Shown here: positions 1-64,000 of the stretch, one piece after another
Position numbering within the stretch: position 1 is the stretch's first letter
Layout: each line of letters starts with the position of its first letter
Assembly: GCA_035635555.1 (NCBI GenBank)
Contig: DASQAT010000035.1
Location: forward strand, 186,001 to 250,000
Length of the DNA stretch: 64,000 nucleotides
From: Candidatus Dormiibacterota bacterium
Lineage (GTDB): Bacteria; Acidobacteriota; Polarisedimenticolia; Gp22-AA2
Direction of reading: 5' to 3'
Program-made: the position numbers and the translations under genes
Notes under the pieces: model-generated
Databases searched by the model: none
The model's input: only the letters and a program-made list of their open reading frames with translations
What the model was told of the DNA's origin: nothing

Positions 1-728
1 TTGTCGAGGGAGAAGTCGCGCGACAGGTCGCGCAGAACGCGTCCCTTGGCGCTCACCACGCCGACGGTCACGGTGTGGTCGTAGTTGAGCGGGTTGCCCA
101 CCGCCATCACCCAGTCGCCGACCCGCATCGTCTCCGAATCGCCGAGGGACAGGTACGGCAGCTTCTTGTCGCTCTTGATCTTGATCAGGGCGATGTCGGT
201 CGAGGGGTCGGTGCCCACCACGTCGGCCATGTAGTCGCGGCGGTCGCCGGTGAGGTTGACCTTGATCTTGGAGGCGTCCTCGACCACGTGATAGTTGGTC
301 AGGATGTATCCGTCATCGCTGATCAGGAAGCCCGACCCGCCGCTGACCTCGATACGGGGTTCCTCCTGCTGCTCGGGCGAGAAGCGGCGTCGCTGCTCGG
401 GCCCGAAGAAGAACTCGAACGGATCGCCGTGGAAGGGAGCCCGACCACCGCGCCCCTTCGATTTCACCGTCTCGGTCGAAGTGATGCTGACCACCGCCGG
501 GTTGACCCTGTCGGCGATGTCGGCGAACGAGACCGGCGCGCCGATGGGGGCCCCGTGACCGGCGGCCAGCTGGGCCCGGGCCGCGGCATGCAGGGGCCGA
601 TCGTCCGCCGTCTCCCCGGCGGCGTGTCCCGGAGTGGTGAGGTGGAGGCCGCCGGCCACCACCATGCCGAAAATCATCGAGGCCGCCGCTATCAATGCAA
701 GCGTGACCGGTTGACCACTTCTTTTCAT
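1..728 (-). CDS. DegP/HtrA-type periplasmic serine protease, N-terminal part (truncated by window edge)
   Basis: About 242 residues of a trypsin-like Do/HtrA protease. The N-terminus (MKRSG, then a hydrophobic stretch at about residues 8-27) is a signal peptide or membrane anchor, so the protein acts in the periplasm. The protease domain contains GSGFLIS, the catalytic His in TNYHVVEDA (about H147) and the catalytic Asp in STDIALIKI (about D178). The GNSGG serine and the PDZ domains would lie beyond base 1. A Phe/Gly-rich segment before the domain (FEFFFGPEQ) is typical of DegP proteins. Three in-frame ATGs occur (737, 734, 728). The one at 728 is chosen because AAGGAG lies 9 nt before it. 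A good sigma-70 promoter at 754-782 suggests independent transcription from the response regulator upstream. Family assignment is firm; the paralogue (DegP, DegQ or MucD) cannot be decided. Confidence 0.93.
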
Positions 729-753
729 GGACATCATCTCCTTGAGGAAAGTC

Positions 754-782
754 AGTATAGGCCCGCCCCGATCCTCCGTCAA
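754..782 (-). promoter_or_regulatory. sigma-70 promoter for the htrA-like gene
   Basis: On the minus strand, TTGACG (777-782) is followed by a 17-nt spacer and TATACT (754-759). Each hexamer matches consensus at 5 of 6 positions. The predicted transcription start is around 747, giving a leader of about 20 nt that carries AAGGAG before the ATG at 728. Confidence 0.75.
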
Positions 783-814
783 GGACGCGGGAAAAGGCTG
801 TAAGTCCTGCCTCA

Positions 815-1252
815 TCAACGCGGGATCAGCGGGTCCACCGGGCGCGGGCAGGCCGCCCCGGAAAGGGCGGCGCGCACGGAAGCCAGAAGGTGCGCGGTGT
901 CGATCGGCTTCTCGATGACCTCCACGACGCCGAGCCGGGCCGCCTCGACCCTGAGCTCGTGGCTCAGAAGCGCGCTGATCAGGATGACGGCCGGCACACC
1001 GCCGGTCGTGCCCTGCGTACCGAGGGCCGCGGCCACACGCCGCCTCAAGCCGGCCAGAAGAGCGAGCCCGCTGGTGTGCGGCATGCGCTGATCGAGGATG
1101 AGAAGATCGATTTCCTGGAGGCTTTCAGGATCGGTCATCACCTTCTCGGAGTCCTCCGACAGGAGGACACGGTGCCCCAGCCTTCGGAGCAGCCGTCCGT
1201 ACGACTGCAGGACGGCCGGATCGTCGTCCACAACGAGAATCGTCTTGGTCAT
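815..1252 (-). CDS. single-domain response regulator (CheY-like receiver)
   Basis: 145 residues containing only a receiver domain. The acidic pocket is at D9-D11 (VVDDD), the phospho-acceptor Asp at D54 (LILDQRMP) and the conserved Lys at K115 (VIEKP). There is no output domain, so it probably works by phosphate relay or protein contact. It starts at ATG 1252, immediately downstream of a consensus sigma-54 promoter (1270-1285). The upstream neighbour is a sigma-54 activator. The C-terminal tail after the receiver is short and Pro/Arg-rich. The partner and pathway cannot be read from sequence. Control by the adjacent NtrC-type protein is an inference from the promoter. Confidence 0.92.
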
Positions 1253-1269
1253 GACATCCGGGATCGGAC

Positions 1270-1285
1270 AGCAAGCGGTGTGCCA
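1270..1285 (-). promoter_or_regulatory. sigma-54 (-24/-12) promoter of the response regulator gene
   Basis: The minus strand reads TGGCAC-ACCGC-TTGCT, a full match to the sigma-54 consensus TGGCAC-N5-TTGCW with correct spacing. The -24 GG and -12 GC are both present. The predicted start is near 1259-1260, just ahead of the ATG at 1252. The gene upstream on the same strand encodes a sigma-54 enhancer-binding protein, which strengthens the call. Confidence 0.85.
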
Positions 1286-1288
1286 TGG

Positions 1289-1324
1289 AAAAGTGGGAGC
1301 GGGTGGGCAGCCCGCCTGCCCACT
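1289..1324 (-). terminator. intrinsic terminator after the NtrC-type gene
   Basis: On the minus strand AGTGGG, a CA bulge and GGCGGG pair with CCCGCT and CCCACT around a 7-nt loop, and TTTT follows directly. This gives about 12 bp of stem with one G-U pair. It lies about 100 nt after the activator stop codon and abuts the sigma-54 promoter. A competing hairpin of 8 perfect pairs (GTGGGCAG/CTGCCCAC, 1303-1323) uses the same bases, so the two structures exclude each other. Confidence 0.6.
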
Positions 1325-1428
1325 AACATCTTGCGGCCGGGATGGTTAGGTCCGGAAGCCTCGGGGCGACGCGTGCGCTCCCCGGGTCGAGGCGTGGTGA
1401 TTGTGGCGCGCCAATTTGACGCCCGCGT

Positions 1429-2837
1429 TCATTCGTCCGCCTGGGGCTGCCCGTCCCCTGTCCCCGGGGACTGCTCGTACTCCCTGAGCTTCCGTTGCAG
1501 GGTCCTGAGGCCGATGCCGAGGATCTCCGCCGCGCGGGTTCGATTGCCGCCCGTCTGCTGCAGGGTGCGCAGAATCGCATCCTTCTCGATGTCCTCCATG
1601 CGGCGGGACGAGCCCGCCGGAGGAAGGACGGGGGCGGCGGGGAGGGGGAGACGCGAACGGTAGTGCTCCGGCATATGGTCGAGCGTGAGAACGCGGATCG
1701 AGGCGTCGGCGAGGACCACGAGGCTCTCCATCAGGTTCCGCAGCTCGCGCACGTTCCCTTCCCAGCGCGCCTCGGTCATCGCCTCGAGGACCTCGGGCGA
1801 GAGCTGCAGCAGCGGACGGTCGTTCTCGTTCTTGAACATCTCGAAGAAGCGGTGCGCCAGCAGGGGGATGTCCTCGCGACGCTCGCGCAGGGGCGGCACG
1901 GCGATGGTCACGACCTTCAGCCGGTAATACAGATCGCTGCGGAATGCTCCGGCCGCCACCTTGGCCTCCAGATCGGAGTTCGTCGCGGCGATGATCCGCA
2001 CGTCCACGGTGATCGTCTCGGTGCCGCCGACGCGCATGAAGGAGCGGTCCTCCAGGACGCGCAGCAGCTTGGCCTGCAGCGGCACCGGCATCTCTCCGAT
2101 CTCGTCGAGGAACAGGGTCCCCCGGTCGGCCAGCTCGAACTTCCCCTGCTTGCGCTGCACGGCCCCCGTGAACGCGCCGCGCTCGTGGCCGAACAGCTCG
2201 CTCTCCAGGATTTCGCCCGGGATGGCGGCGCAGTTGATCGGCAGGAAGCGGGACTCCTTGCGGGGCGAATTCTGGTGCAGGGCGTTTGCAATCAGCTCCT
2301 TGCCGGTGCCGCTCTCGCCGACGATCAGGACGCTCGAGCGCGTCGGCGCCACGAGCGCGAGCTGGTGCAGCACCTGCTGCATCGACTTCGAGGCCCCGAC
2401 GATCGTCCCGAACGAGAACTTCTCCTCCAGCCTCTCCCTGAGCTGTCTCACCTCCTGGGCCAGCCGGCGCTTCTCGACGGCGGCCGCGACGCGCTTGCGC
2501 AGCTCGACCAGGTTCACCGGCTTCTGAAGATAATCGTCCGCCCCCTGCTTCATGGCATCGACGGCGGACTCGACGGAGCCGAAGCCGGTGATCACGAGCA
2601 CCGCCAGGCCGGGATCGCTCGACTTGGCCAGCTTGAGGACCTCCAGACCGTCGATGCCCGGCATGCGCAGATCGGTCACCAGGAGATCGGTGCCGCTCCC
2701 CTTCAGGTAGTCGAGCCCCTGCGAGCCGCTCGCGAACGAGACGACGCTGTAGCCGTCCTTGCGCAGGGCCATCTCGATGCCCCGCCGGTTCCCTTCGTCG
2801 TCGTCGATGACGACGATCTGCCCCTTCGACTCGGCCA

Positions 2838-2838
<1 letters not shown>
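1429..2838 (-). CDS. NtrC-family sigma-54-dependent response regulator
   Basis: 469 residues with the standard three-part layout. The receiver (about 5-120) has acidic residues D12-D14, phospho-acceptor D56 and K106. The AAA+ sigma-54 interaction domain (about 145-375) has Walker A GESGTGKE near 174, GAFTGA at 221-226 that contacts sigma-54, and Walker B LFLDE near 242. A Fis-type helix-turn-helix (NRTRAAEILGIGLRTLQRKL) lies near the C-terminus. The start at 2838 overlaps the ligA stop as TGATG, so translation is probably coupled. The protein is expected to bind an enhancer and drive sigma-54 transcription when phosphorylated, most likely by the kinase encoded two genes upstream. A likely local target is the sigma-54 promoter at 1270-1285. 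Confidence 0.95.
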
Positions 2839-6497
<3,659 letters not shown>

Positions 6498-6578
6498 TCA
6501 CCAGAAGAATTGTGCCGCGGCACATGCGGGTGTCTTTTCGCGTCGGCGTCCGGGCGAGCGTGAGAGCGTGAGGTCGAG

Positions 6579-8414
6579 ATGATCGGGTATCCGGACGTCC
6601 GGTTGCGTCGCCGCCTCCTCCACCTCCTCCCCTGCCTCCTCGCCACCGCGGGACTGCTGTCTTCGTCCGCGCGCGGCGAAGAGAAGAAGGGGGCCTGGGA
6701 AGCGGGGTTTCTCTTCGGGAACAACTTCTTCACCAACGAGCAGCGTATCGCGAATGCGGACGAGTACGGCATCCGCATCGGCTGGTACTGGAAGCCGTCC
6801 TACGAATGGGAGTTCCAGTACCGCACGACCTCCGACGCCAAGGTGCAGGAATCGAGCAGCACGCTCATCAAATCGGACGTGGTCTTCTTCGCCAATCCGG
6901 ATCGCACCTTTTCGACCGACTCCTACGCCTTCCGCTTCCTGATCAATCCGCGCAACGAAAGGCGCCGCCTCAAGCCGTACGCCGTTTTCGGCTACAGCCT
7001 CCTGCGGTACGCCCCCAGCCCGACGCTGCAGCATAGTGAAGAGGGGCAGATCAGAGGCCGGCCGGTCATCCTGGGCGGCGGCATCCGCATGCGTCTGATG
7101 CCGCACATGGCGTTCAGGGGGGAGTACACGACCGAGTACGAGCCGACCCACATCTACCACAACGAGCACCTGGACCTCGGGCTGACCTGGGTCTGGGGCG
7201 GCGGCGGCGGCGCCGGCGGATCGGCCGACAGCGACGGCGACGGCGTGCTCGACCTCAACGACCGCTGCCCCGATACGCCCAAGGGAGCCCGGGTCAACCG
7301 GCAGGGCTGCCCGTGGGACACGGACCAGGACGGCGTCCTGGAAGGGCTCGATCAGTGCCCCGACACGCCGCGCGCCTGGCCCGTGGACGAGGTCGGCTGC
7401 CCGCTGGACACCGACAAGGACGCCGTCCCGGACGGGATGGACAAGTGCCCCGACACGCCGAAAGGAGCCATCGTCAACGAGCAGGGCTGCCCGAGCGACA
7501 GCGACGGCGACGGCATCCCGGACGGCATCGACAAGTGCCCGGACACTCCGAAGGGAGCCATCGTCGACCCGATGGACAGCCCGACCGCGGGCTGCCCGCA
7601 CGACACGGACAACGACGGCGTGTTCGACGGAGTCGACACCTGCCCGCTCACCCCCGCGGGGGCCATCGTCGACGAGAAAGGCTGCCCGCACGACTCCGAC
7701 GGCGACCGGGTGCTCGACGGCCTCGACCAGTGCCCCGATACGCCGAAGGGACAGAAGATCGACAAGGAAGGGTGCCCGCGCGTCCGCCTGGACAAGCCGG
7801 AGCCTCAAATCCTGCCGAACGTCAAGTTCGTCCAGGGGATCGAGCTGTGGCCCGGGACCGACGCCTGGCTGCAGCTCCTGGTCGACGCGCTCACCTACTG
7901 GAGCGACGTCAACGTCGAGATCGGTGTCTACACCGACAGCAAGGGAAGCGCCGCGGCGAACAGGCAGATCGCCCAGCGTCGCGCCGAGGTGATCAGGGAG
8001 TGGCTGGTCCAGCACGGGATCGACAAGAGCCGCATCTCGATCAAGGGATACGGAGCCGTCAACTTCGTCGCGGACAACGACACCGAGGAAGGGCGCGAGA
8101 AGAACCGGCGGGTCGAGGTCAAGCGCACCTCCGGCGACCTCCGCAAGCATCCGAAGCCGGTTCCCGAGGAGGCCGCTCCACCGGCCGCGCCCGAGCCGGC
8201 CCAGCCGTCTCCTGAGCCCGCGCCGGAGCAGCCCGCTCCCGCTCCGCCGGCCACAACACCTCCCGCGGCCGCACCACCGGCGCCCGAGGCGACCCCGGCC
8301 CCCGCGCCTCCGGGACCGGAGCCGACGCCCACGCCGGCGCCCGAGCCGACCCCGAGTCCCGCACCGACCCCGGCGCCGCCGGTGCCGGCCCCCTCCCCCA
8401 CGCCGGGACCCTGA
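6579..8414 (+). CDS. OmpA-family outer-membrane protein with thrombospondin type-3 repeats and proline-rich tail
   Basis: 611 residues. A signal peptide covers about 1-32. An aromatic-rich segment at 38-200 (alternating strands such as EFQYRTTSD) looks like an outer-membrane beta-barrel. Six calcium-binding TSP3 repeats follow (pattern D-x-D-x-DG..D.CPDTP, about 211-402). An OmpA-like peptidoglycan-binding domain (about 430-535) ends in NDTEEGREKNRRVEV, which carries the conserved Asp and Arg. The last 70 residues are almost entirely Pro/Ala/Glu (PAPEP-type repeats). OmpA domains usually end the protein, so a long proline-rich tail is unusual. The likely role is to tether the outer membrane to peptidoglycan. 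It is transcribed divergently from the kinase operon. Confidence 0.92.
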   Translation: MIGYPDVRLRRRLLHLLPCLLATAGLLSSSARGEEKKGAWEAGFLFGNNFFTNEQRIANADEYGIRIGWYWKPSYEWEFQYRTTSDAKVQESSSTLIKSDVVFFANPDRTFSTDSYAFRFLINPRNERRRLKPYAVFGYSLLRYAPSPTLQHSEEGQIRGRPVILGGGIRMRLMPHMAFRGEYTTEYEPTHIYHNEHLDLGLTWVWGGGGGAGGSADSDGDGVLDLNDRCPDTPKGARVNRQGCPWDTDQDGVLEGLDQCPDTPRAWPVDEVGCPLDTDKDAVPDGMDKCPDTPKGAIVNEQGCPSDSDGDGIPDGIDKCPDTPKGAIVDPMDSPTAGCPHDTDNDGVFDGVDTCPLTPAGAIVDEKGCPHDSDGDRVLDGLDQCPDTPKGQKIDKEGCPRVRLDKPEPQILPNVKFVQGIELWPGTDAWLQLLVDALTYWSDVNVEIGVYTDSKGSAAANRQIAQRRAEVIREWLVQHGIDKSRISIKGYGAVNFVADNDTEEGREKNRRVEVKRTSGDLRKHPKPVPEEAAPPAAPEPAQPSPEPAPEQPAPAPPATTPPAAAPPAPEATPAPAPPGPEPTPTPAPEPTPSPAPTPAPPVPAPSPTPGP

Positions 8415-8441
8415 GGCCGCGCCTCAGGCACCGGCGGCTCC

Positions 8442-8460
8442 AGCGGGTCCCGCTTCTCTT
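8442..8460 (+). terminator. weak possible terminator between convergent genes
   Basis: AGCGG and CCGCT form a 5-bp stem with a 3-nt loop, followed by TCTCTT. It lies in the 45-bp gap between the OmpA gene and the M16 peptidase gene. The stem is short and the T-run interrupted, so the call is weak. Confidence 0.3.
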
Positions 8461-11099
8461 CAGGGATTGACGATCTCGCCGCGCAGGACGCCCATGGCGC
8501 AGTGGTCGGGATCGAGGTAGCGCCAGATCGCGTCGTGCACGTCGTCAAAGCCGACCGAGGCGATGCGCTCGGGATAGACCTGCACGGCCTCCATACCGAT
8601 GCCGCGCACCTCGGCGTCGGTGAAGCGGTAGGCGCGCGGGGCGTTTCCCTGCAGGGCGATGGCGTGGCTGCCGCGCACATAACGCGCCGCCCTCTCGACC
8701 TCCTCCCCGCGCGGACCCTCGTGACGCAGCCGTGCGATCTCCTGGAACAGGACGCGACGCGCCTCCGTCTCGTCCGCCGGCGACGTCGCGAGGTAGACGG
8801 TGAAGGCGCCGCCCGCGACCTTGTGGTAGTTGAAGGCGTGCACGGCGTACGCCAGTCCCCGCTTGCCGCGCACTTCCTCGAAGAACCGCCCGCCCAGACC
8901 CGAGGTCACCGCCTGGACGATGTCGAGCGAGAAGCGCTCGGGGGTCTGCAGCCCTGGCGTGGGGAAGCCGATCACCTGCGCGGTCTGCTGCCGCCGTCTC
9001 GACTCGACCACCTCCGACGCTCCCCACGCGACGAGCTGTCCCGGATCTTTCTCGCCATGCCCCTCCTGCACCCAGTCCACGATCGAGGACCCGACCATGT
9101 CGATCGCCTCCTGCTCCTCCAGGTCCCCGACGACTGCGACGACCATGGTCGCCGGCCGCACCATCGCCCTGTGCCAGCGCACCAGGTTCTCGCGCTTCAT
9201 CGACTGCACCGGCACCATGAGACCGAACGAGGGCAGCGCGTACGGATGGCTGCCGAAGGCCGCCTGACGGAAGAGCTGGAAGGTGAACGGCAGCGACTGA
9301 TCCTTGATGCTCTCCTGCGCGGCGAGCTGCAGGCTCCTCTCCTTGTCGATCTCCTCGTGGCGGAAGGCCGGGTGGCGGACGAGGTCCATCAGGATGTCGA
9401 AGCCCCGGCGGGCGTGCTTCGACAGGATGCTCAGGGCGAAGCCGAAATAGTCCTCATCGATCAGCCTTTCGATCGACGACCCGAGCCCCTCGATCTGGAG
9501 CGCCACCTGGCGCGCGTCGCGGGTCGCGCTCCCCTTGATCATCGTCGCCTGCATGAGCCGCGTGATCCCGGAGTTCTCGCGCCCCTCGCCCGATCGGCCG
9601 CCGCGGAAGGCGACGCACATCGTCACGAGCGGCAGCTCGCGGCGCGATTCGTGCAGCACGACCGGGCCCGAGTCGAATCGGTGGCGCGACACGCCCTGGC
9701 TCTCCCCGACGCGCGTGACGCGCGGCGTGGTCGGGCGGGGCGGCATGAGGGCCACGCGGGCCGCGGCGGACTCGGCGGGCGCCGGCGCCGGGGCGATCCG
9801 CTTCAGCTCCAGCTCGAGCTCCGCCGGGTCCGGCGCCGGGAGGCGCGCCTCCGCGGCCTCGGGGACGTACTCGAGGAGCGTCATGTTCTCGAGCGACAGG
9901 TGGGCGCGCGCCACGCGCAGCACGTCGGCCCCGGTCACCAGGCGCAGCTTCTCGACCAGCTCGTCCGCCAGGTGAAAGTCGCCGAGCGCCTCGTAGTAGG
10001 CGAGGATCGACGACTGGCCCAGGACCTCCGAGCGACTCTGGTGATAGCGATACTCGATGGCGCTCCGGGCCCGCTCCATCTCGGCGGCCGTCGGGGGCTC
10101 GCGGCGCAGACGCTCGACCTCGCCCTGGATGGCCCGCGCGGCCGCCAGAGCGCTCCTGGGCTCGCCCTCGGACATCACGGTCAGGATGCCGATGTCCCGG
10201 AACGAGTCGAGCGAGGCGCCGATCGAATCCACCAGACCGGCCTTCTCCTTCACCGACTGGTACAGGCGCGACGCCTGGCCGCTGCCCAGAACGTACGCCA
10301 GGATGCGCAGCGCCGGGTCGTCGTCGGTCAGGACCGCGGGCGTGTGGTATCCGACCACGATGTACGATCGTTTGATGTCCCCTTTGATCCGACGGTACTT
10401 GAAGCCCGTCTGCGCCGGCTCCGCGGGCGATCCGAGCGGGGCGCCCGGCTGCGCCGTCATGCCGCCGAGGTAGAGGTGCGCGGCCTCGATGACGTCGGCC
10501 GCCTTCACGTCCCCCACCACCGAGAGGATGACGCGCTCCGGGACGTAGTGGGTCCGGAAATAGGCCAGAAGGTCGTCCCGGGTGATCGCCCGGAGGGCCT
10601 GCTCCTCGCCGATGCGCCAGCGTCTGATGCGGTGCGTGTCGAACGCCTCGCGGAACATGATCTCGAGGGCGTAGGCGCCCGGCGTGTCCATCTTGCGTCT
10701 CCCCTCCTGCAGGACCGCCTCCAGCTCGCGCTTCAGCTCCCCGGGATCGAACAGGGGGTGCATCAGGGCGTCCGCTTCGATCTCGAGCCCCTTGCGGAGA
10801 TTCTCGGACGGCAGCACGACGTAGTAGTTGGTGGAGTCGTAGTAGGTGCCGGCGTTCAGCTCGCCGCCCAGCGACTTGATCTCGGTGGCGATCTGGTCCG
10901 GGCGCGGCCGGTCGGGCGTTCCCTTGAAGAACATGTGCTCGATGACGTGCGAGATGCCGACCTCCCTGTCCTCCTCGTCGAAATAGCCGGCGCGCACCCA
11001 GAGGTTGATCGCCACGACCGGCGACGAATGGTCCTCGCCGATCAACACGGTCACGCCGTTCGGGAGCACGTCCTTCTGAGTCGGGATTCTCGGTGTCAC
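8460..11099 (-). CDS. M16-family zinc metallopeptidase (fused two-unit, pitrilysin/PqqL type)
   Basis: 879 residues made of two tandem M16 units. The first unit carries the inverted zinc motif HVIEH (H51, E54, H55) and the downstream Glu in AVLQEGRRK. The second unit (from about 470) keeps the fold pattern but has no HxxEH, as usual for the inactive half that closes the chamber. There is no clear signal peptide, so cytoplasmic location is more likely, though M16 homologues are often periplasmic. The start is GTG 11099 with GAGGTG about 5 nt upstream. The upstream lipoprotein gene on the same strand is 106 nt away. The role is degradation or processing of peptides; the substrate is unknown. 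Confidence 0.93.
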   Translation of the reverse strand: MTPRIPTQKDVLPNGVTVLIGEDHSSPVVAINLWVRAGYFDEEDREVGISHVIEHMFFKGTPDRPRPDQIATEIKSLGGELNAGTYYDSTNYYVVLPSENLRKGLEIEADALMHPLFDPGELKRELEAVLQEGRRKMDTPGAYALEIMFREAFDTHRIRRWRIGEEQALRAITRDDLLAYFRTHYVPERVILSVVGDVKAADVIEAAHLYLGGMTAQPGAPLGSPAEPAQTGFKYRRIKGDIKRSYIVVGYHTPAVLTDDDPALRILAYVLGSGQASRLYQSVKEKAGLVDSIGASLDSFRDIGILTVMSEGEPRSALAAARAIQGEVERLRREPPTAAEMERARSAIEYRYHQSRSEVLGQSSILAYYEALGDFHLADELVEKLRLVTGADVLRVARAHLSLENMTLLEYVPEAAEARLPAPDPAELELELKRIAPAPAPAESAAARVALMPPRPTTPRVTRVGESQGVSRHRFDSGPVVLHESRRELPLVTMCVAFRGGRSGEGRENSGITRLMQATMIKGSATRDARQVALQIEGLGSSIERLIDEDYFGFALSILSKHARRGFDILMDLVRHPAFRHEEIDKERSLQLAAQESIKDQSLPFTFQLFRQAAFGSHPYALPSFGLMVPVQSMKRENLVRWHRAMVRPATMVVAVVGDLEEQEAIDMVGSSIVDWVQEGHGEKDPGQLVAWGASEVVESRRRQQTAQVIGFPTPGLQTPERFSLDIVQAVTSGLGGRFFEEVRGKRGLAYAVHAFNYHKVAGGAFTVYLATSPADETEARRVLFQEIARLRHEGPRGEEVERAARYVRGSHAIALQGNAPRAYRFTDAEVRGIGMEAVQVYPERIASVGFDDVHDAIWRYLDPDHCAMGVLRGEIVNP

Positions 11100-11205
11100 C
11101 CTGTCACCTCGCGGTCATCGTCAGCCGGCGCCCAGCCAGCGCCGAATCGCGTGTCACCCTCTTCGGTAAGATACGTCCCCGTCTTCGAAGATGCACATCG
11201 ACGGC

Positions 11206-11844
11206 TCAGGGAGTCTTCGTCGGCTGACCGGGGGCGGGGGAAGGCCGACCCGCCGGGGACGGCGCAGCCTGCGGGGCCGCCCCTTGCGGTCGGGGGGGCT
11301 CGCTGCCCGCGGGGGGCCCGGGCTTCTCCTGGCCGGCCAGCGCGGGCGGCACGGGAGAGTAATGCGCATGGATCAGCCGCCACTGGCCCCCCTCTTTCCG
11401 ATAGATCGCCGTCGCCTGGCCGCGATCCTCGAGCGCGTACGACCCGAGACGTCCGGTCATCGACCAGTCGTACGTCGCGTAGCCGAGCGACCCCTGCGCC
11501 TCGGTCCGGACCGCGTCGACGGTCAGCCGAATCTCCGTCACCTTGTCGAAGAAGTCCTTCCACAGACGGCCGATCTGATCCCATCCCTGGAACCGGCCCG
11601 GAGGCGGCACGTCGAACATCAGGATGTTTTTGTCCTTCGACCAGATCTCCGACAGGGCGCGCAGGTCCTTGCCGTTGATGGCCGCGACCTCCCGGTTCAC
11701 GAGGGAACGGATCGCGTCGGCGTCGGCCCGGCCATCGCCGCAGCCCAGGAGCGCGGCCGCTCCGAGCAACAGGCACGTCGCCAGCGCCGGCGGAACGGAA
11801 CGACCTGCGCGGAGCGGAACGGGGGGTTCGAGGCGGGCGGTCAT
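11206..11844 (-). CDS. putative lipoprotein with SnoaL/NTF2-like (DUF4440-type) domain
   Basis: 212 residues. A hydrophobic N-terminal segment ends in ALLGC, giving a lipobox with lipidated Cys at about residue 35. An NTF2-like cone fold follows (AIRSLVNREVAAINGKDLRALSEIW is the typical first helix; GGQWRLIHAHYS is the typical last strand). The last 50 residues are Pro/Ala/Gly-rich and probably disordered. Such domains occur in enzymes and in ligand-binding proteins; no catalytic residues can be assigned here. It is upstream of the M16 peptidase on the same strand and may be co-transcribed. Confidence 0.8.
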   Translation of the reverse strand: MTARLEPPVPLRAGRSVPPALATCLLLGAAALLGCGDGRADADAIRSLVNREVAAINGKDLRALSEIWSKDKNILMFDVPPPGRFQGWDQIGRLWKDFFDKVTEIRLTVDAVRTEAQGSLGYATYDWSMTGRLGSYALEDRGQATAIYRKEGGQWRLIHAHYSPVPPALAGQEKPGPPAGSEPPRPQGAAPQAAPSPAGRPSPAPGQPTKTP

Positions 11845-11922
11845 TTCGGGGCGGTACTCTAGACCACGCTCCGGACGGAGTCAATCAGCGGAGCCCTGGA
11901 GTAAGATGTCCGCGGGTGCCGC

Positions 11923-12876
11923 ATGATCTTCACCTACTACGACGAACGTCTCGACGCCGTTCCATTCCTGTGCGTGGACGGTGTCGTCGAGAGCGGGCTG
12001 AACGTCAGTCACTGGCCCGGCAACCGCACTCCCCCGCATCTGAAGGCCGACACCTCCACCGAGATGGTGCTGAAGCTGGCGCGCGATCCCGGCCGCGCCT
12101 CCTGGCTCGCGGGCGTGTCGATCGTCACCAACAACCACTTCGACACCGACGGGCTGCTGTCCGTCTTCGCCGCCCTGCGGCCGGAGGAGGCGCTGCGGCA
12201 CGAGAAGGAGCTGATCCAGGCCGCGCGCACCGGCGACTTCGGGGAATGGACCACGCCGGACGCCTTCAAGTTCGACGCCGTGGTCACCGCGTACGACGAT
12301 GAACGGCGCTCGCCGATCGCCTCCGAGATCCGCGGCAGGCCGGAGCACGAGCGCTACCCGATCATCTATGACCGCCTCCTGTCGGCGCTCCCGGAACTCC
12401 TGACCGGCGCCGCCGCCCGCAAGGAGCTGTGGTCCGCCGGCCTCCAGTCCTACATGCGATCGATGATGCGCATCAAGGACGTGGCGCGCGTCCGCGAGCA
12501 CGACGGGGCGCGACTGACGGTCATCGAGACCAGCGAGCCTCTGGATGAAATGGCCCGCTTCAACGTGGCCCGGCATCACCGCGTGCTCACCGCCACCCGC
12601 ACGGCCGACGGCTACGTGTACGAGATGGCGTTCCAGATCTTCTCCTGGTTCGAGACCGTCACGCCGCCGCGCGGCAGCCGGTTCGACCTCACCGACGCAG
12701 GCCGCGAGCTCGATCGCCTCGAGACCGGGGATGGCGGCCGCTGGACATACACGGGTGACGGCTCGCTCGAGTCGCGCCTGTACCGCGCGGCACCGGACGG
12801 GAGCCCGGTGGCGAGCACCCTGCCTCTCGAAACCGTCGAGTCGCACCTCTCCCGAATCTTCGCGCAGCGTCCCTGA
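11923..12876 (+). CDS. conserved hypothetical protein (possibly DUF6687)
   Basis: 317 residues with no signal peptide or membrane segment. The sequence is rich in acidic and aromatic residues (FTYYDERLDAVPFLCVDG near the start). It contains a conserved-looking NNHFDTDGLLSVFAAL stretch near residue 70 and a C-terminal domain with paired Trp/Phe residues. The NNHFDTDG segment resembles metal-binding motifs, but no function can be named. I have a weak memory of a domain of unknown function with this start (DUF6687), which needs a database check. A TAAGAT -10-like hexamer lies at 11902-11907, only 15 nt before the ATG. The next gene, nadE, is separate. Confidence 0.8.
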   Translation: MIFTYYDERLDAVPFLCVDGVVESGLNVSHWPGNRTPPHLKADTSTEMVLKLARDPGRASWLAGVSIVTNNHFDTDGLLSVFAALRPEEALRHEKELIQAARTGDFGEWTTPDAFKFDAVVTAYDDERRSPIASEIRGRPEHERYPIIYDRLLSALPELLTGAAARKELWSAGLQSYMRSMMRIKDVARVREHDGARLTVIETSEPLDEMARFNVARHHRVLTATRTADGYVYEMAFQIFSWFETVTPPRGSRFDLTDAGRELDRLETGDGGRWTYTGDGSLESRLYRAAPDGSPVASTLPLETVESHLSRIFAQRP

Positions 12877-12945
12877 GCCGGTCTGCCCTCTCGCGGTCCC
12901 GTTGATCGTCCGGACGTCTCTTTGCGTCGGCACCTCGAGAGTGGT

Positions 12946-12951
12946 TACAAT
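12946..12951 (+). promoter_or_regulatory. -10 element upstream of nadE
   Basis: TACAAT 32 nt before the nadE ATG, preceded by GGT. The best -35 candidate is a poor TTGCGT at 12922-12927 (18-nt spacing). GGAGG follows, 14-18 nt before the ATG. Confidence 0.45.
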
Positions 12952-12983
12952 CCCGCCGCTTCCTGGAGGCGCCTCCGACCCGC

Positions 12984-15134
12984 ATGGCCTCGACCGAACG
13001 GAGCTTCTTCGACCTGTACGCGCAGAACTTCGCGCGGCTGACGGTCGCCATCCCGCGCGTGGCGCTGGCCGATCCGGCCGCCAACGCCCGGGAGATCGCG
13101 CGCCTGTACGCCGAGGCGGCCGACGACGGCGCGGCGCTCGTCCTGTTCCCCGAGCTGGCGCTCTCCGGCTATTCCCTGGACGACCTGCACCAGCAGGAGG
13201 CGCTGCTGCGGGGCGTGCTGGACGGCGTGCACGCCCTCCTCGAGGCGACCCGGAAGCGGCCGGCGGTCCTGGTCGCCGGGGCACCGCTGCGGCTCGAGGG
13301 GCGTCTGTTCAACTGCGCGGTCGTCCTGGCGGGCGGCCGCATCCTGGGAATCGTGCCGAAGACCTATATCCCGAACTACCGCGAGTTCTACGAGAAGCGG
13401 CAGTTCGCCTCGTCGCGCGACGCGCTGGCGCGGGAGGTGGAGTGCTGCGAGCAGAGCGCACCTCTGGGGGCCGACCTCCTGTTCCGCTGCGCCGAGAACC
13501 CGGATCTCACCCTGCACGTCGAGATCTGCGAGGACGTCTGGGCGCCGATCCCGCCCTCCACGTACGCCGCGCTGCGGGGGGCGACGGTGCTCGTCAACCT
13601 CTCCGCCTCGAACATCACCGTCGGCAAGACGGCCTACCGGCACGTCCTGGCGGCGAGCCAGTCGGGGCGCTGCATCGCGGCGTACCTGTACGCCGCCGCG
13701 GGACAGGGGGAATCGTCCACCGACCTGGCGTGGGACGGTCACGGCATGATCTACGAGAACGGCGATCTCCTCGCCGAGTCGGAGCGCTTCCTGGCCCGGA
13801 GCCAGCGGATCACCGCCGACGTCGACCTCGACCGCCTGGTGCAGGAGCGGATGCGGTTCACGTCGTTCGGAGACTGCGCGACGGCGCATGCCCGGGCCCT
13901 CGACGGCCTGCGGCTCGTCCCCTTCTCGTTCACGCCCCCGGCGGCGACCTTTCACCTGCGGCGACGGATCGAGCGGCACCCGTTCGTCCCCGCCGATCCG
14001 GACCGAAGGGACGAACGCTGCTACGAGGCCTGCAATATCCAGGTCTCCGCCCTGGAGCAGCGCCTGCGCGCCACCGGCATCAAGAAGGTCGTGATCGGCG
14101 CGAGCGGCGGACTCGATTCCACCCAGGCCCTGATCGTCGCGGCGCGTGTCATGGACCGGCTCGATCTGCCGCGCACGAACGTCCTGGCGTACGTCCTCCC
14201 CGGCTACGCCACGTCCGAGCGCACGCAGCAGAATGCCCTGCGTCTCCTCGAGGCGCTCGGCGTCACGGGACAGACCATCGACATCCGGCCGTCGTGCGAC
14301 CAGATGCTCCGGGACATCGGTCACCCGTTCGCCGAGGGGAAGAAGGTCTACGACGTGACGTTCGAGAACGTGCAGGCGGGAGAACGCACGAGCCACCTGT
14401 TCCGGCTGGCCAACCGGCACGAGGCCCTGGTCGTCGGCACGGGCGACCTGAGCGAGCTGGCGCTGGGCTACTGCACCTACGGCGTCGGCGACCAGATGGC
14501 GCACTACGACGTGAACGCCTCCGTGCCGAAAACGCTGATCCGTCATCTCATCCAGTGGGCGGCCGACAGGAACGAGGTGGGAGACGCGGCATCCGCGGTG
14601 CTGCGCGACGTGCTGACGACCGCCATCAGCCCGGAGCTCGTCCCGGGCCACGACAACACGTCGCCGGCCCAGAGCACGGAGAAGACGATCGGCCCCTACG
14701 AACTGCACGACTTCAGCCTGTACTACCTCACCCGGCGCGGCTACCGCCCGGCCAAGGTGGCGTTCCTTCTGGCCTGCGCGTTCGGGCGCGACGTGCCCGG
14801 GGGCCCCGCCGACGGCCGCTACCCGACGGACGAGATCGGGCGCTGGCTCGGCGTCTTCCTCGATCGCTTCTTCCGCCAGAGCCAGTTCAAGCGCTCGGCG
14901 CTTCCGAACGGACCGAAGGTCGGCTCGGGCGGCTCTCTCTCACCTCGCAGCGACTGGCGCGCGCCGTCCGACAGCGCGGCTGCGCCGTGGCTGTCGGACC
15001 TGGAAGGGGCGATCGCCTGGATGACGCGCTCCCTGCCCGCCCGCAGGACGCCGGGACCGAAGACGGCCGGCGCGACCCGGAAATCCGCGGCCTCCTCACG
15101 GAGAGGGGGCCGCCGGGCGGGTCGCAGGCGCTGA
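12984..15134 (+). CDS. nadE: glutamine-dependent NAD+ synthetase
   Basis: 716 residues. The N-terminal nitrilase-type glutaminase domain has the triad E57 ([11 protein letters not shown]), K126 (IVPKTYIPN) and C182 (HVEICEDVW). The C-terminal synthetase domain has the ATP-binding P-loop SGGLDST near residue 373. It makes NAD+ from deamido-NAD+, ATP and glutamine in the cytoplasm. Length matches the two-domain bacterial form, plus a C-terminal Arg/Ser-rich tail of about 35 residues that looks disordered. It runs tail to tail with the VOC gene with a 2-nt gap. Confidence 0.97.
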
Positions 15135-15136
15135 CG

Positions 15137-15505
15137 CTACCCCTTCGGGTCGTGGCAGACGGCCTCGATGTTGTTGCCGTCGGGATCGAGAACGAAGGCC
15201 CCGTAGTAGTGCGGGTGGTAATGCGCGCGCGGGCCCGGAGCGCCGTTGTCCTTCCCGCCCGCCTTCAGGGCGGCGGCGTGGAAGGCGTCGACGGCCTTGC
15301 GGTCGCGGCTCGCGAAGGCCAGGTGCACGCCCCTCGTGACCGCGTCGTCCTGGCCGATCCAGAGGTCGGTCTTGTCCCCCGCGCCGAGCCCCACGAATCC
15401 GGGGAACTCCTTGAGTCTTCGGTATCCGAGAGACTGGAGCGCCGCCTCATAGAAGCGCGCGCTCCTCTTGAGGTCCCTGACCCGCACCACCGCGTGATCG
15501 ATCAT
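15137..15505 (-). CDS. VOC-family (glyoxalase/bleomycin-resistance fold) protein
   Basis: 122 residues, one VOC module pair. It begins IDHAVVRVRDLKRSARFYEAAL and ends with YGAFVLDPDGNNIEAVCH, both classic for the family. Potential metal ligands are the N-terminal His, a central His (GVHLAF) and the C-terminal Glu of NNIEAV. It is the last gene of a four-gene operon; its ATG overlaps the phosphoesterase stop by 4 nt (ATGA). The substrate is unknown; glyoxalase-like or dioxygenase activity is possible but not shown. Confidence 0.9.
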   Translation of the reverse strand: MIDHAVVRVRDLKRSARFYEAALQSLGYRRLKEFPGFVGLGAGDKTDLWIGQDDAVTRGVHLAFASRDRKAVDAFHAAALKAGGKDNGAPGPRAHYHPHYYGAFVLDPDGNNIEAVCHDPKG

Positions 15506-16008
15506 CCTGGAATCCTCCTTGTGGGGAGCTCGATGATTTCGGCGGAGAGCGACGACCCGCTGACGCGCAGACGGGCGACCGCGATCGGGAGGTTGAACCG
15601 CCGGGGGCCGGCGCTGCCCGGGTTCAAGTACAGCACGCCTCTGCGTTCCTCGGCCAGCGGTCTGTGCGAATGGCCGCTGATGACCGCCCGGAACCCGGCC
15701 GCCACCGGATCGACGTCGAGTCCATGCAGATCGTGAAGGACGTAGAGATGGACGTCCCCGACCTCGACGACCTCCGTCTCGCCGAGGGTCCTCCCCCACT
15801 CGTCCGTGTCGTTGTTGCCGCGCACGGCCACCACCGGGGCCAGCGCGCGCAGGGCGTCCAGCACCTCCGGGGCGCCGATGTCCCCGGCGTGCACGATCAA
15901 CTCCGAGCCGCGCAGCGCCTCGATCGCCTCGGGACGCACCAGACCGTGGGTGTCGGAGATCACCCCGATGGAGTGCCCTCCGCGGCTGGGGCCCAGGCCG
16001 GCCCGCAT
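15502..16008 (-). CDS. YfcE/MJ0936-type metallophosphoesterase
   Basis: 168 residues. The calcineurin-like motifs are in order: GVISDTHG (D, H), VHAGDIG (D), VRGNND (N), VLHDLHG and SGHSHRPL (H, H). The length fits the small YfcE-like phosphodiesterases. The start at ATG 16008 lies 14 nt after the O-methyltransferase stop. The gene overlaps the VOC gene by 4 nt. Cytoplasmic; physiological substrate unknown. Confidence 0.92.
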   Translation of the reverse strand: MRAGLGPSRGGHSIGVISDTHGLVRPEAIEALRGSELIVHAGDIGAPEVLDALRALAPVVAVRGNNDTDEWGRTLGETEVVEVGDVHLYVLHDLHGLDVDPVAAGFRAVISGHSHRPLAEERRGVLYLNPGSAGPRRFNLPIAVARLRVSGSSLSAEIIELPTRRIPG

Positions 16009-16022
16009 GGATGTCTCCCGGT

Positions 16023-16652
16023 TCAGACCCTGAGGCTGACGCTGACACCGTCCCGCAGCGGCAGGAGGGTGGTTTCGAGCTCCGCGTCGGCGTACAGGAG
16101 ACGCGTCAGCTCGCGCACGCCGAGCGTGTTGTCGTCCTGGTGCTCGCTCGAGGCCACGCGGCCGGACCAGAGCATGTTGTCGCACACGAACAGCCCGCCC
16201 GGTCTCAGACGCGGCTTCATCAGCGGATGGACGCGCGGGTAGTCGCGCTTGTCGATGTCGCAGAAGATGATGTCGAAGGGACCGGGGTATCGCGGCAGGA
16301 CCTCCAGTGCGTCCCCCTTCTCGATCACCACCTTCCCCATCAGACCGGCGCGCCCGAGGAAGCCGCGGGCGCTGGCGCAGTTTTCCGCCGAACCTTCGGT
16401 CAGCACGACCCGCCCGCCGTCCGGCAGCGCCCGGGCGAACCAGTATGCCGAGTAGCCGAACCCCGATCCGCACTCGAAGATGTCGCGAGCACCGATCGAC
16501 CGGGCGAGGACGAAGAGCAACCGCCCGACCAGCGGGCCGACGATCGGAAACCGCCGACGATCGGCGAGACGCTCCATCTCGACCAGCACCTCCTCGGACG
16601 GCGGCAGGATGCGACGCAGGTATTCCTCGATGGCCGGGTTGACGATGTCCAT
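16023..16652 (-). CDS. SAM-dependent O-methyltransferase (family 3 type)
   Basis: 209 residues. The SAM-binding motif I is ECGSGFGYSAYWFA and the acidic motif II is VLTEGS. FCDIDKRDYP is the metal/substrate loop typical of cation-dependent (CCoAMT-like) O-methyltransferases. LVGRLLFVLARSIGARDIFE is the usual N-terminal helix. It lies 10 nt after the ABM gene and upstream of the phosphoesterase, so it is in the same operon. The acceptor is unknown; catechol-like small molecules are typical for the family. Confidence 0.93.
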   Translation of the reverse strand: MDIVNPAIEEYLRRILPPSEEVLVEMERLADRRRFPIVGPLVGRLLFVLARSIGARDIFECGSGFGYSAYWFARALPDGGRVVLTEGSAENCASARGFLGRAGLMGKVVIEKGDALEVLPRYPGPFDIIFCDIDKRDYPRVHPLMKPRLRPGGLFVCDNMLWSGRVASSEHQDDNTLGVRELTRLLYADAELETTLLPLRDGVSVSLRV

Positions 16653-16662
16653 GCCGGAGATC

Positions 16663-16995
16663 TTAGCACGCCGGATCGTCCCTGCCCGTCGTCTCCGCCA
16701 CGGCGACCTCGTAGTGCCGCACGTGGGGATCCATCTCGAGGAGGAAGTCGCGGTCCTCCGGGAAGTAGACCGCCTTGTCGATATCGGCCCCGGCGAACGC
16801 CCGGATCGCGTCGAGCGACTCCCACAACGAGATGAACAGGAACCCGGCCCGCCCGTCGGCGACCCGCCTCAGGACGTAGACACCCCGGTTTCCAGGGGTC
16901 GCCCGACACTCCTTCACGCCGGTCTTCTCGAGATACTCCAGGTACTCATCCGATTTCGTCCCGGGGGTGTCCCCCGTCCAGACTCGGGCGATCAT
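16663..16995 (-). CDS. ABM-fold (antibiotic biosynthesis monooxygenase-like) dimeric alpha/beta-barrel protein
   Basis: 110 residues. It starts MIARVWTGDTPGTKSDEYLEYL and contains GFLFISLWESLDAIRAFAG, the usual core of stress-responsive or ABM ferredoxin-like barrels. It is first in a four-gene operon (ABM, O-methyltransferase, phosphoesterase, VOC). AAGGAGG lies 6 nt before the ATG. A small hairpin (GCCGCC/GGCGGC, 17009-17024) lies just upstream in the leader. Enzyme or binding role unknown. Confidence 0.85.
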   Translation of the reverse strand: MIARVWTGDTPGTKSDEYLEYLEKTGVKECRATPGNRGVYVLRRVADGRAGFLFISLWESLDAIRAFAGADIDKAVYFPEDRDFLLEMDPHVRHYEVAVAETTGRDDPAC

Positions 16996-17108
16996 CGAAG
17001 ACCTCCTTGCCGCCTCAGGGCGGCTCTCCGGCCCACCGACCGGTCCGGTGGCTCCAGGCCTTTAGGACGGAGCAGAGGCCGGACGAGTTGCGGGTCCCCG
17101 GCGCGGTG

Positions 17109-17114
17109 TAGGAT
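17109..17114 (+). promoter_or_regulatory. -10 element upstream of the CxxCH protein gene
   Basis: TAGGAT 31 nt before ATG 17146, preceded by GTG. No good -35 at 16-18 nt. This is one of the recurrent near-start -10 boxes of the window. Confidence 0.4.
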
Positions 17115-17145
17115 GTCTCGAACGCTGGGCACGGCGGAGGCGCGG

Positions 17146-17562
17146 ATGATGGACCGGGAGATCGAAATGCTCGGCCGTTTCTGGACCGCCGCCCTGCTCA
17201 TCTCACTGCTCGGTCAAGGGTGCGCTCCGGGCCGTGTCGCCAGCGGGCCACCGGCCGCGTCCGATGCCGCGCGGCCGGCCTCCACCCCCGCTCCCTCCCC
17301 GAGCCCCAGCCCGTCCCCGTCCCCCACGCCGGAACGGATCGATTTCGCGAAGCAGATCCTGCCGATGCTGGAGGAGAAATGTTCTCCGTGCCACTTCCCG
17401 GGCGGGAGGATGTACGAGCGGCTTCCGTTCGATCGCCAGGAGACGATCCGGACGCTCGGAAAGGCCACGTTGACGCGGCTGCGGGACCCGGTGGACCAGG
17501 AGCTGATGCGCACCTTCCTCGAGCAGCGGACGGAGGAGCCGGGCGCGCATCCCGCCCCCTGA
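17146..17562 (+). CDS. small exported CxxCH (c-type haem) protein
   Basis: 138 residues. A hydrophobic segment at about 10-24 ends in LLGQGC, an imperfect lipobox. A Ser/Pro repeat linker of about 20 residues follows. A compact domain then carries CSPCH (haem c attachment) followed by FPGG and LPFDRQETI. The short haem domain resembles the cytochrome domain of large planctomycete-type proteins (CxxCHxxGG..), here standing alone. No clear distal Met ligand is seen. The start could also be ATG 17149 or 17167; GGAGG is 5 nt before 17146 and GGGAG is 6 nt before 17167. Likely periplasmic electron transfer or redox sensing; partner unknown. Confidence 0.8.
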   Translation: MMDREIEMLGRFWTAALLISLLGQGCAPGRVASGPPAASDAARPASTPAPSPSPSPSPSPTPERIDFAKQILPMLEEKCSPCHFPGGRMYERLPFDRQETIRTLGKATLTRLRDPVDQELMRTFLEQRTEEPGAHPAP

Positions 17563-17593
17563 GGGGTGTCTGGATCGAACGACTCCGGGATAC

Positions 17594-18190
17594 CTACTGG
17601 AGGTCCTGGATGTCCAGGACGACGGAGTGGGCCGGGTAGCTGAACCAGGCTTCCACCAGGCGCCCGTCCTTGTGAAAAGTCATGCGGTGCGGGGCGAGGA
17701 TCTCGACCGTCCAGCCGTCCGACCTGCTCTGCTCGCGCAGGTCGCACACGGCGTTGCTCGCTTCCCCGGTGAAACGGAAGCGGACCGTCAGGTTGCCGCT
17801 CCTCGCCCCTCCGGAATTGCTCTCCAGCCGGAAGGACCGCGGGATCGGGAAGTCCCTGGGGAAACGGGGATGCAGCTTCACGCTGGAGGAGAAGTGACCG
17901 GGATCAAGCAGCGCGTGGGTGGCGCTCCTGGATCCCCTGGTCAGAGCCTTGTCCGGTTCGACCTGCGCGACGCCGGCCTGCAGGGGGGCGTTCCCCGGCC
18001 GCGCCGAGGCGTTTGCCGGGGAGCCGATGTACACCATGCAGGCGGCGCACCCGAGGATGCCGGTGGCGGTGGCCCACAGCCAGCGTTTGTGCTCGCAGGC
18101 CCAGAGCGTCAGTGCGAGCGCAACGAGGACTAGAGGGAGCAGGGCCGGATAGGCCAGCGCTCCTTGCTCGACGACCGCCAGGAACTCCAT
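17594..18190 (-). CDS. hypothetical membrane-anchored protein
   Basis: 198 residues. Two N-terminal membrane helices (about 14-32 and 38-56) are followed by an external domain of about 140 residues ending VVLDIQDLQ. The domain is strand-rich with a pair of cysteines but matches no family I recognise. It has its own promoter (18256-18284) and ends 31 nt from the convergent CxxCH gene. Function unknown. Confidence 0.72.
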   Translation of the reverse strand: MEFLAVVEQGALAYPALLPLVLVALALTLWACEHKRWLWATATGILGCAACMVYIGSPANASARPGNAPLQAGVAQVEPDKALTRGSRSATHALLDPGHFSSSVKLHPRFPRDFPIPRSFRLESNSGGARSGNLTVRFRFTGEASNAVCDLREQSRSDGWTVEILAPHRMTFHKDGRLVEAWFSYPAHSVVLDIQDLQ

Positions 18191-18255
18191 CGTGAGCCTC
18201 CGCCCACCCCCGTAATTGCCAACCCCTTGAGCGGTGACGGGCCCTACGATTTGAA

Positions 18256-18284
18256 AATCTAGAGTCCGTGCACGCCAGCGGCAA
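18256..18284 (-). promoter_or_regulatory. sigma-70-like promoter for the hypothetical membrane protein
   Basis: Minus strand: TTGCCG (18279-18284), a 17-nt spacer and TAGATT (18256-18261). Each hexamer is 4-5 of 6 to consensus. It lies between the tryptophanase stop and the gene starting at 18190. Confidence 0.55.
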
Positions 18285-18316
18285 CCCGGGTGACGGATTC
18301 TTGACGCTAACTGGGT

Positions 18317-18345
18317 GATTTTCGGACAGATCGGCTGCCCGAATC
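18317..18345 (-). terminator. hairpin overlapping the tryptophanase stop codon
   Basis: The minus-strand RNA can pair GATTCGGGCAG with CTGTCCG...AATC around a CCGAT loop (7-bp core plus 4 outer pairs with an AA bulge). No U-run follows, so it is not a standard intrinsic terminator. It may mark the 3' end or be coincidental. Confidence 0.3.
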
Positions 18346-19735
18346 ATCGGAGCTCAGTCGAGAGCGGACGCAGCCGGGCCGTGAAGTGTCTCAGGATAGG
18401 AGCCTGCCATTCGATCTCGAGACCCCGGATCGTGTCGCGCATGCGGTGGACCTCGACGATCGCCTCCACGACATAGTCGATGTGGCTCTGGGTGTACACC
18501 CGTCTCGGGATGGCCAGCCGGACGAGCTCCATGCGCGGGGTGGCCGGGGCCCCGCCCGACATCGCAACGCTCTTCCCGAACATCAACGAACCGATCTCGA
18601 CGCCCCGTATGCCGGCCTCAAGGTAGAGCTCGCACGCCAGGGCCTGTGCCGGCAGGTGAGCCGGGTCGATATGAGGGACGAACCGCAGGGCGTCGAGGTA
18701 TACGGCATGCCCTCCCACCGGACGGAGGATCGGCACGCCTGCCTCCGTCAGGTGGGCACCGAGATACGCCGTCGAGACGAAGCGGTAATTGAGGTAGTCC
18801 TCCTCCAGGACCTCGATCAGTCCCTGGGCCATGGCCTCGAGATCGCGCCCCGCCAGCCCGCCGTAGGTGGGGAACCCCTCGGTGAGGATCAGGAGGTTCC
18901 TGGCCCTGGAGGCGAGGTCATCGTCGTTCAGGGCGAGGAACCCGCCGATGTTCACCAGCCCGTCCTTCTTGGCGCTCATCGTGCAACCGTCGGCCAGCGA
19001 GTACATTTCGCGCGCGATGTCGCGCACGGGCCGGCCCGCTTGCCCCGGCTCGCGCAGCTTGATGAAGTAGGCGTTCTCCGCGAACCGGCAGGCGTCGAGG
19101 AACAGGGGGACTCCGTGACGTCTCGTGATGTCCCGCGTCTTCCTGATGTTCTCGAGCGACACCGGCTGGCCGCCACCCGCGTTGTTGGTCACGGTGAGAA
19201 GGACCAGCGGCACACGCGCGGCACCGTGGGTGCTGAGGCAGCTCTCCAGGGCCGCGAGATCGATGTTCCCCTTGAACGGGTGCTCGGACTGGGGGTCCCG
19301 CCCTTCCGGGATCAGGAGGTCGAGGGCCTCGGCCCCGGTATACTCGACGTTGGCGCGCGTGGTGTCGAAGTGCGAGTTCGCCGGGACGATCTTCCCGTGG
19401 CCGCCGACGATGCCGAACAGGATCTTCTCGGCCGCCCTGCCCTGGTGGACCGGGATGATGTGCCGGAACCCGGTGAGGTCCTTCGCGACCTTCTCGAAGC
19501 GGTAGAACGATCGGCTGCCGGCATACGACTCGTCCCCCGCCATGATGGCCGACCATTGCTCCGCCGACATCGCCGCCGTGCCGCTGTCGGTGAGCAGGTC
19601 GATGGTCACATCCGCGGCGCGCACCTGGAACAGGTTGTAGTGCGCCTCGCGGAGGACTCTTTCGCGGTAGGCGCGGTTGGTGATCTTGATCGGCTCGACC
19701 ACCTTGATGCGAAAGGGCTCGATGATCGTCTTCAT
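18344..19735 (-). CDS. tnaA: tryptophanase (tryptophan indole-lyase)
   Basis: 463 residues of the beta-eliminating lyase family, PLP-dependent and cytoplasmic. It cleaves tryptophan to indole, pyruvate and ammonia. The PLP lysine is K257 in MSAKKDG. Tyrosine phenol-lyase is the close alternative. Positions that separate the two enzymes favour tryptophanase: Asp at 124 (HFDTTRAN; Thr in TPL), Ile at 381 in VEIGS (Arg in TPL) and His at 450 in LRHFTARL (Phe in TPL). These rules are from memory of the literature. No tnaC-like leader peptide or tnaB permease is seen nearby. The divergent operon at 19859 onward is of unknown function. Confidence 0.88.
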   Translation of the reverse strand: MKTIIEPFRIKVVEPIKITNRAYRERVLREAHYNLFQVRAADVTIDLLTDSGTAAMSAEQWSAIMAGDESYAGSRSFYRFEKVAKDLTGFRHIIPVHQGRAAEKILFGIVGGHGKIVPANSHFDTTRANVEYTGAEALDLLIPEGRDPQSEHPFKGNIDLAALESCLSTHGAARVPLVLLTVTNNAGGGQPVSLENIRKTRDITRRHGVPLFLDACRFAENAYFIKLREPGQAGRPVRDIAREMYSLADGCTMSAKKDGLVNIGGFLALNDDDLASRARNLLILTEGFPTYGGLAGRDLEAMAQGLIEVLEEDYLNYRFVSTAYLGAHLTEAGVPILRPVGGHAVYLDALRFVPHIDPAHLPAQALACELYLEAGIRGVEIGSLMFGKSVAMSGGAPATPRMELVRLAIPRRVYTQSHIDYVVEAIVEVHRMRDTIRGLEIEWQAPILRHFTARLRPLSTELR

Positions 19736-19792
19736 GAGGGACCTCTCCGGAAGCGCGTTTATGCTGTTTCGCTATTCGGTACCGGCTGGAGC

Positions 19793-19821
19793 TTGAGTTT
19801 CGTTTTGTGGTTTGGTACCAT
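19793..19821 (+). promoter_or_regulatory. putative sigma-70 promoter for the 19859 gene and catabolic operon
   Basis: TTGAGT (19793-19798), a 17-nt spacer and TACCAT (19816-19821), each 4 of 6 to consensus, 38 nt before the ATG at 19859. It sits in the 123-bp divergent gap with tryptophanase and may start the operon through 25403. Confidence 0.45.
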
Positions 19822-19858
19822 CCGACCGCTCGGTTACCTTTCGCAGTCCGAGGGCGTC

Positions 19859-20371
19859 ATGGCTCGCGCCAGGAAACGCCGAAAGCTGCCGACCTTGATC
19901 GATCGGGGAATGGGCCTGCTCGAAGTGATCCTGCCGCACGGCAGCCACGACGGGACTGTCTCGACCCTGCCGCCAGGCCAACGGGACACCGGCGGCTTCT
20001 GGTTCCCCGAAGGGTACACAGACCCCGGTGACATCTTCACACCGGCGCAGAGAAAACTCCAGGCCAAACAGCGTCAGGTGCAGCGGCACAGACTCAAGGA
20101 TCGGCCGATCCCGCCTCCCATCGTGTCGGGGTCTATGGGAACGGCGGCCGGCACGACGCCCTCGCTGCAGCACGCCCCTCCCGACGCGTGCGCTGAGGGG
20201 TTGGGGGACAGGACTCTTCCGCTCCCTGCCCTCTCTCTCGAGGCCCCCGAGATGTGCCTGGACCACACCCGACAGGCCGCTGCCGTGGTGCGATCGACGC
20301 TCCCGGCGGCGCCGCAGGCGCGCGCGCTGGCTCCGGGCCCCGTCGTTGACTCTCGTGAGGGTTCCGATTAA
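19859..20371 (+). CDS. hypothetical protein, possible first gene of catabolic operon
   Basis: 170 residues with no recognised domain. The first 85 residues look protein-like: a basic start (ARARKRRKLP), then hydrophobic and Gly-rich segments (GMGLLEVILPHGSHD, GGFWFPEGYTDPGD) and a basic helix (AQRKLQAKQRQVQRHRL). The second half is low-complexity Pro/Ala-rich. The stop is 11 nt before the ALDH ATG, so co-transcription is likely if the gene is real. It could also be a spurious frame; the promoter at 19793-19821 is the main support. Confidence 0.42.
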   Translation: MARARKRRKLPTLIDRGMGLLEVILPHGSHDGTVSTLPPGQRDTGGFWFPEGYTDPGDIFTPAQRKLQAKQRQVQRHRLKDRPIPPPIVSGSMGTAAGTTPSLQHAPPDACAEGLGDRTLPLPALSLEAPEMCLDHTRQAAAVVRSTLPAAPQARALAPGPVVDSREGSD

Positions 20372-20382
20372 CATCGGCGCCC

Positions 20383-21837
20383 ATGCCAGCCGAACAGACG
20401 ATCGCGCCCGGCCGGCTGTACATCGGCGGCCAGTGGGTGGATGCTCTCGCCTCCGGCACCTTTCCGACGGTCAATCCAGCCACTGAAGAGCCGCTGACGC
20501 TGGTCGCCGAGGGGCGTGCCGAGGACATCGATCGGGCCGTTCGCGCCGCTCGCCAGGCGTTCGAGACCGGCCCGTGGGCCAGGATGTCCGGCTCCGACCG
20601 GGGCCGCATCCTCTGGAAAATCGGCGATCTTCTGGAGGCACGCGTCGCCGAGATCGCCGGGATCGAAACCCGCGATTCCGGCAAGACGATCACCGAGTCC
20701 TCGCGTGTGGACATCCCCATGGCCGCCGACTGCTTCCGCTATTTCGCCGGCTGGGCGTCCAAGATCGAAGGCGGGACGATCCCGGTCCGGGCGCCCTGCT
20801 TCAATTACACGGTGCGCGAGCCCCTGGGTGTCGTGGGCCAGATCATCCCCTGGAACTTCCCGATTCTACTGGCCGCCTGGAAGGTCGCGCCGGCCCTGGC
20901 CGCGGGGAACACCATCGTCCTGAAGCCGGCCGAGCAGACACCGCTCTCGGCGCTGCGCCTGGCGCAGGTGGCGGAGGAGGCGGGTCTGCCCCCGGGCGTG
21001 CTGAACGTCGTCACGGGCTTCGGCCCGACGGCCGGCGCGGCGCTGGTGGACCACCCGGGTGTCGACAAGATCGCCTTCACCGGCTCGACCCCCGTCGGAC
21101 AGGAGATCATGCGGCGGGCCGCCGCCACGCTGAAGCGCGTGACCCTCGAGCTGGGGGGGAAGTCGCCGAACATCGTGTTCGCCGACGCCGATCTCGACGT
21201 CGCGGTGCGGGGCGCCTCGAATGGCATCTTTTACAACAAGGGAGAGGTCTGCACCGCCGGCTCGCGTCTGTTCGTCGAGGAAGCGGTGCACGACGCTCTG
21301 CTGGAGAGATTGATCCCCTTCACCTCGAAGCTGCAGCAGGGGGACCCGCTCGACCCGAAGACGCGACTCGGCCCGCAGGTCAGCGAGGCGCAGATGAGAC
21401 GCGTGCTGTCGTACGTCGACAAGGGGAAGGAGGAAGGGGCACGTCTCGTGACCGGCGGCGAGCGCTCTCCGGGACGGGGATTCTTCGTGCGGCCGACGAT
21501 CTTCGACGACGTGAAGAACGACATGACGATCGCGCGGGAGGAGATCTTCGGACCGGTCCTGTCGGTGCTGCGCTTCCGCGACCTCGAGGAGGTCGTGCGC
21601 CTGGCGAACGACACGCCGTACGGGCTCGCCGCGGCGGTCTGGACCAGGGACATCAAGAGGGCCCACCGCGCCGCCCGGCTATTGCGGGCCGGCACCGTGT
21701 GGATCAACACCTACGGCCTGTACGACAACGCCATGCCGTTCGGCGGGTACAAGATGAGCGGCTTCGGACGCGAGCTGGGACACGACGGCCTGATGGAATA
21801 CACCCAGACCAAGTCGGTCTGGGTCGATCTCTCCTGA
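20383..21837 (+). CDS. NAD(P)+-dependent aldehyde dehydrogenase
   Basis: 484 residues, full-length ALDH. The catalytic Cys is C290 (KGEVCTAGSR) and the general base Glu is E256 (TLELGGKSPN). The cofactor region PWNFP and the FTGST loop are present. It oxidises an aldehyde to the acid. The overall pattern (YTQTKSVWVDL at the end) is closest to betaine/aminoaldehyde or broad-range class enzymes, but the substrate cannot be fixed. It is the first clear enzyme of a plus-strand operon with two crotonases, an MDR dehydrogenase and an amidohydrolase (gaps 19, 14, overlap, 15 nt). Confidence 0.95.
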   Translation: MPAEQTIAPGRLYIGGQWVDALASGTFPTVNPATEEPLTLVAEGRAEDIDRAVRAARQAFETGPWARMSGSDRGRILWKIGDLLEARVAEIAGIETRDSGKTITESSRVDIPMAADCFRYFAGWASKIEGGTIPVRAPCFNYTVREPLGVVGQIIPWNFPILLAAWKVAPALAAGNTIVLKPAEQTPLSALRLAQVAEEAGLPPGVLNVVTGFGPTAGAALVDHPGVDKIAFTGSTPVGQEIMRRAAATLKRVTLELGGKSPNIVFADADLDVAVRGASNGIFYNKGEVCTAGSRLFVEEAVHDALLERLIPFTSKLQQGDPLDPKTRLGPQVSEAQMRRVLSYVDKGKEEGARLVTGGERSPGRGFFVRPTIFDDVKNDMTIAREEIFGPVLSVLRFRDLEEVVRLANDTPYGLAAAVWTRDIKRAHRAARLLRAGTVWINTYGLYDNAMPFGGYKMSGFGRELGHDGLMEYTQTKSVWVDLS

Positions 21838-21856
21838 ACCCTCCCCGGAGACGCCG

Positions 21857-22645
21857 ATGCCCCAGGCGCTCGTTTCTATGCGGACCGAGAGCGGGATCGC
21901 CGTTCTTGAGCTTTGCAATCCCCCCGCCAACACCTATTCCTACGAGATGATGCAGGAGCTCGACGCCGCCATCCTGAAGGCCCGGCTGGACGAGACGGTG
22001 CATGTCCTGGTGCTGCGCGGCGCGGGCGACCGGTTCTTCTGCGCCGGCGCCGACATCAACATGCTCAAGAGCGTCACGCCGCGGTTCAAGTACTTCTTCT
22101 GCCTGCACGCCAACGAGACGCTGAACCGCCTTGAGCAGACTCCGAAGCTCGTCATTGCGGCGCTCAACGGTCATGCGGTCGGGGGCGGGCTGGAAATCGC
22201 CATGGCGGGAGATATCCGCATCGCCAGGAGGGGGGGTGGCACCATCGGTCTGCCCGAGGTCGCGCTGGGGGTCCTTCCCGGCACGGGCGGGACGCAGCGC
22301 CTCGCGAGGCTCGTGGGAAAGGGGAAGGCGATCGAGCTCCTGGCCACCGGCCGGATCTTTTCCTTCGAAGAGGCCGCGGCGATCGGACTCGTGACGCGCG
22401 TCCTCGAGCCTGAAAACTGGTGGGAAAGCGTGATGGACTACGCCCGCCAGTTCTGTCCGCCCGGCAAGGCGAGCCTGGCGGTCGGCCGGATCAAGCGAAG
22501 CGTCGTCACCGGGAGCGAAATGTCCTTCTCCGACGCCCTGGCCCTCGAGCGCGAGCTGCAGCAGCAGCTGTTCGAGTCGGAGGACGCCCAGGAGGGACTG
22601 CGCGCCTACACCGAGAAGCGGACTCCCCGGTTCAAGGGCGTCTGA
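21857..22645 (+). CDS. enoyl-CoA hydratase/isomerase (crotonase family), copy 1
   Basis: 262 residues. The oxyanion-hole motifs are FFCAGADINML and GHAVGGGLEIAM. Both catalytic acids of hydratases are present: Glu in GGGLEIAM and Glu in GLPEVALG. PGTGGTQRLARLVG follows. It acts on acyl-CoA thioesters in the cytoplasm. It differs clearly from the second crotonase in the same operon, for example in the W-W-containing C-terminal part, so the two probably act at different steps. Confidence 0.92.
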   Translation: MPQALVSMRTESGIAVLELCNPPANTYSYEMMQELDAAILKARLDETVHVLVLRGAGDRFFCAGADINMLKSVTPRFKYFFCLHANETLNRLEQTPKLVIAALNGHAVGGGLEIAMAGDIRIARRGGGTIGLPEVALGVLPGTGGTQRLARLVGKGKAIELLATGRIFSFEEAAAIGLVTRVLEPENWWESVMDYARQFCPPGKASLAVGRIKRSVVTGSEMSFSDALALERELQQQLFESEDAQEGLRAYTEKRTPRFKGV

Positions 22646-22659
22646 CGGGAGTCACCCGC

Positions 22660-23688
22660 ATGAAGGCGGTCGTCATCCGGAGACACGGAGGTGTCGAGGT
22701 CCTCGAGATCGCCGACCTGCCGAAGCCGCAGGCGGGGCCCGGCCAAGTGCTCCTGAAGTTGAAGGCGGCCGGCATGAACCACCTGGACACCTGGGTCCGC
22801 CGCGGGCTTCCCGGGATAACCCTTCCACTCCCGATGATTCCCGGCTCGGACGGCGCCGGGGTCGTCGAGGAGGTCGGTCCCGGAGTGCGCGATCCGAAGC
22901 CCGGCGACCGGGTGTTCGTCTCGCCCGGATACTCCTGCGGCCGCTGCATCGAGTGCGGCTCGGGCCGGGAGCCGCTGTGCAAGGATTACGGGATCTTCGG
23001 GGAGCATGGCAACGGCCTCCAGGCAGAATACGCGGCCCTTCCGGCCCTGAACGTCATGCCGCTTGCGGACGGGTTGTCGTTCGAGGAGGGGGCGGCCTTC
23101 CCGCTCGTGTTCCTGACGGCCTGGCACATGCTGATCGGCCGGGCCCGGTTGCGCCTCGGCGACGACGTCCTGGTCCACGCCGGCGGGAGCGGAGTCGGCA
23201 CGGCGGCCATCCAGATCGCGAAGCTCCACGGAGCGCGCGTCATCGCGACCATCGGCTCGCACGACAAGGCGGCGAAGGTGAGAGGCCTGGGGGCCGACGA
23301 GGTGGTGAACTACCGCGAAGTCGATTTCCTCGAGGAGGTCCGCCGGATCACCGGCAAACGGGGTGTCGACGTGGTGGTCGAGAGCGTCGGCGAGGAGACC
23401 TGGGACCGGAGCCTCAAGGCGCTCGCCCGGGGCGGACGCCTGGTGACGTGCGGGGCGACCAGCGGCTACGAGGGTCGGACCGACCTCCGTTACGTCTTCT
23501 CGAGGGGGCTGTCGATTCTCGGATCGACCATGGGCGGGCGCGCCGAGCTGCTGCGCGTCGCCCGCCTGGTGGGGGATAGACTTCTGAGACCGATCATCGA
23601 TCGGATCCTGCCTCTCGAGCAGGTCGCCGACGGTCATCGCGCCATGGCCGGGCGCTCGCTGTTCGGCAAGATCGTGCTCGCGCCGTGA
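22660..23688 (+). CDS. zinc-binding MDR-family dehydrogenase/quinone oxidoreductase
   Basis: 342 residues. The N-terminal GroES-like domain holds a four-Cys structural zinc lobe (CGRCIECGSGREPLC). The Rossmann domain has the motif HAGGSGVGTAAIQIAKLHGA. At the place of the usual catalytic Cys the sequence reads GMNHLD, as in quinone-oxidoreductase-like members, so the catalytic zinc site is probably not conventional. NADPH or NADH use is not decided. Its stop overlaps the next gene's GTG start (GTGA), showing tight operon coupling. Confidence 0.92.
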   Translation: MKAVVIRRHGGVEVLEIADLPKPQAGPGQVLLKLKAAGMNHLDTWVRRGLPGITLPLPMIPGSDGAGVVEEVGPGVRDPKPGDRVFVSPGYSCGRCIECGSGREPLCKDYGIFGEHGNGLQAEYAALPALNVMPLADGLSFEEGAAFPLVFLTAWHMLIGRARLRLGDDVLVHAGGSGVGTAAIQIAKLHGARVIATIGSHDKAAKVRGLGADEVVNYREVDFLEEVRRITGKRGVDVVVESVGEETWDRSLKALARGGRLVTCGATSGYEGRTDLRYVFSRGLSILGSTMGGRAELLRVARLVGDRLLRPIIDRILPLEQVADGHRAMAGRSLFGKIVLAP

Positions 23689-24533
23689 AGCGCGCGCGCC
23701 CTCGTCCGGCGAGACGAAGCACGGCCGCGGCGCGCCGCCGGCCGGCGACAGCCCTTCCCGCCCGCTTCAGGAGCCTCCGGGTCGAGTCCTCGGACGGCAT
23801 CGCCGTCGTCACGATCCACCGGCCCGAGGCCCGGAACGCCATCAATCTTGAAGTGGTGAACGAGATGCACGCGGCGTTGTCGGGGCTGGCCGACGACGCG
23901 AGGACGCGTGTCCTGATCCTGACCGGTTCGGGTAGGATGGCCTTCGCCTCGGGCGCCGACATCCGCGAGCTTCGCGACCGCCGGGCCGCCGACGCCCTGC
24001 GCGGAATCAACTCGAGCCTGTTCATGACGATCGAGCGATTCCCGCTGCCGACCATCGCGGCGGTGTCGGGATACGCGCTGGGGGGCGGCTGCGAGCTGGC
24101 CCTCGCCTGCGATCTGCGCATCGCCGGGGAATCGGCCCGCTTCGGGCAGCCGGAGGTCGGGCTCGGCATCATTCCCGCCGCCGGGGGGACCTACCGCCTG
24201 CCGCGCATCGTCGGCGCCGGCCGGGCCCGGGAGCTCATCCTGACCGGCCGGATCATCGACGCCGACGAGGCGCTCGCCATCGGACTGGTGAACCGCCTGG
24301 TGCCCGACGAGCGGGTCCTTCAGGAGGCCCGGGCGACGGCGCTCGTAATGGCCCGCAAGGGACCGCTCGCCCTGCGCGCCGCCAAGATGGCCCTCGCCGC
24401 CTCGGCCTACGGGCCGGACGCAGGACACGTCGCCGAGCGTCTGGCGCAGGCCATCCTGTTCGAGTCGGCCGACAAGCGGGAAGGGATGACCGCCTTCCTG
24501 GAGGGGCGGCCGCCGCGCTTCGCCGGAAAGTAG
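23685..24533 (+). CDS. enoyl-CoA hydratase/isomerase (crotonase family), copy 2
   Basis: 282 residues. An Arg/Ala-rich N-terminal extension of about 27 residues precedes the crotonase core. Motifs: FASGADIREL, GYALGGGCELALACDLRIA and FGQPEVGLGIIP; both catalytic Glu residues are kept. The start is GTG 23685 inside the overlap with the previous gene. A later start is possible because the N-terminal extension is low-complexity. It is part of the same catabolic operon. Confidence 0.92.
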   Translation: MKRARPRPARRSTAAARRRPATALPARFRSLRVESSDGIAVVTIHRPEARNAINLEVVNEMHAALSGLADDARTRVLILTGSGRMAFASGADIRELRDRRAADALRGINSSLFMTIERFPLPTIAAVSGYALGGGCELALACDLRIAGESARFGQPEVGLGIIPAAGGTYRLPRIVGAGRARELILTGRIIDADEALAIGLVNRLVPDERVLQEARATALVMARKGPLALRAAKMALAASAYGPDAGHVAERLAQAILFESADKREGMTAFLEGRPPRFAGK

Positions 24534-24548
24534 CGGGCCGCATCACGC

Positions 24549-25403
24549 ATGGTCATCGACGCCCACATCCACGTCCAGCCCTGGAGACAGCTCAGGCCGG
24601 CGGCGCTCGACCGCATCGCGAGCGGCCGGCGTGATCTCGATCTGATTCGCCGACTGTTCGATGACCCGCCGGCGTTCCTGCGCTTCCTGGACGAACAGGG
24701 GATCGATCGCGCCGTTCTGGTGAACTACGTCAGCCCTGATGTCATCGGGTTCACGGACGAGGTGAACGAGTGGATCGGCAACTACTGCCGACGCCACGCC
24801 GACCGCCTGATCGCGGTCGGTGGCGTGCACCCGCGCCTGACGCCGGACCCGGCCGGGGCGCTGCAGCACATCGTCGAGAAGGACGGCATCCGCGCTCTCA
24901 AGCTCCACCCGCCGCACCAGCACTTCTTCCCGAACGGCTACCGGGACGGCGGAAGCCTGCCGGGCCTCGCCGACCTGTACGAGAGGGCGCAGACCCTCCG
25001 GATCCCGATCATCGTCCACACCGGCACGTCGATCTTTCCGGACGCGCGCAACACGTACGGCGACCCGATGCCGCTCGACGACGTGGCGGTCGATTTCCCG
25101 CAGCTGACGATCATCATGGCCCACGGCGGCCGGCCGCTCTGGATGGAGACCTGCTTCTTCCTGCTGCGCCGGCACCCGAACGTTTACATGGACATCTCGG
25201 GGATCCCGCCGAAGGCCCTCCTGCAGTACTTCCCCCGGATCGAGCAGGTCGCGCACAAGACGTTGTTCGGCACCGACTGGCCGAGCCCCGGAGTCGAGAG
25301 CCCGGGCGGCAACGTCCAGGCGTTCAGGGCCCTGGCGCTCCGTGCCGAGGCGATGGAGGCGATCCTCGGCGGGACCGCCGGGAGGATCTTCGCGAAGCGT
25401 TGA
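24549..25403 (+). CDS. amidohydrolase family 2 (metal-dependent hydrolase/decarboxylase)
   Basis: 284 residues, TIM-barrel. Metal ligands: HIH in VIDAHIHVQP, His in IIVHTGT, His in IMAHGG and Asp in LFGTDWPSPG. The family includes ACMSD-like decarboxylases and hydrolases acting on aromatic or cyclic acids. It is last in the operon. Together with two crotonases, an ALDH and an MDR enzyme it suggests breakdown of a cyclic or branched carboxylate; the substrate is unknown. Confidence 0.92.
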   Translation: MVIDAHIHVQPWRQLRPAALDRIASGRRDLDLIRRLFDDPPAFLRFLDEQGIDRAVLVNYVSPDVIGFTDEVNEWIGNYCRRHADRLIAVGGVHPRLTPDPAGALQHIVEKDGIRALKLHPPHQHFFPNGYRDGGSLPGLADLYERAQTLRIPIIVHTGTSIFPDARNTYGDPMPLDDVAVDFPQLTIIMAHGGRPLWMETCFFLLRRHPNVYMDISGIPPKALLQYFPRIEQVAHKTLFGTDWPSPGVESPGGNVQAFRALALRAEAMEAILGGTAGRIFAKR

Positions 25404-25415
25404 GGGTCAAGTCGC

Positions 25416-26165
25416 TCAGACCGTGGGGATCTTGCGCCCGTCGGGAGTCCGTTCCGGTCCCGGATCCCCGCCCCATACGACACTCGCATCGCGCGGGAAG
25501 AGCTCGACGAGACGCTCCTTGTCGGTCTCGGCCATCTCCAGGAACTCAACTCCCACTGCGTAGCCGATGCCGGTGTCGATGTTCGCCCGGACCGAGGCGA
25601 CCCGGCCGCTGACCGCGATCGGCTTTTCCTCCGTATTCCGGTAGATCCGCAGGGCGAGGTGCTCCCCCCCCTTGATGCGCGCGAGGGTGTCGAACCCGAT
25701 GCCCCCCTCGCTCACCGCGTTCGAGTAGCCGAGGAACTCGCGGATGAACCGGCCGCGCGCGACCGGCAGGACGACGGGGTAGCGCGGGTGCTGCCTGAGG
25801 CGCATTCCGAGCATGGCGGCGATCTTCTCCTGCAGGAGCGCCGCCGGGATGGAGGCGCGCACCACGTCGGTGCAACCGGCCTCCCTGAACAGGAACTCCT
25901 GCGTGTCGTCCGAGGCCAGCGCGAGGATCGGGATGCCGCGCGTCCGGTCGTCCTGACGGATCCGCCGGCAGAGATCCGGCGCGCCCATGTCGGACGCCTC
26001 GGGGGCCAGGACGATGAGGTCGGGGCGATCGGTCGCGGCCACATCGAGCAGGACCGAGCCGGCCCCGGCCGACAGCGCCTTGAGACAGGCCCTGGCGAGA
26101 AAGTGGGGTCTGCCGCTGTCGATGCGATCGCGGACCGATTCGCTCCACAGAACCTGCTTGACCAA
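25416..26165 (-). CDS. PilZ-domain protein with degenerate receiver domain
   Basis: 249 residues. The N-terminal 120 residues have a receiver-like fold, but the phospho-acceptor position is not Asp (DLIVLAPEAS), so it is a pseudo-receiver. The C-terminal PilZ domain begins with MRLRQHPRYPV (RxxxR present). Its second motif reads AVSEGG, so the first D/N of the D/NxSxxG motif is Ala. Cyclic-di-GMP binding is plausible but weakened. The start is TTG (26165), with GGGAG 4 nt upstream. It is divergent from the MetE-like pair. The layout resembles PilZ/receiver adaptors of delta-proteobacteria and Acidobacteria, possibly controlling motility or surface structures. Confidence 0.82.
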   Translation of the reverse strand: MVKQVLWSESVRDRIDSGRPHFLARACLKALSAGAGSVLLDVAATDRPDLIVLAPEASDMGAPDLCRRIRQDDRTRGIPILALASDDTQEFLFREAGCTDVVRASIPAALLQEKIAAMLGMRLRQHPRYPVVLPVARGRFIREFLGYSNAVSEGGIGFDTLARIKGGEHLALRIYRNTEEKPIAVSGRVASVRANIDTGIGYAVGVEFLEMAETDKERLVELFPRDASVVWGGDPGPERTPDGRKIPTV

Positions 26166-26313
26166 AGGGCTCCCTTGCCCCGGCGCGGGTCACCCCGGCA
26201 CGCGCGCCATATTGTGGAAGCGTAGCACACAAAGACGGCCTCCCGCGCTCCGTTCGGCCGGAAGCATCTCCGAGCCATCCGGCAGCCAAGGAGAATCTTT
26301 GCACGGAGATCAC

Positions 26314-26342
26314 TTGCGCGGCCCGCGACCGGGCGATATTCT
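26314..26342 (+). promoter_or_regulatory. weak promoter for the MetE-like pair
   Basis: TTGCGC (26314-26319), a 17-nt spacer and TATTCT (26337-26342). If used, transcription would start near 26349, after the ATG at 26345. This favours GTG 26375 as the translation start. Confidence 0.35.
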
Positions 26343-26374
26343 GGATGCCGACGCCGGCTGAGGCCGGGAGAAGG

Positions 26375-27439
26375 GTGGACGTGATCCTCGCTTCGATTCT
26401 CAACAGCTACCCGCGCATCGGGGACCGGCCCGCGGAGCAGATCCTGCGCCGGGCGCTGCATGGCGTCGACCGGGGAGAGCTCCAGCCGTCGGAGGTGGCC
26501 GGGGCCGAAGACGAGATGACCCGCATGGCCCTCCGGGATCAGTCCGAGGCCGGGATGGATCTCCTCACTGACGGGCAGATCCGCTGGCACGACCCGGTGT
26601 CGCACGTGGCGCGCGGGCTGGCCGGATTCCGGATCGAAGGGCTGCTGCGCTACTTCGATACGAACACCTACTATCGCCAGCCGGCGGCGGCCGGACCGAT
26701 CGGCCGCGAGCGGCCGTTCCTGGCCGAAGCCTACCGCTTCGCGTCGGCCGCCGCGGCGCCCCGCCCGGTGAAGGGGATCGTCACCGGCCCGATCACTCTC
26801 GCCCGGCTGTCGCGCGATACGCGCGGGCGCGGCATGCGCGACCTGGCGCTCGAGATCGCCTCCGCCCTGAACCGCGAGCTCCTGGACCTCGAGGCGGCCG
26901 GCGCCGCGATCATCCAGGTCGACGAGCCGGTCCTGGCGCGGTTCCCGGAAGCCGCGGATCTTCTTCGCCTCGCGATGCGCCGGCTGGTGGCCGGCCTGAC
27001 TTCCGCGCGGATCATCCTCGCGACCTCATTCGGCGACGCGACTCCCTTCTCCGGCGACCTCGCCGCTCTCCCCGTGGCGATGCTCGGCTTCGACGTGGTG
27101 GCCGCCCTGGACCGGATGAAAACCACGGCGACCGCCAGGGAGGAGATCGCCGCCGCGGCCGCCGGCCTCGGGACCCGGCTGGCCGCCGGCCTCGTTCCGG
27201 GGACCGGTCTCCTGCTCGGCGTCATCGACGGCCGGAACACGCGGCTGGAGGATCCCGGAGAGACCTACGAGCAGCGCGTGCGGCCCATTCTCGAGGCGCT
27301 GCGGGCCTCCCAACGGGCCACGTCCGAGGTGCACCTCGCCCCGAACCACGGCCTGGAGTTCCTGCCCCGCGATACGGCGCGGGCGAAGCTGTCACGACTG
27401 GCGGCCTTGCGCGACCGGGCCAGACAGGAGTTCGCATGA
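26375..27439 (+). CDS. MetE-like barrel protein lacking zinc ligands (first of a pair)
   Basis: About 354 residues of the methionine-synthase II (MetE) barrel family. LNSYPRIGDRP near the start and LLTDGQIRWHDPVSH are typical of the N-terminal half of split or archaeal-type MetE. Compared with the downstream paralogue, all four zinc positions are changed: His to Ala and Cys to Ser in LATSFGD, Glu to Gly in MLGFDV, and Cys to His in APNHGLE. It therefore cannot bind catalytic zinc in the usual way. GTG 26375 is chosen for its GGGAGAAGG site; ATG 26345 is the in-frame alternative. The stop overlaps the next ATG (ATGA). It probably pairs with the downstream protein as the non-catalytic half. Confidence 0.85.
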   Translation: MDVILASILNSYPRIGDRPAEQILRRALHGVDRGELQPSEVAGAEDEMTRMALRDQSEAGMDLLTDGQIRWHDPVSHVARGLAGFRIEGLLRYFDTNTYYRQPAAAGPIGRERPFLAEAYRFASAAAAPRPVKGIVTGPITLARLSRDTRGRGMRDLALEIASALNRELLDLEAAGAAIIQVDEPVLARFPEAADLLRLAMRRLVAGLTSARIILATSFGDATPFSGDLAALPVAMLGFDVVAALDRMKTTATAREEIAAAAAGLGTRLAAGLVPGTGLLLGVIDGRNTRLEDPGETYEQRVRPILEALRASQRATSEVHLAPNHGLEFLPRDTARAKLSRLAALRDRARQEFA

Positions 27440-28455
27440 GCGACATCGCGCCTCTCGCGGACGGCGACGCCCGGGAGGCTCCGGCGCTGCCTGCCGGACT
27501 TCTCCTGCCGCTCAGCACGATCGGGTCGTTCCCCAAGCCGGAGCGGCTGAAGCGGGCGCGCGCCGAGGTCTCCCGCGGCGGCGACGCGGAGTCGCTGCAC
27601 GCCATCGAGCGCGAGGAGACCAGCGCATGCCTCCGGCTTCAGGAAGACCTGGGCCTCGACCTGCTGGTGGACGGCGAGATGTACCGCGGCGACATGACGA
27701 CCTATTTCGCCGAGAACCTGGAAGGGTTCCGCATCTCGGGGCTGGTGCGCTCGTACGGCAACCGCTACTACCGGAAGCCGGTCGTGGTCGGCGAGGTGCG
27801 CTGGAGTCGTCCGGTCACGGTCGAGTGGTTCCGCTACGCCAGCGGGCAGACGCGCCATCCGGTGAAGGCGATCCTGACCGGCCCCTATACCTTGATGGAC
27901 TGGGCGTTCGACGAGCACTACGCCTCGCGCGAATCGCTGGCCCTGGCGCTGGCCGACGTGGTCCGCCAGGAGTGCGAGGCGCTGGTCGCGGCCGGCGCGC
28001 GCTACGTCCAGATCGACGAGCCGGCCGTTTCGGTGCGCCCGGACGAGATCGATCTCGCGATTCGCGCCATGCACCGGGTCACCGACGGTCTGCGCGCCAG
28101 GACGATCACGCACATCTGCTATGGAGACTTCGCGGCCATCTATCCCCGCCTGCTGGACCTGCCCGTGGAGCAGTTCACCCTGGAGCTGTCGAACTCGGCC
28201 CTCGGCCTGCTCGATCTGTTCCGCACCTCGCCGTTCACGAAGGAGCTGGGGGCGGGCGTGCTGGACGTCCACCACCACGCCATCGAGACGGTCGAAGTGG
28301 TGAAGGAGCGCATCCGGGCGGCGCTCGGCGTCGTGCCGGCGTCCCGTCTCTGGATCAACCCGGACTGCGGTCTCAAGACCCGCTCCCCCGAAGAGGCGGA
28401 AGCCAAGATCAGGAACATGGTCGCGGCCACCCTCGAGGTGCGGCGCAGCCTCTGA
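27436..28455 (+). CDS. cobalamin-independent methionine synthase-like protein (zinc-binding MetE C-domain type)
   Basis: 339 residues, a single MetE barrel. The zinc ligands are H226 and C228 (THICYGDF), the Glu of FTLELSN (about E250) and C311 (INPDCGLKTRSPEEA). IGSFPKP near residue 30 and DGEMYRGDM are family signatures. It should transfer a methyl group to a thiol, probably homocysteine. The methyl donor may be methylfolate or a corrinoid protein, as for stand-alone core-MetE enzymes. It is translationally coupled (ATGA) to the zinc-less paralogue upstream; the two resemble the halves of full-length MetE split into two genes. Confidence 0.9.
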   Translation: MSDIAPLADGDAREAPALPAGLLLPLSTIGSFPKPERLKRARAEVSRGGDAESLHAIEREETSACLRLQEDLGLDLLVDGEMYRGDMTTYFAENLEGFRISGLVRSYGNRYYRKPVVVGEVRWSRPVTVEWFRYASGQTRHPVKAILTGPYTLMDWAFDEHYASRESLALALADVVRQECEALVAAGARYVQIDEPAVSVRPDEIDLAIRAMHRVTDGLRARTITHICYGDFAAIYPRLLDLPVEQFTLELSNSALGLLDLFRTSPFTKELGAGVLDVHHHAIETVEVVKERIRAALGVVPASRLWINPDCGLKTRSPEEAEAKIRNMVAATLEVRRSL

Positions 28456-28478
28456 CCCGGGAGGGGAAAGAACACCTC

Positions 28479-31232
28479 CTACGGAACTCCGCCGCACGCG
28501 CCGTTCGGCATCGGGCGTCTCTGGCCGTTCTTGCCCCTGCCGGCGGAGCCCTCGCCGCAGCGGTCGCTCGCGGTCACCAGATAGTAATGGCTCGTCGTGC
28601 CGGTGGGGGTGATGTCGAGAAACCGGTTGCCGGCGCCGTCCGAGGCGCCGGTCACGTGGCACAGAAGCGGCACGTGCGAGTACCAGCTTCCGAGCGTCCC
28701 CTCGTAGATGTTGTAGGCCGGGACCGTCGCACCCTGGTCTTCCCAGGTCAGGCGCAGGCCGGAGCCGCTCCCCGTCACCCCGACGGGGTGGAACGAGCCG
28801 GGCAGCGATACGGTGCCCGGCGGTCCCTGGCCGAAGGCGATGCCGGTCAGGCCGGAGATGAGGGGCGAGAATTGCACCCGCCGGTCCGCCACGCCGTCCC
28901 CATCGTCGTCCGGCAGCGCCAGGACCCGGCTGGCGCTGTCGACGACGTACAGCACGTCCTGGTCGTCGAACGCCAGTCCCGAGAAGGCGTCGAGAGAGAG
29001 CCCGGGCGCATAGGTCGTCACGCTGTCGGCGACACCATCTCCGTCCCGATCGACGATCCGATCGATCTCGCCCAGGGAGATGTTTCCGGCGAACACCTCC
29101 CCGGCGCGGTGCGCGATGATGTTCACATAGGGGGACGCGTCGGCCAGGAAGACGGTGGATGTGTCGGCCACCCCGTCGTTGTCCGAATCGCGGTACGCGA
29201 TCAGGCCGCCGATCCCGTTGAAGGACACATCGAAGACGTAGAGGGTCCCCGCCTCGTCGGCGGACACGCCCAGGACCGACTGCGGAGCCGGCGCGAACGG
29301 GGTGGTGCGTTCCGGCAGCGCATCTCCGCCGGAATCGAGCATCTCGAAAAGCGGCGCGGCGCTGAACAGGTCTCCGGTGAACAGGTATTCCGCTCCGGCG
29401 CGCCGGGCGCCGCCGAGGGCCCGCGTGTCGCCGACGGACGTCGGAACGACCACCGTCCGGTCGAACGTGAAATCACCGGTGTCGTCGTAGAGGGCGAACA
29501 CGGTCTGCGACTGGTTCCCCAGGCAGACGCCACCGTCGCGCCGCGTGACAATCGCGCCCAGCCCGCTCCCGGCGCCGGAGGCGAACACCGATTGCCCGTC
29601 GAAGCGGAGGTCGTGGTCGCTGTCGGAGATGGCGTAGATCGCCCCGTCCCCGTTCGAACTGGCGTAGAGAACCCTCCCGCCGCACGTGCCGGTCCGCACT
29701 TCCGGAATCGAGCAGCGCACTGTCATCGAATAGTCGCCGACGGTGCGCGCGTCGCTGCCGGTGAACGTGCTGTCGTTGAAGGACGCCGCCGCGATGTAAT
29801 AGGTTCCCGGGGAAAGGAGATCCACGTTGAGGATGGGGTCGAAGGACACCGTGTTGTCGGCGAAACCCAGGCGGTTGCCCGCCGCGTCGAACACGCCGAC
29901 GATCGGGTCGAGGGGAGAGCCGCTCCTAGCCGCGTTGATGTCGACCTGCAGCGCGGTGGCGTTCGTGATCGACAGCGCGTAGTAATCAATGTCCCCCTGC
30001 GGCACGATCGAAGCGTGCACCGTCTGCTCGCACGTGACCGGCGTGGCCGAGGCGCGCGTGTTGTTCGGCTCGTTCGGATCGGGCGCGGCGACGTTGGTCA
30101 GGAAATCGATCCCCGTGACGGTCTGGCCGGCCGCGACGTCGATCGCGACCCGGTCGGTCGCCAGGTCGAAGCCCGACTCGGTGGCCCCGTCGTAGAACTC
30201 CGGCGGGAACGACGTGTTGAAACCGGTGAAGTGGGTGTTCGACTGGGTGAACGGGTTGCTCGTTCCCACCAGCGGCTCCAGACGCAGAGAGTAGCTCCCC
30301 GGCGGCAGGCCGACGATGGTGTATCCCCCTCCCGGTCCTCCCCCCTGCACGTCCGAGATCACTCCGACCACCGGTACGTCCGGAGCGGAGGCGGCCACCG
30401 CCACGACGTGCGCCCCCTTGATGGGACTGAACGTCCCGCCGTCCAGCACCCGTCCGGAGATCGTCCCCATGGTCGAGGCGAGCGTGCTGTTCGGATAGAT
30501 GAACGACACGCCGGACATGTCGTCCTGCGACAGGCTGCGCCCCTGGATGGTCCGGGACCCGTACGGGTACAGGGTGGCCTGGGAGGAGAAGTCTCCCGAC
30601 GTGAAGCCGGACACCTCCAGGCCGGTCGACGCGAACCGGCCCGCCACGGCGCTGTGGTCGAAGCCAAGGCAGTGACCCATCTCGTGGGTCGAGAGCTCGC
30701 CCAGATCGTACGTGGTCGGACCGAGGTTCTGGTTCGGGTTCGCCGGGGTCGTGGTGCTGAAGGTGTAGAGCCGCTCGTTGAAAACGATATCGCAGTCGGT
30801 GATCCGGCCGTCCCCCGCCACATAGAAGAAGGAGACCGCGATGGCGCTGCTGAGATGGTTGGACGTGTCGGTCTCCGCGAAGTAGACGCGGTTGATGCCG
30901 TCGTTCCCGAGACCGGCCCCGGCGTCGATGGGGCTCGCCAGGTTGAAGCGGGCCCCCTCGGTGATCGTGGCGTTGGAGGTCGGAACGTCCGTCCAGCGCT
31001 GCATGCTCGCCTGGAGCGTCGTGATGTCCGACCCGTCGGTGATCCGGAACGAGGCGTCCTGCTCGAGGCGCAGCACGAGGTTGCCACCCAGCTGGAACAC
31101 CCCGATGTCGGAGAAACCCAGGTCCACAAGGTTCGTCTGCACGTAGGCAAGGGCGGCCGCCCCGCCCGCCACGGACAGGACGGCGACCAGGAGGGCCGCG
31201 CGGATCGGCGGGAACGACCGCGTGATCCTCAC
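28479..31232 (-). CDS. secreted matrixin-type metalloprotease, multidomain
   Basis: 917 residues. A signal peptide covers about 1-30. The matrixin catalytic domain has HEMGHCLGFDH (H183, E184, H187, H193), a full HExxHxxGxxH zinc motif. A carboxypeptidase-regulatory-like Ig domain follows (ISGRVLDGG...YTIVGLPPGSYSLRL), then a pre-peptidase C-terminal type domain (DPNEPNN..., GDIDYYALSI). The last 400 residues look like a beta-propeller with acidic Ca-binding motifs (DSDNDGVADT, DRDGDGVADS, DDDGDGVADR). There is no C-terminal sorting signal I recognise. The start is GTG 31232, overlapping the upstream gene's stop (GTGA). Extracellular proteolysis is likely; substrate unknown. Confidence 0.88.
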   Translation of the reverse strand: MRITRSFPPIRAALLVAVLSVAGGAAALAYVQTNLVDLGFSDIGVFQLGGNLVLRLEQDASFRITDGSDITTLQASMQRWTDVPTSNATITEGARFNLASPIDAGAGLGNDGINRVYFAETDTSNHLSSAIAVSFFYVAGDGRITDCDIVFNERLYTFSTTTPANPNQNLGPTTYDLGELSTHEMGHCLGFDHSAVAGRFASTGLEVSGFTSGDFSSQATLYPYGSRTIQGRSLSQDDMSGVSFIYPNSTLASTMGTISGRVLDGGTFSPIKGAHVVAVAASAPDVPVVGVISDVQGGGPGGGYTIVGLPPGSYSLRLEPLVGTSNPFTQSNTHFTGFNTSFPPEFYDGATESGFDLATDRVAIDVAAGQTVTGIDFLTNVAAPDPNEPNNTRASATPVTCEQTVHASIVPQGDIDYYALSITNATALQVDINAARSGSPLDPIVGVFDAAGNRLGFADNTVSFDPILNVDLLSPGTYYIAAASFNDSTFTGSDARTVGDYSMTVRCSIPEVRTGTCGGRVLYASSNGDGAIYAISDSDHDLRFDGQSVFASGAGSGLGAIVTRRDGGVCLGNQSQTVFALYDDTGDFTFDRTVVVPTSVGDTRALGGARRAGAEYLFTGDLFSAAPLFEMLDSGGDALPERTTPFAPAPQSVLGVSADEAGTLYVFDVSFNGIGGLIAYRDSDNDGVADTSTVFLADASPYVNIIAHRAGEVFAGNISLGEIDRIVDRDGDGVADSVTTYAPGLSLDAFSGLAFDDQDVLYVVDSASRVLALPDDDGDGVADRRVQFSPLISGLTGIAFGQGPPGTVSLPGSFHPVGVTGSGSGLRLTWEDQGATVPAYNIYEGTLGSWYSHVPLLCHVTGASDGAGNRFLDITPTGTTSHYYLVTASDRCGEGSAGRGKNGQRRPMPNGACGGVP

Positions 31233-31855
31233 GGCGCCGACCCGCGCGGTCTTTCGGCGACCAGCCGCTCGACCTCACTGAGCAAATTCTGAAGTTCCGC
31301 CGGCCCCTTCCCCGAGCGGCCGGAGCCGACCGGCTTCCCCTGCCGGTCGAGATAAAGCGTGCCCGCGGTCCGATCCTCGACGAGGTCGCGACCCGTGCGG
31401 CGGTCGCGGCGCACGATCATCCCGCCCTGGTTCCAGCCGACGACACCGTGCCGCCGTCCGCCGTCCGCCCCCGACACGCCGCCGGCCGTTATCCCCGCCG
31501 GCTCCAGGAACAGGAGCAGGCGCTCGCCGGCGTGGAACACCGGCGCTCCGGCAGCCACCATCGCCAGGTCACCCACCCGGCCGCCGGGGGTCTCGACCAC
31601 GACGCGGGCGCGCGGTCCTCCCTTGAGGGAGCGCTCCACGGTCACCGTGGCGCGCGTGACGATGATCCGGCCGTCATCGCTCCAGCCGCTCTCGACCGAA
31701 TCGACCGTTCCGAGAACGATCACGTCGGCCTGCGTCGTGATCTCCTTCAGGTCCATCCACGGCACGACCGTGGCGCTCGCGACCGACAGAGCCAGCCAGA
31801 CGACAGCGATTCCGCAGACGGCCGGGCGGACCAGGTTCCTATATAAAGAAGACAC
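31229..31855 (-). CDS. secreted protein of unknown function, partner of the matrixin
   Basis: About 208 residues from GTG 31855. The N-terminus (SLYRNLVRPAVCGIAVVWLA..SVASA) is a good signal peptide. The mature part contains ADVIVLGTVDSVESGW, LKGGPRARVVVETPGG and FHAGERLLLFLEP, a beta-rich pattern. An in-frame ATG at 31951 exists but falls inside a strong promoter (31923-31951), so it is rejected. The stop overlaps the matrixin GTG by 4 nt. A role in protecting, inhibiting or assisting the protease is an inference from coupling. Confidence 0.72.
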   Translation of the reverse strand: MSSLYRNLVRPAVCGIAVVWLALSVASATVVPWMDLKEITTQADVIVLGTVDSVESGWSDDGRIIVTRATVTVERSLKGGPRARVVVETPGGRVGDLAMVAAGAPVFHAGERLLLFLEPAGITAGGVSGADGGRRHGVVGWNQGGMIVRRDRRTGRDLVEDRTAGTLYLDRQGKPVGSGRSGKGPAELQNLLSEVERLVAERPRGSAP

Positions 31856-31922
31856 GCGCCGGCAGCCCCTGCCGCACCCCAAGTCCAGCGAATTCAATCG
31901 CTTACTCCCCCAGATGCGCGGA

Positions 31923-31951
31923 AATATACGGTGAAGGTGCGGTGCGGACAA
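31923..31951 (-). promoter_or_regulatory. sigma-70 promoter for the matrixin operon
   Basis: Minus strand: TTGTCC (31946-31951), a 17-nt spacer and TATATT (31923-31928; 5 of 6). The start site would be near 31916, upstream of GTG 31855. Confidence 0.7.
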
Positions 31952-32005
31952 CGCGACTTTCCCTCCAACATGCGGTCAGGATGCATCAGGAGTCGGAGGA
32001 GGGGG

Positions 32006-32365
32006 TCAGGCCCTGCGAGTATGGCTGGCGGTCACGACGGTGTGGATGCCGCCCCGGACGTTGAAGTCTCCCACCACGGTCATCTCCCGGGGCTCGAGGA
32101 GCTTCACGAGGTCGTCCAGGATGCGATTGGTGACGTCTTCGTGGAAGTGTCCCTCGTCGCGGAACGACCAGACGTAGAGTTTCAGGGACTTCAGCTCGAC
32201 ACAGAGGCTGTCGGGGATGTAGCGGATCCGCAGCGTCGCGAAGTCGGGCTGGCCGGTCTTCGGGCAGAGGCAGGTGAACTCCGGAATCTCGAACGAGATC
32301 TCGTAATCGCGACCGGGGCGCGGGTTAGGAAAGGTCTCGAGCCGCTTCGAGGGCTGCGCCGGCAT
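32006..32365 (-). CDS. queF: NADPH-dependent preQ0 reductase (7-cyano-7-deazaguanine reductase), short type
   Basis: 119 residues, unimodular QueF. It reduces preQ0 to preQ1 in queuosine biosynthesis. The catalytic Cys lies in [13 protein letters not shown] (C34 by alignment with the Bacillus enzyme). The QueF signature ELKSLKLY and the downstream Glu/His region ([11 protein letters not shown]) are intact. It starts 3 nt after the dienelactone-hydrolase-like gene and is probably co-transcribed from the promoter at 33228-33256. No other que genes are in the window. Confidence 0.96.
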
Positions 32366-32368
32366 CGG

Positions 32369-33181
32369 TCAGGGGGCCGTGGGGTGGGGAGCCGGCTCAG
32401 GACCGGCCGGGGTGCCGGGCGCGCGTCTCCCGGGCAGTTGCGGCGCGAGCTTCACAGCCAGCCAGTCGCGCATCTGGATCCAGGCGTCCTTGGCCTCCTC
32501 GGGCTCGTAATCGGCGTGCGCCCCGTCCATGAAGCAGTGGCCGATCCCGGGATACGAGACGATCTTCACGTCCTTCCCCGCCTCTTTCAGGGCCGCTTCG
32601 AACAGCTTCACGTCCTTCTCAGGGACGGCGTGGTCGCCGCCGCCGAATACTCCCAGGATGGGCGCCTTGAGCGGGGCCACGCCCTCGCGTGTCGTCTCGA
32701 CTCTGCCGTAGAAGAGCACGGTCGCCTGCACGTCGGCCCCCCGGAGCGCCGTCGCGAGCGAGACGCGGCCTCCGATGCCGAATCCGATCGTCGCCACAGG
32801 CCGGTTGGTCACGCGGTCCAGCTTGCGGAGCTCGTCGATCGCCCCCTTGACGATGGTCACCGCGCGCGTCTCGTCCAGAGCGCGTCCCATGTCCTGCGCA
32901 AGCCCGGGATCGGCCATCAGCTTCCCCTTGAACAGATCCGGAGCCAGGGTCACATACCCGAGGGAGGCCAGGCGATCGACGACCTCCTGAATCTCCTCGT
33001 TCAGGCCCCAGTAGTCGTGGATGACCACGATGCCGGGGCTGCTCCTCGACCCTGGAAAGTTCCCCAGGTAGGCCCGGACCGTCTCGCCGCCCGCCTGGTA
33101 GGTCACGGTCTCGCCCGCGGCGGCTGCCAGGCTCGGCAGCAGCAGCGCCACGAATGTTGCGACGGCCAGCTTGACCCGCAC
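32369..33181 (-). CDS. exported dienelactone-hydrolase-family protein lacking the catalytic Cys
   Basis: 270 residues. A signal peptide covers about 1-22, so it is exported. The alpha/beta-hydrolase core is clear: VVIHDYWGLN, LAPDLF, D183 in GGGDHAVP and H215 in GIGHCFMDG. At the nucleophile elbow, where the family has GxCxGG, the sequence reads GFGIGG, with Gly at 135. The codon is GGC, one base from TGC. It is therefore probably inactive as a hydrolase or uses another residue. The start is GTG 33181. The Pro-rich C-terminal tail is about 20 residues. It is first of a two-gene unit with queF. Confidence 0.88.
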   Translation of the reverse strand: MRVKLAVATFVALLLPSLAAAAGETVTYQAGGETVRAYLGNFPGSRSSPGIVVIHDYWGLNEEIQEVVDRLASLGYVTLAPDLFKGKLMADPGLAQDMGRALDETRAVTIVKGAIDELRKLDRVTNRPVATIGFGIGGRVSLATALRGADVQATVLFYGRVETTREGVAPLKAPILGVFGGGDHAVPEKDVKLFEAALKEAGKDVKIVSYPGIGHCFMDGAHADYEPEEAKDAWIQMRDWLAVKLAPQLPGRRAPGTPAGPEPAPHPTAP

Positions 33182-33227
33182 GAAAGCAGCCTCCGGAGCG
33201 CCCTTCAGACCGATATCGAGGCCTGCG

Positions 33228-33256
33228 ATCCTAGCATACGACGATCCGCTAGTCAG
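33228..33256 (-). promoter_or_regulatory. sigma-70 promoter for the DLH-like/queF unit
   Basis: Minus strand: CTGACT (33251-33256), a 17-nt spacer ending in TGC (extended -10) and TAGGAT (33228-33233). The -35 overlaps the stop codon of the upstream ALDH gene. Confidence 0.6.
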
Positions 33257-34709
33257 CCAGCGGGTACCACCACGGCTTGATCCGTCCCTCGATGTCCCAG
33301 TGCACGTGCTTGGTCTGCTGGAACTCCAGGAGCCCCTCCTCGCCCAGCTCGCGGCCGAGACCGGACATCTTCATGCCGCCGAACGGCCCGGCCGGATTGT
33401 CCACGAGGGGATCGTTGACCCAGACGTTGCCGACCTGGATCTCCTCGTAGTAGCGCCGGACCTTCTTCGCGTCGGTCGAGAACAACGTCGCGCCGAGCCC
33501 GTACGGCGAGTCGTTCGCCAGGTCCAGCGCCTCGTCGAATGTCGAGAACGACAGGATCGGGACCACAGGCCCGAAGATCTCCTCCTTCAGCAGGCTCATG
33601 CCGTGGCGCATCCCGGCCAGCACGGTCGGCTCGTAGAACCATCCCTTCGTCAGACGCTCCGGTCTGCGTCCACCCGTCACGATCTCCGCCCCCTCGCGCC
33701 GGGCCTGCTGCACGCGTGCCTCGACCTGATCGCGCTCCGCCCTGCCGATGAGCGGCGTGACCTCCGTCTTCTCATCCATGCCGGGCCCGACGACGAGTTT
33801 CGACGTCAGCGCGGAGAACATCTCCAGGAACCGCCGGTGGACCGGCTGCTCGACGTACACCCGCTCCGCGCTGGTGCAGACCTGCCCGGCGTTGAGAAAC
33901 CCGGTCCAGGCCACGGCGCGCGTCGCCGCCTCGAGGTCGCAGTCGGCGCAGACGATGACCGCGTCGCTCCCGCCCAGTTCGAGATGAAGCTTCTTGATGC
34001 GCTCGGCCCCCATGCGGTAGATCCGCTGCCCGGTCGCGGTGCTGCCGGTGAAGGCGATGCACGGCACGTCCGGGTGCATGACCAGGGCGTCTCCGACTTC
34101 GGCCCCGGCTCCGGTGATGATGTTCACGACCCCTCTGGGCAGGTGGTCGAACACACGGCTGAGATCGAGTGTGGTCAGCGGTGTCTGCGAAGCGGGCTTG
34201 ATCACCACGACGTTTCCGGCGGCGAGGGCGGGGGCGACCTTCCAGGCGAGGAGCATCAGCGGGTAGTTGAACGGGACGATGCAGCCCACCACACCCATCG
34301 GCTCCTGGAGGACCAGATTCAGCTGACCCGTCTCGGCGGAGGGGATGACCCGCCCGCGCCGGTCGCGGATGAGGCCTGCGTAATACTCGAAGCAGGTCGC
34401 GGACCAGTCGACGTAGCCCCGGTTCTTCCGCAGCGTGCGGCCGGTTTCGCGTGTCAGGGTGATCGCGAACTCCTCCCTGTTCGCGCGCAGGCGGCGCGCC
34501 GTCTCCACCAGCAGCTCGGCGCGCTCCAGGGCCGGCACGCGCTTCCACGCCGGGAAGGCCCGCCCGGCGGCGGCAACCGCCCGGTCCACCTCGGCGACGC
34601 CCCCCTTCGGGACGACGTCCACGATCTCCTCGGTGGCCGGGTCGACGACCTGGATGGTCCGGCCGGTCGAGCCCTCCGTGAACTCCCCGTCGATCCAGAG
34701 ACGCCGCAT
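33249..34709 (-). CDS. aldehyde dehydrogenase family protein (second ALDH)
   Basis: 486 residues, complete. The catalytic Cys is in NAGQVCTSAERVY and the Glu in LHLELGGSDAVIV. PFNYPL and FTGSTATGQRI are present. The C-terminus is longer and Trp-rich (VHWDIEGRIKPWWYPLAD), a pattern seen in succinate-semialdehyde or lactaldehyde-type dehydrogenases. It is not closely similar to the ALDH at 20383. The start is ATG 34709 with GGGGGG 4 nt upstream. Transcription probably begins from the bidirectional promoter at 34736-34766, shared with the VIT gene. Confidence 0.95.
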   Translation of the reverse strand: MRRLWIDGEFTEGSTGRTIQVVDPATEEIVDVVPKGGVAEVDRAVAAAGRAFPAWKRVPALERAELLVETARRLRANREEFAITLTRETGRTLRKNRGYVDWSATCFEYYAGLIRDRRGRVIPSAETGQLNLVLQEPMGVVGCIVPFNYPLMLLAWKVAPALAAGNVVVIKPASQTPLTTLDLSRVFDHLPRGVVNIITGAGAEVGDALVMHPDVPCIAFTGSTATGQRIYRMGAERIKKLHLELGGSDAVIVCADCDLEAATRAVAWTGFLNAGQVCTSAERVYVEQPVHRRFLEMFSALTSKLVVGPGMDEKTEVTPLIGRAERDQVEARVQQARREGAEIVTGGRRPERLTKGWFYEPTVLAGMRHGMSLLKEEIFGPVVPILSFSTFDEALDLANDSPYGLGATLFSTDAKKVRRYYEEIQVGNVWVNDPLVDNPAGPFGGMKMSGLGRELGEEGLLEFQQTKHVHWDIEGRIKPWWYPLAD

Positions 34710-34735
34710 CGATCCCCCCTGCCGGATGCGGGTGC

Positions 34736-34766
34736 ATTCTACCCGACCCGGCAGTTCGGGTAGGAT
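34736..34766. promoter_or_regulatory. symmetric divergent promoter (ALDH / VIT gene)
   Basis: ATTCTACCCG (34736-34745) and CGGGTAGGAT (34757-34766) form an inverted repeat with one mismatch around 11 nt. Read outward, each arm gives a -10 box: TAGAAT on the minus strand for the ALDH and TAGGAT on the plus strand for the VIT gene. Each is about 20-27 nt from its start codon. Confidence 0.55.
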
Positions 34767-34787
34767 GGGCGGCGAGGGGGAGACCCC

Positions 34788-35483
34788 ATGCCGCAGACTC
34801 CTCACACCGAAAGGCACTTCACGTCCGGCGCCATCGTCCGGGACATCGTCATCGGCATGTCGGACGGTTTGACCGTTCCGTTCGCGCTGGCGGCGGGTCT
34901 CTCGGGCGCCGTCGACTCCACGGCCGTCATCATCACCGCCGGCCTGGCGGAGATCGCGGCCGGCTCGATCGCCATGGGTCTCGGCGGGTACCTGGCCGCC
35001 CGCAGCGACGCGGAGCACTACGCCCGCGAGCGGGCGCGCGAGCGCGCCGAGGTGAAGGAGAAGCCGCTCGAGGAGGAGGCGGAGATCCACGAGCTGTTCC
35101 GGAAGTACGGCCTGACGCCCGAGGAATCGGAGCCGGTCGTGGCGGCGCTGCGCAACCGCCCCGAGGCCTGGATCGACTTCATGATGCGTTTCGAGCTGGG
35201 TCTCGAGAAGCCCGACCCCGGACGGGCGCTCAGAAGCGCTCTGACGATCGCCTCCGCGTACGTCGCCGGCGGGCTCATCCCGCTGGCGCCGTATGTCTTC
35301 GCGCCGGGCGCGCGCGCCGGACTCGGGTGGTCGGTCGTCTCGACCCTCCTGGCTCTCCTGGTGTTCGGATACGTCAAGGGTCGCTACACCGGCATCACGC
35401 CCGGACGCAGCGCCTGCCAGACGACGCTCATCGGCGGCCTGGCGGCCGGCGCCGCCTACCTCATCGCCCGACTGATCGCCTGA
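34788..35483 (+). CDS. VIT1/CCC1-family iron/manganese transporter-like membrane protein
   Basis: 231 residues. RDIVIGMSDGLTVPFALAAGLSGA is the family signature. About five membrane helices follow, interrupted by an acidic cytoplasmic segment (about 75-130) rich in Glu that includes the AAGSIAMGLGGYLAARSD region typical of the family. The Glu-rich helices form the metal-binding domain of VIT proteins. It exports or sequesters Fe2+/Mn2+ across the cytoplasmic membrane. GAGGGGGAG lies 5 nt before the ATG. A small gene follows 11 nt downstream. Confidence 0.92.
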   Translation: MPQTPHTERHFTSGAIVRDIVIGMSDGLTVPFALAAGLSGAVDSTAVIITAGLAEIAAGSIAMGLGGYLAARSDAEHYARERARERAEVKEKPLEEEAEIHELFRKYGLTPEESEPVVAALRNRPEAWIDFMMRFELGLEKPDPGRALRSALTIASAYVAGGLIPLAPYVFAPGARAGLGWSVVSTLLALLVFGYVKGRYTGITPGRSACQTTLIGGLAAGAAYLIARLIA

Positions 35484-35494
35484 CCGGAGACAGC

Positions 35495-35686
35495 ATGGAG
35501 ATCGACGACAAGAGTCTCGAGGACCTCCGGAGCCTCGGTCCCCGCAAGGCCTACGAGGCTGTGCGCCGCGCGGTACTGCAGAACCCCTGGGGCGCCTCGT
35601 CCGAAGACCTCCGTTCGGCGCTTGACCAGATGATCGCCGTGGGCATCCTGACCTGGGATGACGTCGAGCGATTCGAGGAGTCCTGA
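35495..35686 (+). CDS. small acidic hypothetical protein
   Basis: 63 residues (MEIDDKSLEDLRSLGPRKAY...). It is predicted helical and acidic at both ends, with no membrane segment. GGAG lies 6 nt before the ATG. It sits between the VIT gene (11 nt) and the Tat flavoprotein (4 nt), so it is co-transcribed. A regulatory or accessory role with the transporter is possible but unproven. Confidence 0.68.
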   Translation: MEIDDKSLEDLRSLGPRKAYEAVRRAVLQNPWGASSEDLRSALDQMIAVGILTWDDVERFEES

Positions 35687-35690
35687 CCGG

Positions 35691-36914
35691 ATGCGCGGCC
35701 TGACGCGGCGGTCGCTTCTGAAGGGCGGGGCAGCGCTGGTCGCCCTGCACGCCTCGCGCCTCCTGTCTCCTTCGGCCGCGGCGGCATCCGCGAAGCCGCG
35801 CGTGGCCGTGGTCGGCGCCGGGGCGTTCGGCGGCTGGACCGCTCTCCACCTGGTGCGGCGCGGGGCACGCGTCGTGCTCCTGGACGCCTGGGGCCCGGGG
35901 AACTCCCGCGCCTCGTCCGGCGGAGAGACCCGGGTCATCCGCGCGACCTACGGCCCCGACCGGATCTACGTCGAGATGGCCGCCCGCTCGCTGCGGCTCT
36001 GGCGGGACAGCGAGAGGAGCTTCGGGCGGCCGCTGTTCCGGAAGACCGGTGTCCTGTGGATGGCGGGGAGCGACGACCGCTACGAGACGGCGGCGCTGCC
36101 GCTCCTGCGCGCGGCCGGACTCCCGGTCGAGCGGCTGGAGACGGCCGCGGCAGCGGCCCGGTATCCTCAGATTGATTTCGCAGGGGTGAGCTGGGTCCTG
36201 CACGAGAAGGAGGCGGGCTATCTGCTGGCGCGGCGGGCCTGCCAGGCGGTCCTGGAGCGGTTTCAGGCGGAAGGGGGCGAATACCGGCAGGCCGCGGTCG
36301 CTCCCGGGCCTGTCGTCGGCGACCGGATGGGCCCGCTCCGGCTTTCCGACCAGAGCGTCCTTTCCGCGGACCGCTACGTCTTCGCCTGCGGTCCGTGGCT
36401 GGGGACGATGTTTCCCGAAATCCTCGGCGCCCGCATCCGCCCGACCCGGCAGGAGGAGTTCTTCTTCGGGACGCCCGCCGGCGATCCGACCTGGCTGGAG
36501 GACCGTCTGCCGGTCTGGATCGACAATGGATCGAGGATCTTCTATGGAATCCCGGGGAGCGAGTGGCGCGGATTCAAGGTGGCCGACGACACGCGCGGGG
36601 AGGATTTCGACCCCACCAACGGCGAGAGGAAGCCGAGCGCGAAAGGACTGCGCTCGGCGCGTGATTACATGGCCTTCCGTTTCCCCGGTCTCAAGGACGC
36701 GCCGCTGCTCGAGGCGCGCGTCTGCCAGTACGAGAACTCACCGGACGGGCGCTTCATCATCGATCGCCACCCGCAGGCCGCGAACGCCTTCATCGCGGGG
36801 GGCGGCTCGGGGCACGGCTTCAAGCACGGCCCCGCGATCGGCGAGCGTATTGCCGATCTGGTCCTGGGGACCTCCAGACCCGAGCCATTCTTCGGTCTCT
36901 CCAGATTTTCCTGA
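35691..36914 (+). CDS. Tat-exported FAD oxidoreductase, monomeric sarcosine oxidase/N-methyl amino-acid oxidase-like
   Basis: 407 residues. A Tat signal (TRRSLLKGGAALVALHASRL) is followed by the FAD dinucleotide-binding motif VAVVGAGAFGGWTALHLVRRG. The C-terminal segment ARVCQYENSPDGRFIID matches the region where monomeric sarcosine oxidases attach FAD covalently to Cys. GGSGHGFKHGPAIGE is the C-terminal FAD-contacting loop. Tat export implies folding with cofactor before transport to the periplasm; most family members are cytoplasmic, so this is unusual. Substrate likely a secondary amine or N-methyl amino acid. It starts 4 nt after the small gene. Confidence 0.9.
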   Translation: MRGLTRRSLLKGGAALVALHASRLLSPSAAAASAKPRVAVVGAGAFGGWTALHLVRRGARVVLLDAWGPGNSRASSGGETRVIRATYGPDRIYVEMAARSLRLWRDSERSFGRPLFRKTGVLWMAGSDDRYETAALPLLRAAGLPVERLETAAAAARYPQIDFAGVSWVLHEKEAGYLLARRACQAVLERFQAEGGEYRQAAVAPGPVVGDRMGPLRLSDQSVLSADRYVFACGPWLGTMFPEILGARIRPTRQEEFFFGTPAGDPTWLEDRLPVWIDNGSRIFYGIPGSEWRGFKVADDTRGEDFDPTNGERKPSAKGLRSARDYMAFRFPGLKDAPLLEARVCQYENSPDGRFIIDRHPQAANAFIAGGGSGHGFKHGPAIGERIADLVLGTSRPEPFFGLSRFS

Positions 36915-36919
36915 TGCGT

Positions 36920-36947
36920 GACCCGCCGGCGTCCCCCGCCGGTGGTC
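36920..36947 (+). repeat. GC-rich hairpin after the flavoprotein gene
   Basis: GACC-CGCCGGCG pairs with CGCCGG(T)GGTC around a 5-nt loop: about 9 bp, a bulge and 2 bp. No T-run follows, so it may be a 3'-end stabiliser or weak terminator. Confidence 0.35.
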
Positions 36948-36965
36948 GCGTGAACCGCACTGCGC

Positions 36966-36971
36966 TAGATT
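36966..36971 (+). promoter_or_regulatory. -10 element 6 nt upstream of the PAP2-like GTG start
   Basis: TAGATT preceded by GCGC. Transcription would start at or near the GTG at 36978, so the mRNA may be leaderless. Confidence 0.4.
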
Positions 36972-36977
36972 GAGTGT

Positions 36978-37889
36978 GTGCGGCGCCCCGTTCGATGTCT
37001 GGTGATCGCCCTCTGTGTTCTCTCGACCGCCGGCCTGGCGCCGGTCCTGGCCGACCAGGAGGACGACGGCGCGCCGGATCCTTCCCGCGGCCTGCCCGCC
37101 TACCTCGAGCATTACTCCCGCCCCTTCGTGATCGACGGCCGCGAGTTCAAGTTCACGCAGAAGTATTACTGGCACCGCCTGTTTCATCCCGGGATGAAGG
37201 ACAAGGTCCGGGGCGCGGGAGTCCTGATGGCGTCGTTCGTTCTGGCGACCCGGAAGAACCAGATCCAGGCGGACGTCGCCGAGGACGACACTCCGTCCCG
37301 CGAGCGCTTCTTCAGGCAGGCGCAGGATTTCGGCGGCAAGGGGATCGTTCCGGCGATCGCCGTCCTGTTCTATATCGGCGGCTCGGCCTTTCACGACTAC
37401 CGCGCCAAGGAGACCGGTTTCATGCTGGCCGAGTCGGGACTGTTCACAGGCATCCTCACGGTGACCGGGATGTGGATCCTGAGCGAGGACCGCCCCAGGG
37501 ACGGCGGGCGCCTGCATCCCTTCCAGGGGATCGGTCACGGGGTGTCCGGCCACGCCGCGACGGCCGCCTCGGTCTCGGGCGTGCTGTCGCGCATGTATCT
37601 TCAAGTCAAGCCCGAGGATGGGCGCATCCGAAGGACCTTCAAGTGGATCGGGAAGGGGTTCGCTTACGGCGCGCCTTTGGCGGTGGCCCTCGGGCGCGTG
37701 AACGAGCAGGAGCACTTTCTCTACAGCGCCGTCCTCGGCATGGCGATCGGTTTCTGGAGCAGCAACGCCGTCGCCGACGCTCACGGACTGTACCTGGAAG
37801 GGGGGCGCCCGCGCCTCAGACCGGCGAGCGTCGGGCCGATCCTGGGAGAAGGGGGCGGGGCCGGGGTCGGCGTGCGCTGGGAGTTCTGA
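36978..37889 (+). CDS. PAP2-superfamily-like exported protein, paralogue A
   Basis: 303 residues, GTG start. A signal peptide covers about 1-25. The PAP2-like core has several membrane segments; motif 1 reads SEDRPRDGG, motif 2 GVSGHAATAASVSGVLSRMY and motif 3 GRVNEQEHFLYSAVLG. The active-site His of SGH and the Arg and His of motif 3 are present. The basic residue of KX6RP is Met and the motif 3 Asp is Ser, so phosphatase activity is uncertain. It is strongly similar to the convergent gene at 37892-38875 along its length (e.g. YYWHRL, DYRAKETG, SSNxVADAHGLY). Confidence 0.85.
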   Translation: MRRPVRCLVIALCVLSTAGLAPVLADQEDDGAPDPSRGLPAYLEHYSRPFVIDGREFKFTQKYYWHRLFHPGMKDKVRGAGVLMASFVLATRKNQIQADVAEDDTPSRERFFRQAQDFGGKGIVPAIAVLFYIGGSAFHDYRAKETGFMLAESGLFTGILTVTGMWILSEDRPRDGGRLHPFQGIGHGVSGHAATAASVSGVLSRMYLQVKPEDGRIRRTFKWIGKGFAYGAPLAVALGRVNEQEHFLYSAVLGMAIGFWSSNAVADAHGLYLEGGRPRLRPASVGPILGEGGGAGVGVRWEF

Positions 37890-37891
37890 TC

Positions 37892-38875
37892 TCAGTAGTT
37901 CCAGCGCGCCCCGATGCCGGGCGCGCCCCGGTCGTTCGTGATCGGACCGACGGCCGAGGGCCTGAAGCGCGACGGGGTGCCGTGGATGTAGAGACCGTGG
38001 GCGTCCGCCACGACGTTGCTGCTCCAGTAGCCGATCGAGAGCCCCAGGACGGTGTTGTAGAGATAGTGCTGCTGGTCGTTGACGCGGCCGAAGGCGACGA
38101 TGGCCGGCAGGCCGTACGCGAACCCCTTCCCGATACGTTTCCACACGGCGGCGGCGTGGCTGTCGTCCGGATCGATCTGAAGATACATGCGCGACAGGAC
38201 GCCCGAGATGGAGGCGGCCGTGGCGCTGTGGCCGGAGATGCCGCCGCCGAAGCCGCGGAACGGGTGCAGGCTGCCCCCGTATTTCGGCCGGTCCTCGGCC
38301 AGCACGAAGCGTCCCCCCAGGGTCACCAGGTCGGTCAGAAGGAGGGAGTGGGCGAGCATCACGCCCGTCTCCTTCGAGCGGTAGTCGCGCATCGTCGAGC
38401 CGCCCACGTACATGAGCAGCGCGGTCGCCGGCACGACGATGCCGCCGCCGAGCTTCTGGATCCTCTTCAGCGTGGTCTCATGCTCGAGAGTGGTGTCGCG
38501 CTGCGCCCAGTCGCTCTGGATCTGCTCCTTCTGCGACCAGAGGGCGAACGCCACGGCCAGGACCGCGCCGCCTGTTTTCTTGTCGCTGGTCGTGGGGTGC
38601 GTCAGGCGGTGCCAGTAATACTTCTCCGTGAACGCCAGCTCGCCGGTGTCGATCCGGAACGGGCGCGAGTACCGATCGAGGTAGTCCGGGGCCGCTTCGC
38701 CGCCCTCCTCGCGGACGTCGAACCCCGGCGCCGCCGCGGGATCGCCGGGCTCCGAGGCCCCCGCTCCCGCCACGTCATCGGCGGCACCGTCCATCATGGC
38801 TCCCCATGACGGCGTCAGCCCCTGCAAGGCTCCGACGATCACGACGAGCGCCAGAGGCGCCCGGACCTTCTGCAT
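37892..38875 (-). CDS. PAP2-superfamily-like exported protein, paralogue B
   Basis: 327 residues from ATG 38875, which has a signal peptide (MQKVRAPLALVVIVGALQG). An in-frame ATG at 38938 is less likely because it adds residues ahead of the signal peptide. Motifs: LAEDRPKYGG, GISGHSATAASISGVLSRMY and GRVNDQQHYLYNTVLG. The KX6RP Lys is Arg and the motif 3 Asp is Asn. It is a clear paralogue of the convergent gene at 36978-37889; the two stop codons are 2 nt apart. Lipid or polyprenyl phosphatase activity is the family expectation, but residue changes in both copies make this uncertain. Confidence 0.85.
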   Translation of the reverse strand: MQKVRAPLALVVIVGALQGLTPSWGAMMDGAADDVAGAGASEPGDPAAAPGFDVREEGGEAAPDYLDRYSRPFRIDTGELAFTEKYYWHRLTHPTTSDKKTGGAVLAVAFALWSQKEQIQSDWAQRDTTLEHETTLKRIQKLGGGIVVPATALLMYVGGSTMRDYRSKETGVMLAHSLLLTDLVTLGGRFVLAEDRPKYGGSLHPFRGFGGGISGHSATAASISGVLSRMYLQIDPDDSHAAAVWKRIGKGFAYGLPAIVAFGRVNDQQHYLYNTVLGLSIGYWSSNVVADAHGLYIHGTPSRFRPSAVGPITNDRGAPGIGARWNY

Positions 38876-39002
38876 CGCTCTCACCCCCCTCAGGGTCAAT
38901 ATAGATTCCGGATCATCGGAACACAGGCCTGGGCCCATTTCAAATTTGTCCTCACCGGAGGGAAAAATCCCGCTCAGCAGAGGGCCGATTTCACGCGGGT
39001 GA

Positions 39003-40319
39003 TCAGACCGCGTCCGATTTGCTGGTGAAGGTGAACTCGCGCGCCTTGATGGCCGGCACGAGCATGCGGCCGGCCGGGACGGGGGAGGTCATCGCCTCGA
39101 TGTTCCGCAGCATCACGACCGGGCTCTCGTTGAAGCGCAGATTGACCGCCGGGGCGGCGATCTTCCCCTTTTCGATCAGGAACAGCCCGTCCCGCGTGAG
39201 CCCCGTGAGATGCCAGGTCTGCGGATTGACGGTCCGGATGTACCAGAAGCGCGTCACCAGCAGGCCCCTGTCGGTCGAGGCGATGAGGTCGTCGAGCGTC
39301 GCGCCGCCTCCCGCGAGGACCAGGCTTCCCGGGGACGGCGTCGGCGCGACACCCGTCTTGGCCGCCCAGTAGCGGTCGGCGTACAGGGTCTTGAGAACGC
39401 CCTTCTCGATCCAGGCAATCCTGCGGTTCGGCAGGCCCGCGCCGCTCCACGGCAAGGCCGGGACGCGCGCCTCGAACGGATCGGTGACCAGGGTCACCGT
39501 GTCGTGCGCGACCTTCTCCCCGATGCGGCTGCCGCCTCCCTCCTTGGAGAAGACGCTTCGACCTTCGTCGGCGGAGCGCTTCGACAGGGCGCCGAACTGC
39601 AGCGTTTGCACGAGCGCCGCCACCGCCGCGGGCTCCAGGATGACGGTGTAGTCGCCCGGAGGGACTTCGCGGGGCTTGGCCGACGCGATCCCCTTGTCGG
39701 CGGCGCGCCGGGCGACCGGCTTCGGGTCGACCTCCGAGAAGCGCGGGGAGTAGGAGGAGGCCCATCCCGACCCGGTGCCGTCGGAGGTCCGCATGGTGAC
39801 CGAGAACTCGACGTCGGTCGAGACGTGGTGCCCGAAGTTCCCCTTGCTGTTGCCGATCGCGCGCGCCTCGGCGTTGTTCTCGTAGAACCCGGCCGCCGTC
39901 AGATGACGGCGCTCCGCCAGGGTCAGGGCCGCTTTGACGCCGGCGGCCCGGTCGGCCGCGTCCGCCCGGCCCGCCTGCTCGTCGCGTGTCTCGAAGAGCG
40001 GGTAGCTCTGGGGCGGCAGGGTCTCCACCCACTCGGGGTCGACCGGCATCAGGTCGCGCAGACCGACGGCGCGCCCCACCGCCTCCTTGAGGCCGCCATC
40101 CGAGAGATCGTTGGTGCCGACGGTTCCGATCTTCCCTTCGCGGCGGGCGGCGATCGACAGCGTGACGTCCTCGACGCGCCCCGACGTCGTGATCTCGTTG
40201 CGCGCGAAACGTGTGTGCGACGCGGTGCGGGCCAGAAGCTCGACCTCGAGGTCCCCGTCCTGCCGCAGCGCCAGGACGCGCTCGATCGTTCTCTTCGCCT
40301 CGTCGCGGTCGAAACGCAC
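39003..40319 (-). CDS. TldD/PmbA family metalloprotease-complex subunit (TldE/PmbA type)
   Basis: 438 residues. It has the family fold but no HExxxH zinc motif, which identifies the TldE/PmbA partner rather than TldD. Signatures: RFARNEITTSG near the start, EFSVTMRTSDGTGSG, TVILEPAAVAALVQ and FNESPVVMLRNIEAMT near the end. With TldD it forms a protease that degrades unfolded or linear modified peptides. It starts 7 nt after TldD. No Tat signal is seen here, so if TldD is exported, TldE would have to be carried with it. Confidence 0.9.
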   Translation of the reverse strand: MRFDRDEAKRTIERVLALRQDGDLEVELLARTASHTRFARNEITTSGRVEDVTLSIAARREGKIGTVGTNDLSDGGLKEAVGRAVGLRDLMPVDPEWVETLPPQSYPLFETRDEQAGRADAADRAAGVKAALTLAERRHLTAAGFYENNAEARAIGNSKGNFGHHVSTDVEFSVTMRTSDGTGSGWASSYSPRFSEVDPKPVARRAADKGIASAKPREVPPGDYTVILEPAAVAALVQTLQFGALSKRSADEGRSVFSKEGGGSRIGEKVAHDTVTLVTDPFEARVPALPWSGAGLPNRRIAWIEKGVLKTLYADRYWAAKTGVAPTPSPGSLVLAGGGATLDDLIASTDRGLLVTRFWYIRTVNPQTWHLTGLTRDGLFLIEKGKIAAPAVNLRFNESPVVMLRNIEAMTSPVPAGRMLVPAIKAREFTFTSKSDAV

Positions 40320-40326
40320 GGGTTCT

Positions 40327-42015
40327 CTACTCCGTCCGGATCACGGTGATGCCGCGGAAGCGGCCGGCGGGACAGCCGTGGCTCATGGCGTTGATCTGGC
40401 CGGGCTCCCCCTTGCCGTCGCGGTTCAGACCGACGTTCTGCCACGTCGACTGGTCGCCGAGGAGATCGCAGGCCTGCCAGAAATCAGGGGTGCGGCTCTG
40501 GTACGCGACGTCGGCGATCATCGCGCCGACCTTCCCCCCCTTGATCTCCCAGAACGCATCGCCGCCGAACTGGAAGTTGTAGCGCTGGTGGTCGATCGAG
40601 TACGAGCCGCGCCCGTCGATGAGGACTCCGTCGTCGACTCCCGCGACCAGGTCGTCGATCGACGCCGGCTTCCCGCCGGCCTCGAGCCAGACGTTCGGCA
40701 TCCTCTGGAACGGCACGGACGCGTACGAATCGGCGTAGCAGCAGGCCATCGACTCCTCCTGCCCGATGAAATGGGCCTGCTCGCGGATCGTCTGGTAGCC
40801 GACGAAGATTCCATTCTTGAGGATCGGAAAGCGCCTTGTCGCAACACCGTCATCGTCATATCCGCACGTGGAGAGCCCCTGCGGCAGCACGCGATCGCCG
40901 AAGACGTTGACGATGTCCGAGCCGACGCGGAACGTCCCGAGCCTGTCGGGCGTCAGGAACGACGTGCCGGCGAAATTCGCCTCGTACCCCATCGCCCGGT
41001 CGAGCTCGGTGGAATGCCCGATCGATTCGTGGATCGTCAGCGCCAGGTGCGTCGGCAGCAGGACGAGGTCCTTCCTGCCGGCCGAGACCGACGGCGCCTT
41101 CAGGTGGTTCACCACCTCCTCGCCGACGCGGCGGCCGCTCTCGACGAGACCGGCCTTCTCGACGAACTCGTAGCCGCCGCAGACGGCGTTCGGACGGTAG
41201 GTGCGCGTCTTCGCCTTGCGCGTCTTGAGGTCGCGCGCCGTGGCCGTGTACTCCGGCGCCACCTGGACGATCGTCTGCCTCAGGACGCTGCCCTCGGTGG
41301 ACATGAAGAAGCGCTCCTCGAGCCGCTGCTCCATGAACCCCGTGACCGAGAACACGCCCGCGACCTTGCGGACCTCGGTGCTCGCCGCCTCGAGAAGGGC
41401 GAGCTTCTCGGCGACGCCGACGTCGAAGGGGTTCTTCTCGAGGGGGGTGCTGTAGGTGTCCTTGGCCGCCGGGGCCCTGGCGAGACGCACGGGCTCCTTC
41501 CGGAGCTTCGAATGCGCCCTCGCGATCGAGACCGCCTCCGTCGTGATCCGCGCGACGGTGTCCTTGTCGAGCGTGGCGCTGGCGGCGAAGCCCCAGGCAC
41601 CGCCGTGGATCACGCGCACGCCGAAGCCGAAGGATTCCTCGTCGGTGACCGACGGCACGTTGTTGATCGCCCCGGTCGCCCAGTCCGGGGTCGAGCGCAG
41701 AAGGATCGTCTGCGTGCGGTAGCGATTGATGCGGATGTCGGCGTACGTGGCGCCGAGCGCCCTGGCCTTCTCGAGGGCGACCGCGCCGAACTTTTCGAGC
41801 TGATCGGGCGGCAGGTTCACCGCTTCGATGCGACGCGTCACGAAGGCCCCGGGGACCATCTCGATCGCGGCGAGCGCGAGGGCCGAGGCGCCGCAGGACC
41901 GGAGAAAGTCCCTGCGGTTGCCGTGGAGAATGGACCGGCTCCTGGAGCCGGACGGCGGCGCAGACACGCCTCCCCCGCCGCCGGGCCATTCCAGGCTCCA
42001 GGAGTCGGCCCGCAT
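40327..42015 (-). CDS. TldD-type zinc metalloprotease with Tat signal
   Basis: 562 residues. The zinc site is HESIGH (H329, E330, H334), the HExxxH motif of the family; STCGYDDDG further on supplies the Cys region. An N-terminal NRRDFLRSCGASALALAA is a Tat motif (RR-F-LR), which predicts export; enteric TldD is cytoplasmic. It starts at ATG 42015, 5 nt after the small basic gene; GTG 41967 is an alternative start that keeps the Tat signal. With the adjacent TldE it should form a peptide-degrading complex. Export of this type is recurrent in some lineages but functionally unclear. Confidence 0.92.
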   Translation of the reverse strand: MRADSWSLEWPGGGGGVSAPPSGSRSRSILHGNRRDFLRSCGASALALAAIEMVPGAFVTRRIEAVNLPPDQLEKFGAVALEKARALGATYADIRINRYRTQTILLRSTPDWATGAINNVPSVTDEESFGFGVRVIHGGAWGFAASATLDKDTVARITTEAVSIARAHSKLRKEPVRLARAPAAKDTYSTPLEKNPFDVGVAEKLALLEAASTEVRKVAGVFSVTGFMEQRLEERFFMSTEGSVLRQTIVQVAPEYTATARDLKTRKAKTRTYRPNAVCGGYEFVEKAGLVESGRRVGEEVVNHLKAPSVSAGRKDLVLLPTHLALTIHESIGHSTELDRAMGYEANFAGTSFLTPDRLGTFRVGSDIVNVFGDRVLPQGLSTCGYDDDGVATRRFPILKNGIFVGYQTIREQAHFIGQEESMACCYADSYASVPFQRMPNVWLEAGGKPASIDDLVAGVDDGVLIDGRGSYSIDHQRYNFQFGGDAFWEIKGGKVGAMIADVAYQSRTPDFWQACDLLGDQSTWQNVGLNRDGKGEPGQINAMSHGCPAGRFRGITVIRTE

Positions 42016-42020
42016 GCGGC

Positions 42021-42272
42021 TCAGCGCCTGGATTTCCTGCCCCGTCCGCGACCGCGCATCGGCGGACGGCCCCGGCGGCCGCGTCGCCGTCCGGCGGCGG
42101 CGCGGCGTCCCGTCCCGGCGCGACGGCCGCGCTGCGTGGCGATCTTCTTGAGCCTGCGCTCCAGCTTCCTGAGCTGGCTGTCCAGCTTCCGGAAGCGTGG
42201 GCCCACCGTCGCCTTCAGCGTCCTGGTGATGACCGCCTCGAGTGCACCTGCGACATCAGGAGTTCGCGCCAT
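42021..42272 (-). CDS. very basic small protein with Arg/Gly-rich tail, upstream of tldD/tldE
   Basis: 83 residues. The N-terminal half is a predicted helix or coiled coil (LEAVITRTLKATVGPRFRKL). The C-terminal half is almost entirely Arg, Gly, Pro and Lys (GRRRGRRGRPP, RGRGRGRKSRR), like histone-H1-type or nucleic-acid-binding tails. AGGGAGGACC lies before the ATG and the stop is 5 nt from tldD, so it is co-transcribed. It could be a nucleoid protein; a peptide substrate or partner of TldD/E is a speculative alternative. Confidence 0.7.
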   Translation of the reverse strand: MARTPDVAGALEAVITRTLKATVGPRFRKLDSQLRKLERRLKKIATQRGRRAGTGRRAAAGRRRGRRGRPPMRGRGRGRKSRR

Positions 42273-42290
42273 GGTCCTCCCTCAATGTGT

Positions 42291-42310
42291 CCGCGCCTCA
42301 AGCGGCGCGG
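42291..42310 (-). repeat. perfect 7-bp hairpin in the leader of the small basic gene
   Basis: CCGCGCC and GGCGCGG pair around a 6-nt loop, 18 nt upstream of the ATG at 42272 on the minus strand. No U-run follows. It could end transcription from the patatin gene weakly or affect initiation. Confidence 0.35.
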
Positions 42311-42382
42311 ATTTCATGCTGGTCGACCGCGCGAAGCCTATCATCCCTTCCCGCGGGAGTCCACAAGGCCGATCGAAACGCG

Positions 42383-43405
42383 TCAGGAATGATGCCCGGA
42401 TGGATTGCGGAGTCGCAGCGCGCGGACCGCGGTCTTCTGCTCGCGACCACGTGTCGCGGCGCTCGAAAAGAAGCGCCGAATCAGATCCGGATACAGAACG
42501 CGCGCCGCCTGGCCTCCGGGCTCGATCAGATTTTTCGCGGCGTCATAATCGTCGAGCGGGTAGGGACGCTCGAGCGGGACGTTGACGCGGAGGTACTGCT
42601 CCGTATCGAGAAGGCGCAGCGCAATTTCGTGCGAAATTCTCGCCTGCGCGATGAGCATGTGCTCGATGGCCGCCGTCCTCCAGAACCAGACGCCCATGCG
42701 TTTCGCCTTCTCGTAAGGAATGCGCTCGGCCCGCTCTCCGGCGCCGACGGACAGGATACGGATCATCGCGAGCGGCTGACCGAAGTACCGCACGGCCTCG
42801 GTCAGGCCGATGAGCGTCGGATTGTTCGCGAACAGACCTCCGTCCACGTGGCTGTCGCCCTCGGAGACCTGGGTCCCCGGGAAGAAGATGGGGGCCGAGG
42901 ACGACGCCAGCGCCACCTTCCAGGCGGGCTCGTCGCCCGCCGGGACGAGGTCGGCGGCATGCTCGTCCTTCCAGACGCGGGGGTAGGAATTTTCCAGCTC
43001 GTAGGAGGTGACGCAGACGGGCGTCGTCGCGTCGTTCAGGACCTTCGATCCGAAAAACTCCCGGAGGGTCGCGGCGAGCACGCGATTGTCGTACTTGGGA
43101 CGCAGCAGCATGCCGAGCCGCCGTGGCCTGCTGAAGACGAGCCTTCCTTTTTCGAGGAACAGATCCAGCACCGTCCGCGCCGGCGTGCCGTACGCCAAAG
43201 CCAGCGCGATGATCCCGCCCATCGAGGTCCCGACGATGAGATCGAAATGGTCGCCGATCCGACCCCCGCCGAGGTCCTCGAGCGTCGACAGGAAGGATGC
43301 CGTGAACAGGCCGCGGATTCCGCCCCCGTCCAGCGCAAGAACGCGGAACCCGGGGTCTTTCCCCGCGTCGGACGAGTCCTTGAAGCGCAGCGCGGTTCCG
43401 TACAC
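42383..43405 (-). CDS. patatin-like phospholipase
   Basis: 340 residues, GTG start. The oxyanion loop is DGGGIRG, the nucleophile Ser is in GTSMGG and the catalytic Asp in DGGLFANNP. The N-terminus FRVLALDGGGIRGLFTASFL resembles CapV-type patatins of CBASS defence. No cyclic-nucleotide synthase, E1/E2-like or other CBASS gene lies within several kilobases on either side, so a defence role is not supported here. Likely lipid acyl hydrolase; cytoplasmic (no signal peptide). It lies 15 nt downstream of the dehydratase gene on the same strand. Confidence 0.9.
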   Translation of the reverse strand: MYGTALRFKDSSDAGKDPGFRVLALDGGGIRGLFTASFLSTLEDLGGGRIGDHFDLIVGTSMGGIIALALAYGTPARTVLDLFLEKGRLVFSRPRRLGMLLRPKYDNRVLAATLREFFGSKVLNDATTPVCVTSYELENSYPRVWKDEHAADLVPAGDEPAWKVALASSSAPIFFPGTQVSEGDSHVDGGLFANNPTLIGLTEAVRYFGQPLAMIRILSVGAGERAERIPYEKAKRMGVWFWRTAAIEHMLIAQARISHEIALRLLDTEQYLRVNVPLERPYPLDDYDAAKNLIEPGGQAARVLYPDLIRRFFSSAATRGREQKTAVRALRLRNPSGHHS

Positions 43406-43420
43406 GGGATGGACACGCTC

Positions 43421-45463
43421 CTAGACGGCGAACCGCTCCGGGTCCCAGCGCAGGCCGATCTCGGAAGGCGGGGCCATGTAGCCGGCGAGCGCCGACGACG
43501 CGACGACGGCGGGGCTGGCGAGATACCCCTCCCCGCCGACCCCCATGCGGTTCTGCCAGTTGCGGTTGAACGACGTGATGGCGCGTTCTCCCGGCTTCAA
43601 GGCGTCGTCACCCTGGCCGAAGCAGGGTCCGCACCAGGACTGGCGGATTTCGCCGCCCGCGGAACGGAAGACGTCGGCGATCGACTCGTCCCCGAGGCGC
43701 GGATCGGGACGCTCGATCTGCCCGCGCACCGTGCCGCTTCCGGGAAAGACGATGAAATGGACGCTCTTCGGTACGCTCTTCAGTCCCGTCTCCCGGGCCG
43801 CCCGGATTACCAGGGCCGCGCCCAGCAGATCGTCGTAGGAGCCGTTGGTGCACGATCCGATGAGCGCCTTGTCGAACGTCAGCCGCTCGCGCGCCACCTC
43901 GTCCGCGGCGAAAGCGTTCCCGGGACTGAACGGCTTCGCGATCATCGGGCCCACAGTGGTCAGATCGAACGTCTCGTCGATCTCGAAGCGCGCGCCGGTG
44001 CCCGTCAGGAGGGGCGGGTACGGAAGCGCGATCCCGCGCGCGGCGTACCAGCCGTCGGTGATTTCATCGCGGGCAAAGATGCCGTTCTGCGCTTCGGCCT
44101 CCGCCATCATGTTGGCGACCGTGTTCCGGAACGGCATCGGGAGCTGTCGATCGCGGTCCACGAACTCCACCGACATCCCCTGCGCCTGTCTCTCGCCCCA
44201 GCGGCGCAGAAGATCCAGGACGATGTCCTTGCCGCTCACCCAGGGCTGCAGTCGACCGGCGAACACGACGCGACGCTGCCGGGCCAGGGTGACGTAGACG
44301 GCTCCAGTGGCCCATCCGAAACCGAGGGTGGTGCTGCCGACGCCGATACCGACCGCCCCGTACGCCCCGTAGGCCCGGCTGTGCGAGTCGGCGCCGGGGT
44401 AGAAGCCGCCCGGAACGATGAGTCCCTGCTCGGGAAAATAGAAGTGGAATATGCCGTCGCCCGGCGAAGCGTAATGCGGCCTGCCGATCGAGTGCAGACG
44501 CGCGAATTCCTCCGAAATCGACGTCTGCTTCCGATCATCCTCCTTGCCGGTGAACACGAAGTGATCGCTGGCGATCGCCGCCTGGCGGGGGAAAACGGTC
44601 CCCCCTCCCGTGATCGCGTTGAACGTGTGGATGGCGAACGGCGCCGTGCCGTCCGACGCCGGCAGGAGGTCCGCATACAGCCGCAGCGTCGCGCCGGGGC
44701 GGACGCCCGCCTCCCTGTCGACGCGATGCGCCCAGACGATCTGCTCGGTCAGAGAGAGCGTCCGCGCCTCCGTCGCGTCCGGAAATTCGACGCGCGGCGC
44801 GCGACCGGCCGATTCTCGGAACTCACGCCGGCCCATGTCGAAGATGCCTCCGCCCTTCCGTATCTCCTCCTCCTTTTCGGTGAGCGGGAGGGGACGATAG
44901 CGCCGGTCCTGCGTGACGTTCACGATCTCGCGCGTCTCGACGTCGAAGGTGAATTCATCTCCGTCCCGCGCGTCCCGCACAGCGTCCTGTGACTGGACGA
45001 CGTGCAGACCCAGGTTGAGGGCGTTGCGGCGAAAGATGTCGCCCATGTTGCCGCCGCAGACGATCACCATCTCCAGCCCGGCCTCCTCGGCGACGCCCTT
45101 GAGGCCCGCGGGCGACATCTCGCGCGACGAGCCGATGGCGAAGCGATCTCCGGCCACCAGGACGTTCTGCCCCGCGTGGACCCGCTCGCGGAACCCGGGC
45201 ATCAGGTAGCGGAAGGAGCCCGCCTTCCAGCGCTCGTCGAGAGTCGCGAGGCTTTCCGAAACGCAGTCCGAGGAGGGGGTGATCTGATCGGTGTCGATGG
45301 CGTCGAGCTTCTTCCCGGGATGTTTCGGGTCCCAGAAGATGAGCGCCTTCCCGCGCACCAGCCGTCGCCCGCCCTGCGCCGCGCCCGACGCCCGCGGCGC
45401 CCGCGCCGCGATCGTCTCGAGCGTCACCCCCGGCTTCAGTCGCGCCGGCTGTATCGGAGTCAT
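43421..45463 (-). CDS. aconitase-superfamily hydro-lyase with swivel domain first (fused LeuD-LeuC order)
   Basis: 680 residues. The N-terminal about 200 residues are a LeuD-like swivel domain (DTDQITPSSDC, AIGSSREMSPAGLKG). The larger C-terminal part is LeuC-like with the [4Fe-4S] cysteines C538 (IGSCTNGS), C611 and C614 (WCGPC). Fused eukaryotic Leu1 and aconitases have the opposite order. Homology points to isopropylmalate, homoaconitate or a related hydro-lyase; exact substrate undecided. The next upstream gene on the same strand is ilvD, which suggests branched-chain amino acid synthesis, but leuA and leuB are not in the window. A large 408-bp gap separates it from ilvD. Confidence 0.88.
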   Translation of the reverse strand: MTPIQPARLKPGVTLETIAARAPRASGAAQGGRRLVRGKALIFWDPKHPGKKLDAIDTDQITPSSDCVSESLATLDERWKAGSFRYLMPGFRERVHAGQNVLVAGDRFAIGSSREMSPAGLKGVAEEAGLEMVIVCGGNMGDIFRRNALNLGLHVVQSQDAVRDARDGDEFTFDVETREIVNVTQDRRYRPLPLTEKEEEIRKGGGIFDMGRREFRESAGRAPRVEFPDATEARTLSLTEQIVWAHRVDREAGVRPGATLRLYADLLPASDGTAPFAIHTFNAITGGGTVFPRQAAIASDHFVFTGKEDDRKQTSISEEFARLHSIGRPHYASPGDGIFHFYFPEQGLIVPGGFYPGADSHSRAYGAYGAVGIGVGSTTLGFGWATGAVYVTLARQRRVVFAGRLQPWVSGKDIVLDLLRRWGERQAQGMSVEFVDRDRQLPMPFRNTVANMMAEAEAQNGIFARDEITDGWYAARGIALPYPPLLTGTGARFEIDETFDLTTVGPMIAKPFSPGNAFAADEVARERLTFDKALIGSCTNGSYDDLLGAALVIRAARETGLKSVPKSVHFIVFPGSGTVRGQIERPDPRLGDESIADVFRSAGGEIRQSWCGPCFGQGDDALKPGERAITSFNRNWQNRMGVGGEGYLASPAVVASSALAGYMAPPSEIGLRWDPERFAV

Positions 45464-45871
45464 TGTCGCACCCTGTCATTCATGATACTCCACCCTCGCA
45501 GAGTCTCCATCGCGTTGCCGAGCGTGTTGCGCGCGATTCATGCCGCGCCACGCGGTCGTGTGCGCAAACGTGGACAGATGGCGTCGCGCGGTGCGTCAAT
45601 TTCTTGAACGGCAGGCTCTGCGTCGGTACTTGATTGTCGCATGCGCGAAAAGTTTCTCTGCTGGCCGCCCCGGTGGAGAGCGGCCGCGGCCCCGCCCGCG
45701 CGGCCGTGTGAGACCTCGCGCCGGGGCCCCGCCGCGCGGAATTCGCGCGGTGGGCGGCACGAGGCGAACCGAGGGGAGGCTTGCGCGAGCAAGCCGGACC
45801 CGTGCCGCGCGGGCGGGGCCGCGGCCGCTCTCCACCACGTGGGCGTGAAGCAGAAAGAGAGGGGGCCGCCT
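45464..45871. other. 408-bp intergenic gap with no supported gene
   Basis: It lies between ilvD and the LeuD-LeuC-like gene, both minus strand. It contains the 33-bp inverted repeat at 45672-45836. The first 200 bp nearest the dehydratase (45464-45671) contain only a TTGACG hexamer without a good -10. Short open frames exist on both strands but show low-complexity Arg/Pro/Ala content and no start-site support. Confidence 0.6.
45672..45836. repeat. perfect 33-bp inverted repeat with 99-bp structured loop
   Basis: Arms 45672-45704 and 45804-45836 are exact reverse complements over all 33 bases (beginning GGTGGAGAGCGGCCGC, ending GCGGCCGCTCTCCACC). The loop contains a smaller perfect hairpin GCTTGC-GCGA-GCAAGC (45779-45794), whose loop is a GNRA tetraloop if transcribed on the plus strand, and a palindromic CCGCGCG-GAATTC-type stretch. 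No target-site duplication or transposase is seen. An RNA element, attenuator or MITE-like repeat are possible. Confidence 0.85.
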
Positions 45872-47551
45872 TCAGGTGTTGAAGCCGGTGACCGCCCCCT
45901 CGCTGGCCGACGAGACCAGCCGGGCGTACTTGGCGAAGACACCCCGGGTGTACCGCGGGGCGGGCGCCGTCCACGACCGCAGGCGGGCGCTCATCTCGTC
46001 GTCGCCGACCTCGACATCGAGACGGCGGCCCTCGACGTCGAAGACGATCGTGTCCCCTTCGCGGACGGCGGCGATCGGTCCCCCGCGCGCCGCCTCGGGG
46101 GCGACGTGGCCCGCCATCAGACCGTGCGTGGCTCCGGAGAAGCGGCCGTCTGTGAGCAGGGCGACCTGGTCGCCGAGACCCTGGCCGACGAGCGCCGCCG
46201 TCACCGCCAGCATCTCGCGCATGCCCGGCCCGCCGCTCGGCCCCTCGTAGCGGATCACCAGCACGTCCCCCGGTGCTATCGTCCGGGCCTGCACGGCCGC
46301 GAAGGCGTCCTCTTCGCGGTCGAAGACGCGCGCCGGGCCGCGATGCTTCGTGCGCGAGTGGCCGGCCATCTTCACGACGCACCCTTCCGGGGCGAGATTC
46401 CCCCTCAGGATCACCAGGCCCCCGGTCGCCTGGATCGGGTTGGAAAGCGGGCGGACCACGATCTGTCCGGCCGACTCGCGCGCCTCCTTCGCCTCGTCGC
46501 CGATCGTCCGGCCGCTGACCGTCATCTCCTCCGGGCTCAGAAGACCCGCCTCGCGGAGTCGTTGCGCCAGAAGACGCGTCCCGCCGGCGCGCTGCATGTC
46601 GTGGGCGACGAACCGGCCGCCCGGCTTGAGGTCGGCGAGAAGTGGAGTCTTCGCGCTGAGGCTGTCGAAATCGTCGATGACGAGCGGCACGCCGCTCTCG
46701 CGCGCCAGGGCGAGCAGGTGCAGGACGCCGTTCGTCGAGCCACCCGTGGCGGCGACGGAGACGATGGCATTCTCGAACGCGGCCCGCGTCAGGATCCGGC
46801 TGGGGCGCAGGTCGTTCTTGAGCGCCTCCATCACCAGCCGCCCGGCCAGACGCGCCACGTCCTTCCGCGCCGGGTCGGTCGCCGGCACTCCGGCGCTTCC
46901 CATCGGCGAGATCCCGAGGAACTCGAGCGCCGTCGCCATGGTGTTGGCGGTGAACTGCCCGCCGCAGGCCCCGGCGCCCGGGCAGGCCGCGTCCTCGAGC
47001 TCGCGCAGGTCCTCGAGGCTCATCTTCCCCGAGGCGTGCGCGCCGACCGCCTCGAACACGTCCTGGATGGTGACATCGCGCCCCTGGAAGCTCCCGGGGG
47101 CGATCGATCCCCCGTACAGCACCAGCGACGGCAGGTCCAGCCGCGCCAGGGCCATCGCCGTCCCGGGAATCGTCTTGTCGCATCCGGCGAGCGCCACCAC
47201 GGCGTCGAACAGGTGTCCGCGCGCCACCAGCTCGATCGAGTCGGCCACGATCTCCCGGCTGACGAGGGACGCCTTCATCCCCTCGGTCCCCATGCTGATT
47301 CCGTCCGACACGGCGATCGTGTTGAACTCGATCGGCGTCCCCCCCGCCGCCCGGATCCCCTCCTTCACGTAGTCGGCCAGGTCGCGCAGGTGGATGTTGC
47401 AGGGCATCACCTCGATCCAGGTGTTCGCCACGCCGACGAGCGGCCGGGACAGCTCTTCGTCGTCGAAGCCGACCGCCTTGAGCATGGCGCGCGCCGGCGC
47501 GCGGTCGAAACCCCGCAGGAGGGCGGCCGAGGGACGTTGCGCCTGCGTCAT
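45872..47551 (-). CDS. ilvD: dihydroxy-acid dehydratase
   Basis: 559 residues, normal length for IlvD. It forms 2-keto acids of valine and isoleucine biosynthesis. Fe-S cysteines: C51 (MPCNIH), C124 (AGCDKTIPG) and C196 in CPGAGACGGQF (with C190 nearby). GRFSGATHG and the end EGAVTGFNT are signatures. The start at ATG 47551 is 90 bp from the divergent PLP enzyme. A TACAAT -10 element lies at 47575-47580. The next gene in the direction of transcription is the LeuD-LeuC-like enzyme after the 408-bp gap. Confidence 0.97.
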   Translation of the reverse strand: MTQAQRPSAALLRGFDRAPARAMLKAVGFDDEELSRPLVGVANTWIEVMPCNIHLRDLADYVKEGIRAAGGTPIEFNTIAVSDGISMGTEGMKASLVSREIVADSIELVARGHLFDAVVALAGCDKTIPGTAMALARLDLPSLVLYGGSIAPGSFQGRDVTIQDVFEAVGAHASGKMSLEDLRELEDAACPGAGACGGQFTANTMATALEFLGISPMGSAGVPATDPARKDVARLAGRLVMEALKNDLRPSRILTRAAFENAIVSVAATGGSTNGVLHLLALARESGVPLVIDDFDSLSAKTPLLADLKPGGRFVAHDMQRAGGTRLLAQRLREAGLLSPEEMTVSGRTIGDEAKEARESAGQIVVRPLSNPIQATGGLVILRGNLAPEGCVVKMAGHSRTKHRGPARVFDREEDAFAAVQARTIAPGDVLVIRYEGPSGGPGMREMLAVTAALVGQGLGDQVALLTDGRFSGATHGLMAGHVAPEAARGGPIAAVREGDTIVFDVEGRRLDVEVGDDEMSARLRSWTAPAPRYTRGVFAKYARLVSSASEGAVTGFNT

Positions 47552-47574
47552 CGCGGATTCCACATGCGGCCGAC

Positions 47575-47580
47575 ATTGTA
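47575..47580 (-). promoter_or_regulatory. -10 element for ilvD
   Basis: TACAAT on the minus strand, preceded by GGC, 24 nt before the ilvD ATG. No convincing -35. Confidence 0.45.
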
Positions 47581-47617
47581 GCCGCTCCCGGGTGAGCGCC
47601 GGTAGTCGGGCGCGTTC

Positions 47618-47623
47618 TATAAT
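47618..47623 (+). promoter_or_regulatory. -10 element for the Cys/Met PLP enzyme gene
   Basis: A perfect TATAAT 19 nt before ATG 47642, with GGTGG between. The leader would be about 12 nt. Confidence 0.55.
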
Positions 47624-47641
47624 GCGGATCCCGGTGGACAC

Positions 47642-48892
47642 ATGACCAACAAGCGCGAGATTCCCTACGTGGTCCGCCCGCCCACCGCCGTCCTGACCCG
47701 CGGCTTCGATCCGCGTCTGTCGGTCGGGTCGGCGCGCCCGGCGGTGTTCCGCTCCTCGACCTACGTCTTCAACAGTCCCGAGTCGGCCGAGCGCGCGTTC
47801 GCCATCGCCCTGGGCAGGCTGCGGGCCGAGCCGGGCGAGAACGTCGATCTCATCTATTCCCGCCTGTCCCACCCGAACGCCGAGATCCTCGAGGACCAGA
47901 TCGTCCCGCTGGAGCGCGGGGCGACGGCGGCGGCGGTGTTCAACTCGGGCATGGCGGCCATCTCGACGATCTTCCTGTCGCTGTGCGGTCCGGGCTGGAG
48001 CGTCGTGCACACGGTGCCGGTCTACGGCGGCACGCAGCACCTGTTCGACACCTTCCTGCGGCCGCTCGGCATCCAGTCGACCGGTGTCGTGGCCGGGGAC
48101 GGCGCGGCGCTCGAGCGGGCGATCGCCGGGGCGCGGAACCTGCGCATCGTCTACCTGGAGACACCCGCCAACCCCACCCTTCGCATGGTGGACATGCGCC
48201 GGGCGGTCGAGGCGGCCCGCCGGCACCCGGATGCGCCCCTGGTCGTCGTGGACAACACCTTCCTGGGTCCCGCTTTCCAGCACCCTCTCCAGCTCGGCGT
48301 CGATCTGGTGGTCTATTCCGCGACCAAGTACCTGAACGGTTTCAGCGACCTTTTGGCCGGGGTCGTGCTGGCCGCGGACGCCGATCTCGTCACGCACCTG
48401 CGCGGCACGCGCGCCATCCTGGGCAACATCCTTCAGCCCGACGAGTGCTGGCTCCTCGACAGCCGTCTGCCGACGGTGATCCTGCGCATGAACCGGCAGA
48501 GCAAGAACGCGCAGCGCATCGCCGAGAGTCTGGCCGCCCACCCGGCCGTGCGGCGGGTGCTCTACCCGTCGCTCTTCACCGACAAGGAGCAGATGGCGAT
48601 CCGCGACGCGCAGTGCGATTTCCCCGGAGCGATCCTGACGCTCGACCTCAAGGGCGGCAAGATGGCGGCATTCGCGTTCCTGCGCTCGCTGCGCATCCTG
48701 CGCGACGCCGTCAGCCTCGGGGGCGTCGAGTCGCTCGCCTGCCACCCGCGCACCACCACGCACTCCGAGCTGTCGGAGGAGGACCTGGAGCGCTCCGGGA
48801 TCTCGGACAGCCTGGTGCGGATCTCGATCGGGATCGAGGACTGGCGGGATCTGCAGCGCGACATCCAGGACGCGCTGGACTCCTTGCGCTGA
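47642..48892 (+). CDS. Cys/Met-metabolism PLP enzyme (cystathionine gamma-lyase/synthase family)
   Basis: 416 residues. The PLP lysine is K229 in YSATKYLNGFSD, and VVVDNTF supplies the ring-binding Asp. The family includes cystathionine gamma-synthase, gamma- and beta-lyases and methionine gamma-lyase. The Cys of methionine gamma-lyase (YGCT) is Gly here (VYGGTQ), which argues against a classical methionine gamma-lyase. The N-terminal 40 residues are longer than in typical gamma-lyases. The substrate cannot be fixed. It is divergent from ilvD. Confidence 0.9.
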   Translation: MTNKREIPYVVRPPTAVLTRGFDPRLSVGSARPAVFRSSTYVFNSPESAERAFAIALGRLRAEPGENVDLIYSRLSHPNAEILEDQIVPLERGATAAAVFNSGMAAISTIFLSLCGPGWSVVHTVPVYGGTQHLFDTFLRPLGIQSTGVVAGDGAALERAIAGARNLRIVYLETPANPTLRMVDMRRAVEAARRHPDAPLVVVDNTFLGPAFQHPLQLGVDLVVYSATKYLNGFSDLLAGVVLAADADLVTHLRGTRAILGNILQPDECWLLDSRLPTVILRMNRQSKNAQRIAESLAAHPAVRRVLYPSLFTDKEQMAIRDAQCDFPGAILTLDLKGGKMAAFAFLRSLRILRDAVSLGGVESLACHPRTTTHSELSEEDLERSGISDSLVRISIGIEDWRDLQRDIQDALDSLR

Positions 48893-48934
48893 CCGGCCTC
48901 TCCGGTGTTCCACCCTTTCCGAGCGGCCGCCCCG

Positions 48935-48940
48935 TATAAC
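48935..48940 (+). promoter_or_regulatory. -10 element 9 nt upstream of the ECF sigma gene
   Basis: TATAAC, with ATG at 48950. Transcription would begin within 3 nt of the start codon, so the sigma factor mRNA may be leaderless. No -35 is evident. Confidence 0.35.
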
Positions 48941-48949
48941 CGGTCGACG

Positions 48950-49543
48950 ATGATGACCACGGACCGCGAGTTGATGCACAGGGTGGCGACAGGGGACGAG
49001 CCGGCCTTCACCGAGCTTTCGAACCGCTACAGCGCGCGTCTCTTGACCATGGCGTGGCGGCTCCTCGGCAACCGGGCCGACGCGGAGGACGCGGTGCAGC
49101 GCGCGCTCCTGCGCCTGTACACCTCGGCCAGGAGCTATCGCTCCGAGTGGGCGGTCTCCACCTGGCTCTACCGCATCACGACCAACGTCTGCGTGGACGA
49201 GATGCGCCGGCGCCGGAGCCGGTTCGTGCTGCAGCGGGCGGCGCAGGAGGAGGCGGACGGTCAGGGGCTTCTGTTTGCGTGGGGCGGCGGGCACGGGGGC
49301 GGGGGCGCGCAGAACCTCGATGTGCAGCGCGCTCTCGACAGAGTCCCGCTCGAGGCGCGCATGCTCCTCGCCCTGCGCTACATGGACGGACTCTCCTACC
49401 GCGAGCTGGCCCGTGTCCGGGGCATCAGCGTCAACACGGTGAAGAGCCAGCTCGCCCGCGGCAAGTCGATCGTGAGAAAAATCCTGAAAAAGGGAGGGCC
49501 CGGGCGGCGGACCGCCGGGGCCTCGACGAAAGGAGCCCAATGA
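48950..49543 (+). CDS. ECF-type RNA polymerase sigma factor
   Basis: 197 residues. The sigma-2 region (FTELSNRYSARLLTMAWRLLGNRADAEDAVQ, then W..TWLYRITTN) and sigma-4 region (ALDRVPLEARMLLALRYMDGLSYRELA..ISVNTVKSQLARGK) are complete. They are joined by an unusual Gly/His-rich linker (WGGGHGGGG). No anti-sigma factor gene follows. Instead the next gene, overlapping by ATGA, encodes an O6-alkylguanine transferase, followed by a 2OG oxygenase. The sigma factor is therefore likely to control, or be controlled by, DNA alkylation repair. The basic C-terminal tail is about 15 residues. Confidence 0.94.
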   Translation: MMTTDRELMHRVATGDEPAFTELSNRYSARLLTMAWRLLGNRADAEDAVQRALLRLYTSARSYRSEWAVSTWLYRITTNVCVDEMRRRRSRFVLQRAAQEEADGQGLLFAWGGGHGGGGAQNLDVQRALDRVPLEARMLLALRYMDGLSYRELARVRGISVNTVKSQLARGKSIVRKILKKGGPGRRTAGASTKGAQ

Positions 49544-50283
49544 TGAGGACGCATGCGTATCCGGGGAGGGACGATCTGGAGAACCTGCTGGTGGTTCATT
49601 TCCGGCCGGTCGCGGCCGGCGGCGATCTGGCGCGCCGGGCCCTTCTTCGCCTGCGTGACGGCTGGGACACGGAGCGCTTCGCCGGGGACGTCCAGATCGA
49701 GGCCTCGGAGCGCGGTATCATCCGGGTCAGTCGGGGCGGCGCGGCGCATCCGCCGGTGTCGCGCGCGGCGAAGCGCCTGGCCGAGCGGGCCCGCGAGGAG
49801 CTTCACGACTACCTCGGGGGGCGGCGCGCCTTCTTCTCTGTGCCGATCGATTTCGCCGGAACGCGGCCGTTCCAGCGCAAGGTCCTCGAGCTGACCCACC
49901 GCATCCCCTTCGGCGACACCAGGACGTACTCCTGGATCGCCCGGCGGATCGGCCACCCGCTCGCCGTGCGCGCCGTCGGCACGGCCCTCGGCCTCAACCC
50001 GGTGCCGATCCTCGTGCCGTGCCACCGCGTCCTCAGGACCGATGGCGGCCTCGGCGGGTACGCCTTCGGGCTCGATCTCAAGACACGGCTTCTGGGTCTC
50101 GAGCGGGCCACGCCGGTCCTGGAAGGGTGCGCCACGACCGGCATCGTCTGCCGCGTCGGCTGCCCGCACGCGATGCGGATGCGCGAGGACAGCCGCGTCG
50201 TGTTCGCCTCCGTCGAGGACGCCCGCACGGTCGGCTACCGGCCGTGCCGGACCTGCCGGCCGGGGGCGGCGGCCGGCGCGTGA
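49540..50283 (+). CDS. O6-alkylguanine-DNA alkyltransferase fused to C-terminal Ada zinc domain
   Basis: 247 residues. The central Ogt/MGMT domain (about 85-190) has the acceptor C161 in PCHRV and the GLGGYAFGLDLK loop. The C-terminal 55 residues match the metal-binding, phosphotriester-repair module of Ada: C204-x3-C208 (CRVGC) and C236-x2-C239 (CRTC), with VFASVEDARTVGYRP between. In Ada this module is N-terminal and followed by an AraC helix-turn-helix; here it is C-terminal and there is no helix-turn-helix. It may act as repair enzyme and alkylation sensor at once. Two adjacent ATGs (49540, 49543) overlap the sigma stop. The next gene overlaps as GTGA. Confidence 0.93.
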   Translation: MMRTHAYPGRDDLENLLVVHFRPVAAGGDLARRALLRLRDGWDTERFAGDVQIEASERGIIRVSRGGAAHPPVSRAAKRLAERAREELHDYLGGRRAFFSVPIDFAGTRPFQRKVLELTHRIPFGDTRTYSWIARRIGHPLAVRAVGTALGLNPVPILVPCHRVLRTDGGLGGYAFGLDLKTRLLGLERATPVLEGCATTGIVCRVGCPHAMRMREDSRVVFASVEDARTVGYRPCRTCRPGAAAGA

Positions 50284-51002
50284 GGCACGCGACCCGCGTG
50301 GCCTCCCGCCTCGAACAGCTCGACTGGGACGCGATCGAGCGGTCGCTCCGGGAGCGGGGCTGGGCGAAGACCGGCGTCCCCGTGCTCACCCCGCGGGAAT
50401 GCGCCGGACTGATCCTCCTCTACGAGGACGACGCCCGTTTCCGCAGCCGTGTCGACATGGAGCGCTTCCGGTTCGGCCTGGGTGAGTACAAGTATTTCGG
50501 TCACCCGCTGCCGTCCCTGGTGCGCGAGCTCCGCGCGCGCGCCTACCCGCGCCTGGCGGCGCTCGCCAACGACTGGATGGAGGCCCTCGGAGAGCGCCGC
50601 CGCTACCCACCGACCCTGAGAGGCCTGCTGTCGGTCTGCCGCCGCGCCGGGCAGACGAAGCCGACACCGCTCCTCCTGCGCTACGAAACCGGGGGCTTCA
50701 ACTGCCTGCACCAGGATCTCTACGGCGACGTGGCCTTCCCGCTGCAGCTCACGTGCGTCCTGAGCCGCCGCGGTCCCGATTACACCGGCGGAGAGTTCCT
50801 CCTGGTCGAGCAGCGTCCGCGCCAGCAATCGCGGGGCGAGGCGATCACTCTGGAGCAGGGGGAGATCGTCATCTTCACCACGCGCGAGCGCCCCGTCCGG
50901 GGCGCCCGCGGTCATTTCCGCGCCGTCATGCGCCACGGCGTCAGCCGCCTGCTGTCCGGGACACGCTACAGTCTGGGGGTCATCTTCCACGACGCGCGGT
51001 AG
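50280..51002 (+). CDS. 2-oxoglutarate/Fe(II) oxygenase (COG3826-like)
   Basis: 240 residues. Fe(II) ligands: H144 and D146 (CLHQDLYGD) and H219 (VMRHGVSRL). R229 in SGTRYSLGVIFHD is the likely 2OG-binding Arg. The fold and length match the COG3826 group rather than canonical AlkB. It is the third gene of the sigma factor-Ogt/Ada operon (GTG start in a GTGA overlap). Oxidative removal of alkyl lesions would fit the context but is an inference; protein or small-molecule hydroxylation is the alternative. It runs convergently with the ABC permease gene, 19 nt apart. Confidence 0.9.
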   Translation: MRHATRVASRLEQLDWDAIERSLRERGWAKTGVPVLTPRECAGLILLYEDDARFRSRVDMERFRFGLGEYKYFGHPLPSLVRELRARAYPRLAALANDWMEALGERRRYPPTLRGLLSVCRRAGQTKPTPLLLRYETGGFNCLHQDLYGDVAFPLQLTCVLSRRGPDYTGGEFLLVEQRPRQQSRGEAITLEQGEIVIFTTRERPVRGARGHFRAVMRHGVSRLLSGTRYSLGVIFHDAR

Positions 51003-51021
51003 GCGCGCGCCGCCGCACGCG

Positions 51022-52227
51022 TCATTCCGCCCGCAGCGCCTCGACGGGATCGAGGCCGGCGGCGCGCCGCGCCGGCAGGACGCCGCTGAGCAGTCCGACG
51101 GCGAACGACAGGGCGAGGGCGGCGAACACGTACGCCACGGGGGTGTTCACCGGCAGGCGCGGCAGCGCCAGCTTGAGGAGGCGCGCGACGCCGATCCCGG
51201 CGGCAATCCCGAAGGCGCCGCCGGCCGTCGCGAGGAGGGCCGCCTGCAGGAGAAAGAAGGCCAGCACCTGGCGCCGGCGCGCGCCCAGGGCGCGCAGGAG
51301 CCCGATCTCGCCGGTGCTCTCGTTGACCGAGATCCACATCATCGTCAGGATGCCGATGGCGCCGACCACCAGCGAGATGCCGCCGATGGCGCCGACCGCG
51401 GAGGTCACCACGCTGATGATCCGGTCGAGCGTGGACAGCATGGTGTCCTGCGTCGTGATGGTGAAGTCCTCCTCTCCCTGATGGCGATCGATCAGGACCC
51501 GCTTGATGTCGCGGACGACGGTGTCCTTCGCCGTGGCGTTCCTGTAGACAACGTCGATCTCGATCAGGTCGTCGCGGTTGAACAGACGCAGCGCCTCCGA
51601 CACCGGGATGAAGGCGGTGTCGTCGAGGTCGAGCTGCAGGAACTGTCCCTTCGGCTCCATCACCCCGATGACCCGGAACGGACGCCCGCCGATCCGAACG
51701 CGCTCCCCGAGGGCGTTGTCGTCACCGAACACCTCGCGCTTCAGCTTCATCCCCAGGACGACGAGCGGCGAGCCGTGCCGCGGGTCGCCCGCCGGCAGGA
51801 ACGTGCCGTGGCGCACGGCGAACTTCCAGACGCGCGGCACGTCCGACGTCACGCCGTAGACGAGGACGCTGCGGCCGCGCTCCCCGTGCTCGACCCGGGC
51901 GTTGCCGAACGCCACCGGCATCGTCGCCTCGACCTGGGAGATGCGGCGGAGCGCCTCGGCGTCCTCGATGGTCAGCTTGCGGATCGTGCCGGCCATGGCG
52001 GTGGGGTTGCCGCCGGAGGTGTTCGACTTGCCGGGATTGACGCCGATCAGGTTCGTGCCGAACTGGGTGAATTCGCTGAGGACGAACACCCGAATCCCCT
52101 CCCCGATCGACGTGAGCAGGATGACCGAGGCGATGCCGATGGCGATGCCGAGCATGGTCAGGGCCGAGCGCAGGCGGTGCCCCGTGACGGCGCCCCACGA
52201 CAGCCTCATGAGATCGACGACCCGCAT
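51022..52227 (-). CDS. MacB/FtsX-type ABC transporter permease, copy 1 (distal)
   Basis: 401 residues. One N-terminal membrane helix (ALTMLGIAIGIASVILLTSIG) is followed by a large periplasmic MacB-type domain and three C-terminal helices, ending with LLSGVLPARRAAGLDPVEALRAE, the family signature. ATG 52227 is chosen because GAGGTG lies 6 nt upstream; GTG 52236 is also in frame. Fourth gene of an MFP-ATPase-permease-permease operon. Related to but distinct from the other permease, suggesting a heterodimer or two alternative transporters sharing one ATPase. Confidence 0.94.
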   Translation of the reverse strand: MRVVDLMRLSWGAVTGHRLRSALTMLGIAIGIASVILLTSIGEGIRVFVLSEFTQFGTNLIGVNPGKSNTSGGNPTAMAGTIRKLTIEDAEALRRISQVEATMPVAFGNARVEHGERGRSVLVYGVTSDVPRVWKFAVRHGTFLPAGDPRHGSPLVVLGMKLKREVFGDDNALGERVRIGGRPFRVIGVMEPKGQFLQLDLDDTAFIPVSEALRLFNRDDLIEIDVVYRNATAKDTVVRDIKRVLIDRHQGEEDFTITTQDTMLSTLDRIISVVTSAVGAIGGISLVVGAIGILTMMWISVNESTGEIGLLRALGARRRQVLAFFLLQAALLATAGGAFGIAAGIGVARLLKLALPRLPVNTPVAYVFAALALSFAVGLLSGVLPARRAAGLDPVEALRAE

Positions 52228-52261
52228 GACGATCACCTCGTCCCGTTCCGGGACGGACCGA

Positions 52262-53467
52262 TCACCGTCCCGCCAGGGCGATGACCGGATCGAGGCGCGC
52301 CGCCCGGCGCGCCGGCAGCACGCCGAACACGGCGCCCGAGAGCAGCGACACCGCGAGGGCCGCGAACACCGCCCACGCCGGCGGTCGCGCCGGCAGCGCC
52401 GGGAACGCCTGCCCCAGCACCCCCGAACCGGCGTAGCCGATCAGGAGACCGAGGACGCCTCCGGCCGCCGACAGCAGGACCGCCTCGACCAGGAACACCT
52501 TCAGGATTTCGCGGGGTGGCGCCCCGAGCGCCTTGAGCAGCCCGACCTCAGGCGTCCGCTCCGACACCGACACCAGCATCACGTTCATGATCCCGATGCC
52601 GGCGACGGACAGGGAGATGGCCGCGATCCCCGCGAGCGCCAGGGTGAGCGCCCCGAGGATCCGGTTGAAGGCGCTCAGGACGGAGTCCTGCGTAAGGACC
52701 GTCACGTCCTCCTCGTTGTCGTGCCGCTCCTTCAGGATGCTCATGACCTGCGCGCGGGCCGCGTCGATCTCCGCGTGCACCCCGACCTCGATCAGGATGC
52801 GGAACAGGGAGCGCTGGTTGAACAGGCGCAGGGCGCTCGACACCGGGATGATCACGACATCGTCCATGTTCAGACCGATCGACTGGCCCTTGGGGGCCAT
52901 CACGCCGACGACGCGGAAGCGCCAGTCGCCGATGCGGATCGTCCGGCCGAGGGGGGTCTCGGACCCGAACAGCTCGCTCTGCACCGTCCGGCCGATGACC
53001 GCCACCGGAGCCCCCCGATCCGCCTCGACGTCGGGCAGGAACCGGCCGATGCCGATCGCCAGGTGCCGGACAGGGAGCAGATCGGGCGTCGATCCCAGGA
53101 TGGTCACCTCGCGCCGCTTCTCGCCGTAGCCGACGCGCGCCGACCCGACAGCGAGCGGCGCCAGACGGCGCACGTGCGGAGCGCGTCTTTGAATCGCCTC
53201 GCAGTCCTCGAGCGTCAGCGGGCGGGTCGTGCCGCCGAAGATCGGCGCGTTGCCGGTGGTCTCGGTCCTGCCCGGCAGGACGATGAGAAGGTTGCTGCCG
53301 AGAGCCATGAACTCGTTGGTGACGTAGCCGCGGGCCCCCTCCCCGAGGGCCGTCAGCAGGATCACGGCGCCCACGCCGATCCCCATCCCGAGGAGGGTCA
53401 GTACGGTGCGCAGGCGGTGCCCCTTGAGAGCTTCCCAGGCAAACCGCAGCAGATCGAGGGCGCTCAT
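52262..53467 (-). CDS. MacB/FtsX-type ABC transporter permease, copy 2 (proximal)
   Basis: 401 residues with the same layout: N-terminal helix (VLTLLGMGIGVGAVILLTALG), periplasmic domain and three C-terminal helices ending VFGVLPARRAARLDPVIAL. Its ATG overlaps the ATPase stop as ATGA. It lies 34 nt upstream of the second permease. Length matches MacB permeases separated from their ATPase. Confidence 0.94.
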   Translation of the reverse strand: MSALDLLRFAWEALKGHRLRTVLTLLGMGIGVGAVILLTALGEGARGYVTNEFMALGSNLLIVLPGRTETTGNAPIFGGTTRPLTLEDCEAIQRRAPHVRRLAPLAVGSARVGYGEKRREVTILGSTPDLLPVRHLAIGIGRFLPDVEADRGAPVAVIGRTVQSELFGSETPLGRTIRIGDWRFRVVGVMAPKGQSIGLNMDDVVIIPVSSALRLFNQRSLFRILIEVGVHAEIDAARAQVMSILKERHDNEEDVTVLTQDSVLSAFNRILGALTLALAGIAAISLSVAGIGIMNVMLVSVSERTPEVGLLKALGAPPREILKVFLVEAVLLSAAGGVLGLLIGYAGSGVLGQAFPALPARPPAWAVFAALAVSLLSGAVFGVLPARRAARLDPVIALAGR

Positions 53468-54141
53468 GCTGTCGCACCGTCCGACGAGATCCGCCCGTCG
53501 ACCAGCTTCAGGATGCGCCGGGCCCGCTGCCCGACCTCGGGATCGTGCGTCACGACCACGAGCGTCAGCCCCGCGCGGTTCATCGACTCGATCAGCTCGA
53601 TGATCTCGTGGCCGGAGGCGCGATCCAGGTTCCCGGTCGGCTCGTCCGCGAGCAGGATCGACGGCCCCATCACCGTGGCGCGGGCGATCGCGACGCGCTG
53701 CCTCTGGCCTCCCGAGAGCTGGTCGGGACGGTGCGCGGCGCGGTCGGTCAGCCCGACCGACTTGAGCGCCGCCGCCACGCGCTCGCGCCGCTCCGCAGGC
53801 CGGATACCCGCCAGGACCATCGGCAGCTCGACGTTGCCCGCCGCCGTCAGCCGGGGGACCAGGTGGAAGAACTGGAACACGAAGCCGATCTTGCGGCTGC
53901 GCACTTCGGCGAGCGCGCTCTCCGGCAGCGATCCGACCTCGCGGCCGTCCAGCACGTACGTCCCCGCGGTCGGGCGATCGAGACAGCCGAGGATGTGCAG
54001 GAGGGTCGACTTGCCCGAGCCGGACGGCCCCATCAGGGCCAGGTAGTCGCCGCCGGGAACCGTGAGGTTGACGTCCTGGAGGGCCCGCACGATCTGGTCG
54101 CCCACGCGAAAGTGGCGCGACAGCCCGACGAGCTCGATCAC
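53464..54141 (-). CDS. ABC transporter ATPase (MacB/LolD type)
   Basis: 225 residues. Walker A GPSGSGKST, Q-loop VFQFFHLV, signature LSGGQRQRVAIARA, Walker B ILLADEPTG and H-loop VVTHD are all present. The start is GTG 54141, overlapping the MFP stop (GTGA). It energises the adjacent permeases, as in efflux of macrolide-like or lipoprotein substrates. It overlaps the next gene by ATGA, so three genes are translationally coupled. Confidence 0.96.
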   Translation of the reverse strand: MIELVGLSRHFRVGDQIVRALQDVNLTVPGGDYLALMGPSGSGKSTLLHILGCLDRPTAGTYVLDGREVGSLPESALAEVRSRKIGFVFQFFHLVPRLTAAGNVELPMVLAGIRPAERRERVAAALKSVGLTDRAAHRPDQLSGGQRQRVAIARATVMGPSILLADEPTGNLDRASGHEIIELIESMNRAGLTLVVVTHDPEVGQRARRILKLVDGRISSDGATA

Positions 54142-55343
54142 TTTTTGTCGCTCCGGCCGGCGGCGCCGTTCTTCTCCAGGCCCGACTCGTCGCGGATGAC
54201 CGCGCGCACTCCCTCCTTCACCTCGGCGCGATCGAGCGAAACGACGATCGGCTCGCTCTCGGCCAGCCCCTCCTTGACCTCGGCGTACTCCCAGTTGCGC
54301 AGGCCGGTCGTCACCTGCCGAGCCACCAGGTGGCCGCCGTTGAAGACGAGGACGCGGTCCCCCTCGAGCAAGGCGTAGGTCGGGAGACGCAGCACGTTCG
54401 TGACGGATCGCAGGATGACCTCCACGTCGGCGGAGGTCCCCGGCAGGAGCGAGCGCGCGAACTCCGCGTCGTCGAAGTCGACCTCGGCCTCGAGCGTGCG
54501 GTTCTGCTCCACGATGTCCTGGACGTACGGCGCCACCCGGGTCACGTGACCCTGGAACGACCGGTTCGGGTAGGGGTCGAGGGTGACGCGTGCCTGCTGC
54601 CCGGCGTGCACCCTGCCGGCGTCGACCTCGTCCAGCGGAGCGCTGACGTAGATGGACGACGGATCGATGATGTCGAACACCGGAGGGATCGGAAGGGCGG
54701 GCGGCGAGGGGGAGGCCCACTCCCCCACTTCCGCCTTGAGATCGGCGACGACGCCGTCGAACGGGGCGTGCAGCACCGTCTTGTTCAGGTTGGCGCGTGC
54801 CAGGTCGATCGCCGACTGCGCCCGTTCGGCGTTGGCGCGCGCCGCCTGGCAGCGCGCCGAGGCGGTCTCGCTCTGGCTCTGCAGCCGGTCGACCATCTCC
54901 ACGGACACGATGCGATCGTCCTTGAGATCGAGCGTGCGCTTCAGGTCGCGCGCCGCCAGGTCGGCCGCCAGGCAGGCCTCGCGGGCCGACGCCCGCGACG
55001 TCGCCAGGTCCTGCTCGGCCAGGGACAGCGACGCCTTCCAGTCGTTGTCGTTGATGCGCAGCAGGACGTCCCCCTTGCGAACGTGCGCGCCGGGACGGAA
55101 GCCGATGAACGCGACCCGGCCGCCGATTTCAGGGCTGATCCTGGCGCGGCGGCGGGCCTTCACCGTGCCCGCCTTGCTGTTGGTCACGGTCTCTTCGACC
55201 GTGCCGCGGGCCAGGCGGTAGACCGTCACCGGCACCGGGTCGGGACGCACGACCTTGTAGATCCCCAGCCCCAGGTTGACGAGGATGAACAGACCCGCGG
55301 CCAGGGCCAGGAGCCCCAGCGTCCACTTCAGGACACGTCGCAT
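54138..55343 (-). CDS. HlyD/MacA-type membrane-fusion protein
   Basis: 401 residues. An N-terminal membrane anchor (about 8-28) is followed by a barrel-sandwich half (ISPEIGGRVAFIGFRPGAHVRKGDVLLRIND), a coiled-coil hairpin and the second half (LHAPFDGVVADLKAEVGEW). Beta-barrel and membrane-proximal domains complete it. The start at ATG 55343 is chosen over an upstream in-frame ATG at 55445 because it begins directly before the anchor helix. First gene of the efflux operon; no TolC-type gene is in the window. Confidence 0.94.
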   Translation of the reverse strand: MRRVLKWTLGLLALAAGLFILVNLGLGIYKVVRPDPVPVTVYRLARGTVEETVTNSKAGTVKARRRARISPEIGGRVAFIGFRPGAHVRKGDVLLRINDNDWKASLSLAEQDLATSRASAREACLAADLAARDLKRTLDLKDDRIVSVEMVDRLQSQSETASARCQAARANAERAQSAIDLARANLNKTVLHAPFDGVVADLKAEVGEWASPSPPALPIPPVFDIIDPSSIYVSAPLDEVDAGRVHAGQQARVTLDPYPNRSFQGHVTRVAPYVQDIVEQNRTLEAEVDFDDAEFARSLLPGTSADVEVILRSVTNVLRLPTYALLEGDRVLVFNGGHLVARQVTTGLRNWEYAEVKEGLAESEPIVVSLDRAEVKEGVRAVIRDESGLEKNGAAGRSDKK

Positions 55344-55424
55344 GGCGCGAACGATATCACGTCGAAGCGCAGGCGGGACGGGCGCGCCGGACCCGGATTC
55401 CGGCACGCGGGCGGGCTCCTCGGG

Positions 55425-55430
55425 TAGAAT
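55425..55430 (+). promoter_or_regulatory. -10 element for the Tat flavoprotein gene
   Basis: TAGAAT preceded by CGGG, 24 nt before ATG 55455. Confidence 0.45.
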
Positions 55431-55454
55431 TCCGGCCGGGCACAACCGATCCTC

Positions 55455-56666
55455 ATGGACGCACCCTCCTCAACGCCATCCTTCACGCGCCGCGCCTTCG
55501 TCAGGACGGCGGCCGCCGCCGGGATCGGCGGCGCCTATCTCGGAGGGGCGCACCTCCTGCTTCAGGACGCGCGCTGGACCCCGAACCTGTCCTTCTGGGT
55601 ATCGCGCGGGCGCGATCCCGCAGGCCCGCCGCTGCGGGGGGAGCGCGAGGCCGACCTGGCGATCATCGGCGGGGGCGTGACCGGTCTGTCGACGGCGCTG
55701 CACGCCCTTCTGCGCTCCCCCCGGTTGCGCGTCGTCCTGCTCGAGGCGCACTACGTCGGGTTCGGCGCCACGGGGAGGAGCGGCGGTGTCCTCGGCAACG
55801 GCACCGAGATGGGAACTCCACCGGGGACCGGGGAGAACGTGGCGCAGGTGATCGAGATCGTCGATCGCTTCGGGATCGGCTGCGATCTGGAGCGCGCACC
55901 GGAGACGCAGCTCGATCCCTACCGGTACGCGGTGGGACTCAAGCGCACGGTTCTCGGTCTGGGCGGTGCCATCCACGAGGGGAGCCGCGTGCGCTCCCTC
56001 GAGGATGGGCAGACCGTCACCGTGCGCGGCGACGACTTCGCGGTGCGCGCCCCCAAGGTGATCGTGGCCGCCAACGGCTACACGCCGAGGCTCGGAATCG
56101 GCGCCGCGCGCCTGTTCCCCGCGCATACGGCGGCGGCGGTCACGGCACCCCTGCCGCGCGAAATCCTGCGCGACATTCCCGACAGCATCCTGGTGATGAC
56201 GTCAGGCGAGATGTACATGTGGGGACGCAAGGCTCCCGGCGGCCGGGTCCTGGTGGGAGCGGGGGCGCGGTACCTCTACGACAACGGCCTGAATTACACG
56301 GGGGATGGATTCCTGTTTCCGGCCCTGCACCGGACCCTGGTGAAATCGTTCCCCGCGCTGGCGGGCCACCCCTTCGAGCACGCCTGGACCGGACCGATGG
56401 GCTGCACCACGGACCAGGAGCCGATCATCGGGACGGCCGGACAGTCGGGCAACATCGTCTACTGCGGCGGGTACACCGGTCACGGCATCGCCATGGGCAC
56501 GAAGGCGGGCTCATTCCTCTCCGACATGCTGCACGGCCAGAGTCCGCCCGCCTGGATGCTGCGGCCGACGCAGAGTCTGCCCGGCGAGCCGCTGCGCTAC
56601 ATCGCCATCAACACGGTGATCAATATGATGAACCTGGGCCTGTACCACATGGACAAGCATGTCTGA
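55455..56666 (+). CDS. Tat-exported DAO-type FAD oxidoreductase
   Basis: 403 residues. The Tat signal FTRRAFVRTAAAAG is followed by the FAD motif DLAIIGGGVTGLSTALHALL and the GFGATGRSGGVLGNG loop typical of DAO/PuuB-type oxidoreductases. The C-terminal GYTGHGIAMGTKAG contacts FAD. The probable substrate is an amine or amino acid; exact identity unknown. The stop overlaps the next small membrane gene by 8 nt, so they are co-translated. Confidence 0.9.
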   Translation: MDAPSSTPSFTRRAFVRTAAAAGIGGAYLGGAHLLLQDARWTPNLSFWVSRGRDPAGPPLRGEREADLAIIGGGVTGLSTALHALLRSPRLRVVLLEAHYVGFGATGRSGGVLGNGTEMGTPPGTGENVAQVIEIVDRFGIGCDLERAPETQLDPYRYAVGLKRTVLGLGGAIHEGSRVRSLEDGQTVTVRGDDFAVRAPKVIVAANGYTPRLGIGAARLFPAHTAAAVTAPLPREILRDIPDSILVMTSGEMYMWGRKAPGGRVLVGAGARYLYDNGLNYTGDGFLFPALHRTLVKSFPALAGHPFEHAWTGPMGCTTDQEPIIGTAGQSGNIVYCGGYTGHGIAMGTKAGSFLSDMLHGQSPPAWMLRPTQSLPGEPLRYIAINTVINMMNLGLYHMDKHV

Positions 56667-56877
56667 TGCCGCCCGGGCGCGGGCGCTGGGGATTCTTTCT
56701 GTCCTCCTGTTCTTCGTGCCGCTCGTGGCCCCCCTGGTCCAGGGCGTCACCCTCGTCTACGTCCTGTCCCTGGGGTGGCGGGGATCGCTCGACAGGACCA
56801 GCATGATTCTTGCCGCCAGCGGCGCCGCCCTGGGCTTCGTGCTGTTCCTCGCGACCGAATATCTCTTCATCGTCTGA
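56659..56877 (+). CDS. small two-helix membrane protein
   Basis: 72 residues. Two hydrophobic helices (about 11-38 and 49-71) are separated by a short loop (WRGSLDRTS). It overlaps the upstream flavoprotein by 8 nt. No family is recognised. The position between two Tat flavoenzymes suggests a membrane partner of one of them, but this is inference. Confidence 0.68.
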   Translation: MSDAARARALGILSVLLFFVPLVAPLVQGVTLVYVLSLGWRGSLDRTSMILAASGAALGFVLFLATEYLFIV

Positions 56878-56892
56878 GCCCTGGATTTCGGC

Positions 56893-56898
56893 TAGAAT
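56893..56898 (+). promoter_or_regulatory. -10 element for the amine-oxidase gene
   Basis: TAGAAT preceded by GGC, 24 nt before ATG 56923. Confidence 0.45.
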
Positions 56899-56922
56899 CC
56901 GGCGCCTCAGGAGCGCTTTCCC

Positions 56923-58347
56923 ATGACCCGTCTCACCAGGCGGACCCTGCTGAAGAGCGTAGCACTCGCCGGCGCCGGCGTGACGCTCCAGAGGTGCTCC
57001 CCCTCGTTCATCGGCAAGACCTACGACGTCGCCGTCATCGGCGCGGGCATGGCCGGACTCTCGGCCGCCCGCGACCTTGCGCGCGCCGGCCTCGACGTGG
57101 TGGTTCTGGAGGCGCGCGATCGGGTCGGCGGACGCATCCACACGATCCATGAGCCGGCGCCGCACGGGATCGAGCTCGGGGCGCAGATGATCCACGGTTC
57201 GCGCGCGCCGACCTGGGAGCTGGTGCGGGAGTTCAAGGTCCAGACCCGACCCTTCGGCGAATGGTCCACCTGGTCGTGGTCGGCCTCGGCCGGTTTCCAG
57301 AAGCCGGACGAAGCGCGCGCGGCGGACATCGACGCCCGGCTGGCCCGCGCCTACCACGCCTACCGCGGCGCCGACATCCCGTTCCAGAAGTTCCTCGACG
57401 ACGAGAGGTTCAGCCCCGAGGAGCAGGACAGCGTCGCCGAGCACGCCCTGTCGTGGTCGGCCGAGCCGTCCGAGGTGAGCCTGCGGGCCGCCATGGAGGA
57501 CGACGCGGACTGGAACAGCTACCTCGATCGCAACTACCAGGTGGTGGACGGCTACGACCGTCTGCCCCGCAAGCTCGCGGAGGCCCTCGGCGACCGCGTG
57601 CGCCTGTCGTGCGTCGTGCGTCGGATCGAGTGGGGCCGCTTCGGGGCCGCCGTGTCGTACGACCGGGGCCTGCGGGCCGAGACCGTCCGCGCCCGGCACG
57701 CCGTCGTGACACTGCCGATAGGAATTCTACAGACCGCCTCGCCGGTCTTCTCGCCGGACCTGCCGCCGTGGAAGAGGAGATCCATCCAGGCTCTGAAGAT
57801 GGGACGTGTCGTGGTCGTGCACTTCCTGTTCGACGCCTGGTTCTGGCGCGACGCGAACCCGAGCCTGCCGGGTTGGAGCACCCGGGGCGGGCGCATCTCG
57901 TTCTGGGACCCGCACCCGTCGGGCAAGGGGCAGCCGGTGCTCCTGGGCTGGATCACCGGCGCCGCGGCGCAGGAATTGAGCGACCTCGGAGAGGAGGCCG
58001 GCCGGGACCGCGCGCTGTCCTGGATCGAGGAGCCGTTCCCCGCCGCAGGGGCGCGCAAGCGCGTCCAGTGGTCGAACCTGCGCGACTGGATCCGGGACCC
58101 GTACGCTCTGGGCTCCTACTCGTACACCTGTCCGGGGGGCGCGCTGGAGCGCGCCGCCCTCGCAACGCCTCTCGAGGGTCTGCACTTCGCCGGAGAGGCG
58201 ACGGCGGAGGCCCCGCATTACCAGACGGTGCACGGAGCGTACCTGAGCGGCCGCCGCGCGGCGCGCGAGATCCTCGGAGCGCTGGGACGGGACGTCGCCT
58301 CGTCGCCGCCCTCCTTTTCGCGGCTCCCCCGCCGTCTTTTCGCCTAG
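56923..58347 (+). CDS. Tat-exported flavin-containing amine oxidase
   Basis: 474 residues. The Tat signal LTRRTLLKSVALAGAG precedes the FAD motif VAVIGAGMAGLSAARDLARAG. VLEARDRVGGRIHT is the second MAO/PAO signature. FAGEATAEAPHYQTVHGAYLSGRRAA is the C-terminal FAD-binding segment, close to polyamine/monoamine oxidases. It should oxidise an amine in the periplasm. The stop codon TAG forms part of the -10-like hexamer TAGAAT of the next gene. Confidence 0.93.
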   Translation: MTRLTRRTLLKSVALAGAGVTLQRCSPSFIGKTYDVAVIGAGMAGLSAARDLARAGLDVVVLEARDRVGGRIHTIHEPAPHGIELGAQMIHGSRAPTWELVREFKVQTRPFGEWSTWSWSASAGFQKPDEARAADIDARLARAYHAYRGADIPFQKFLDDERFSPEEQDSVAEHALSWSAEPSEVSLRAAMEDDADWNSYLDRNYQVVDGYDRLPRKLAEALGDRVRLSCVVRRIEWGRFGAAVSYDRGLRAETVRARHAVVTLPIGILQTASPVFSPDLPPWKRRSIQALKMGRVVVVHFLFDAWFWRDANPSLPGWSTRGGRISFWDPHPSGKGQPVLLGWITGAAAQELSDLGEEAGRDRALSWIEEPFPAAGARKRVQWSNLRDWIRDPYALGSYSYTCPGGALERAALATPLEGLHFAGEATAEAPHYQTVHGAYLSGRRAAREILGALGRDVASSPPSFSRLPRRLFA

Positions 58348-58350
58348 AAT
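58345..58350 (+). promoter_or_regulatory. -10 element overlapping the amine-oxidase stop codon
   Basis: TAGAAT, 9 nt before ATG 58360. Transcription would start at or near the ATG, giving a possibly leaderless mRNA. Confidence 0.4.
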
Positions 58351-58359
58351 TGAGTCGCC

Positions 58360-58593
58360 ATGCCGCTCTACGAGTACATCTGCCGGTCGTGCTCCCGGCG
58401 CTTCGAGGCGCTGGTGATCGGGCCGCCGAGTCCGGCCTGCCCGGGTTGCGGGGGCGAGGACCTCGAGAAGCTCGTCTCCACCTTCGCCGTGGGCGGCGGC
58501 CCCTCCCCCAGAAGCGCCGAGTCGTCAGGGGACGGCGGATCGTGCGGCACCTGCGGCGATCCGCGCGGTCCCGGGTCCTGCGCCGTCAATTAG
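58360..58593 (+). CDS. FmdB-family zinc-ribbon protein
   Basis: 77 residues. MPLYEYICRSCSRRFEALV and CPGCGG are the FmdB signature (C8, C11 and C27, C30 zinc knuckles by count). A second Cys cluster at the C-terminus (CGTCGDPRGPGSC) is extra. Cytoplasmic; possibly a regulator. It is independent of the upstream oxidase by its -10 element. Confidence 0.92.
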   Translation: MPLYEYICRSCSRRFEALVIGPPSPACPGCGGEDLEKLVSTFAVGGGPSPRSAESSGDGGSCGTCGDPRGPGSCAVN

Positions 58594-58637
58594 TTCGAAC
58601 GTCCGTAAGACTCGCCCCCTTCGGAGCGTGACCTCTC

Positions 58638-60017
58638 ATGCCGCGGAGCTACCGCTTCGCCGAATTCACCGTGTCCCCCTCGCGCAGGACGCTGACCCGC
58701 GCGGGACGCGAGGTGCCGCTCATCCCGCGATATTTCGACCTCCTCGTGCTGCTGATCGATCGCCGTCGTGAGGCGGTGCACAGGCAGGACATCCTGGAAT
58801 CGGTCTGGAGCGACGTGGTCGTCTCGGACGGCGCCCTGAGCCAGGCGGTCCGGACGCTCCGGCGGGCGCTCGGAGACACGGCGCGCGAGCCTCTCTTCAT
58901 CCGCACGATGTCGCGCCACGGCTACCGCTTCATCCACCCCGAAGTCGCAGAGGACGAGGACGCCGTCCTGCCGGTCACGAGCCCTGCGATCCCGATCGAT
59001 CCTGCCTCGGCCGCGCCGTCGACGGACGACCCGTTCGAGACTCCGCTCGCCCGGCTCCTGGAGGACGGAGTCCCGGAGGGGGACGATCCCGACGAGGTGC
59101 GCCGCGAGGCGGCCGAGACTCTGCACCTCCTCGGGACCGAGGAGACCCTGCGACGCCTGGATCGCCGGCAGGGTCACGAACGTGCCCGGGCCCTTTTGAG
59201 GGACGCGCGCTGGGATGTCGCCGGCGCGGGGCCGGTGCCCCTTCTGGGTGTGCCCGGTTCCGCAGCCGCGATCCTCTCCCTCGTGCTCCTCAGGCTCAGG
59301 CGCGCGGCGCGCCTGGCGGGGAGTCGCTGGGGAGCCGCCTCGGCGGGCGGCGCCCTGGCGGGAATCCTTGCAGGTCTTTTGGGCGGGCTCCTGCTGCGTC
59401 TCGGCGACGGGTCCGAGTCGCCGGCGAGCCTGCCGTTGACGCTCGGGCTCATCGGTGCTCTCGCCGGGGGGACGGGCGCCGCGGGTATAGGCGCCGGACT
59501 GGCGTTCGCCGAGGCGATCGCCCGCTCCTTCCGCGGTCTGGCCCTCGTCCTGTGCGGAGCCGCGGCCGGCGGTCTGACCGGCGCCGTGGCGTACCTCTTC
59601 GTGCGCTGGACTCTCGCCGGCGTGTTTGGGCAGGACCTGTCGTCACTCGGGGGCGGTCCGGAGGGGCTGGCCATCGGTGGTGCCGCCGGGCTGGGATATG
59701 CGCTGTCGACGCCTCGGCCCCCGGGAGGAGGGATGGCGACACCGCGCGGGGCGGCCCGCATCGGAGCGGCGCTTCTGAGCGGAGCGTGCTGCGGTATCGC
59801 GGGGCTCGTCGTCTGCCGGCTGGGCGGCAACCTGGTCGGGACGAGCCTGAACATCCTGGCCCACGAGTACAACGGTTCCCATGTCGGCCTCCTCCCCCTC
59901 GCCCGCATGCTGGGGGAGTCGGGCCCCGGTCCGCTCACCCGCACCCTCTCAGGCGCGGTGGAAGGGCTGTTTTTTGGCACCGGTCTCGTCATCGGGTTGA
60001 CGCGTCGCCCTCGCTGA
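58638..60017 (+). CDS. winged-helix (OmpR/CadC-type) DNA-binding protein with polytopic membrane domain
   Basis: 459 residues. The N-terminal 105 residues are a transcriptional-regulator winged helix (LIPRYFDLLVLLIDR, HRQDILESVWSDVVVSDGALSQAVRTLRRAL, RTMSRHGYRF). A linker of about 90 residues follows. The C-terminal 260 residues contain about eight hydrophobic, Gly/Ala-rich membrane segments. CadC- or ToxR-like regulators normally have one membrane helix and a periplasmic domain; a polytopic membrane part is unusual. It may sense a membrane or transported signal. Its target genes are not evident. Confidence 0.85.
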   Translation: MPRSYRFAEFTVSPSRRTLTRAGREVPLIPRYFDLLVLLIDRRREAVHRQDILESVWSDVVVSDGALSQAVRTLRRALGDTAREPLFIRTMSRHGYRFIHPEVAEDEDAVLPVTSPAIPIDPASAAPSTDDPFETPLARLLEDGVPEGDDPDEVRREAAETLHLLGTEETLRRLDRRQGHERARALLRDARWDVAGAGPVPLLGVPGSAAAILSLVLLRLRRAARLAGSRWGAASAGGALAGILAGLLGGLLLRLGDGSESPASLPLTLGLIGALAGGTGAAGIGAGLAFAEAIARSFRGLALVLCGAAAGGLTGAVAYLFVRWTLAGVFGQDLSSLGGGPEGLAIGGAAGLGYALSTPRPPGGGMATPRGAARIGAALLSGACCGIAGLVVCRLGGNLVGTSLNILAHEYNGSHVGLLPLARMLGESGPGPLTRTLSGAVEGLFFGTGLVIGLTRRPR

Positions 60018-60147
60018 CACACAGGCTCCCGGGTCCCCCCTCAGCCACATATCAGGACTTGCTCATCGTGGCCTCAGGTCTCGAACTGGGGGAGGAAGCA
60101 TCTTCTTCCTCGTGAAGACATCCACCCTTTCGACAGGAGGTCGGTCC

Positions 60148-61428
60148 ATGACAGTCTCTCGTCTGCTCGCCGTCGCGTTCATCTTCGCCTGCACCGCAGT
60201 CGCCTGGTTCATCCTGGGGGCGTCCCTGGTGGTCCGCACCGGGGAATCCGACACCCGGCTCACCCAGGAAGTGAAGCGCCTGTGGGGGGGTGAGCACGAC
60301 CAGATTGCCCCCGACGCCTGGTACGAGCGATCGCGCGTCGTGATCGAGCAGGTGCAGCAGCCGAACGGTTCGGGAGGAACGTACATGCAGCCGGTCACGA
60401 AGACGGTCGTCGATCGCGTCCCGGTGGCGATCACCTCCAGCCGGCTGGATGTTTCGCTCTCCCTGGACCAGAGACAGAAGGGACTCCTGTGGTACGACAC
60501 GTACGGCGTGACGTTCGCGGGTGACTACAAGCTGGTCAACGGCGACAGCGCGCCTCACACCGTCTTCGTCCATTTCGTGTTCCCCTCGACCGAGGCGCTC
60601 TACGACGCCTTCACGTTCCGGTTGAACGGCCGCGACGTGCCGCCGGCCAGCGAGCTGTCGCAGGGGATCACGGCGACGGTGGATCTGGCCGCGGGGGCCG
60701 AGACGGCTCTCAGGGTGGCGTACCGCTCGCGGGGCCTGGGGGACTGGGCCTACTCGTTCACCCCGTCGGGGGTGGCGCAGGTGCGCGATTTCGTCATGGA
60801 GGTGAAGACCGACTGCGCCGGCATCGATTTCCCGGCCGGGACGATCTCCCCCACCCGCAAGACCGGCGACGGCAAGGGGTTCCGGCTGACCTGGGCGTTC
60901 GACAGCCTGATCACCGGACAGCACATCGGCGTGGACCTGCCGAACCGGCTCAACCCCGGGCCGCTGGCCTCGCGCATCACATTCTTCGCCCCGGTGTCGC
61001 TGCTGTTCTTCATCACGGTCGTCGTCGTCCTCGGCGTCCTCTCGGGAAGGAGTCTGCACCCGATGAACTATTTCTTCCTGGCGGCCGCCTTCTTCGCCTT
61101 CCACCTCCTGCTCGCCTACCTCGTGGACCACGTGAACATCCACGCCGCGTTCCTGATCGCCTCCGCCACCAGCATCGCGCTCGTGGTCAGCTACCTGAGG
61201 CTCGTCGGCGGCGCGCGTTTCGCCTTCCTGCAGGCGGGCGTGGCGCAGCTGGTGTTCCTGGTGCTCTTCTCCTACGCCTTTTTCTTCGAGGGATACACCG
61301 GCCTCACCGTCACGGTCGGGTCGGTCCTCACCCTCTTCGTCCTGATGCAGGCGACCGCACGGGTGGACTGGTCGGACCTGTTCGCCAGGAAGGCGCCCGC
61401 GCTCCCACCGATCGCGGCCCGGGACTGA
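60148..61428 (+). CDS. CreD-like inner-membrane protein
   Basis: 426 residues. An N-terminal membrane helix (about 2-26) precedes a large extracytoplasmic domain containing LLWYDTYGVTFAGDYKLVN, and five helices occupy the last 150 residues. The layout and the RKGLLWYDTY-like pattern match inner-membrane CreD family proteins, though similarity is moderate. AGGAGG lies 7 nt before ATG 60148, which is preferred over the in-frame ATG 60112. It lies 1 nt from the convergent MFS gene. Function in this organism is unknown; in enterics CreD affects envelope stress. Confidence 0.75.
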   Translation: MTVSRLLAVAFIFACTAVAWFILGASLVVRTGESDTRLTQEVKRLWGGEHDQIAPDAWYERSRVVIEQVQQPNGSGGTYMQPVTKTVVDRVPVAITSSRLDVSLSLDQRQKGLLWYDTYGVTFAGDYKLVNGDSAPHTVFVHFVFPSTEALYDAFTFRLNGRDVPPASELSQGITATVDLAAGAETALRVAYRSRGLGDWAYSFTPSGVAQVRDFVMEVKTDCAGIDFPAGTISPTRKTGDGKGFRLTWAFDSLITGQHIGVDLPNRLNPGPLASRITFFAPVSLLFFITVVVVLGVLSGRSLHPMNYFFLAAAFFAFHLLLAYLVDHVNIHAAFLIASATSIALVVSYLRLVGGARFAFLQAGVAQLVFLVLFSYAFFFEGYTGLTVTVGSVLTLFVLMQATARVDWSDLFARKAPALPPIAARD

Positions 61429-61429
61429 C

Positions 61430-62926
61430 TCAGGGCTGGCGGGGTGTCCGCGCGGCGTCCGTCTGCGAGGAGTGCATCACGCGGTTCGCCGGCGAGGGAC
61501 TGCCTCCCCGGAAGGGGGACATCCAGCGCGACGTTCGACGGGGCTTCGCCGGAACGGCGGCGCCGGGACGCCGGTCGCGCCGGGGGGCGACGAGGAGGAT
61601 CCCCTCCCGCAGGCGAAGCGTCAACCCGCGTGTGGGCCTGACCGTCCAGACTCGCAGCGGCAGCATCAGGTGCGAGAAGGAGGGGCGCCCGATTCCGCGC
61701 ACGCGCCCGAGGAGCCCCAGCGCCGGCACGAGGCGCAGGACGGTCGAGAGCCCCATGGCGGCGAGGTAGCCGGCTCCGCCGCGCGCATTGACCAGATTCA
61801 CCACCGCACCTCCGAGAAGCGAGCCGACGATCAGCACTCCCCCGTCCACCGTGTTGAACCAGGCGACCTGGCGCTCCCGGCCGCGGGTCGTCGCGAGGAT
61901 CGACGAGGCCTGCGCCAGCTCGAAGGCGCCCCAGGTCAGGCCCGAGTAGACCTGCGCCGCCAGGATCCACCACGGGCTCGCCGACAGGAGCCACAGCGCC
62001 GGCACCGGCGCGACCAGCCAGCCGGTCGCACGCAGGACCGGGCCCGGACCGGTGCGGTCGGCGAGACGGCCCCAGAGGCGGAGGGTGCACACCTTCACGA
62101 TCGCGGGCGTGGCGATCAGGACACCGATCAGGAGATACGAGAAGCGCAGCTCCTTCAGCATGTAGGGGACGAAGAACGGGCTGCTCACGTACGTCGCCAG
62201 ATGCAGGCTCCAGAGATAGATCGACAGCCGTCTGAATTTGTGCGAGGAGCGCGGCGGCCGCAGTCCGATGGATCGGTGCGTCTCCGGCGGACGACACGGT
62301 CCGTCGGGGAGGCGGGGCAGGAGGATCGCTCCCGCCGCGCGCGCCAGCGCGGCGTACGCGAATATGACGACGAAGCCGAGAGCCTCATGACCGCTCCCGG
62401 CCAGGACCGACAGCAGGATTCCGCCGCTCAGGATCGCCGCGAGGGCGCCGGACGCCTGCGCCGCGCCGCGGAGGCCGAAGAACCACCCGTGCCGGGCGGT
62501 CGGCACGGCGCCCGACACCAGCGAGGTCCACACCGGGATCGCCACACCGCCGCACCCCCAGGCCAGGAATCCCAGAGCGATGAGCGAACCGACCGACCAG
62601 GGAAACGGCGCGAGCACGCACAGTCCGAGCGCCGCATACCCCGCGGCCTGCGCCGACCAGGCGCGCCGCAGCAGTCGGCGCGTTTCGCCCGATCCTTCCC
62701 TGACCCGGCGTGCCAGGATCTGGGCGGCCGAAGTCGCTGCGGTCGGAAGCGTCGCCACCAGGCCGAGGGCCAGCCCGCCCGCGCCAAGATACAGGGCGTA
62801 CGCGCCGAGGTAGGCCTCGCCCAGGCCCTGGGCCAGCGCCTGGAACGCACCTTCGAAGGCGAGCCGGCGCGCCCCGTGGGCCCCGATCTCCGAGCGGACG
62901 CTTTCCACGGCTCGAACGGTGTCCAC
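61430..62926 (-). CDS. MFS transporter
   Basis: 498 residues from GTG 62926. About 12 membrane helices are visible. Loop 2-3 lacks the classic GxxxDRxGRR motif but has LARRVREGSGETRRLL; a basic loop near the middle (RPPRSSHKFRRL) separates the halves. The C-terminal 60 residues form a basic hydrophilic tail. The start codon is uncertain: GTG 62926 has GAGGAG 3 nt upstream, GTG 62908 and TTG 62947 are alternatives. A TAGATT -10 element (62946-62951) overlaps TTG 62947, which argues against that one. Substrate unknown. Confidence 0.82.
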   Translation of the reverse strand: MDTVRAVESVRSEIGAHGARRLAFEGAFQALAQGLGEAYLGAYALYLGAGGLALGLVATLPTAATSAAQILARRVREGSGETRRLLRRAWSAQAAGYAALGLCVLAPFPWSVGSLIALGFLAWGCGGVAIPVWTSLVSGAVPTARHGWFFGLRGAAQASGALAAILSGGILLSVLAGSGHEALGFVVIFAYAALARAAGAILLPRLPDGPCRPPETHRSIGLRPPRSSHKFRRLSIYLWSLHLATYVSSPFFVPYMLKELRFSYLLIGVLIATPAIVKVCTLRLWGRLADRTGPGPVLRATGWLVAPVPALWLLSASPWWILAAQVYSGLTWGAFELAQASSILATTRGRERQVAWFNTVDGGVLIVGSLLGGAVVNLVNARGGAGYLAAMGLSTVLRLVPALGLLGRVRGIGRPSFSHLMLPLRVWTVRPTRGLTLRLREGILLVAPRRDRRPGAAVPAKPRRTSRWMSPFRGGSPSPANRVMHSSQTDAARTPRQP

Positions 62927-62945
62927 GATCTCCTCGATGAATCTC

Positions 62946-62951
62946 AATCTA
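62946..62951 (-). promoter_or_regulatory. -10 element for the MFS gene
   Basis: TAGATT on the minus strand, about 20 nt before GTG 62926. Confidence 0.4.
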
Positions 62952-63006
62952 GGGTCGTGGCCGGGCCGCGGCAACCGCCCCCGGCGCGCCCGGGGCGCAG
63001 GTCGGC

Positions 63007-63012
63007 TAGAAT
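63007..63012 (+). promoter_or_regulatory. -10 element for the epimerase gene
   Basis: TAGAAT preceded by CGGC, 67 nt before GTG 63080. It faces away from the MFS -10 at 62946-62951 in a divergent gap. Confidence 0.45.
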
Positions 63013-63079
63013 CTTCGCGGTGCTCAGAGCGCTCGCGCCGGTCGGCCCCTGCGAATCTGAGTCCCAGGAGGGCAGGCGC

Positions 63080-63982
63080 GTGAAAATCCTGGTCAGCGGT
63101 TCCACGGGGCTCGTCGGCTCGGCGCTCGTCCCCTCCCTGTCCACCGCCGGACACGAGGTGGCGCGTCTGGTGCGCGCGCCCGGCGCCGGATCCGCGATCT
63201 CCTGGGACCCGGCGCGCGGGGTCCTCGACCGCGCGTCCCTGGAGGGGTTCGACGCCATCGTCCACCTGTCCGGCGAGAGCATCGCCAGCGGCCGCTGGAG
63301 TGCTGTGAAGAAGACCCGCATCCACGACAGTCGTGTGACGAGCACCGCTCTTCTCGCCGGCGCGATCGCGGGCCTGTCGAGGCCACCCGGAGTTTTTCTG
63401 TGCGCCTCGGCTATCGGTTTCTACGGCGATCGCGGCGACGCGATCCTCACGGAGGACAGCCCCTCCGGGAAGGACTTCCTGTCGCGCGTCTGCCGGGCCT
63501 GGGAAGCGGCCTCCGAGCCGGCCGCGCAGAAGGGCGTGCGCGTGGTGCGGCACCGGTTCGGGATGATCCTGAGTCCCGCCGGGGGCGGGCTCGCGAAAAT
63601 GCTGCCGCCGTTCAGGCTCGGCGCCGGCGGCCGCCTCGGCAGCGGCCGGCAGTTCATCTCCTGGATCGCCATCGACGACGTCCTGGGGGCCCTCGAACAC
63701 GCCCTCAGCGCGGGAGCGCTCGCAGGCCCCGTCAACACGGTGAGCCCGCGGCCGGTGACCAACGAGGAGTTCACGAAGACCCTCGGCCGCGTCCTGCGCC
63801 GGCCGACGATCGCGGCGATGCCCGCGTTCGTGGCGCGTCTCGTGTTCGGGGAGATGGCCGACGCCCTGCTCCTTGCGAGCCAGCGCGTCGAGCCGAGGCG
63901 CCTCTTGGCGTCCGGCTACCGCTTCCGCTATCCTGACCTCGAGCCGGCCCTGCGTCACCTGCTCGATCGTCGCGCCGGATAG
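63080..63982 (+). CDS. NAD(P)-dependent epimerase, TIGR01777 (SulA/YfcH-like) family
   Basis: 300 residues. Rossmann motif GSTGLVGSALVPSL, then VHLSGESIASGRWS and CASAIGFYGDRGD, all typical of the TIGR01777 group of short-chain dehydrogenase-like proteins. The C-terminal domain with FISWIAIDDV and NTVSPRPVTNEEF is intact. The start is GTG 63080 with AGGAGG 8 nt upstream. The role of this family is poorly defined; nucleotide-sugar epimerase-like activity is suggested. Confidence 0.93.
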   Translation: MKILVSGSTGLVGSALVPSLSTAGHEVARLVRAPGAGSAISWDPARGVLDRASLEGFDAIVHLSGESIASGRWSAVKKTRIHDSRVTSTALLAGAIAGLSRPPGVFLCASAIGFYGDRGDAILTEDSPSGKDFLSRVCRAWEAASEPAAQKGVRVVRHRFGMILSPAGGGLAKMLPPFRLGAGGRLGSGRQFISWIAIDDVLGALEHALSAGALAGPVNTVSPRPVTNEEFTKTLGRVLRRPTIAAMPAFVARLVFGEMADALLLASQRVEPRRLLASGYRFRYPDLEPALRHLLDRRAG

Positions 63983-64000
63983 TGGATCGGCCCGGGAGCG

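Follow-up and report, generated by a model that had tools for sequence, protein, structure and literature searches.

A candidate split MetE methionine synthase encoded by an overlapping gene pair in an Acidobacteriota lineage

Split MetE was described by Price, Deutschbauer and Arkin in 2021 (PMC7857596). In the sections of that paper cited here, it was presented as primarily archaeal with one bacterium named, Sulfobacillus sp. hq2, a complex of PF1268 and PF1269 from Pyrococcus furiosus was reported, and split MetE was usually the sole known methionine synthase of its genome; the arrangement and the prediction of methyl-tetrahydrofolate or another methyl pterin as donor are thus already published. 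In the window, the whole 64,000-nucleotide stretch of DNA analysed here, we found two adjacent genes arranged like PF1268/PF1269, each encoding fewer than 400 amino acids, one for an N-half and the other for a zinc-binding C-half. The predicted methyl-pterin donor and a genome in which no fused MetE was found are further likenesses to the published sections on split MetE, whereas the host belongs to an uncultured Acidobacteriota lineage and carries parts of a B12-dependent route besides.

Two other kinds of enzyme are close to this pair. Fused (tandem-repeat) MetE has the same two barrels, the zinc site and most of the folate contacts, but the pair consists of separate polypeptides with no inter-barrel linker, and its N subunit is far less diverged from the C barrel. 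MesD and other core MetE proteins (MesA-C) are single zinc barrels homologous to the second protein, P0002; unlike P0002, both MesD proteins examined lack equivalents of R493, R496 and W539 (Thermotoga maritima MetE numbering) and have an adjoining mesX gene. We conclude that the first protein, P0001, and P0002 very probably make up a two-subunit, cobalamin-independent methionine synthase, a split MetE encoded by a bicistronic gene pair, with its complex, activity and donor predicted. What is added to known split MetE is a broader range among bacteria and a test of the donor by residues; in the titles and abstract openings searched (subscription papers and preprints lay outside reach), we found no account of the bacterial spread of split MetE beyond Price et al.

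Gene pair and predicted folds

The genes and their surroundings are as follows, in positions of the window.

25416-26165, minus strand: PilZ-domain gene, the upstream neighbour
26366-26375, plus strand: probable ribosome-binding site of the P0001 gene, GGGAGAAGGG, read from the sequence
26381-27439, plus strand: predicted split-MetE N subunit P0001, a zinc-less (beta/alpha)8 barrel (longest frame from ATG 26345)
27436-27439, plus strand: ATGA stop/start overlap of the P0001 and P0002 genes
27436-28455, plus strand: predicted split-MetE catalytic C subunit P0002, a zinc barrel, from families, residues and predicted fold
28479-31232, minus strand: large gene for a 917-aa predicted protein with weak domain matches only, the downstream neighbour

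P0001 (364 aa, counted from ATG 26345) and P0002 (339 aa) both lie within the 400 aa expected of split MetE components, and their genes are adjacent, the two open frames overlapping by ATGA at 27436-27439 as the earlier note had described. The P0001 start is likely GTG 26381 rather than ATG 26345 or GTG 26375, because the M of several relatives falls at that residue and the purine-rich GGGAGAAGGG lies shortly upstream at a spacing usual for a ribosome site. GTG 26375, the start adopted earlier, is possible but fits less well on both counts. A pseudogene or a chance reading frame was ruled out by uninterrupted orthologues in G001, G002, G003 and G004, genomes of the same genus as the host. Estimated dN and dS against G003 were 0.18 and 0.69 for the N subunit and 0.07 and 0.55 for the C subunit; against G002 they were 0.20 and 0.76, and 0.13 and 0.48, respectively. 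The G003 N subunit (L016/L082) mismatches its orthologues over the first ~36 residues and matches over the rest, a possible frameshift or assembly error. The P0001 and P0002 genes look like a two-gene operon of their own; no methionine gene was found among the five neighbours scanned, and an amidohydrolase and an enoyl-CoA hydratase are encoded farther upstream. The 917-aa protein gave a weak DUF7133 match, with CarboxypepD_reg and matrixin below cut-off.

Both proteins match MetE-type families. In the protein search, P0001 matched Meth_synt_1 (PF08267) with 79.6 bits and Meth_synt_2 (PF01717) with 75.2 bits; in genome searches the scores were 66.1 and 74.7 bits, so that the two families nearly tie and their order changes with the search. 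Near ties between these two families are also reported for the second component of split MetE, defined as scoring higher with Meth_synt_1, in the cited part of Price et al. (PMC7857596). P0002 matched Meth_synt_2 with 246.9 bits. The best NCBIfam model for both proteins was PRK04326, a single-barrel methionine synthase that served as proxy for the phmmer score of 200 bits or more against P. furiosus PF1269 expected of a split MetE catalytic component (P0001 163.9 bits, P0002 386.6 bits, cut-off 406); among six other split C subunits, two Hadarchaeal ones passed this cut-off (420.6 and 422.8) and four scored 368-400, one of these being archaeal (370.7 bits). Scores against the fused MetE family TIGR01371 were 76.7 bits for P0001 and 280.5 bits for P0002, below its cut-off of 929.95 bits.

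AlphaFold2 monomer models had a mean pLDDT of 93.5 (P0001) and 92.5 (P0002). Compared with fused MetE structures, the P0002 model matched the C barrel in every row listed, and its best structural match was the MetE C barrel of 3l7r (Z 40.6, rmsd 1.8, 317 residues). The P0001 model matched MesD (Z 36.7), the N barrel of Streptococcus mutans MetE 2nq5 (Z 36.0, rmsd 2.4, 318 residues) and the C barrel of other MetE entries (Z 34.3 in 4qqu); mean sequence identity of P0001 was 28.7% to split C subunits and 24.6% to fused N-halves. In sequence and in modelled fold, the P0001 barrel is thus intermediate between the two MetE halves. This structural tie between N and C barrels is by itself insufficient for an N-half assignment, which rests on tree and motifs. 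Families, residues, fold and tree together bear out the proposal that the N- and C-halves of MetE stand here as separate genes.

Active-site residues and the methyl donor

Residues were compared in loci from one scan of named genomes, which gave 179 confirmed N-subunit relatives; the best 80, ranked by likeness to P0001, were kept, and 72 of these have a scored C partner. Site numbers follow E. coli MetE as given by Price et al. (PMC7857596) and T. maritima MetE as given in section 9 of Pejchal and Ludwig (PMC539065). The sites lie at the following positions.

26447-26449, plus strand: P0001 R35, taken as T. maritima K18 (MAFFT alignment)
26648-26665, plus strand: P0001 RYFDTN motif, R102 to N107, with R102 taken as T. 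maritima K104
27763-27774, plus strand: P0002 R110 and R113, taken as T. maritima R493 and R496
27901-27903, plus strand: P0002 W156, taken as T. maritima W539
28111-28119, plus strand: codons of P0002 zinc ligands H226 and C228 (E. coli MetE H641 and C643)
28183-28185, plus strand: codon of P0002 zinc ligand E250 (E665)
28366-28368, plus strand: codon of P0002 zinc ligand C311 (C726)

P0002 has His, Cys, Glu and Cys at the four zinc positions (H226, C228, E250 and C311), in agreement with the earlier reading, and S31, E81 and D194 as homocysteine residues; Meth_synt_2, zinc residues and homocysteine residues, the marks of the split MetE catalytic component, are all present in it. P0001 had been read as Ala, Ser, Gly and His. 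Ala226, Ser228 and His335 stand, but the third residue is Asp250, not Gly. Asp occupies that column in 79 of the 80 split N subunits (best 80 of 179 loci) and in all 16 fused MetE N-halves. Cys was found at the C643 position in 0/87 N subunits, a set that, like its 79 C rows, includes one genome twice (L015, L083), and the 80/72 set was favoured for this reason. Among the 72 split C subunits (best 80 of 179 loci), the zinc set reads H and C, then E in 64 or A in eight, and C in 71 (one is cut before the last Cys), and the homocysteine residues are S in 72/72, E in 71/72 (one X) and D in 72/72. The eight HCAC sequences, in which the zinc Glu is replaced by Ala (L084, L086, L123, L126, L131, L137, L143 and L146), come from Rokubacteria, Methylomirabilota, Bacillota and Chloroflexi records.

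In T. maritima MetE, as set out in the cited part of Pejchal and Ludwig (PMC539065), the C barrel makes most of the folate contacts and the N barrel assists: R493 and R496 contact the glutamate tail, W539 stacks on the pterin, E583 holds the pterin 2-NH2/N3, K18 contacts the folate tail and K104 hydrogen-bonds to pterin O4. In the best 80 of 179 loci, the R493 equivalent is R in 71 of the 72 split C subunits (one X), the W539 equivalent is W in 72/72, and R496 is represented by R, K or H in 69/72; all 16 fused C-halves have R and W at the first two positions. At the R493, W539 and R496 positions, the two MesD proteins examined carry Y, T and S, respectively. E583 has no clear equivalent in split C subunits, where the loop is shorter and E204 lies nearby, a position occupied by E in 75 of the 79 C subunits and by D in the other 4.

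On the N side, the K18 equivalent is R in 79/80 split N subunits (best 80 of 179 loci) and K in 16/16 fused N-halves, and the K104 equivalent, where P0001 R102 faces a conserved Lys of fused N-halves in the alignment, is R in 80/80 and K in 16/16; both equivalences depend on our own alignment, and the K104 count is inflated, one of the two search patterns having contained the R102 motif. Seven N rows from other searches (one from the genome of L083) also have R at the K104 equivalent. One split N subunit departs from R at the K18 position; this may be L082, in which the opening residues are shifted out of register.

The earlier note had raised an alternative methyl donor. This was not supported: the MetE folate-contact residues are kept, the host genome has two MTHFR matches, and MesX (DUF1852, PF08908), the partner expected in a genome with MesD, gave no match in host genome G000, the mesX-bearing control plasmid giving 531 bits. 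Judged by these residues, methylfolate is most likely the methyl donor, because the folate contacts are kept in both subunits and those of the C barrel are absent from both MesD proteins. Single-barrel MetE proteins that use methylcobalamin are known (cited part of PMC7005905), and the host carries a corrinoid protein, a pterin methyltransferase, RACo, an MttB-family protein and homocysteine methyltransferases, so P0002 might be conceived of as a core MetE-type enzyme on the B12 route. We consider this very unlikely, since P0002 keeps the equivalents of R493, R496 and W539 that both MesD proteins lack (the core MetE proteins compared being MesD), an N subunit with MetE-N residues accompanies the zinc barrel in 72/80 loci (best 80 of 179, the rest mostly contig ends), and 0/12 B12-binding matches of the host lie on C35, the contig of the pair.

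For a methylfolate-dependent split MetE, we propose that the C subunit would bind zinc through H226, C228, E250 and C311 and homocysteine through S31, E81 and D194, with R110, R113 and W156 providing the bulk of the methyl-pterin site. The N subunit, a barrel presumably duplicated and then deprived of zinc, would dock face to face with the C subunit, and its basic residues R35 and R102 would cover the folate by closing the cleft. Activated by zinc, the homocysteine thiolate could then accept the methyl group directly from 5-methyl-tetrahydrofolate.

Distribution and other methionine synthase routes

By record title, 56 of the best 80 of 179 loci are bacterial and 24 archaeal, a share that, like the R102 count, is biased by selection on P0001 likeness and the R102 pattern. 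The bacterial loci fall in 12 named phyla, for example Chloroflexota (23), Acidobacteriota (9) and Methylomirabilota (8), and the archaeal ones in records titled Euryarchaeota, Hadesarchaea and others; the loci are mostly metagenome-assembled, and isolated odd taxon labels may be binning errors. Some records of the host genus bear the title 'Acidobacteria bacterium isolate gp22'. A zinc partner lies downstream on the same strand in 72/80 loci (best 80 of 179). In the other eight, four C partners are cut at a contig end, one (L128) gave a short C match, and in three the contig stops at the N gene or no more than about 340 bases beyond it. Of the 74 pairs scored, 50 allow a 4-base overlap. Some N barrels score equally against P0002 and P0001, forming a graded series. 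A riboswitch search at Rfam gathering scores, covering the window and 16 of the 80 named loci (best 80 of 179), found no element linking the pair to B12 or methionine. A phylum survey of 396 genomes gave PF08267 matches in 49, of which 19 exceeded 360 bits, the ordinary range of fused MetE. In G026, an N-type barrel (L024, contig C50:16353-17291) is the sole PF01717 match and no C partner was seen; this genome has MetH with a full activation domain.

Profile searches found no fused MetE in the host genome, and PF02965 found no MetH with a full activation domain there (matches above 100 bits, sorted by eye). The host genus gave only weak PF02965 matches (28-42 bits); this model is blind to MetH without the activation domain, as a T. 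maritima control, such a MetH according to its PDB title, gave no match. Among 60 relatives searched, eight have the pair, and full-activation-domain MetH was detected in 0/8 of these against 36/52 of the others (Fisher p 0.0003, from non-independent genomes, 6/8 pair genomes being from one family). It was also absent from three further pair genomes, G088, G327 and G334 (0/3; 0/11 overall), five of the 11 being 75-88% complete (G002, G004, G005, G017 and G088). G005 was counted as a pair genome although its contig breaks off within the N gene, leaving no C subunit sequence, and the N gene of G050 is broken across two contig ends.

The pair might instead methylate a thiol other than homocysteine or serve another role, as three homocysteine methyltransferase matches occur elsewhere in the host genome and those relatives of the pair in the same class that lack the zinc set must have a different function. 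With every tested zinc and homocysteine residue kept in P0002, and the pair found in genomes without detected full-activation-domain MetH, we regard this as extremely unlikely and retain methionine synthesis as the predicted role.

The host genome has 12 B12-binding matches, 0 of them on contig C35, which carries the pair. A homocysteine S-methyltransferase adjoins an MttB-family protein and a MetH-activation-like protein on contig C3, a homocysteine methyltransferase/MTHFR fusion is encoded on C9, a corrinoid protein with MTHFR, pterin methyltransferase and RACo on C10, and a third homocysteine methyltransferase on C39 (loci L074, L075, L076 and L234 of G000). These scattered corrinoid methyltransferase parts resemble MtgBCDE, a set that, in the cited part of PMC12478193, also serves marine bacteria as a B12-dependent methionine synthase. 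The host may thus possess another, B12-dependent methionine synthase, and because of these MtgBCDE-like parts, split MetE may be its B12-independent alternative rather than its sole methionine synthase.

More divergent MetE-like barrels were also seen. Zinc-less adjacent pairs occur in the same class at L020/L053 (G034), L021/L054 (G024), L023/L055 (G015) and L022 (G021); their second barrels have RCDA, YGAG, QAEA and GGDA as zinc set, and homocysteine residues are partly or wholly lost. Those of G034 and G015 keep R493, R496 and W539. All four genomes have full-activation-domain MetH, and similar predicted proteins of ~670 aa adjoin the pair in G034 and G024 (judged by eye; two of five loci gene-called). 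A third, solitary MetE-like barrel is encoded in the host at L002:1423-2343 (G000 contig C46:134394-135239), with similar ones in other genomes of the genus and family. The zinc positions of four compared are HEDS (two), HDDS and HADG, possibly a different metal site.

Phylogeny and origin of the two barrels

The main tree comprised 70 rows, with 25 split pairs (of 87 loci with an N subunit), nine of 16 fused MetE and two MesD, the zinc-less and third-paralogue groups being left out. A larger FastTree (213 rows) gave a long-branch warning and placed the C set on a branch with 27% support, and conclusions therefore rest on the 70-row tree. There, a branch with 100/99 support splits N subunits and fused N-halves from C subunits, fused C-halves and MesD; P0001 groups with MetE N-halves and P0002 with C-halves. 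Fused N and fused C each form one clade (100/100) without split sequences, among the nine fused MetE sampled. When rooted between N and C, fused N is nested within split N (98/83), and fused C is placed among the split C subunits (84/96). Constraining split N to be monophyletic and sister to fused N was weakly rejected (AU p 0.031, weaker than face value, the group having been picked after tree inspection), and constraining split C to a single clade was not rejected (AU p 0.34).

Recent break-up of an extant fused MetE is unlikely as the source of the split pair, judging from the tree, because extant fused MetE forms its own clade on both sides. Fission of ordinary fused MetE more generally appears quite improbable: split C as one clade apart from fused C is compatible with the data (AU p 0.34), the C side being silent on the order of events, but each fused half forms a single clade (100/100) that contains no split sequences (nine fused MetE sampled), and split N subunits are nearer to C barrels than fused N-halves are (mean identity to P0002 32.1% vs 20.3%). 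The earlier suggestion that the pair retains an ancestral form of methionine synthase was supported in part: neither half lies inside fused MetE and the N side speaks mildly for fused from split (AU p 0.031), but the C side is undecided (0.34), and on these sequences an ancestral status is possible. Tentatively, and with somewhat less than even confidence, we suggest that split MetE, widespread in archaea and in uncultured bacteria, is the older form and that fused MetE is one lineage in which the genes were joined and the N barrel was then rebuilt.

The pair extends a form of methionine synthase so far described mostly from archaea to bacterial groups, and cautions against annotating P0002 as a 'core' B12-using enzyme. 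These barrels could be used to test how a catalytic domain is converted into a helper domain after duplication; if the split form is indeed the older, the graded series of N barrels would record the passage from a catalytic barrel to a zinc-less helper.

What the first reader, a model, noticed from the sequence alone, without database searches (positions are those of the whole stretch)
45672..45836. Perfect 33-bp inverted repeat with nested hairpins in the ilvD-dehydratase gap
Exact arms enclose a 99-bp loop that itself contains GCTTGC-GCGA-GCAAGC with a GNRA-type loop on the plus strand. No transposase or target duplication. The position between ilvD and the dehydratase start could make it a regulatory RNA or an attenuation element; it could also be a MITE or a barrier to transcription.
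Basis: seen in the sequence. Interest (0 to 1): 0.6.

Follow-up and report, generated by a model that had tools for sequence, protein, structure and literature searches.

The report
Dispersed hairpin repeat with self-matching arms
The perfect 33-bp inverted repeat next to ilvD is one of 16 copies in this soil acidobacterium of an apparently undescribed family of dispersed hairpin elements, whose arms change rapidly from copy to copy yet stay complementary, which makes it a natural case for studying how long palindromes are kept perfect.

Summary
In detail: perfect 33-bp arms, 45672-45704 and 45804-45836, around a 99-nt loop; simulated windows reach 16 bp at most. It is not specific to ilvD. 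It is one of 16 copies in this 4.28-Mb genome and about 100 in eight genomes of one Acidobacteriota (gp22) family; none were found outside that family. Each copy has a conserved ~99-nt core folding as a three-way junction (hairpins A and B) inside a stem of about 31-34 bp. Arm sequences differ strongly between copies while pairing holds: two copies whose cores are 99% identical differ at 12 arm pairs, every one compensated. Copies are intergenic and often lie in inverted pairs. The element's 3' end sits a median of 16.5 bp after an opposing gene's stop codon, or just upstream of a co-oriented gene's promoter. At two sites, relatives without the element show no pre-existing palindrome, so the arms arrived with the element. 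A second family with the same design was found. RAYT, IS110 and reverse-transcriptase genes are absent from most carriers. Best reading: a non-autonomous, MITE/REPIN-like structured repeat, with arms kept matched by template switching and/or selection on a single-stranded form. Mobiliser and function are unknown.

The parts
45672..45704 (+). left arm of stem P1 (33 bp, perfect); the inner ~9 bp CCGCGCGGC are shared with close copies, the outer ~24 bp vary between copies
45705..45771 (+). core, hairpin A (conserved GAGACC on the 5' side, GCGAACCG on the 3' side)
45804..45836 (+). right arm of stem P1; its outer end is the element's 3' end, about 35 bp from the stop codon of ilvD (minus strand)
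45872..47560 (-). ilvD, dihydroxy-acid dehydratase (opposed gene whose 3' end faces the element's right side); context, not part of the element
43421..45463 (-). aconitase / 3-isopropylmalate dehydratase family gene on the element's left side (5' end facing the element); context, not part of the element

Best explanation
It is one copy of a dispersed, non-coding, non-autonomous palindromic repeat (works like a MITE or REPIN) restricted, in what was searched, to one gp22 Acidobacteriota family. Shown: the unit is left arm - structured core - right arm, often two units inverted with left ends facing a spacer of 86-340 bp, placed between transcription units. Shown: arms are carried with the element and absent from empty sites, diverge fast, and stay complementary. 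Inferred: the element spreads by an unidentified trans-acting enzyme; insertions survive only between genes; and the arms are kept identical by replication template switching across the hairpin (one arm copied from the other in blocks, indels included), on top of selection for the folded form. The excess of G-T over A-C mispairs on the outward strand suggests that this strand acts single-stranded, most simply as an outward-transcribed RNA.
For: Copies: 16 in G000, 3-40 in each of seven relatives; none in 52 other genomes of the order, class and phylum. Covariation: 19 of 47 core-model pairs have two-sided compensated changes. Arms: in G000, 892 two-sided compensated against 31 one-sided pair differences between copies; pairs with cores 93-99% identical average 9.1 compensated substitutions, 0.43 compensated indels and 0.1 uncompensated changes. 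Arms have 3.8% non-Watson-Crick pairs, core helices about 8%, although arms change most. Mispairs GT:AC are 39:17 in arms and 93:24 in the core without the most frequent column. Empty sites: the L010 locus has 176 bp in G000 where G004 has 31 bp and G003 54 bp, without a palindrome; the uvrA site is empty in G005. Inverted pairs. Placement: right end a median 16.5 bp after stop codons (n=28), or upstream of a sigma70-like promoter in 22 of 51 co-oriented genes, control strand 1 of 51. The template-switch mechanism for hairpin arms is published (PMC8794818; PMC8604942).
Against: No mobilising gene common to the carriers was found, and no target-site duplication or sharp element end was established. 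Arm comparisons favour well-paired copies because arms were defined by pairing; 19 of 91 copies have arms under 20 bp by that rule. Copies are related, so counts are not independent events and the p-values overstate certainty. The covariance alignment leans towards the model and may inflate G-T over A-C in the core. At the uvrA ortholog in G003 the middle of the stem is unpaired, so pairing is not always kept. Ectopic conversion that homogenises cores while arms stay old would also give like cores with unlike arms. No expression data.
Confidence: 0.6

Rival explanations
1. Selection alone: the element encodes a structured RNA (outward strand) and point mutations in the stem are restored by ordinary compensatory mutations; no DNA-level arm copying is needed.
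For: G-T over A-C asymmetry in arms and core; column 45-67 of A2 goes GC-GT-AT without AC; conserved junction sequence.
Against: Only 1.7% G-T pairs in arms; 12 compensated and 0 uncompensated arm differences between copies whose cores differ at 1 of 99 positions; compensated indels between arms.
Confidence: 0.25
2. The core inserts into pre-existing long palindromes such as terminators, so the arms belong to the target site.
For: Outer arms of copies with nearly identical cores look unrelated; arms of the uvrA copies are partly site-specific in two species.
Against: Two empty sites have no palindrome; arm length is narrowly about 31-34 bp; arms in G005 and G002 are clearly homologous across unrelated sites.
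Confidence: 0.08
3. Transcription-unit boundary element: a terminator, insulator or 3'-end protector selected at gene ends.
For: Right end 5-62 bp after stop codons in 27 of 28 opposed cases (one overlaps by 7 bp), and directly upstream of promoters; retained at orthologous sites of uvrA (G000/G003) and another gene (G003/G004).
Against: Orthologous genes do without it; the placement is also what purifying selection against disruptive insertions would leave; the strand asymmetry favours the outward strand, not the strand read from opposed genes.
Confidence: 0.2
4. Locus-specific attenuator or regulatory RNA of the ilvD/dehydratase genes.
For: Position in the gap.
Against: 15 other copies next to unrelated genes; missing at this gap in four relatives.
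Confidence: 0.03

Closest known systems
REP / REPIN elements with RAYT (TnpA-REP) transposases (PMC3116915, PMC8266576)
   Same: dispersed, extragenic, palindromic, frequently in inverted pairs, non-coding, many copies per genome
   Different: each unit is about 165 nt, not 20-40; three-way-junction core; fast-changing but matched arms; no Y1 transposase in any of the eight genomes
MITEs and small mobile repeats of bacteria such as RU-1, RU-2 (PMC2229807, PMC2759123)
   Same: short non-autonomous intergenic repeats that fold as hairpins
   Different: no fixed terminal inverted repeat sequence (arms differ between copies), no target duplication shown, no parental transposon found
Template-switch mutation of hairpins (PMC8794818; inverted-repeat arm homogenisation PMC8604942)
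   Same: multi-base compensated changes that keep or make perfect stems
   Different: that work infers events in RNA-gene histories and in the yeast lineage; here a multi-copy bacterial repeat family shows the pattern across many stems; mechanism inferred, not shown

Membership tests
REPIN/RAYT | Palindromic repeat, intergenic, many copies, inverted pairs | tested here: met
REPIN/RAYT | Y1 (PF01797) RAYT transposase gene in the genome | tested here: not met
   0 of 8 genomes; 5 of 14 control genomes ring
REPIN/RAYT | Short (20-40 bp) hairpin with tetranucleotide tag | tested here: not met
   165-nt units; GGGGAG lies at the foot of hairpin B, but the unit is a three-way junction
MITE | Short non-coding dispersed repeat present/absent at orthologous sites | tested here: met
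MITE | Conserved terminal inverted repeats shared with an autonomous transposon | tested here: inconclusive
   inverted arms exist but their sequence is not conserved; no autonomous partner seen; only Y1, IS110 and RT families tested
MITE | Target-site duplication | tested here: inconclusive
   relatives too diverged to define ends
Known RNA family (Rfam) | Match above gathering score | tested here: not met
Intrinsic terminator | GC-rich hairpin followed by T-tract at gene 3' end | not tested
   position fits for opposed genes; T-tracts were not scored

The most novel reading that the evidence does not exclude
A mobile hairpin element whose long stem is continually rewritten by replication template switching, so that pairing but not sequence is inherited: the stem is a self-repairing palindrome, two unrelated cores (families 1 and 2) use the same architecture, and each unit yields an outward-transcribed structured RNA.
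Probability: 0.3. Interest if true: 0.75.

Novelty: new variant of a known kind. Interest (0 to 1): 0.55.

Why it matters
Perfect long stems with changing sequence are usually read as proof of a functional RNA. This family gives about 150 stems (91 copies of family 1 and 66 of family 2 examined) of known relatedness in which that reading can be separated from template-switch homogenisation, in bacteria. It also adds two repeat families to a poorly known, uncultured soil lineage and raises the question of what moves them.

Tried and rejected
Insertion into pre-existing palindromes: rejected at two loci. Inverted duplication of host sequence, suggested by the G002 ilvD copy whose arm overlaps the ilvD stop: not supported once a similar arm (CTGAGCG...) was seen at an unrelated locus (C31 of G000). 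RAYT, IS110 and RT mobilisers: absent from most carriers. Rfam: no match. Pattern hits in Streptomyces, Arthrobacter, Natrinema and Solirubrobacterales: chance, no covariance support. Phages, plasmids, viral contigs: none. Degenerate family-2 partner in the window at about 45530-45600: suspected by eye, not significant (E 0.19 with filters off; none).

Full report
What is there. The inverted repeat is exact at the stated coordinates and far beyond chance. The neighbours are ilvD, ending about 35 bp to the right, and an aconitase-family gene to the left, both on the minus strand. Both strands fold with z about -11.

It is a repeat family. A search of the window's own genome found strongly similar copies on many contigs. 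Aligning 13 of them shows a conserved core of about 99 nt that folds into a three-way junction closed by the arms, with 19 of 47 pairs compensated on both sides in at least one copy. A covariance model finds 16 copies in G000, 3 in G001, 14 in G002, 14 in G003, 4 in G004, 40 in G005, 4 in G006 and 7 in G007 at E up to 0.1, and nothing at E up to 0.001 in 52 further genomes of the order, class and phylum. A pattern scan of named genomes hits MAGs titled Acidobacteria gp22 AA2, AA3, AA4 and two groundwater sets; the few other hits are chance. That gp22 corresponds to class Polarisedimenticolia is from my own knowledge.

The arms. Arm lengths cluster at 31-34 bp. Between copies the arms differ greatly but in step: 892 two-sided compensated differences against 31 one-sided in G000. 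Copies C31 and C48, with cores 99% identical, differ at 12 arm pairs, all compensated. In the outer arm the two-sided to one-sided ratio is 28 (G000) or 4.6 (G005), against 0.9 and 0.6 in the core hairpins. The ratio rises with divergence and arms were chosen for pairing, so the safer statement is that arms vary most yet have fewer non-Watson-Crick pairs (3.8% against about 8%). Arms of G005 and of G002 are plainly homologous at unrelated sites, so they travel with the element. Alignments of orthologous sites show arms changed on both sides in place, but also one case (G003, uvrA) with an unpaired middle.

Empty sites. At the L010 locus the relatives G004 and G003 have 31 and 54 bp between aligned flanks where G000 has 176 bp, and G001 has about 20 nt between the conserved GCTACCA and the -10 box TATAAT; none contains a long palindrome. 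At uvrA the element sits just before TTGACA in G000 and G003 and is missing in G005. The ilvD gap lacks it in G001, G003, G004 and G006; G002 has a diverged copy.

Strand. G-T pairs (wobble on the outward strand) exceed A-C pairs: 39 to 17 in arms, 146 to 24 in the core, 93 to 24 without the most frequent column. Relatedness and the model-fitted alignment weaken this. It points to a function, or transcription-linked mutation, of the outward strand; not shown.

Pairs, second family, placement. Many copies form inverted pairs with left ends facing a spacer. In G003 the partner is a second family with a 61-nt core (TCATG...CTCGAAATC) and mostly 24-30 bp arms that also vary and match; the search tallies 27 matches in G000, 24 in G001, 72 in G002, 33 in G003 and 8 in G004, some of which are the same place on both strands, and none in G005-G007. 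In G002 whole two-hairpin units of 330-455 bp are dispersed. Right ends of family 1 lie a median 16.5 bp from stop codons or upstream of promoters (22 of 51 against 1 of 51 on the control strand); left ends are far from genes. The gene calls there are my own codon-usage scoring, not curated.

Mechanism and verdict. I favour a non-autonomous structured repeat with arms homogenised by template switching plus selection on the fold. Published work argues that template switching can create and maintain hairpin stems (PMC8794818). Mobiliser and cellular role remain unknown; RAYT was tested and not found, so this works like REPINs but is not filed as one.

Noticed in passing
L008 1150-1416 (G000 contig C15, near 9442): A group II intron (RF02001, RF01998) with a reverse-transcriptase ORF (C15:8025-8645) appears to interrupt the right arm of one element copy, whose sequence switches to GTGTGCCGAGC... 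right after GGACCCGTG; this fits the hairpin preference of group IIC introns (own knowledge)..
   Followed up: partly
L233-L272, e.g. L235 605-732: Second family of palindromic repeats with the same design and an unrelated core, found only in this genus among the genomes searched.
   Followed up: yes
L139 428-555 onward (G002 contig C84): A hybrid: family-2 core followed directly by the hairpin A sequence of family 1, suggesting recombination or nesting of cores.
   Followed up: no
L164, between the two copies (G005 contig C127): A near-perfect hairpin with family-1 arms but most of the core deleted.
   Followed up: no
window 42383-43405 (-): Patatin-like phospholipase matching the NCBIfam model CBASS cGAMP-activated phospholipase above cut-off; a partner cyclase was not looked for.
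   Followed up: no
window 43421-45463 (-): Aconitase-family protein with the small-subunit (swivel) domain in front of the large-subunit domain, scoring below the cut-off of every named NCBIfam model.
   Followed up: no
window 37683-38098: A 416-bp imperfect inverted repeat (73%) that appears to be the 3' ends of two convergent paralogous genes.
   Followed up: partly
window 45533-45601: Stretch resembling a decayed family-2 element left of the finding; the match is not significant.
   Followed up: partly
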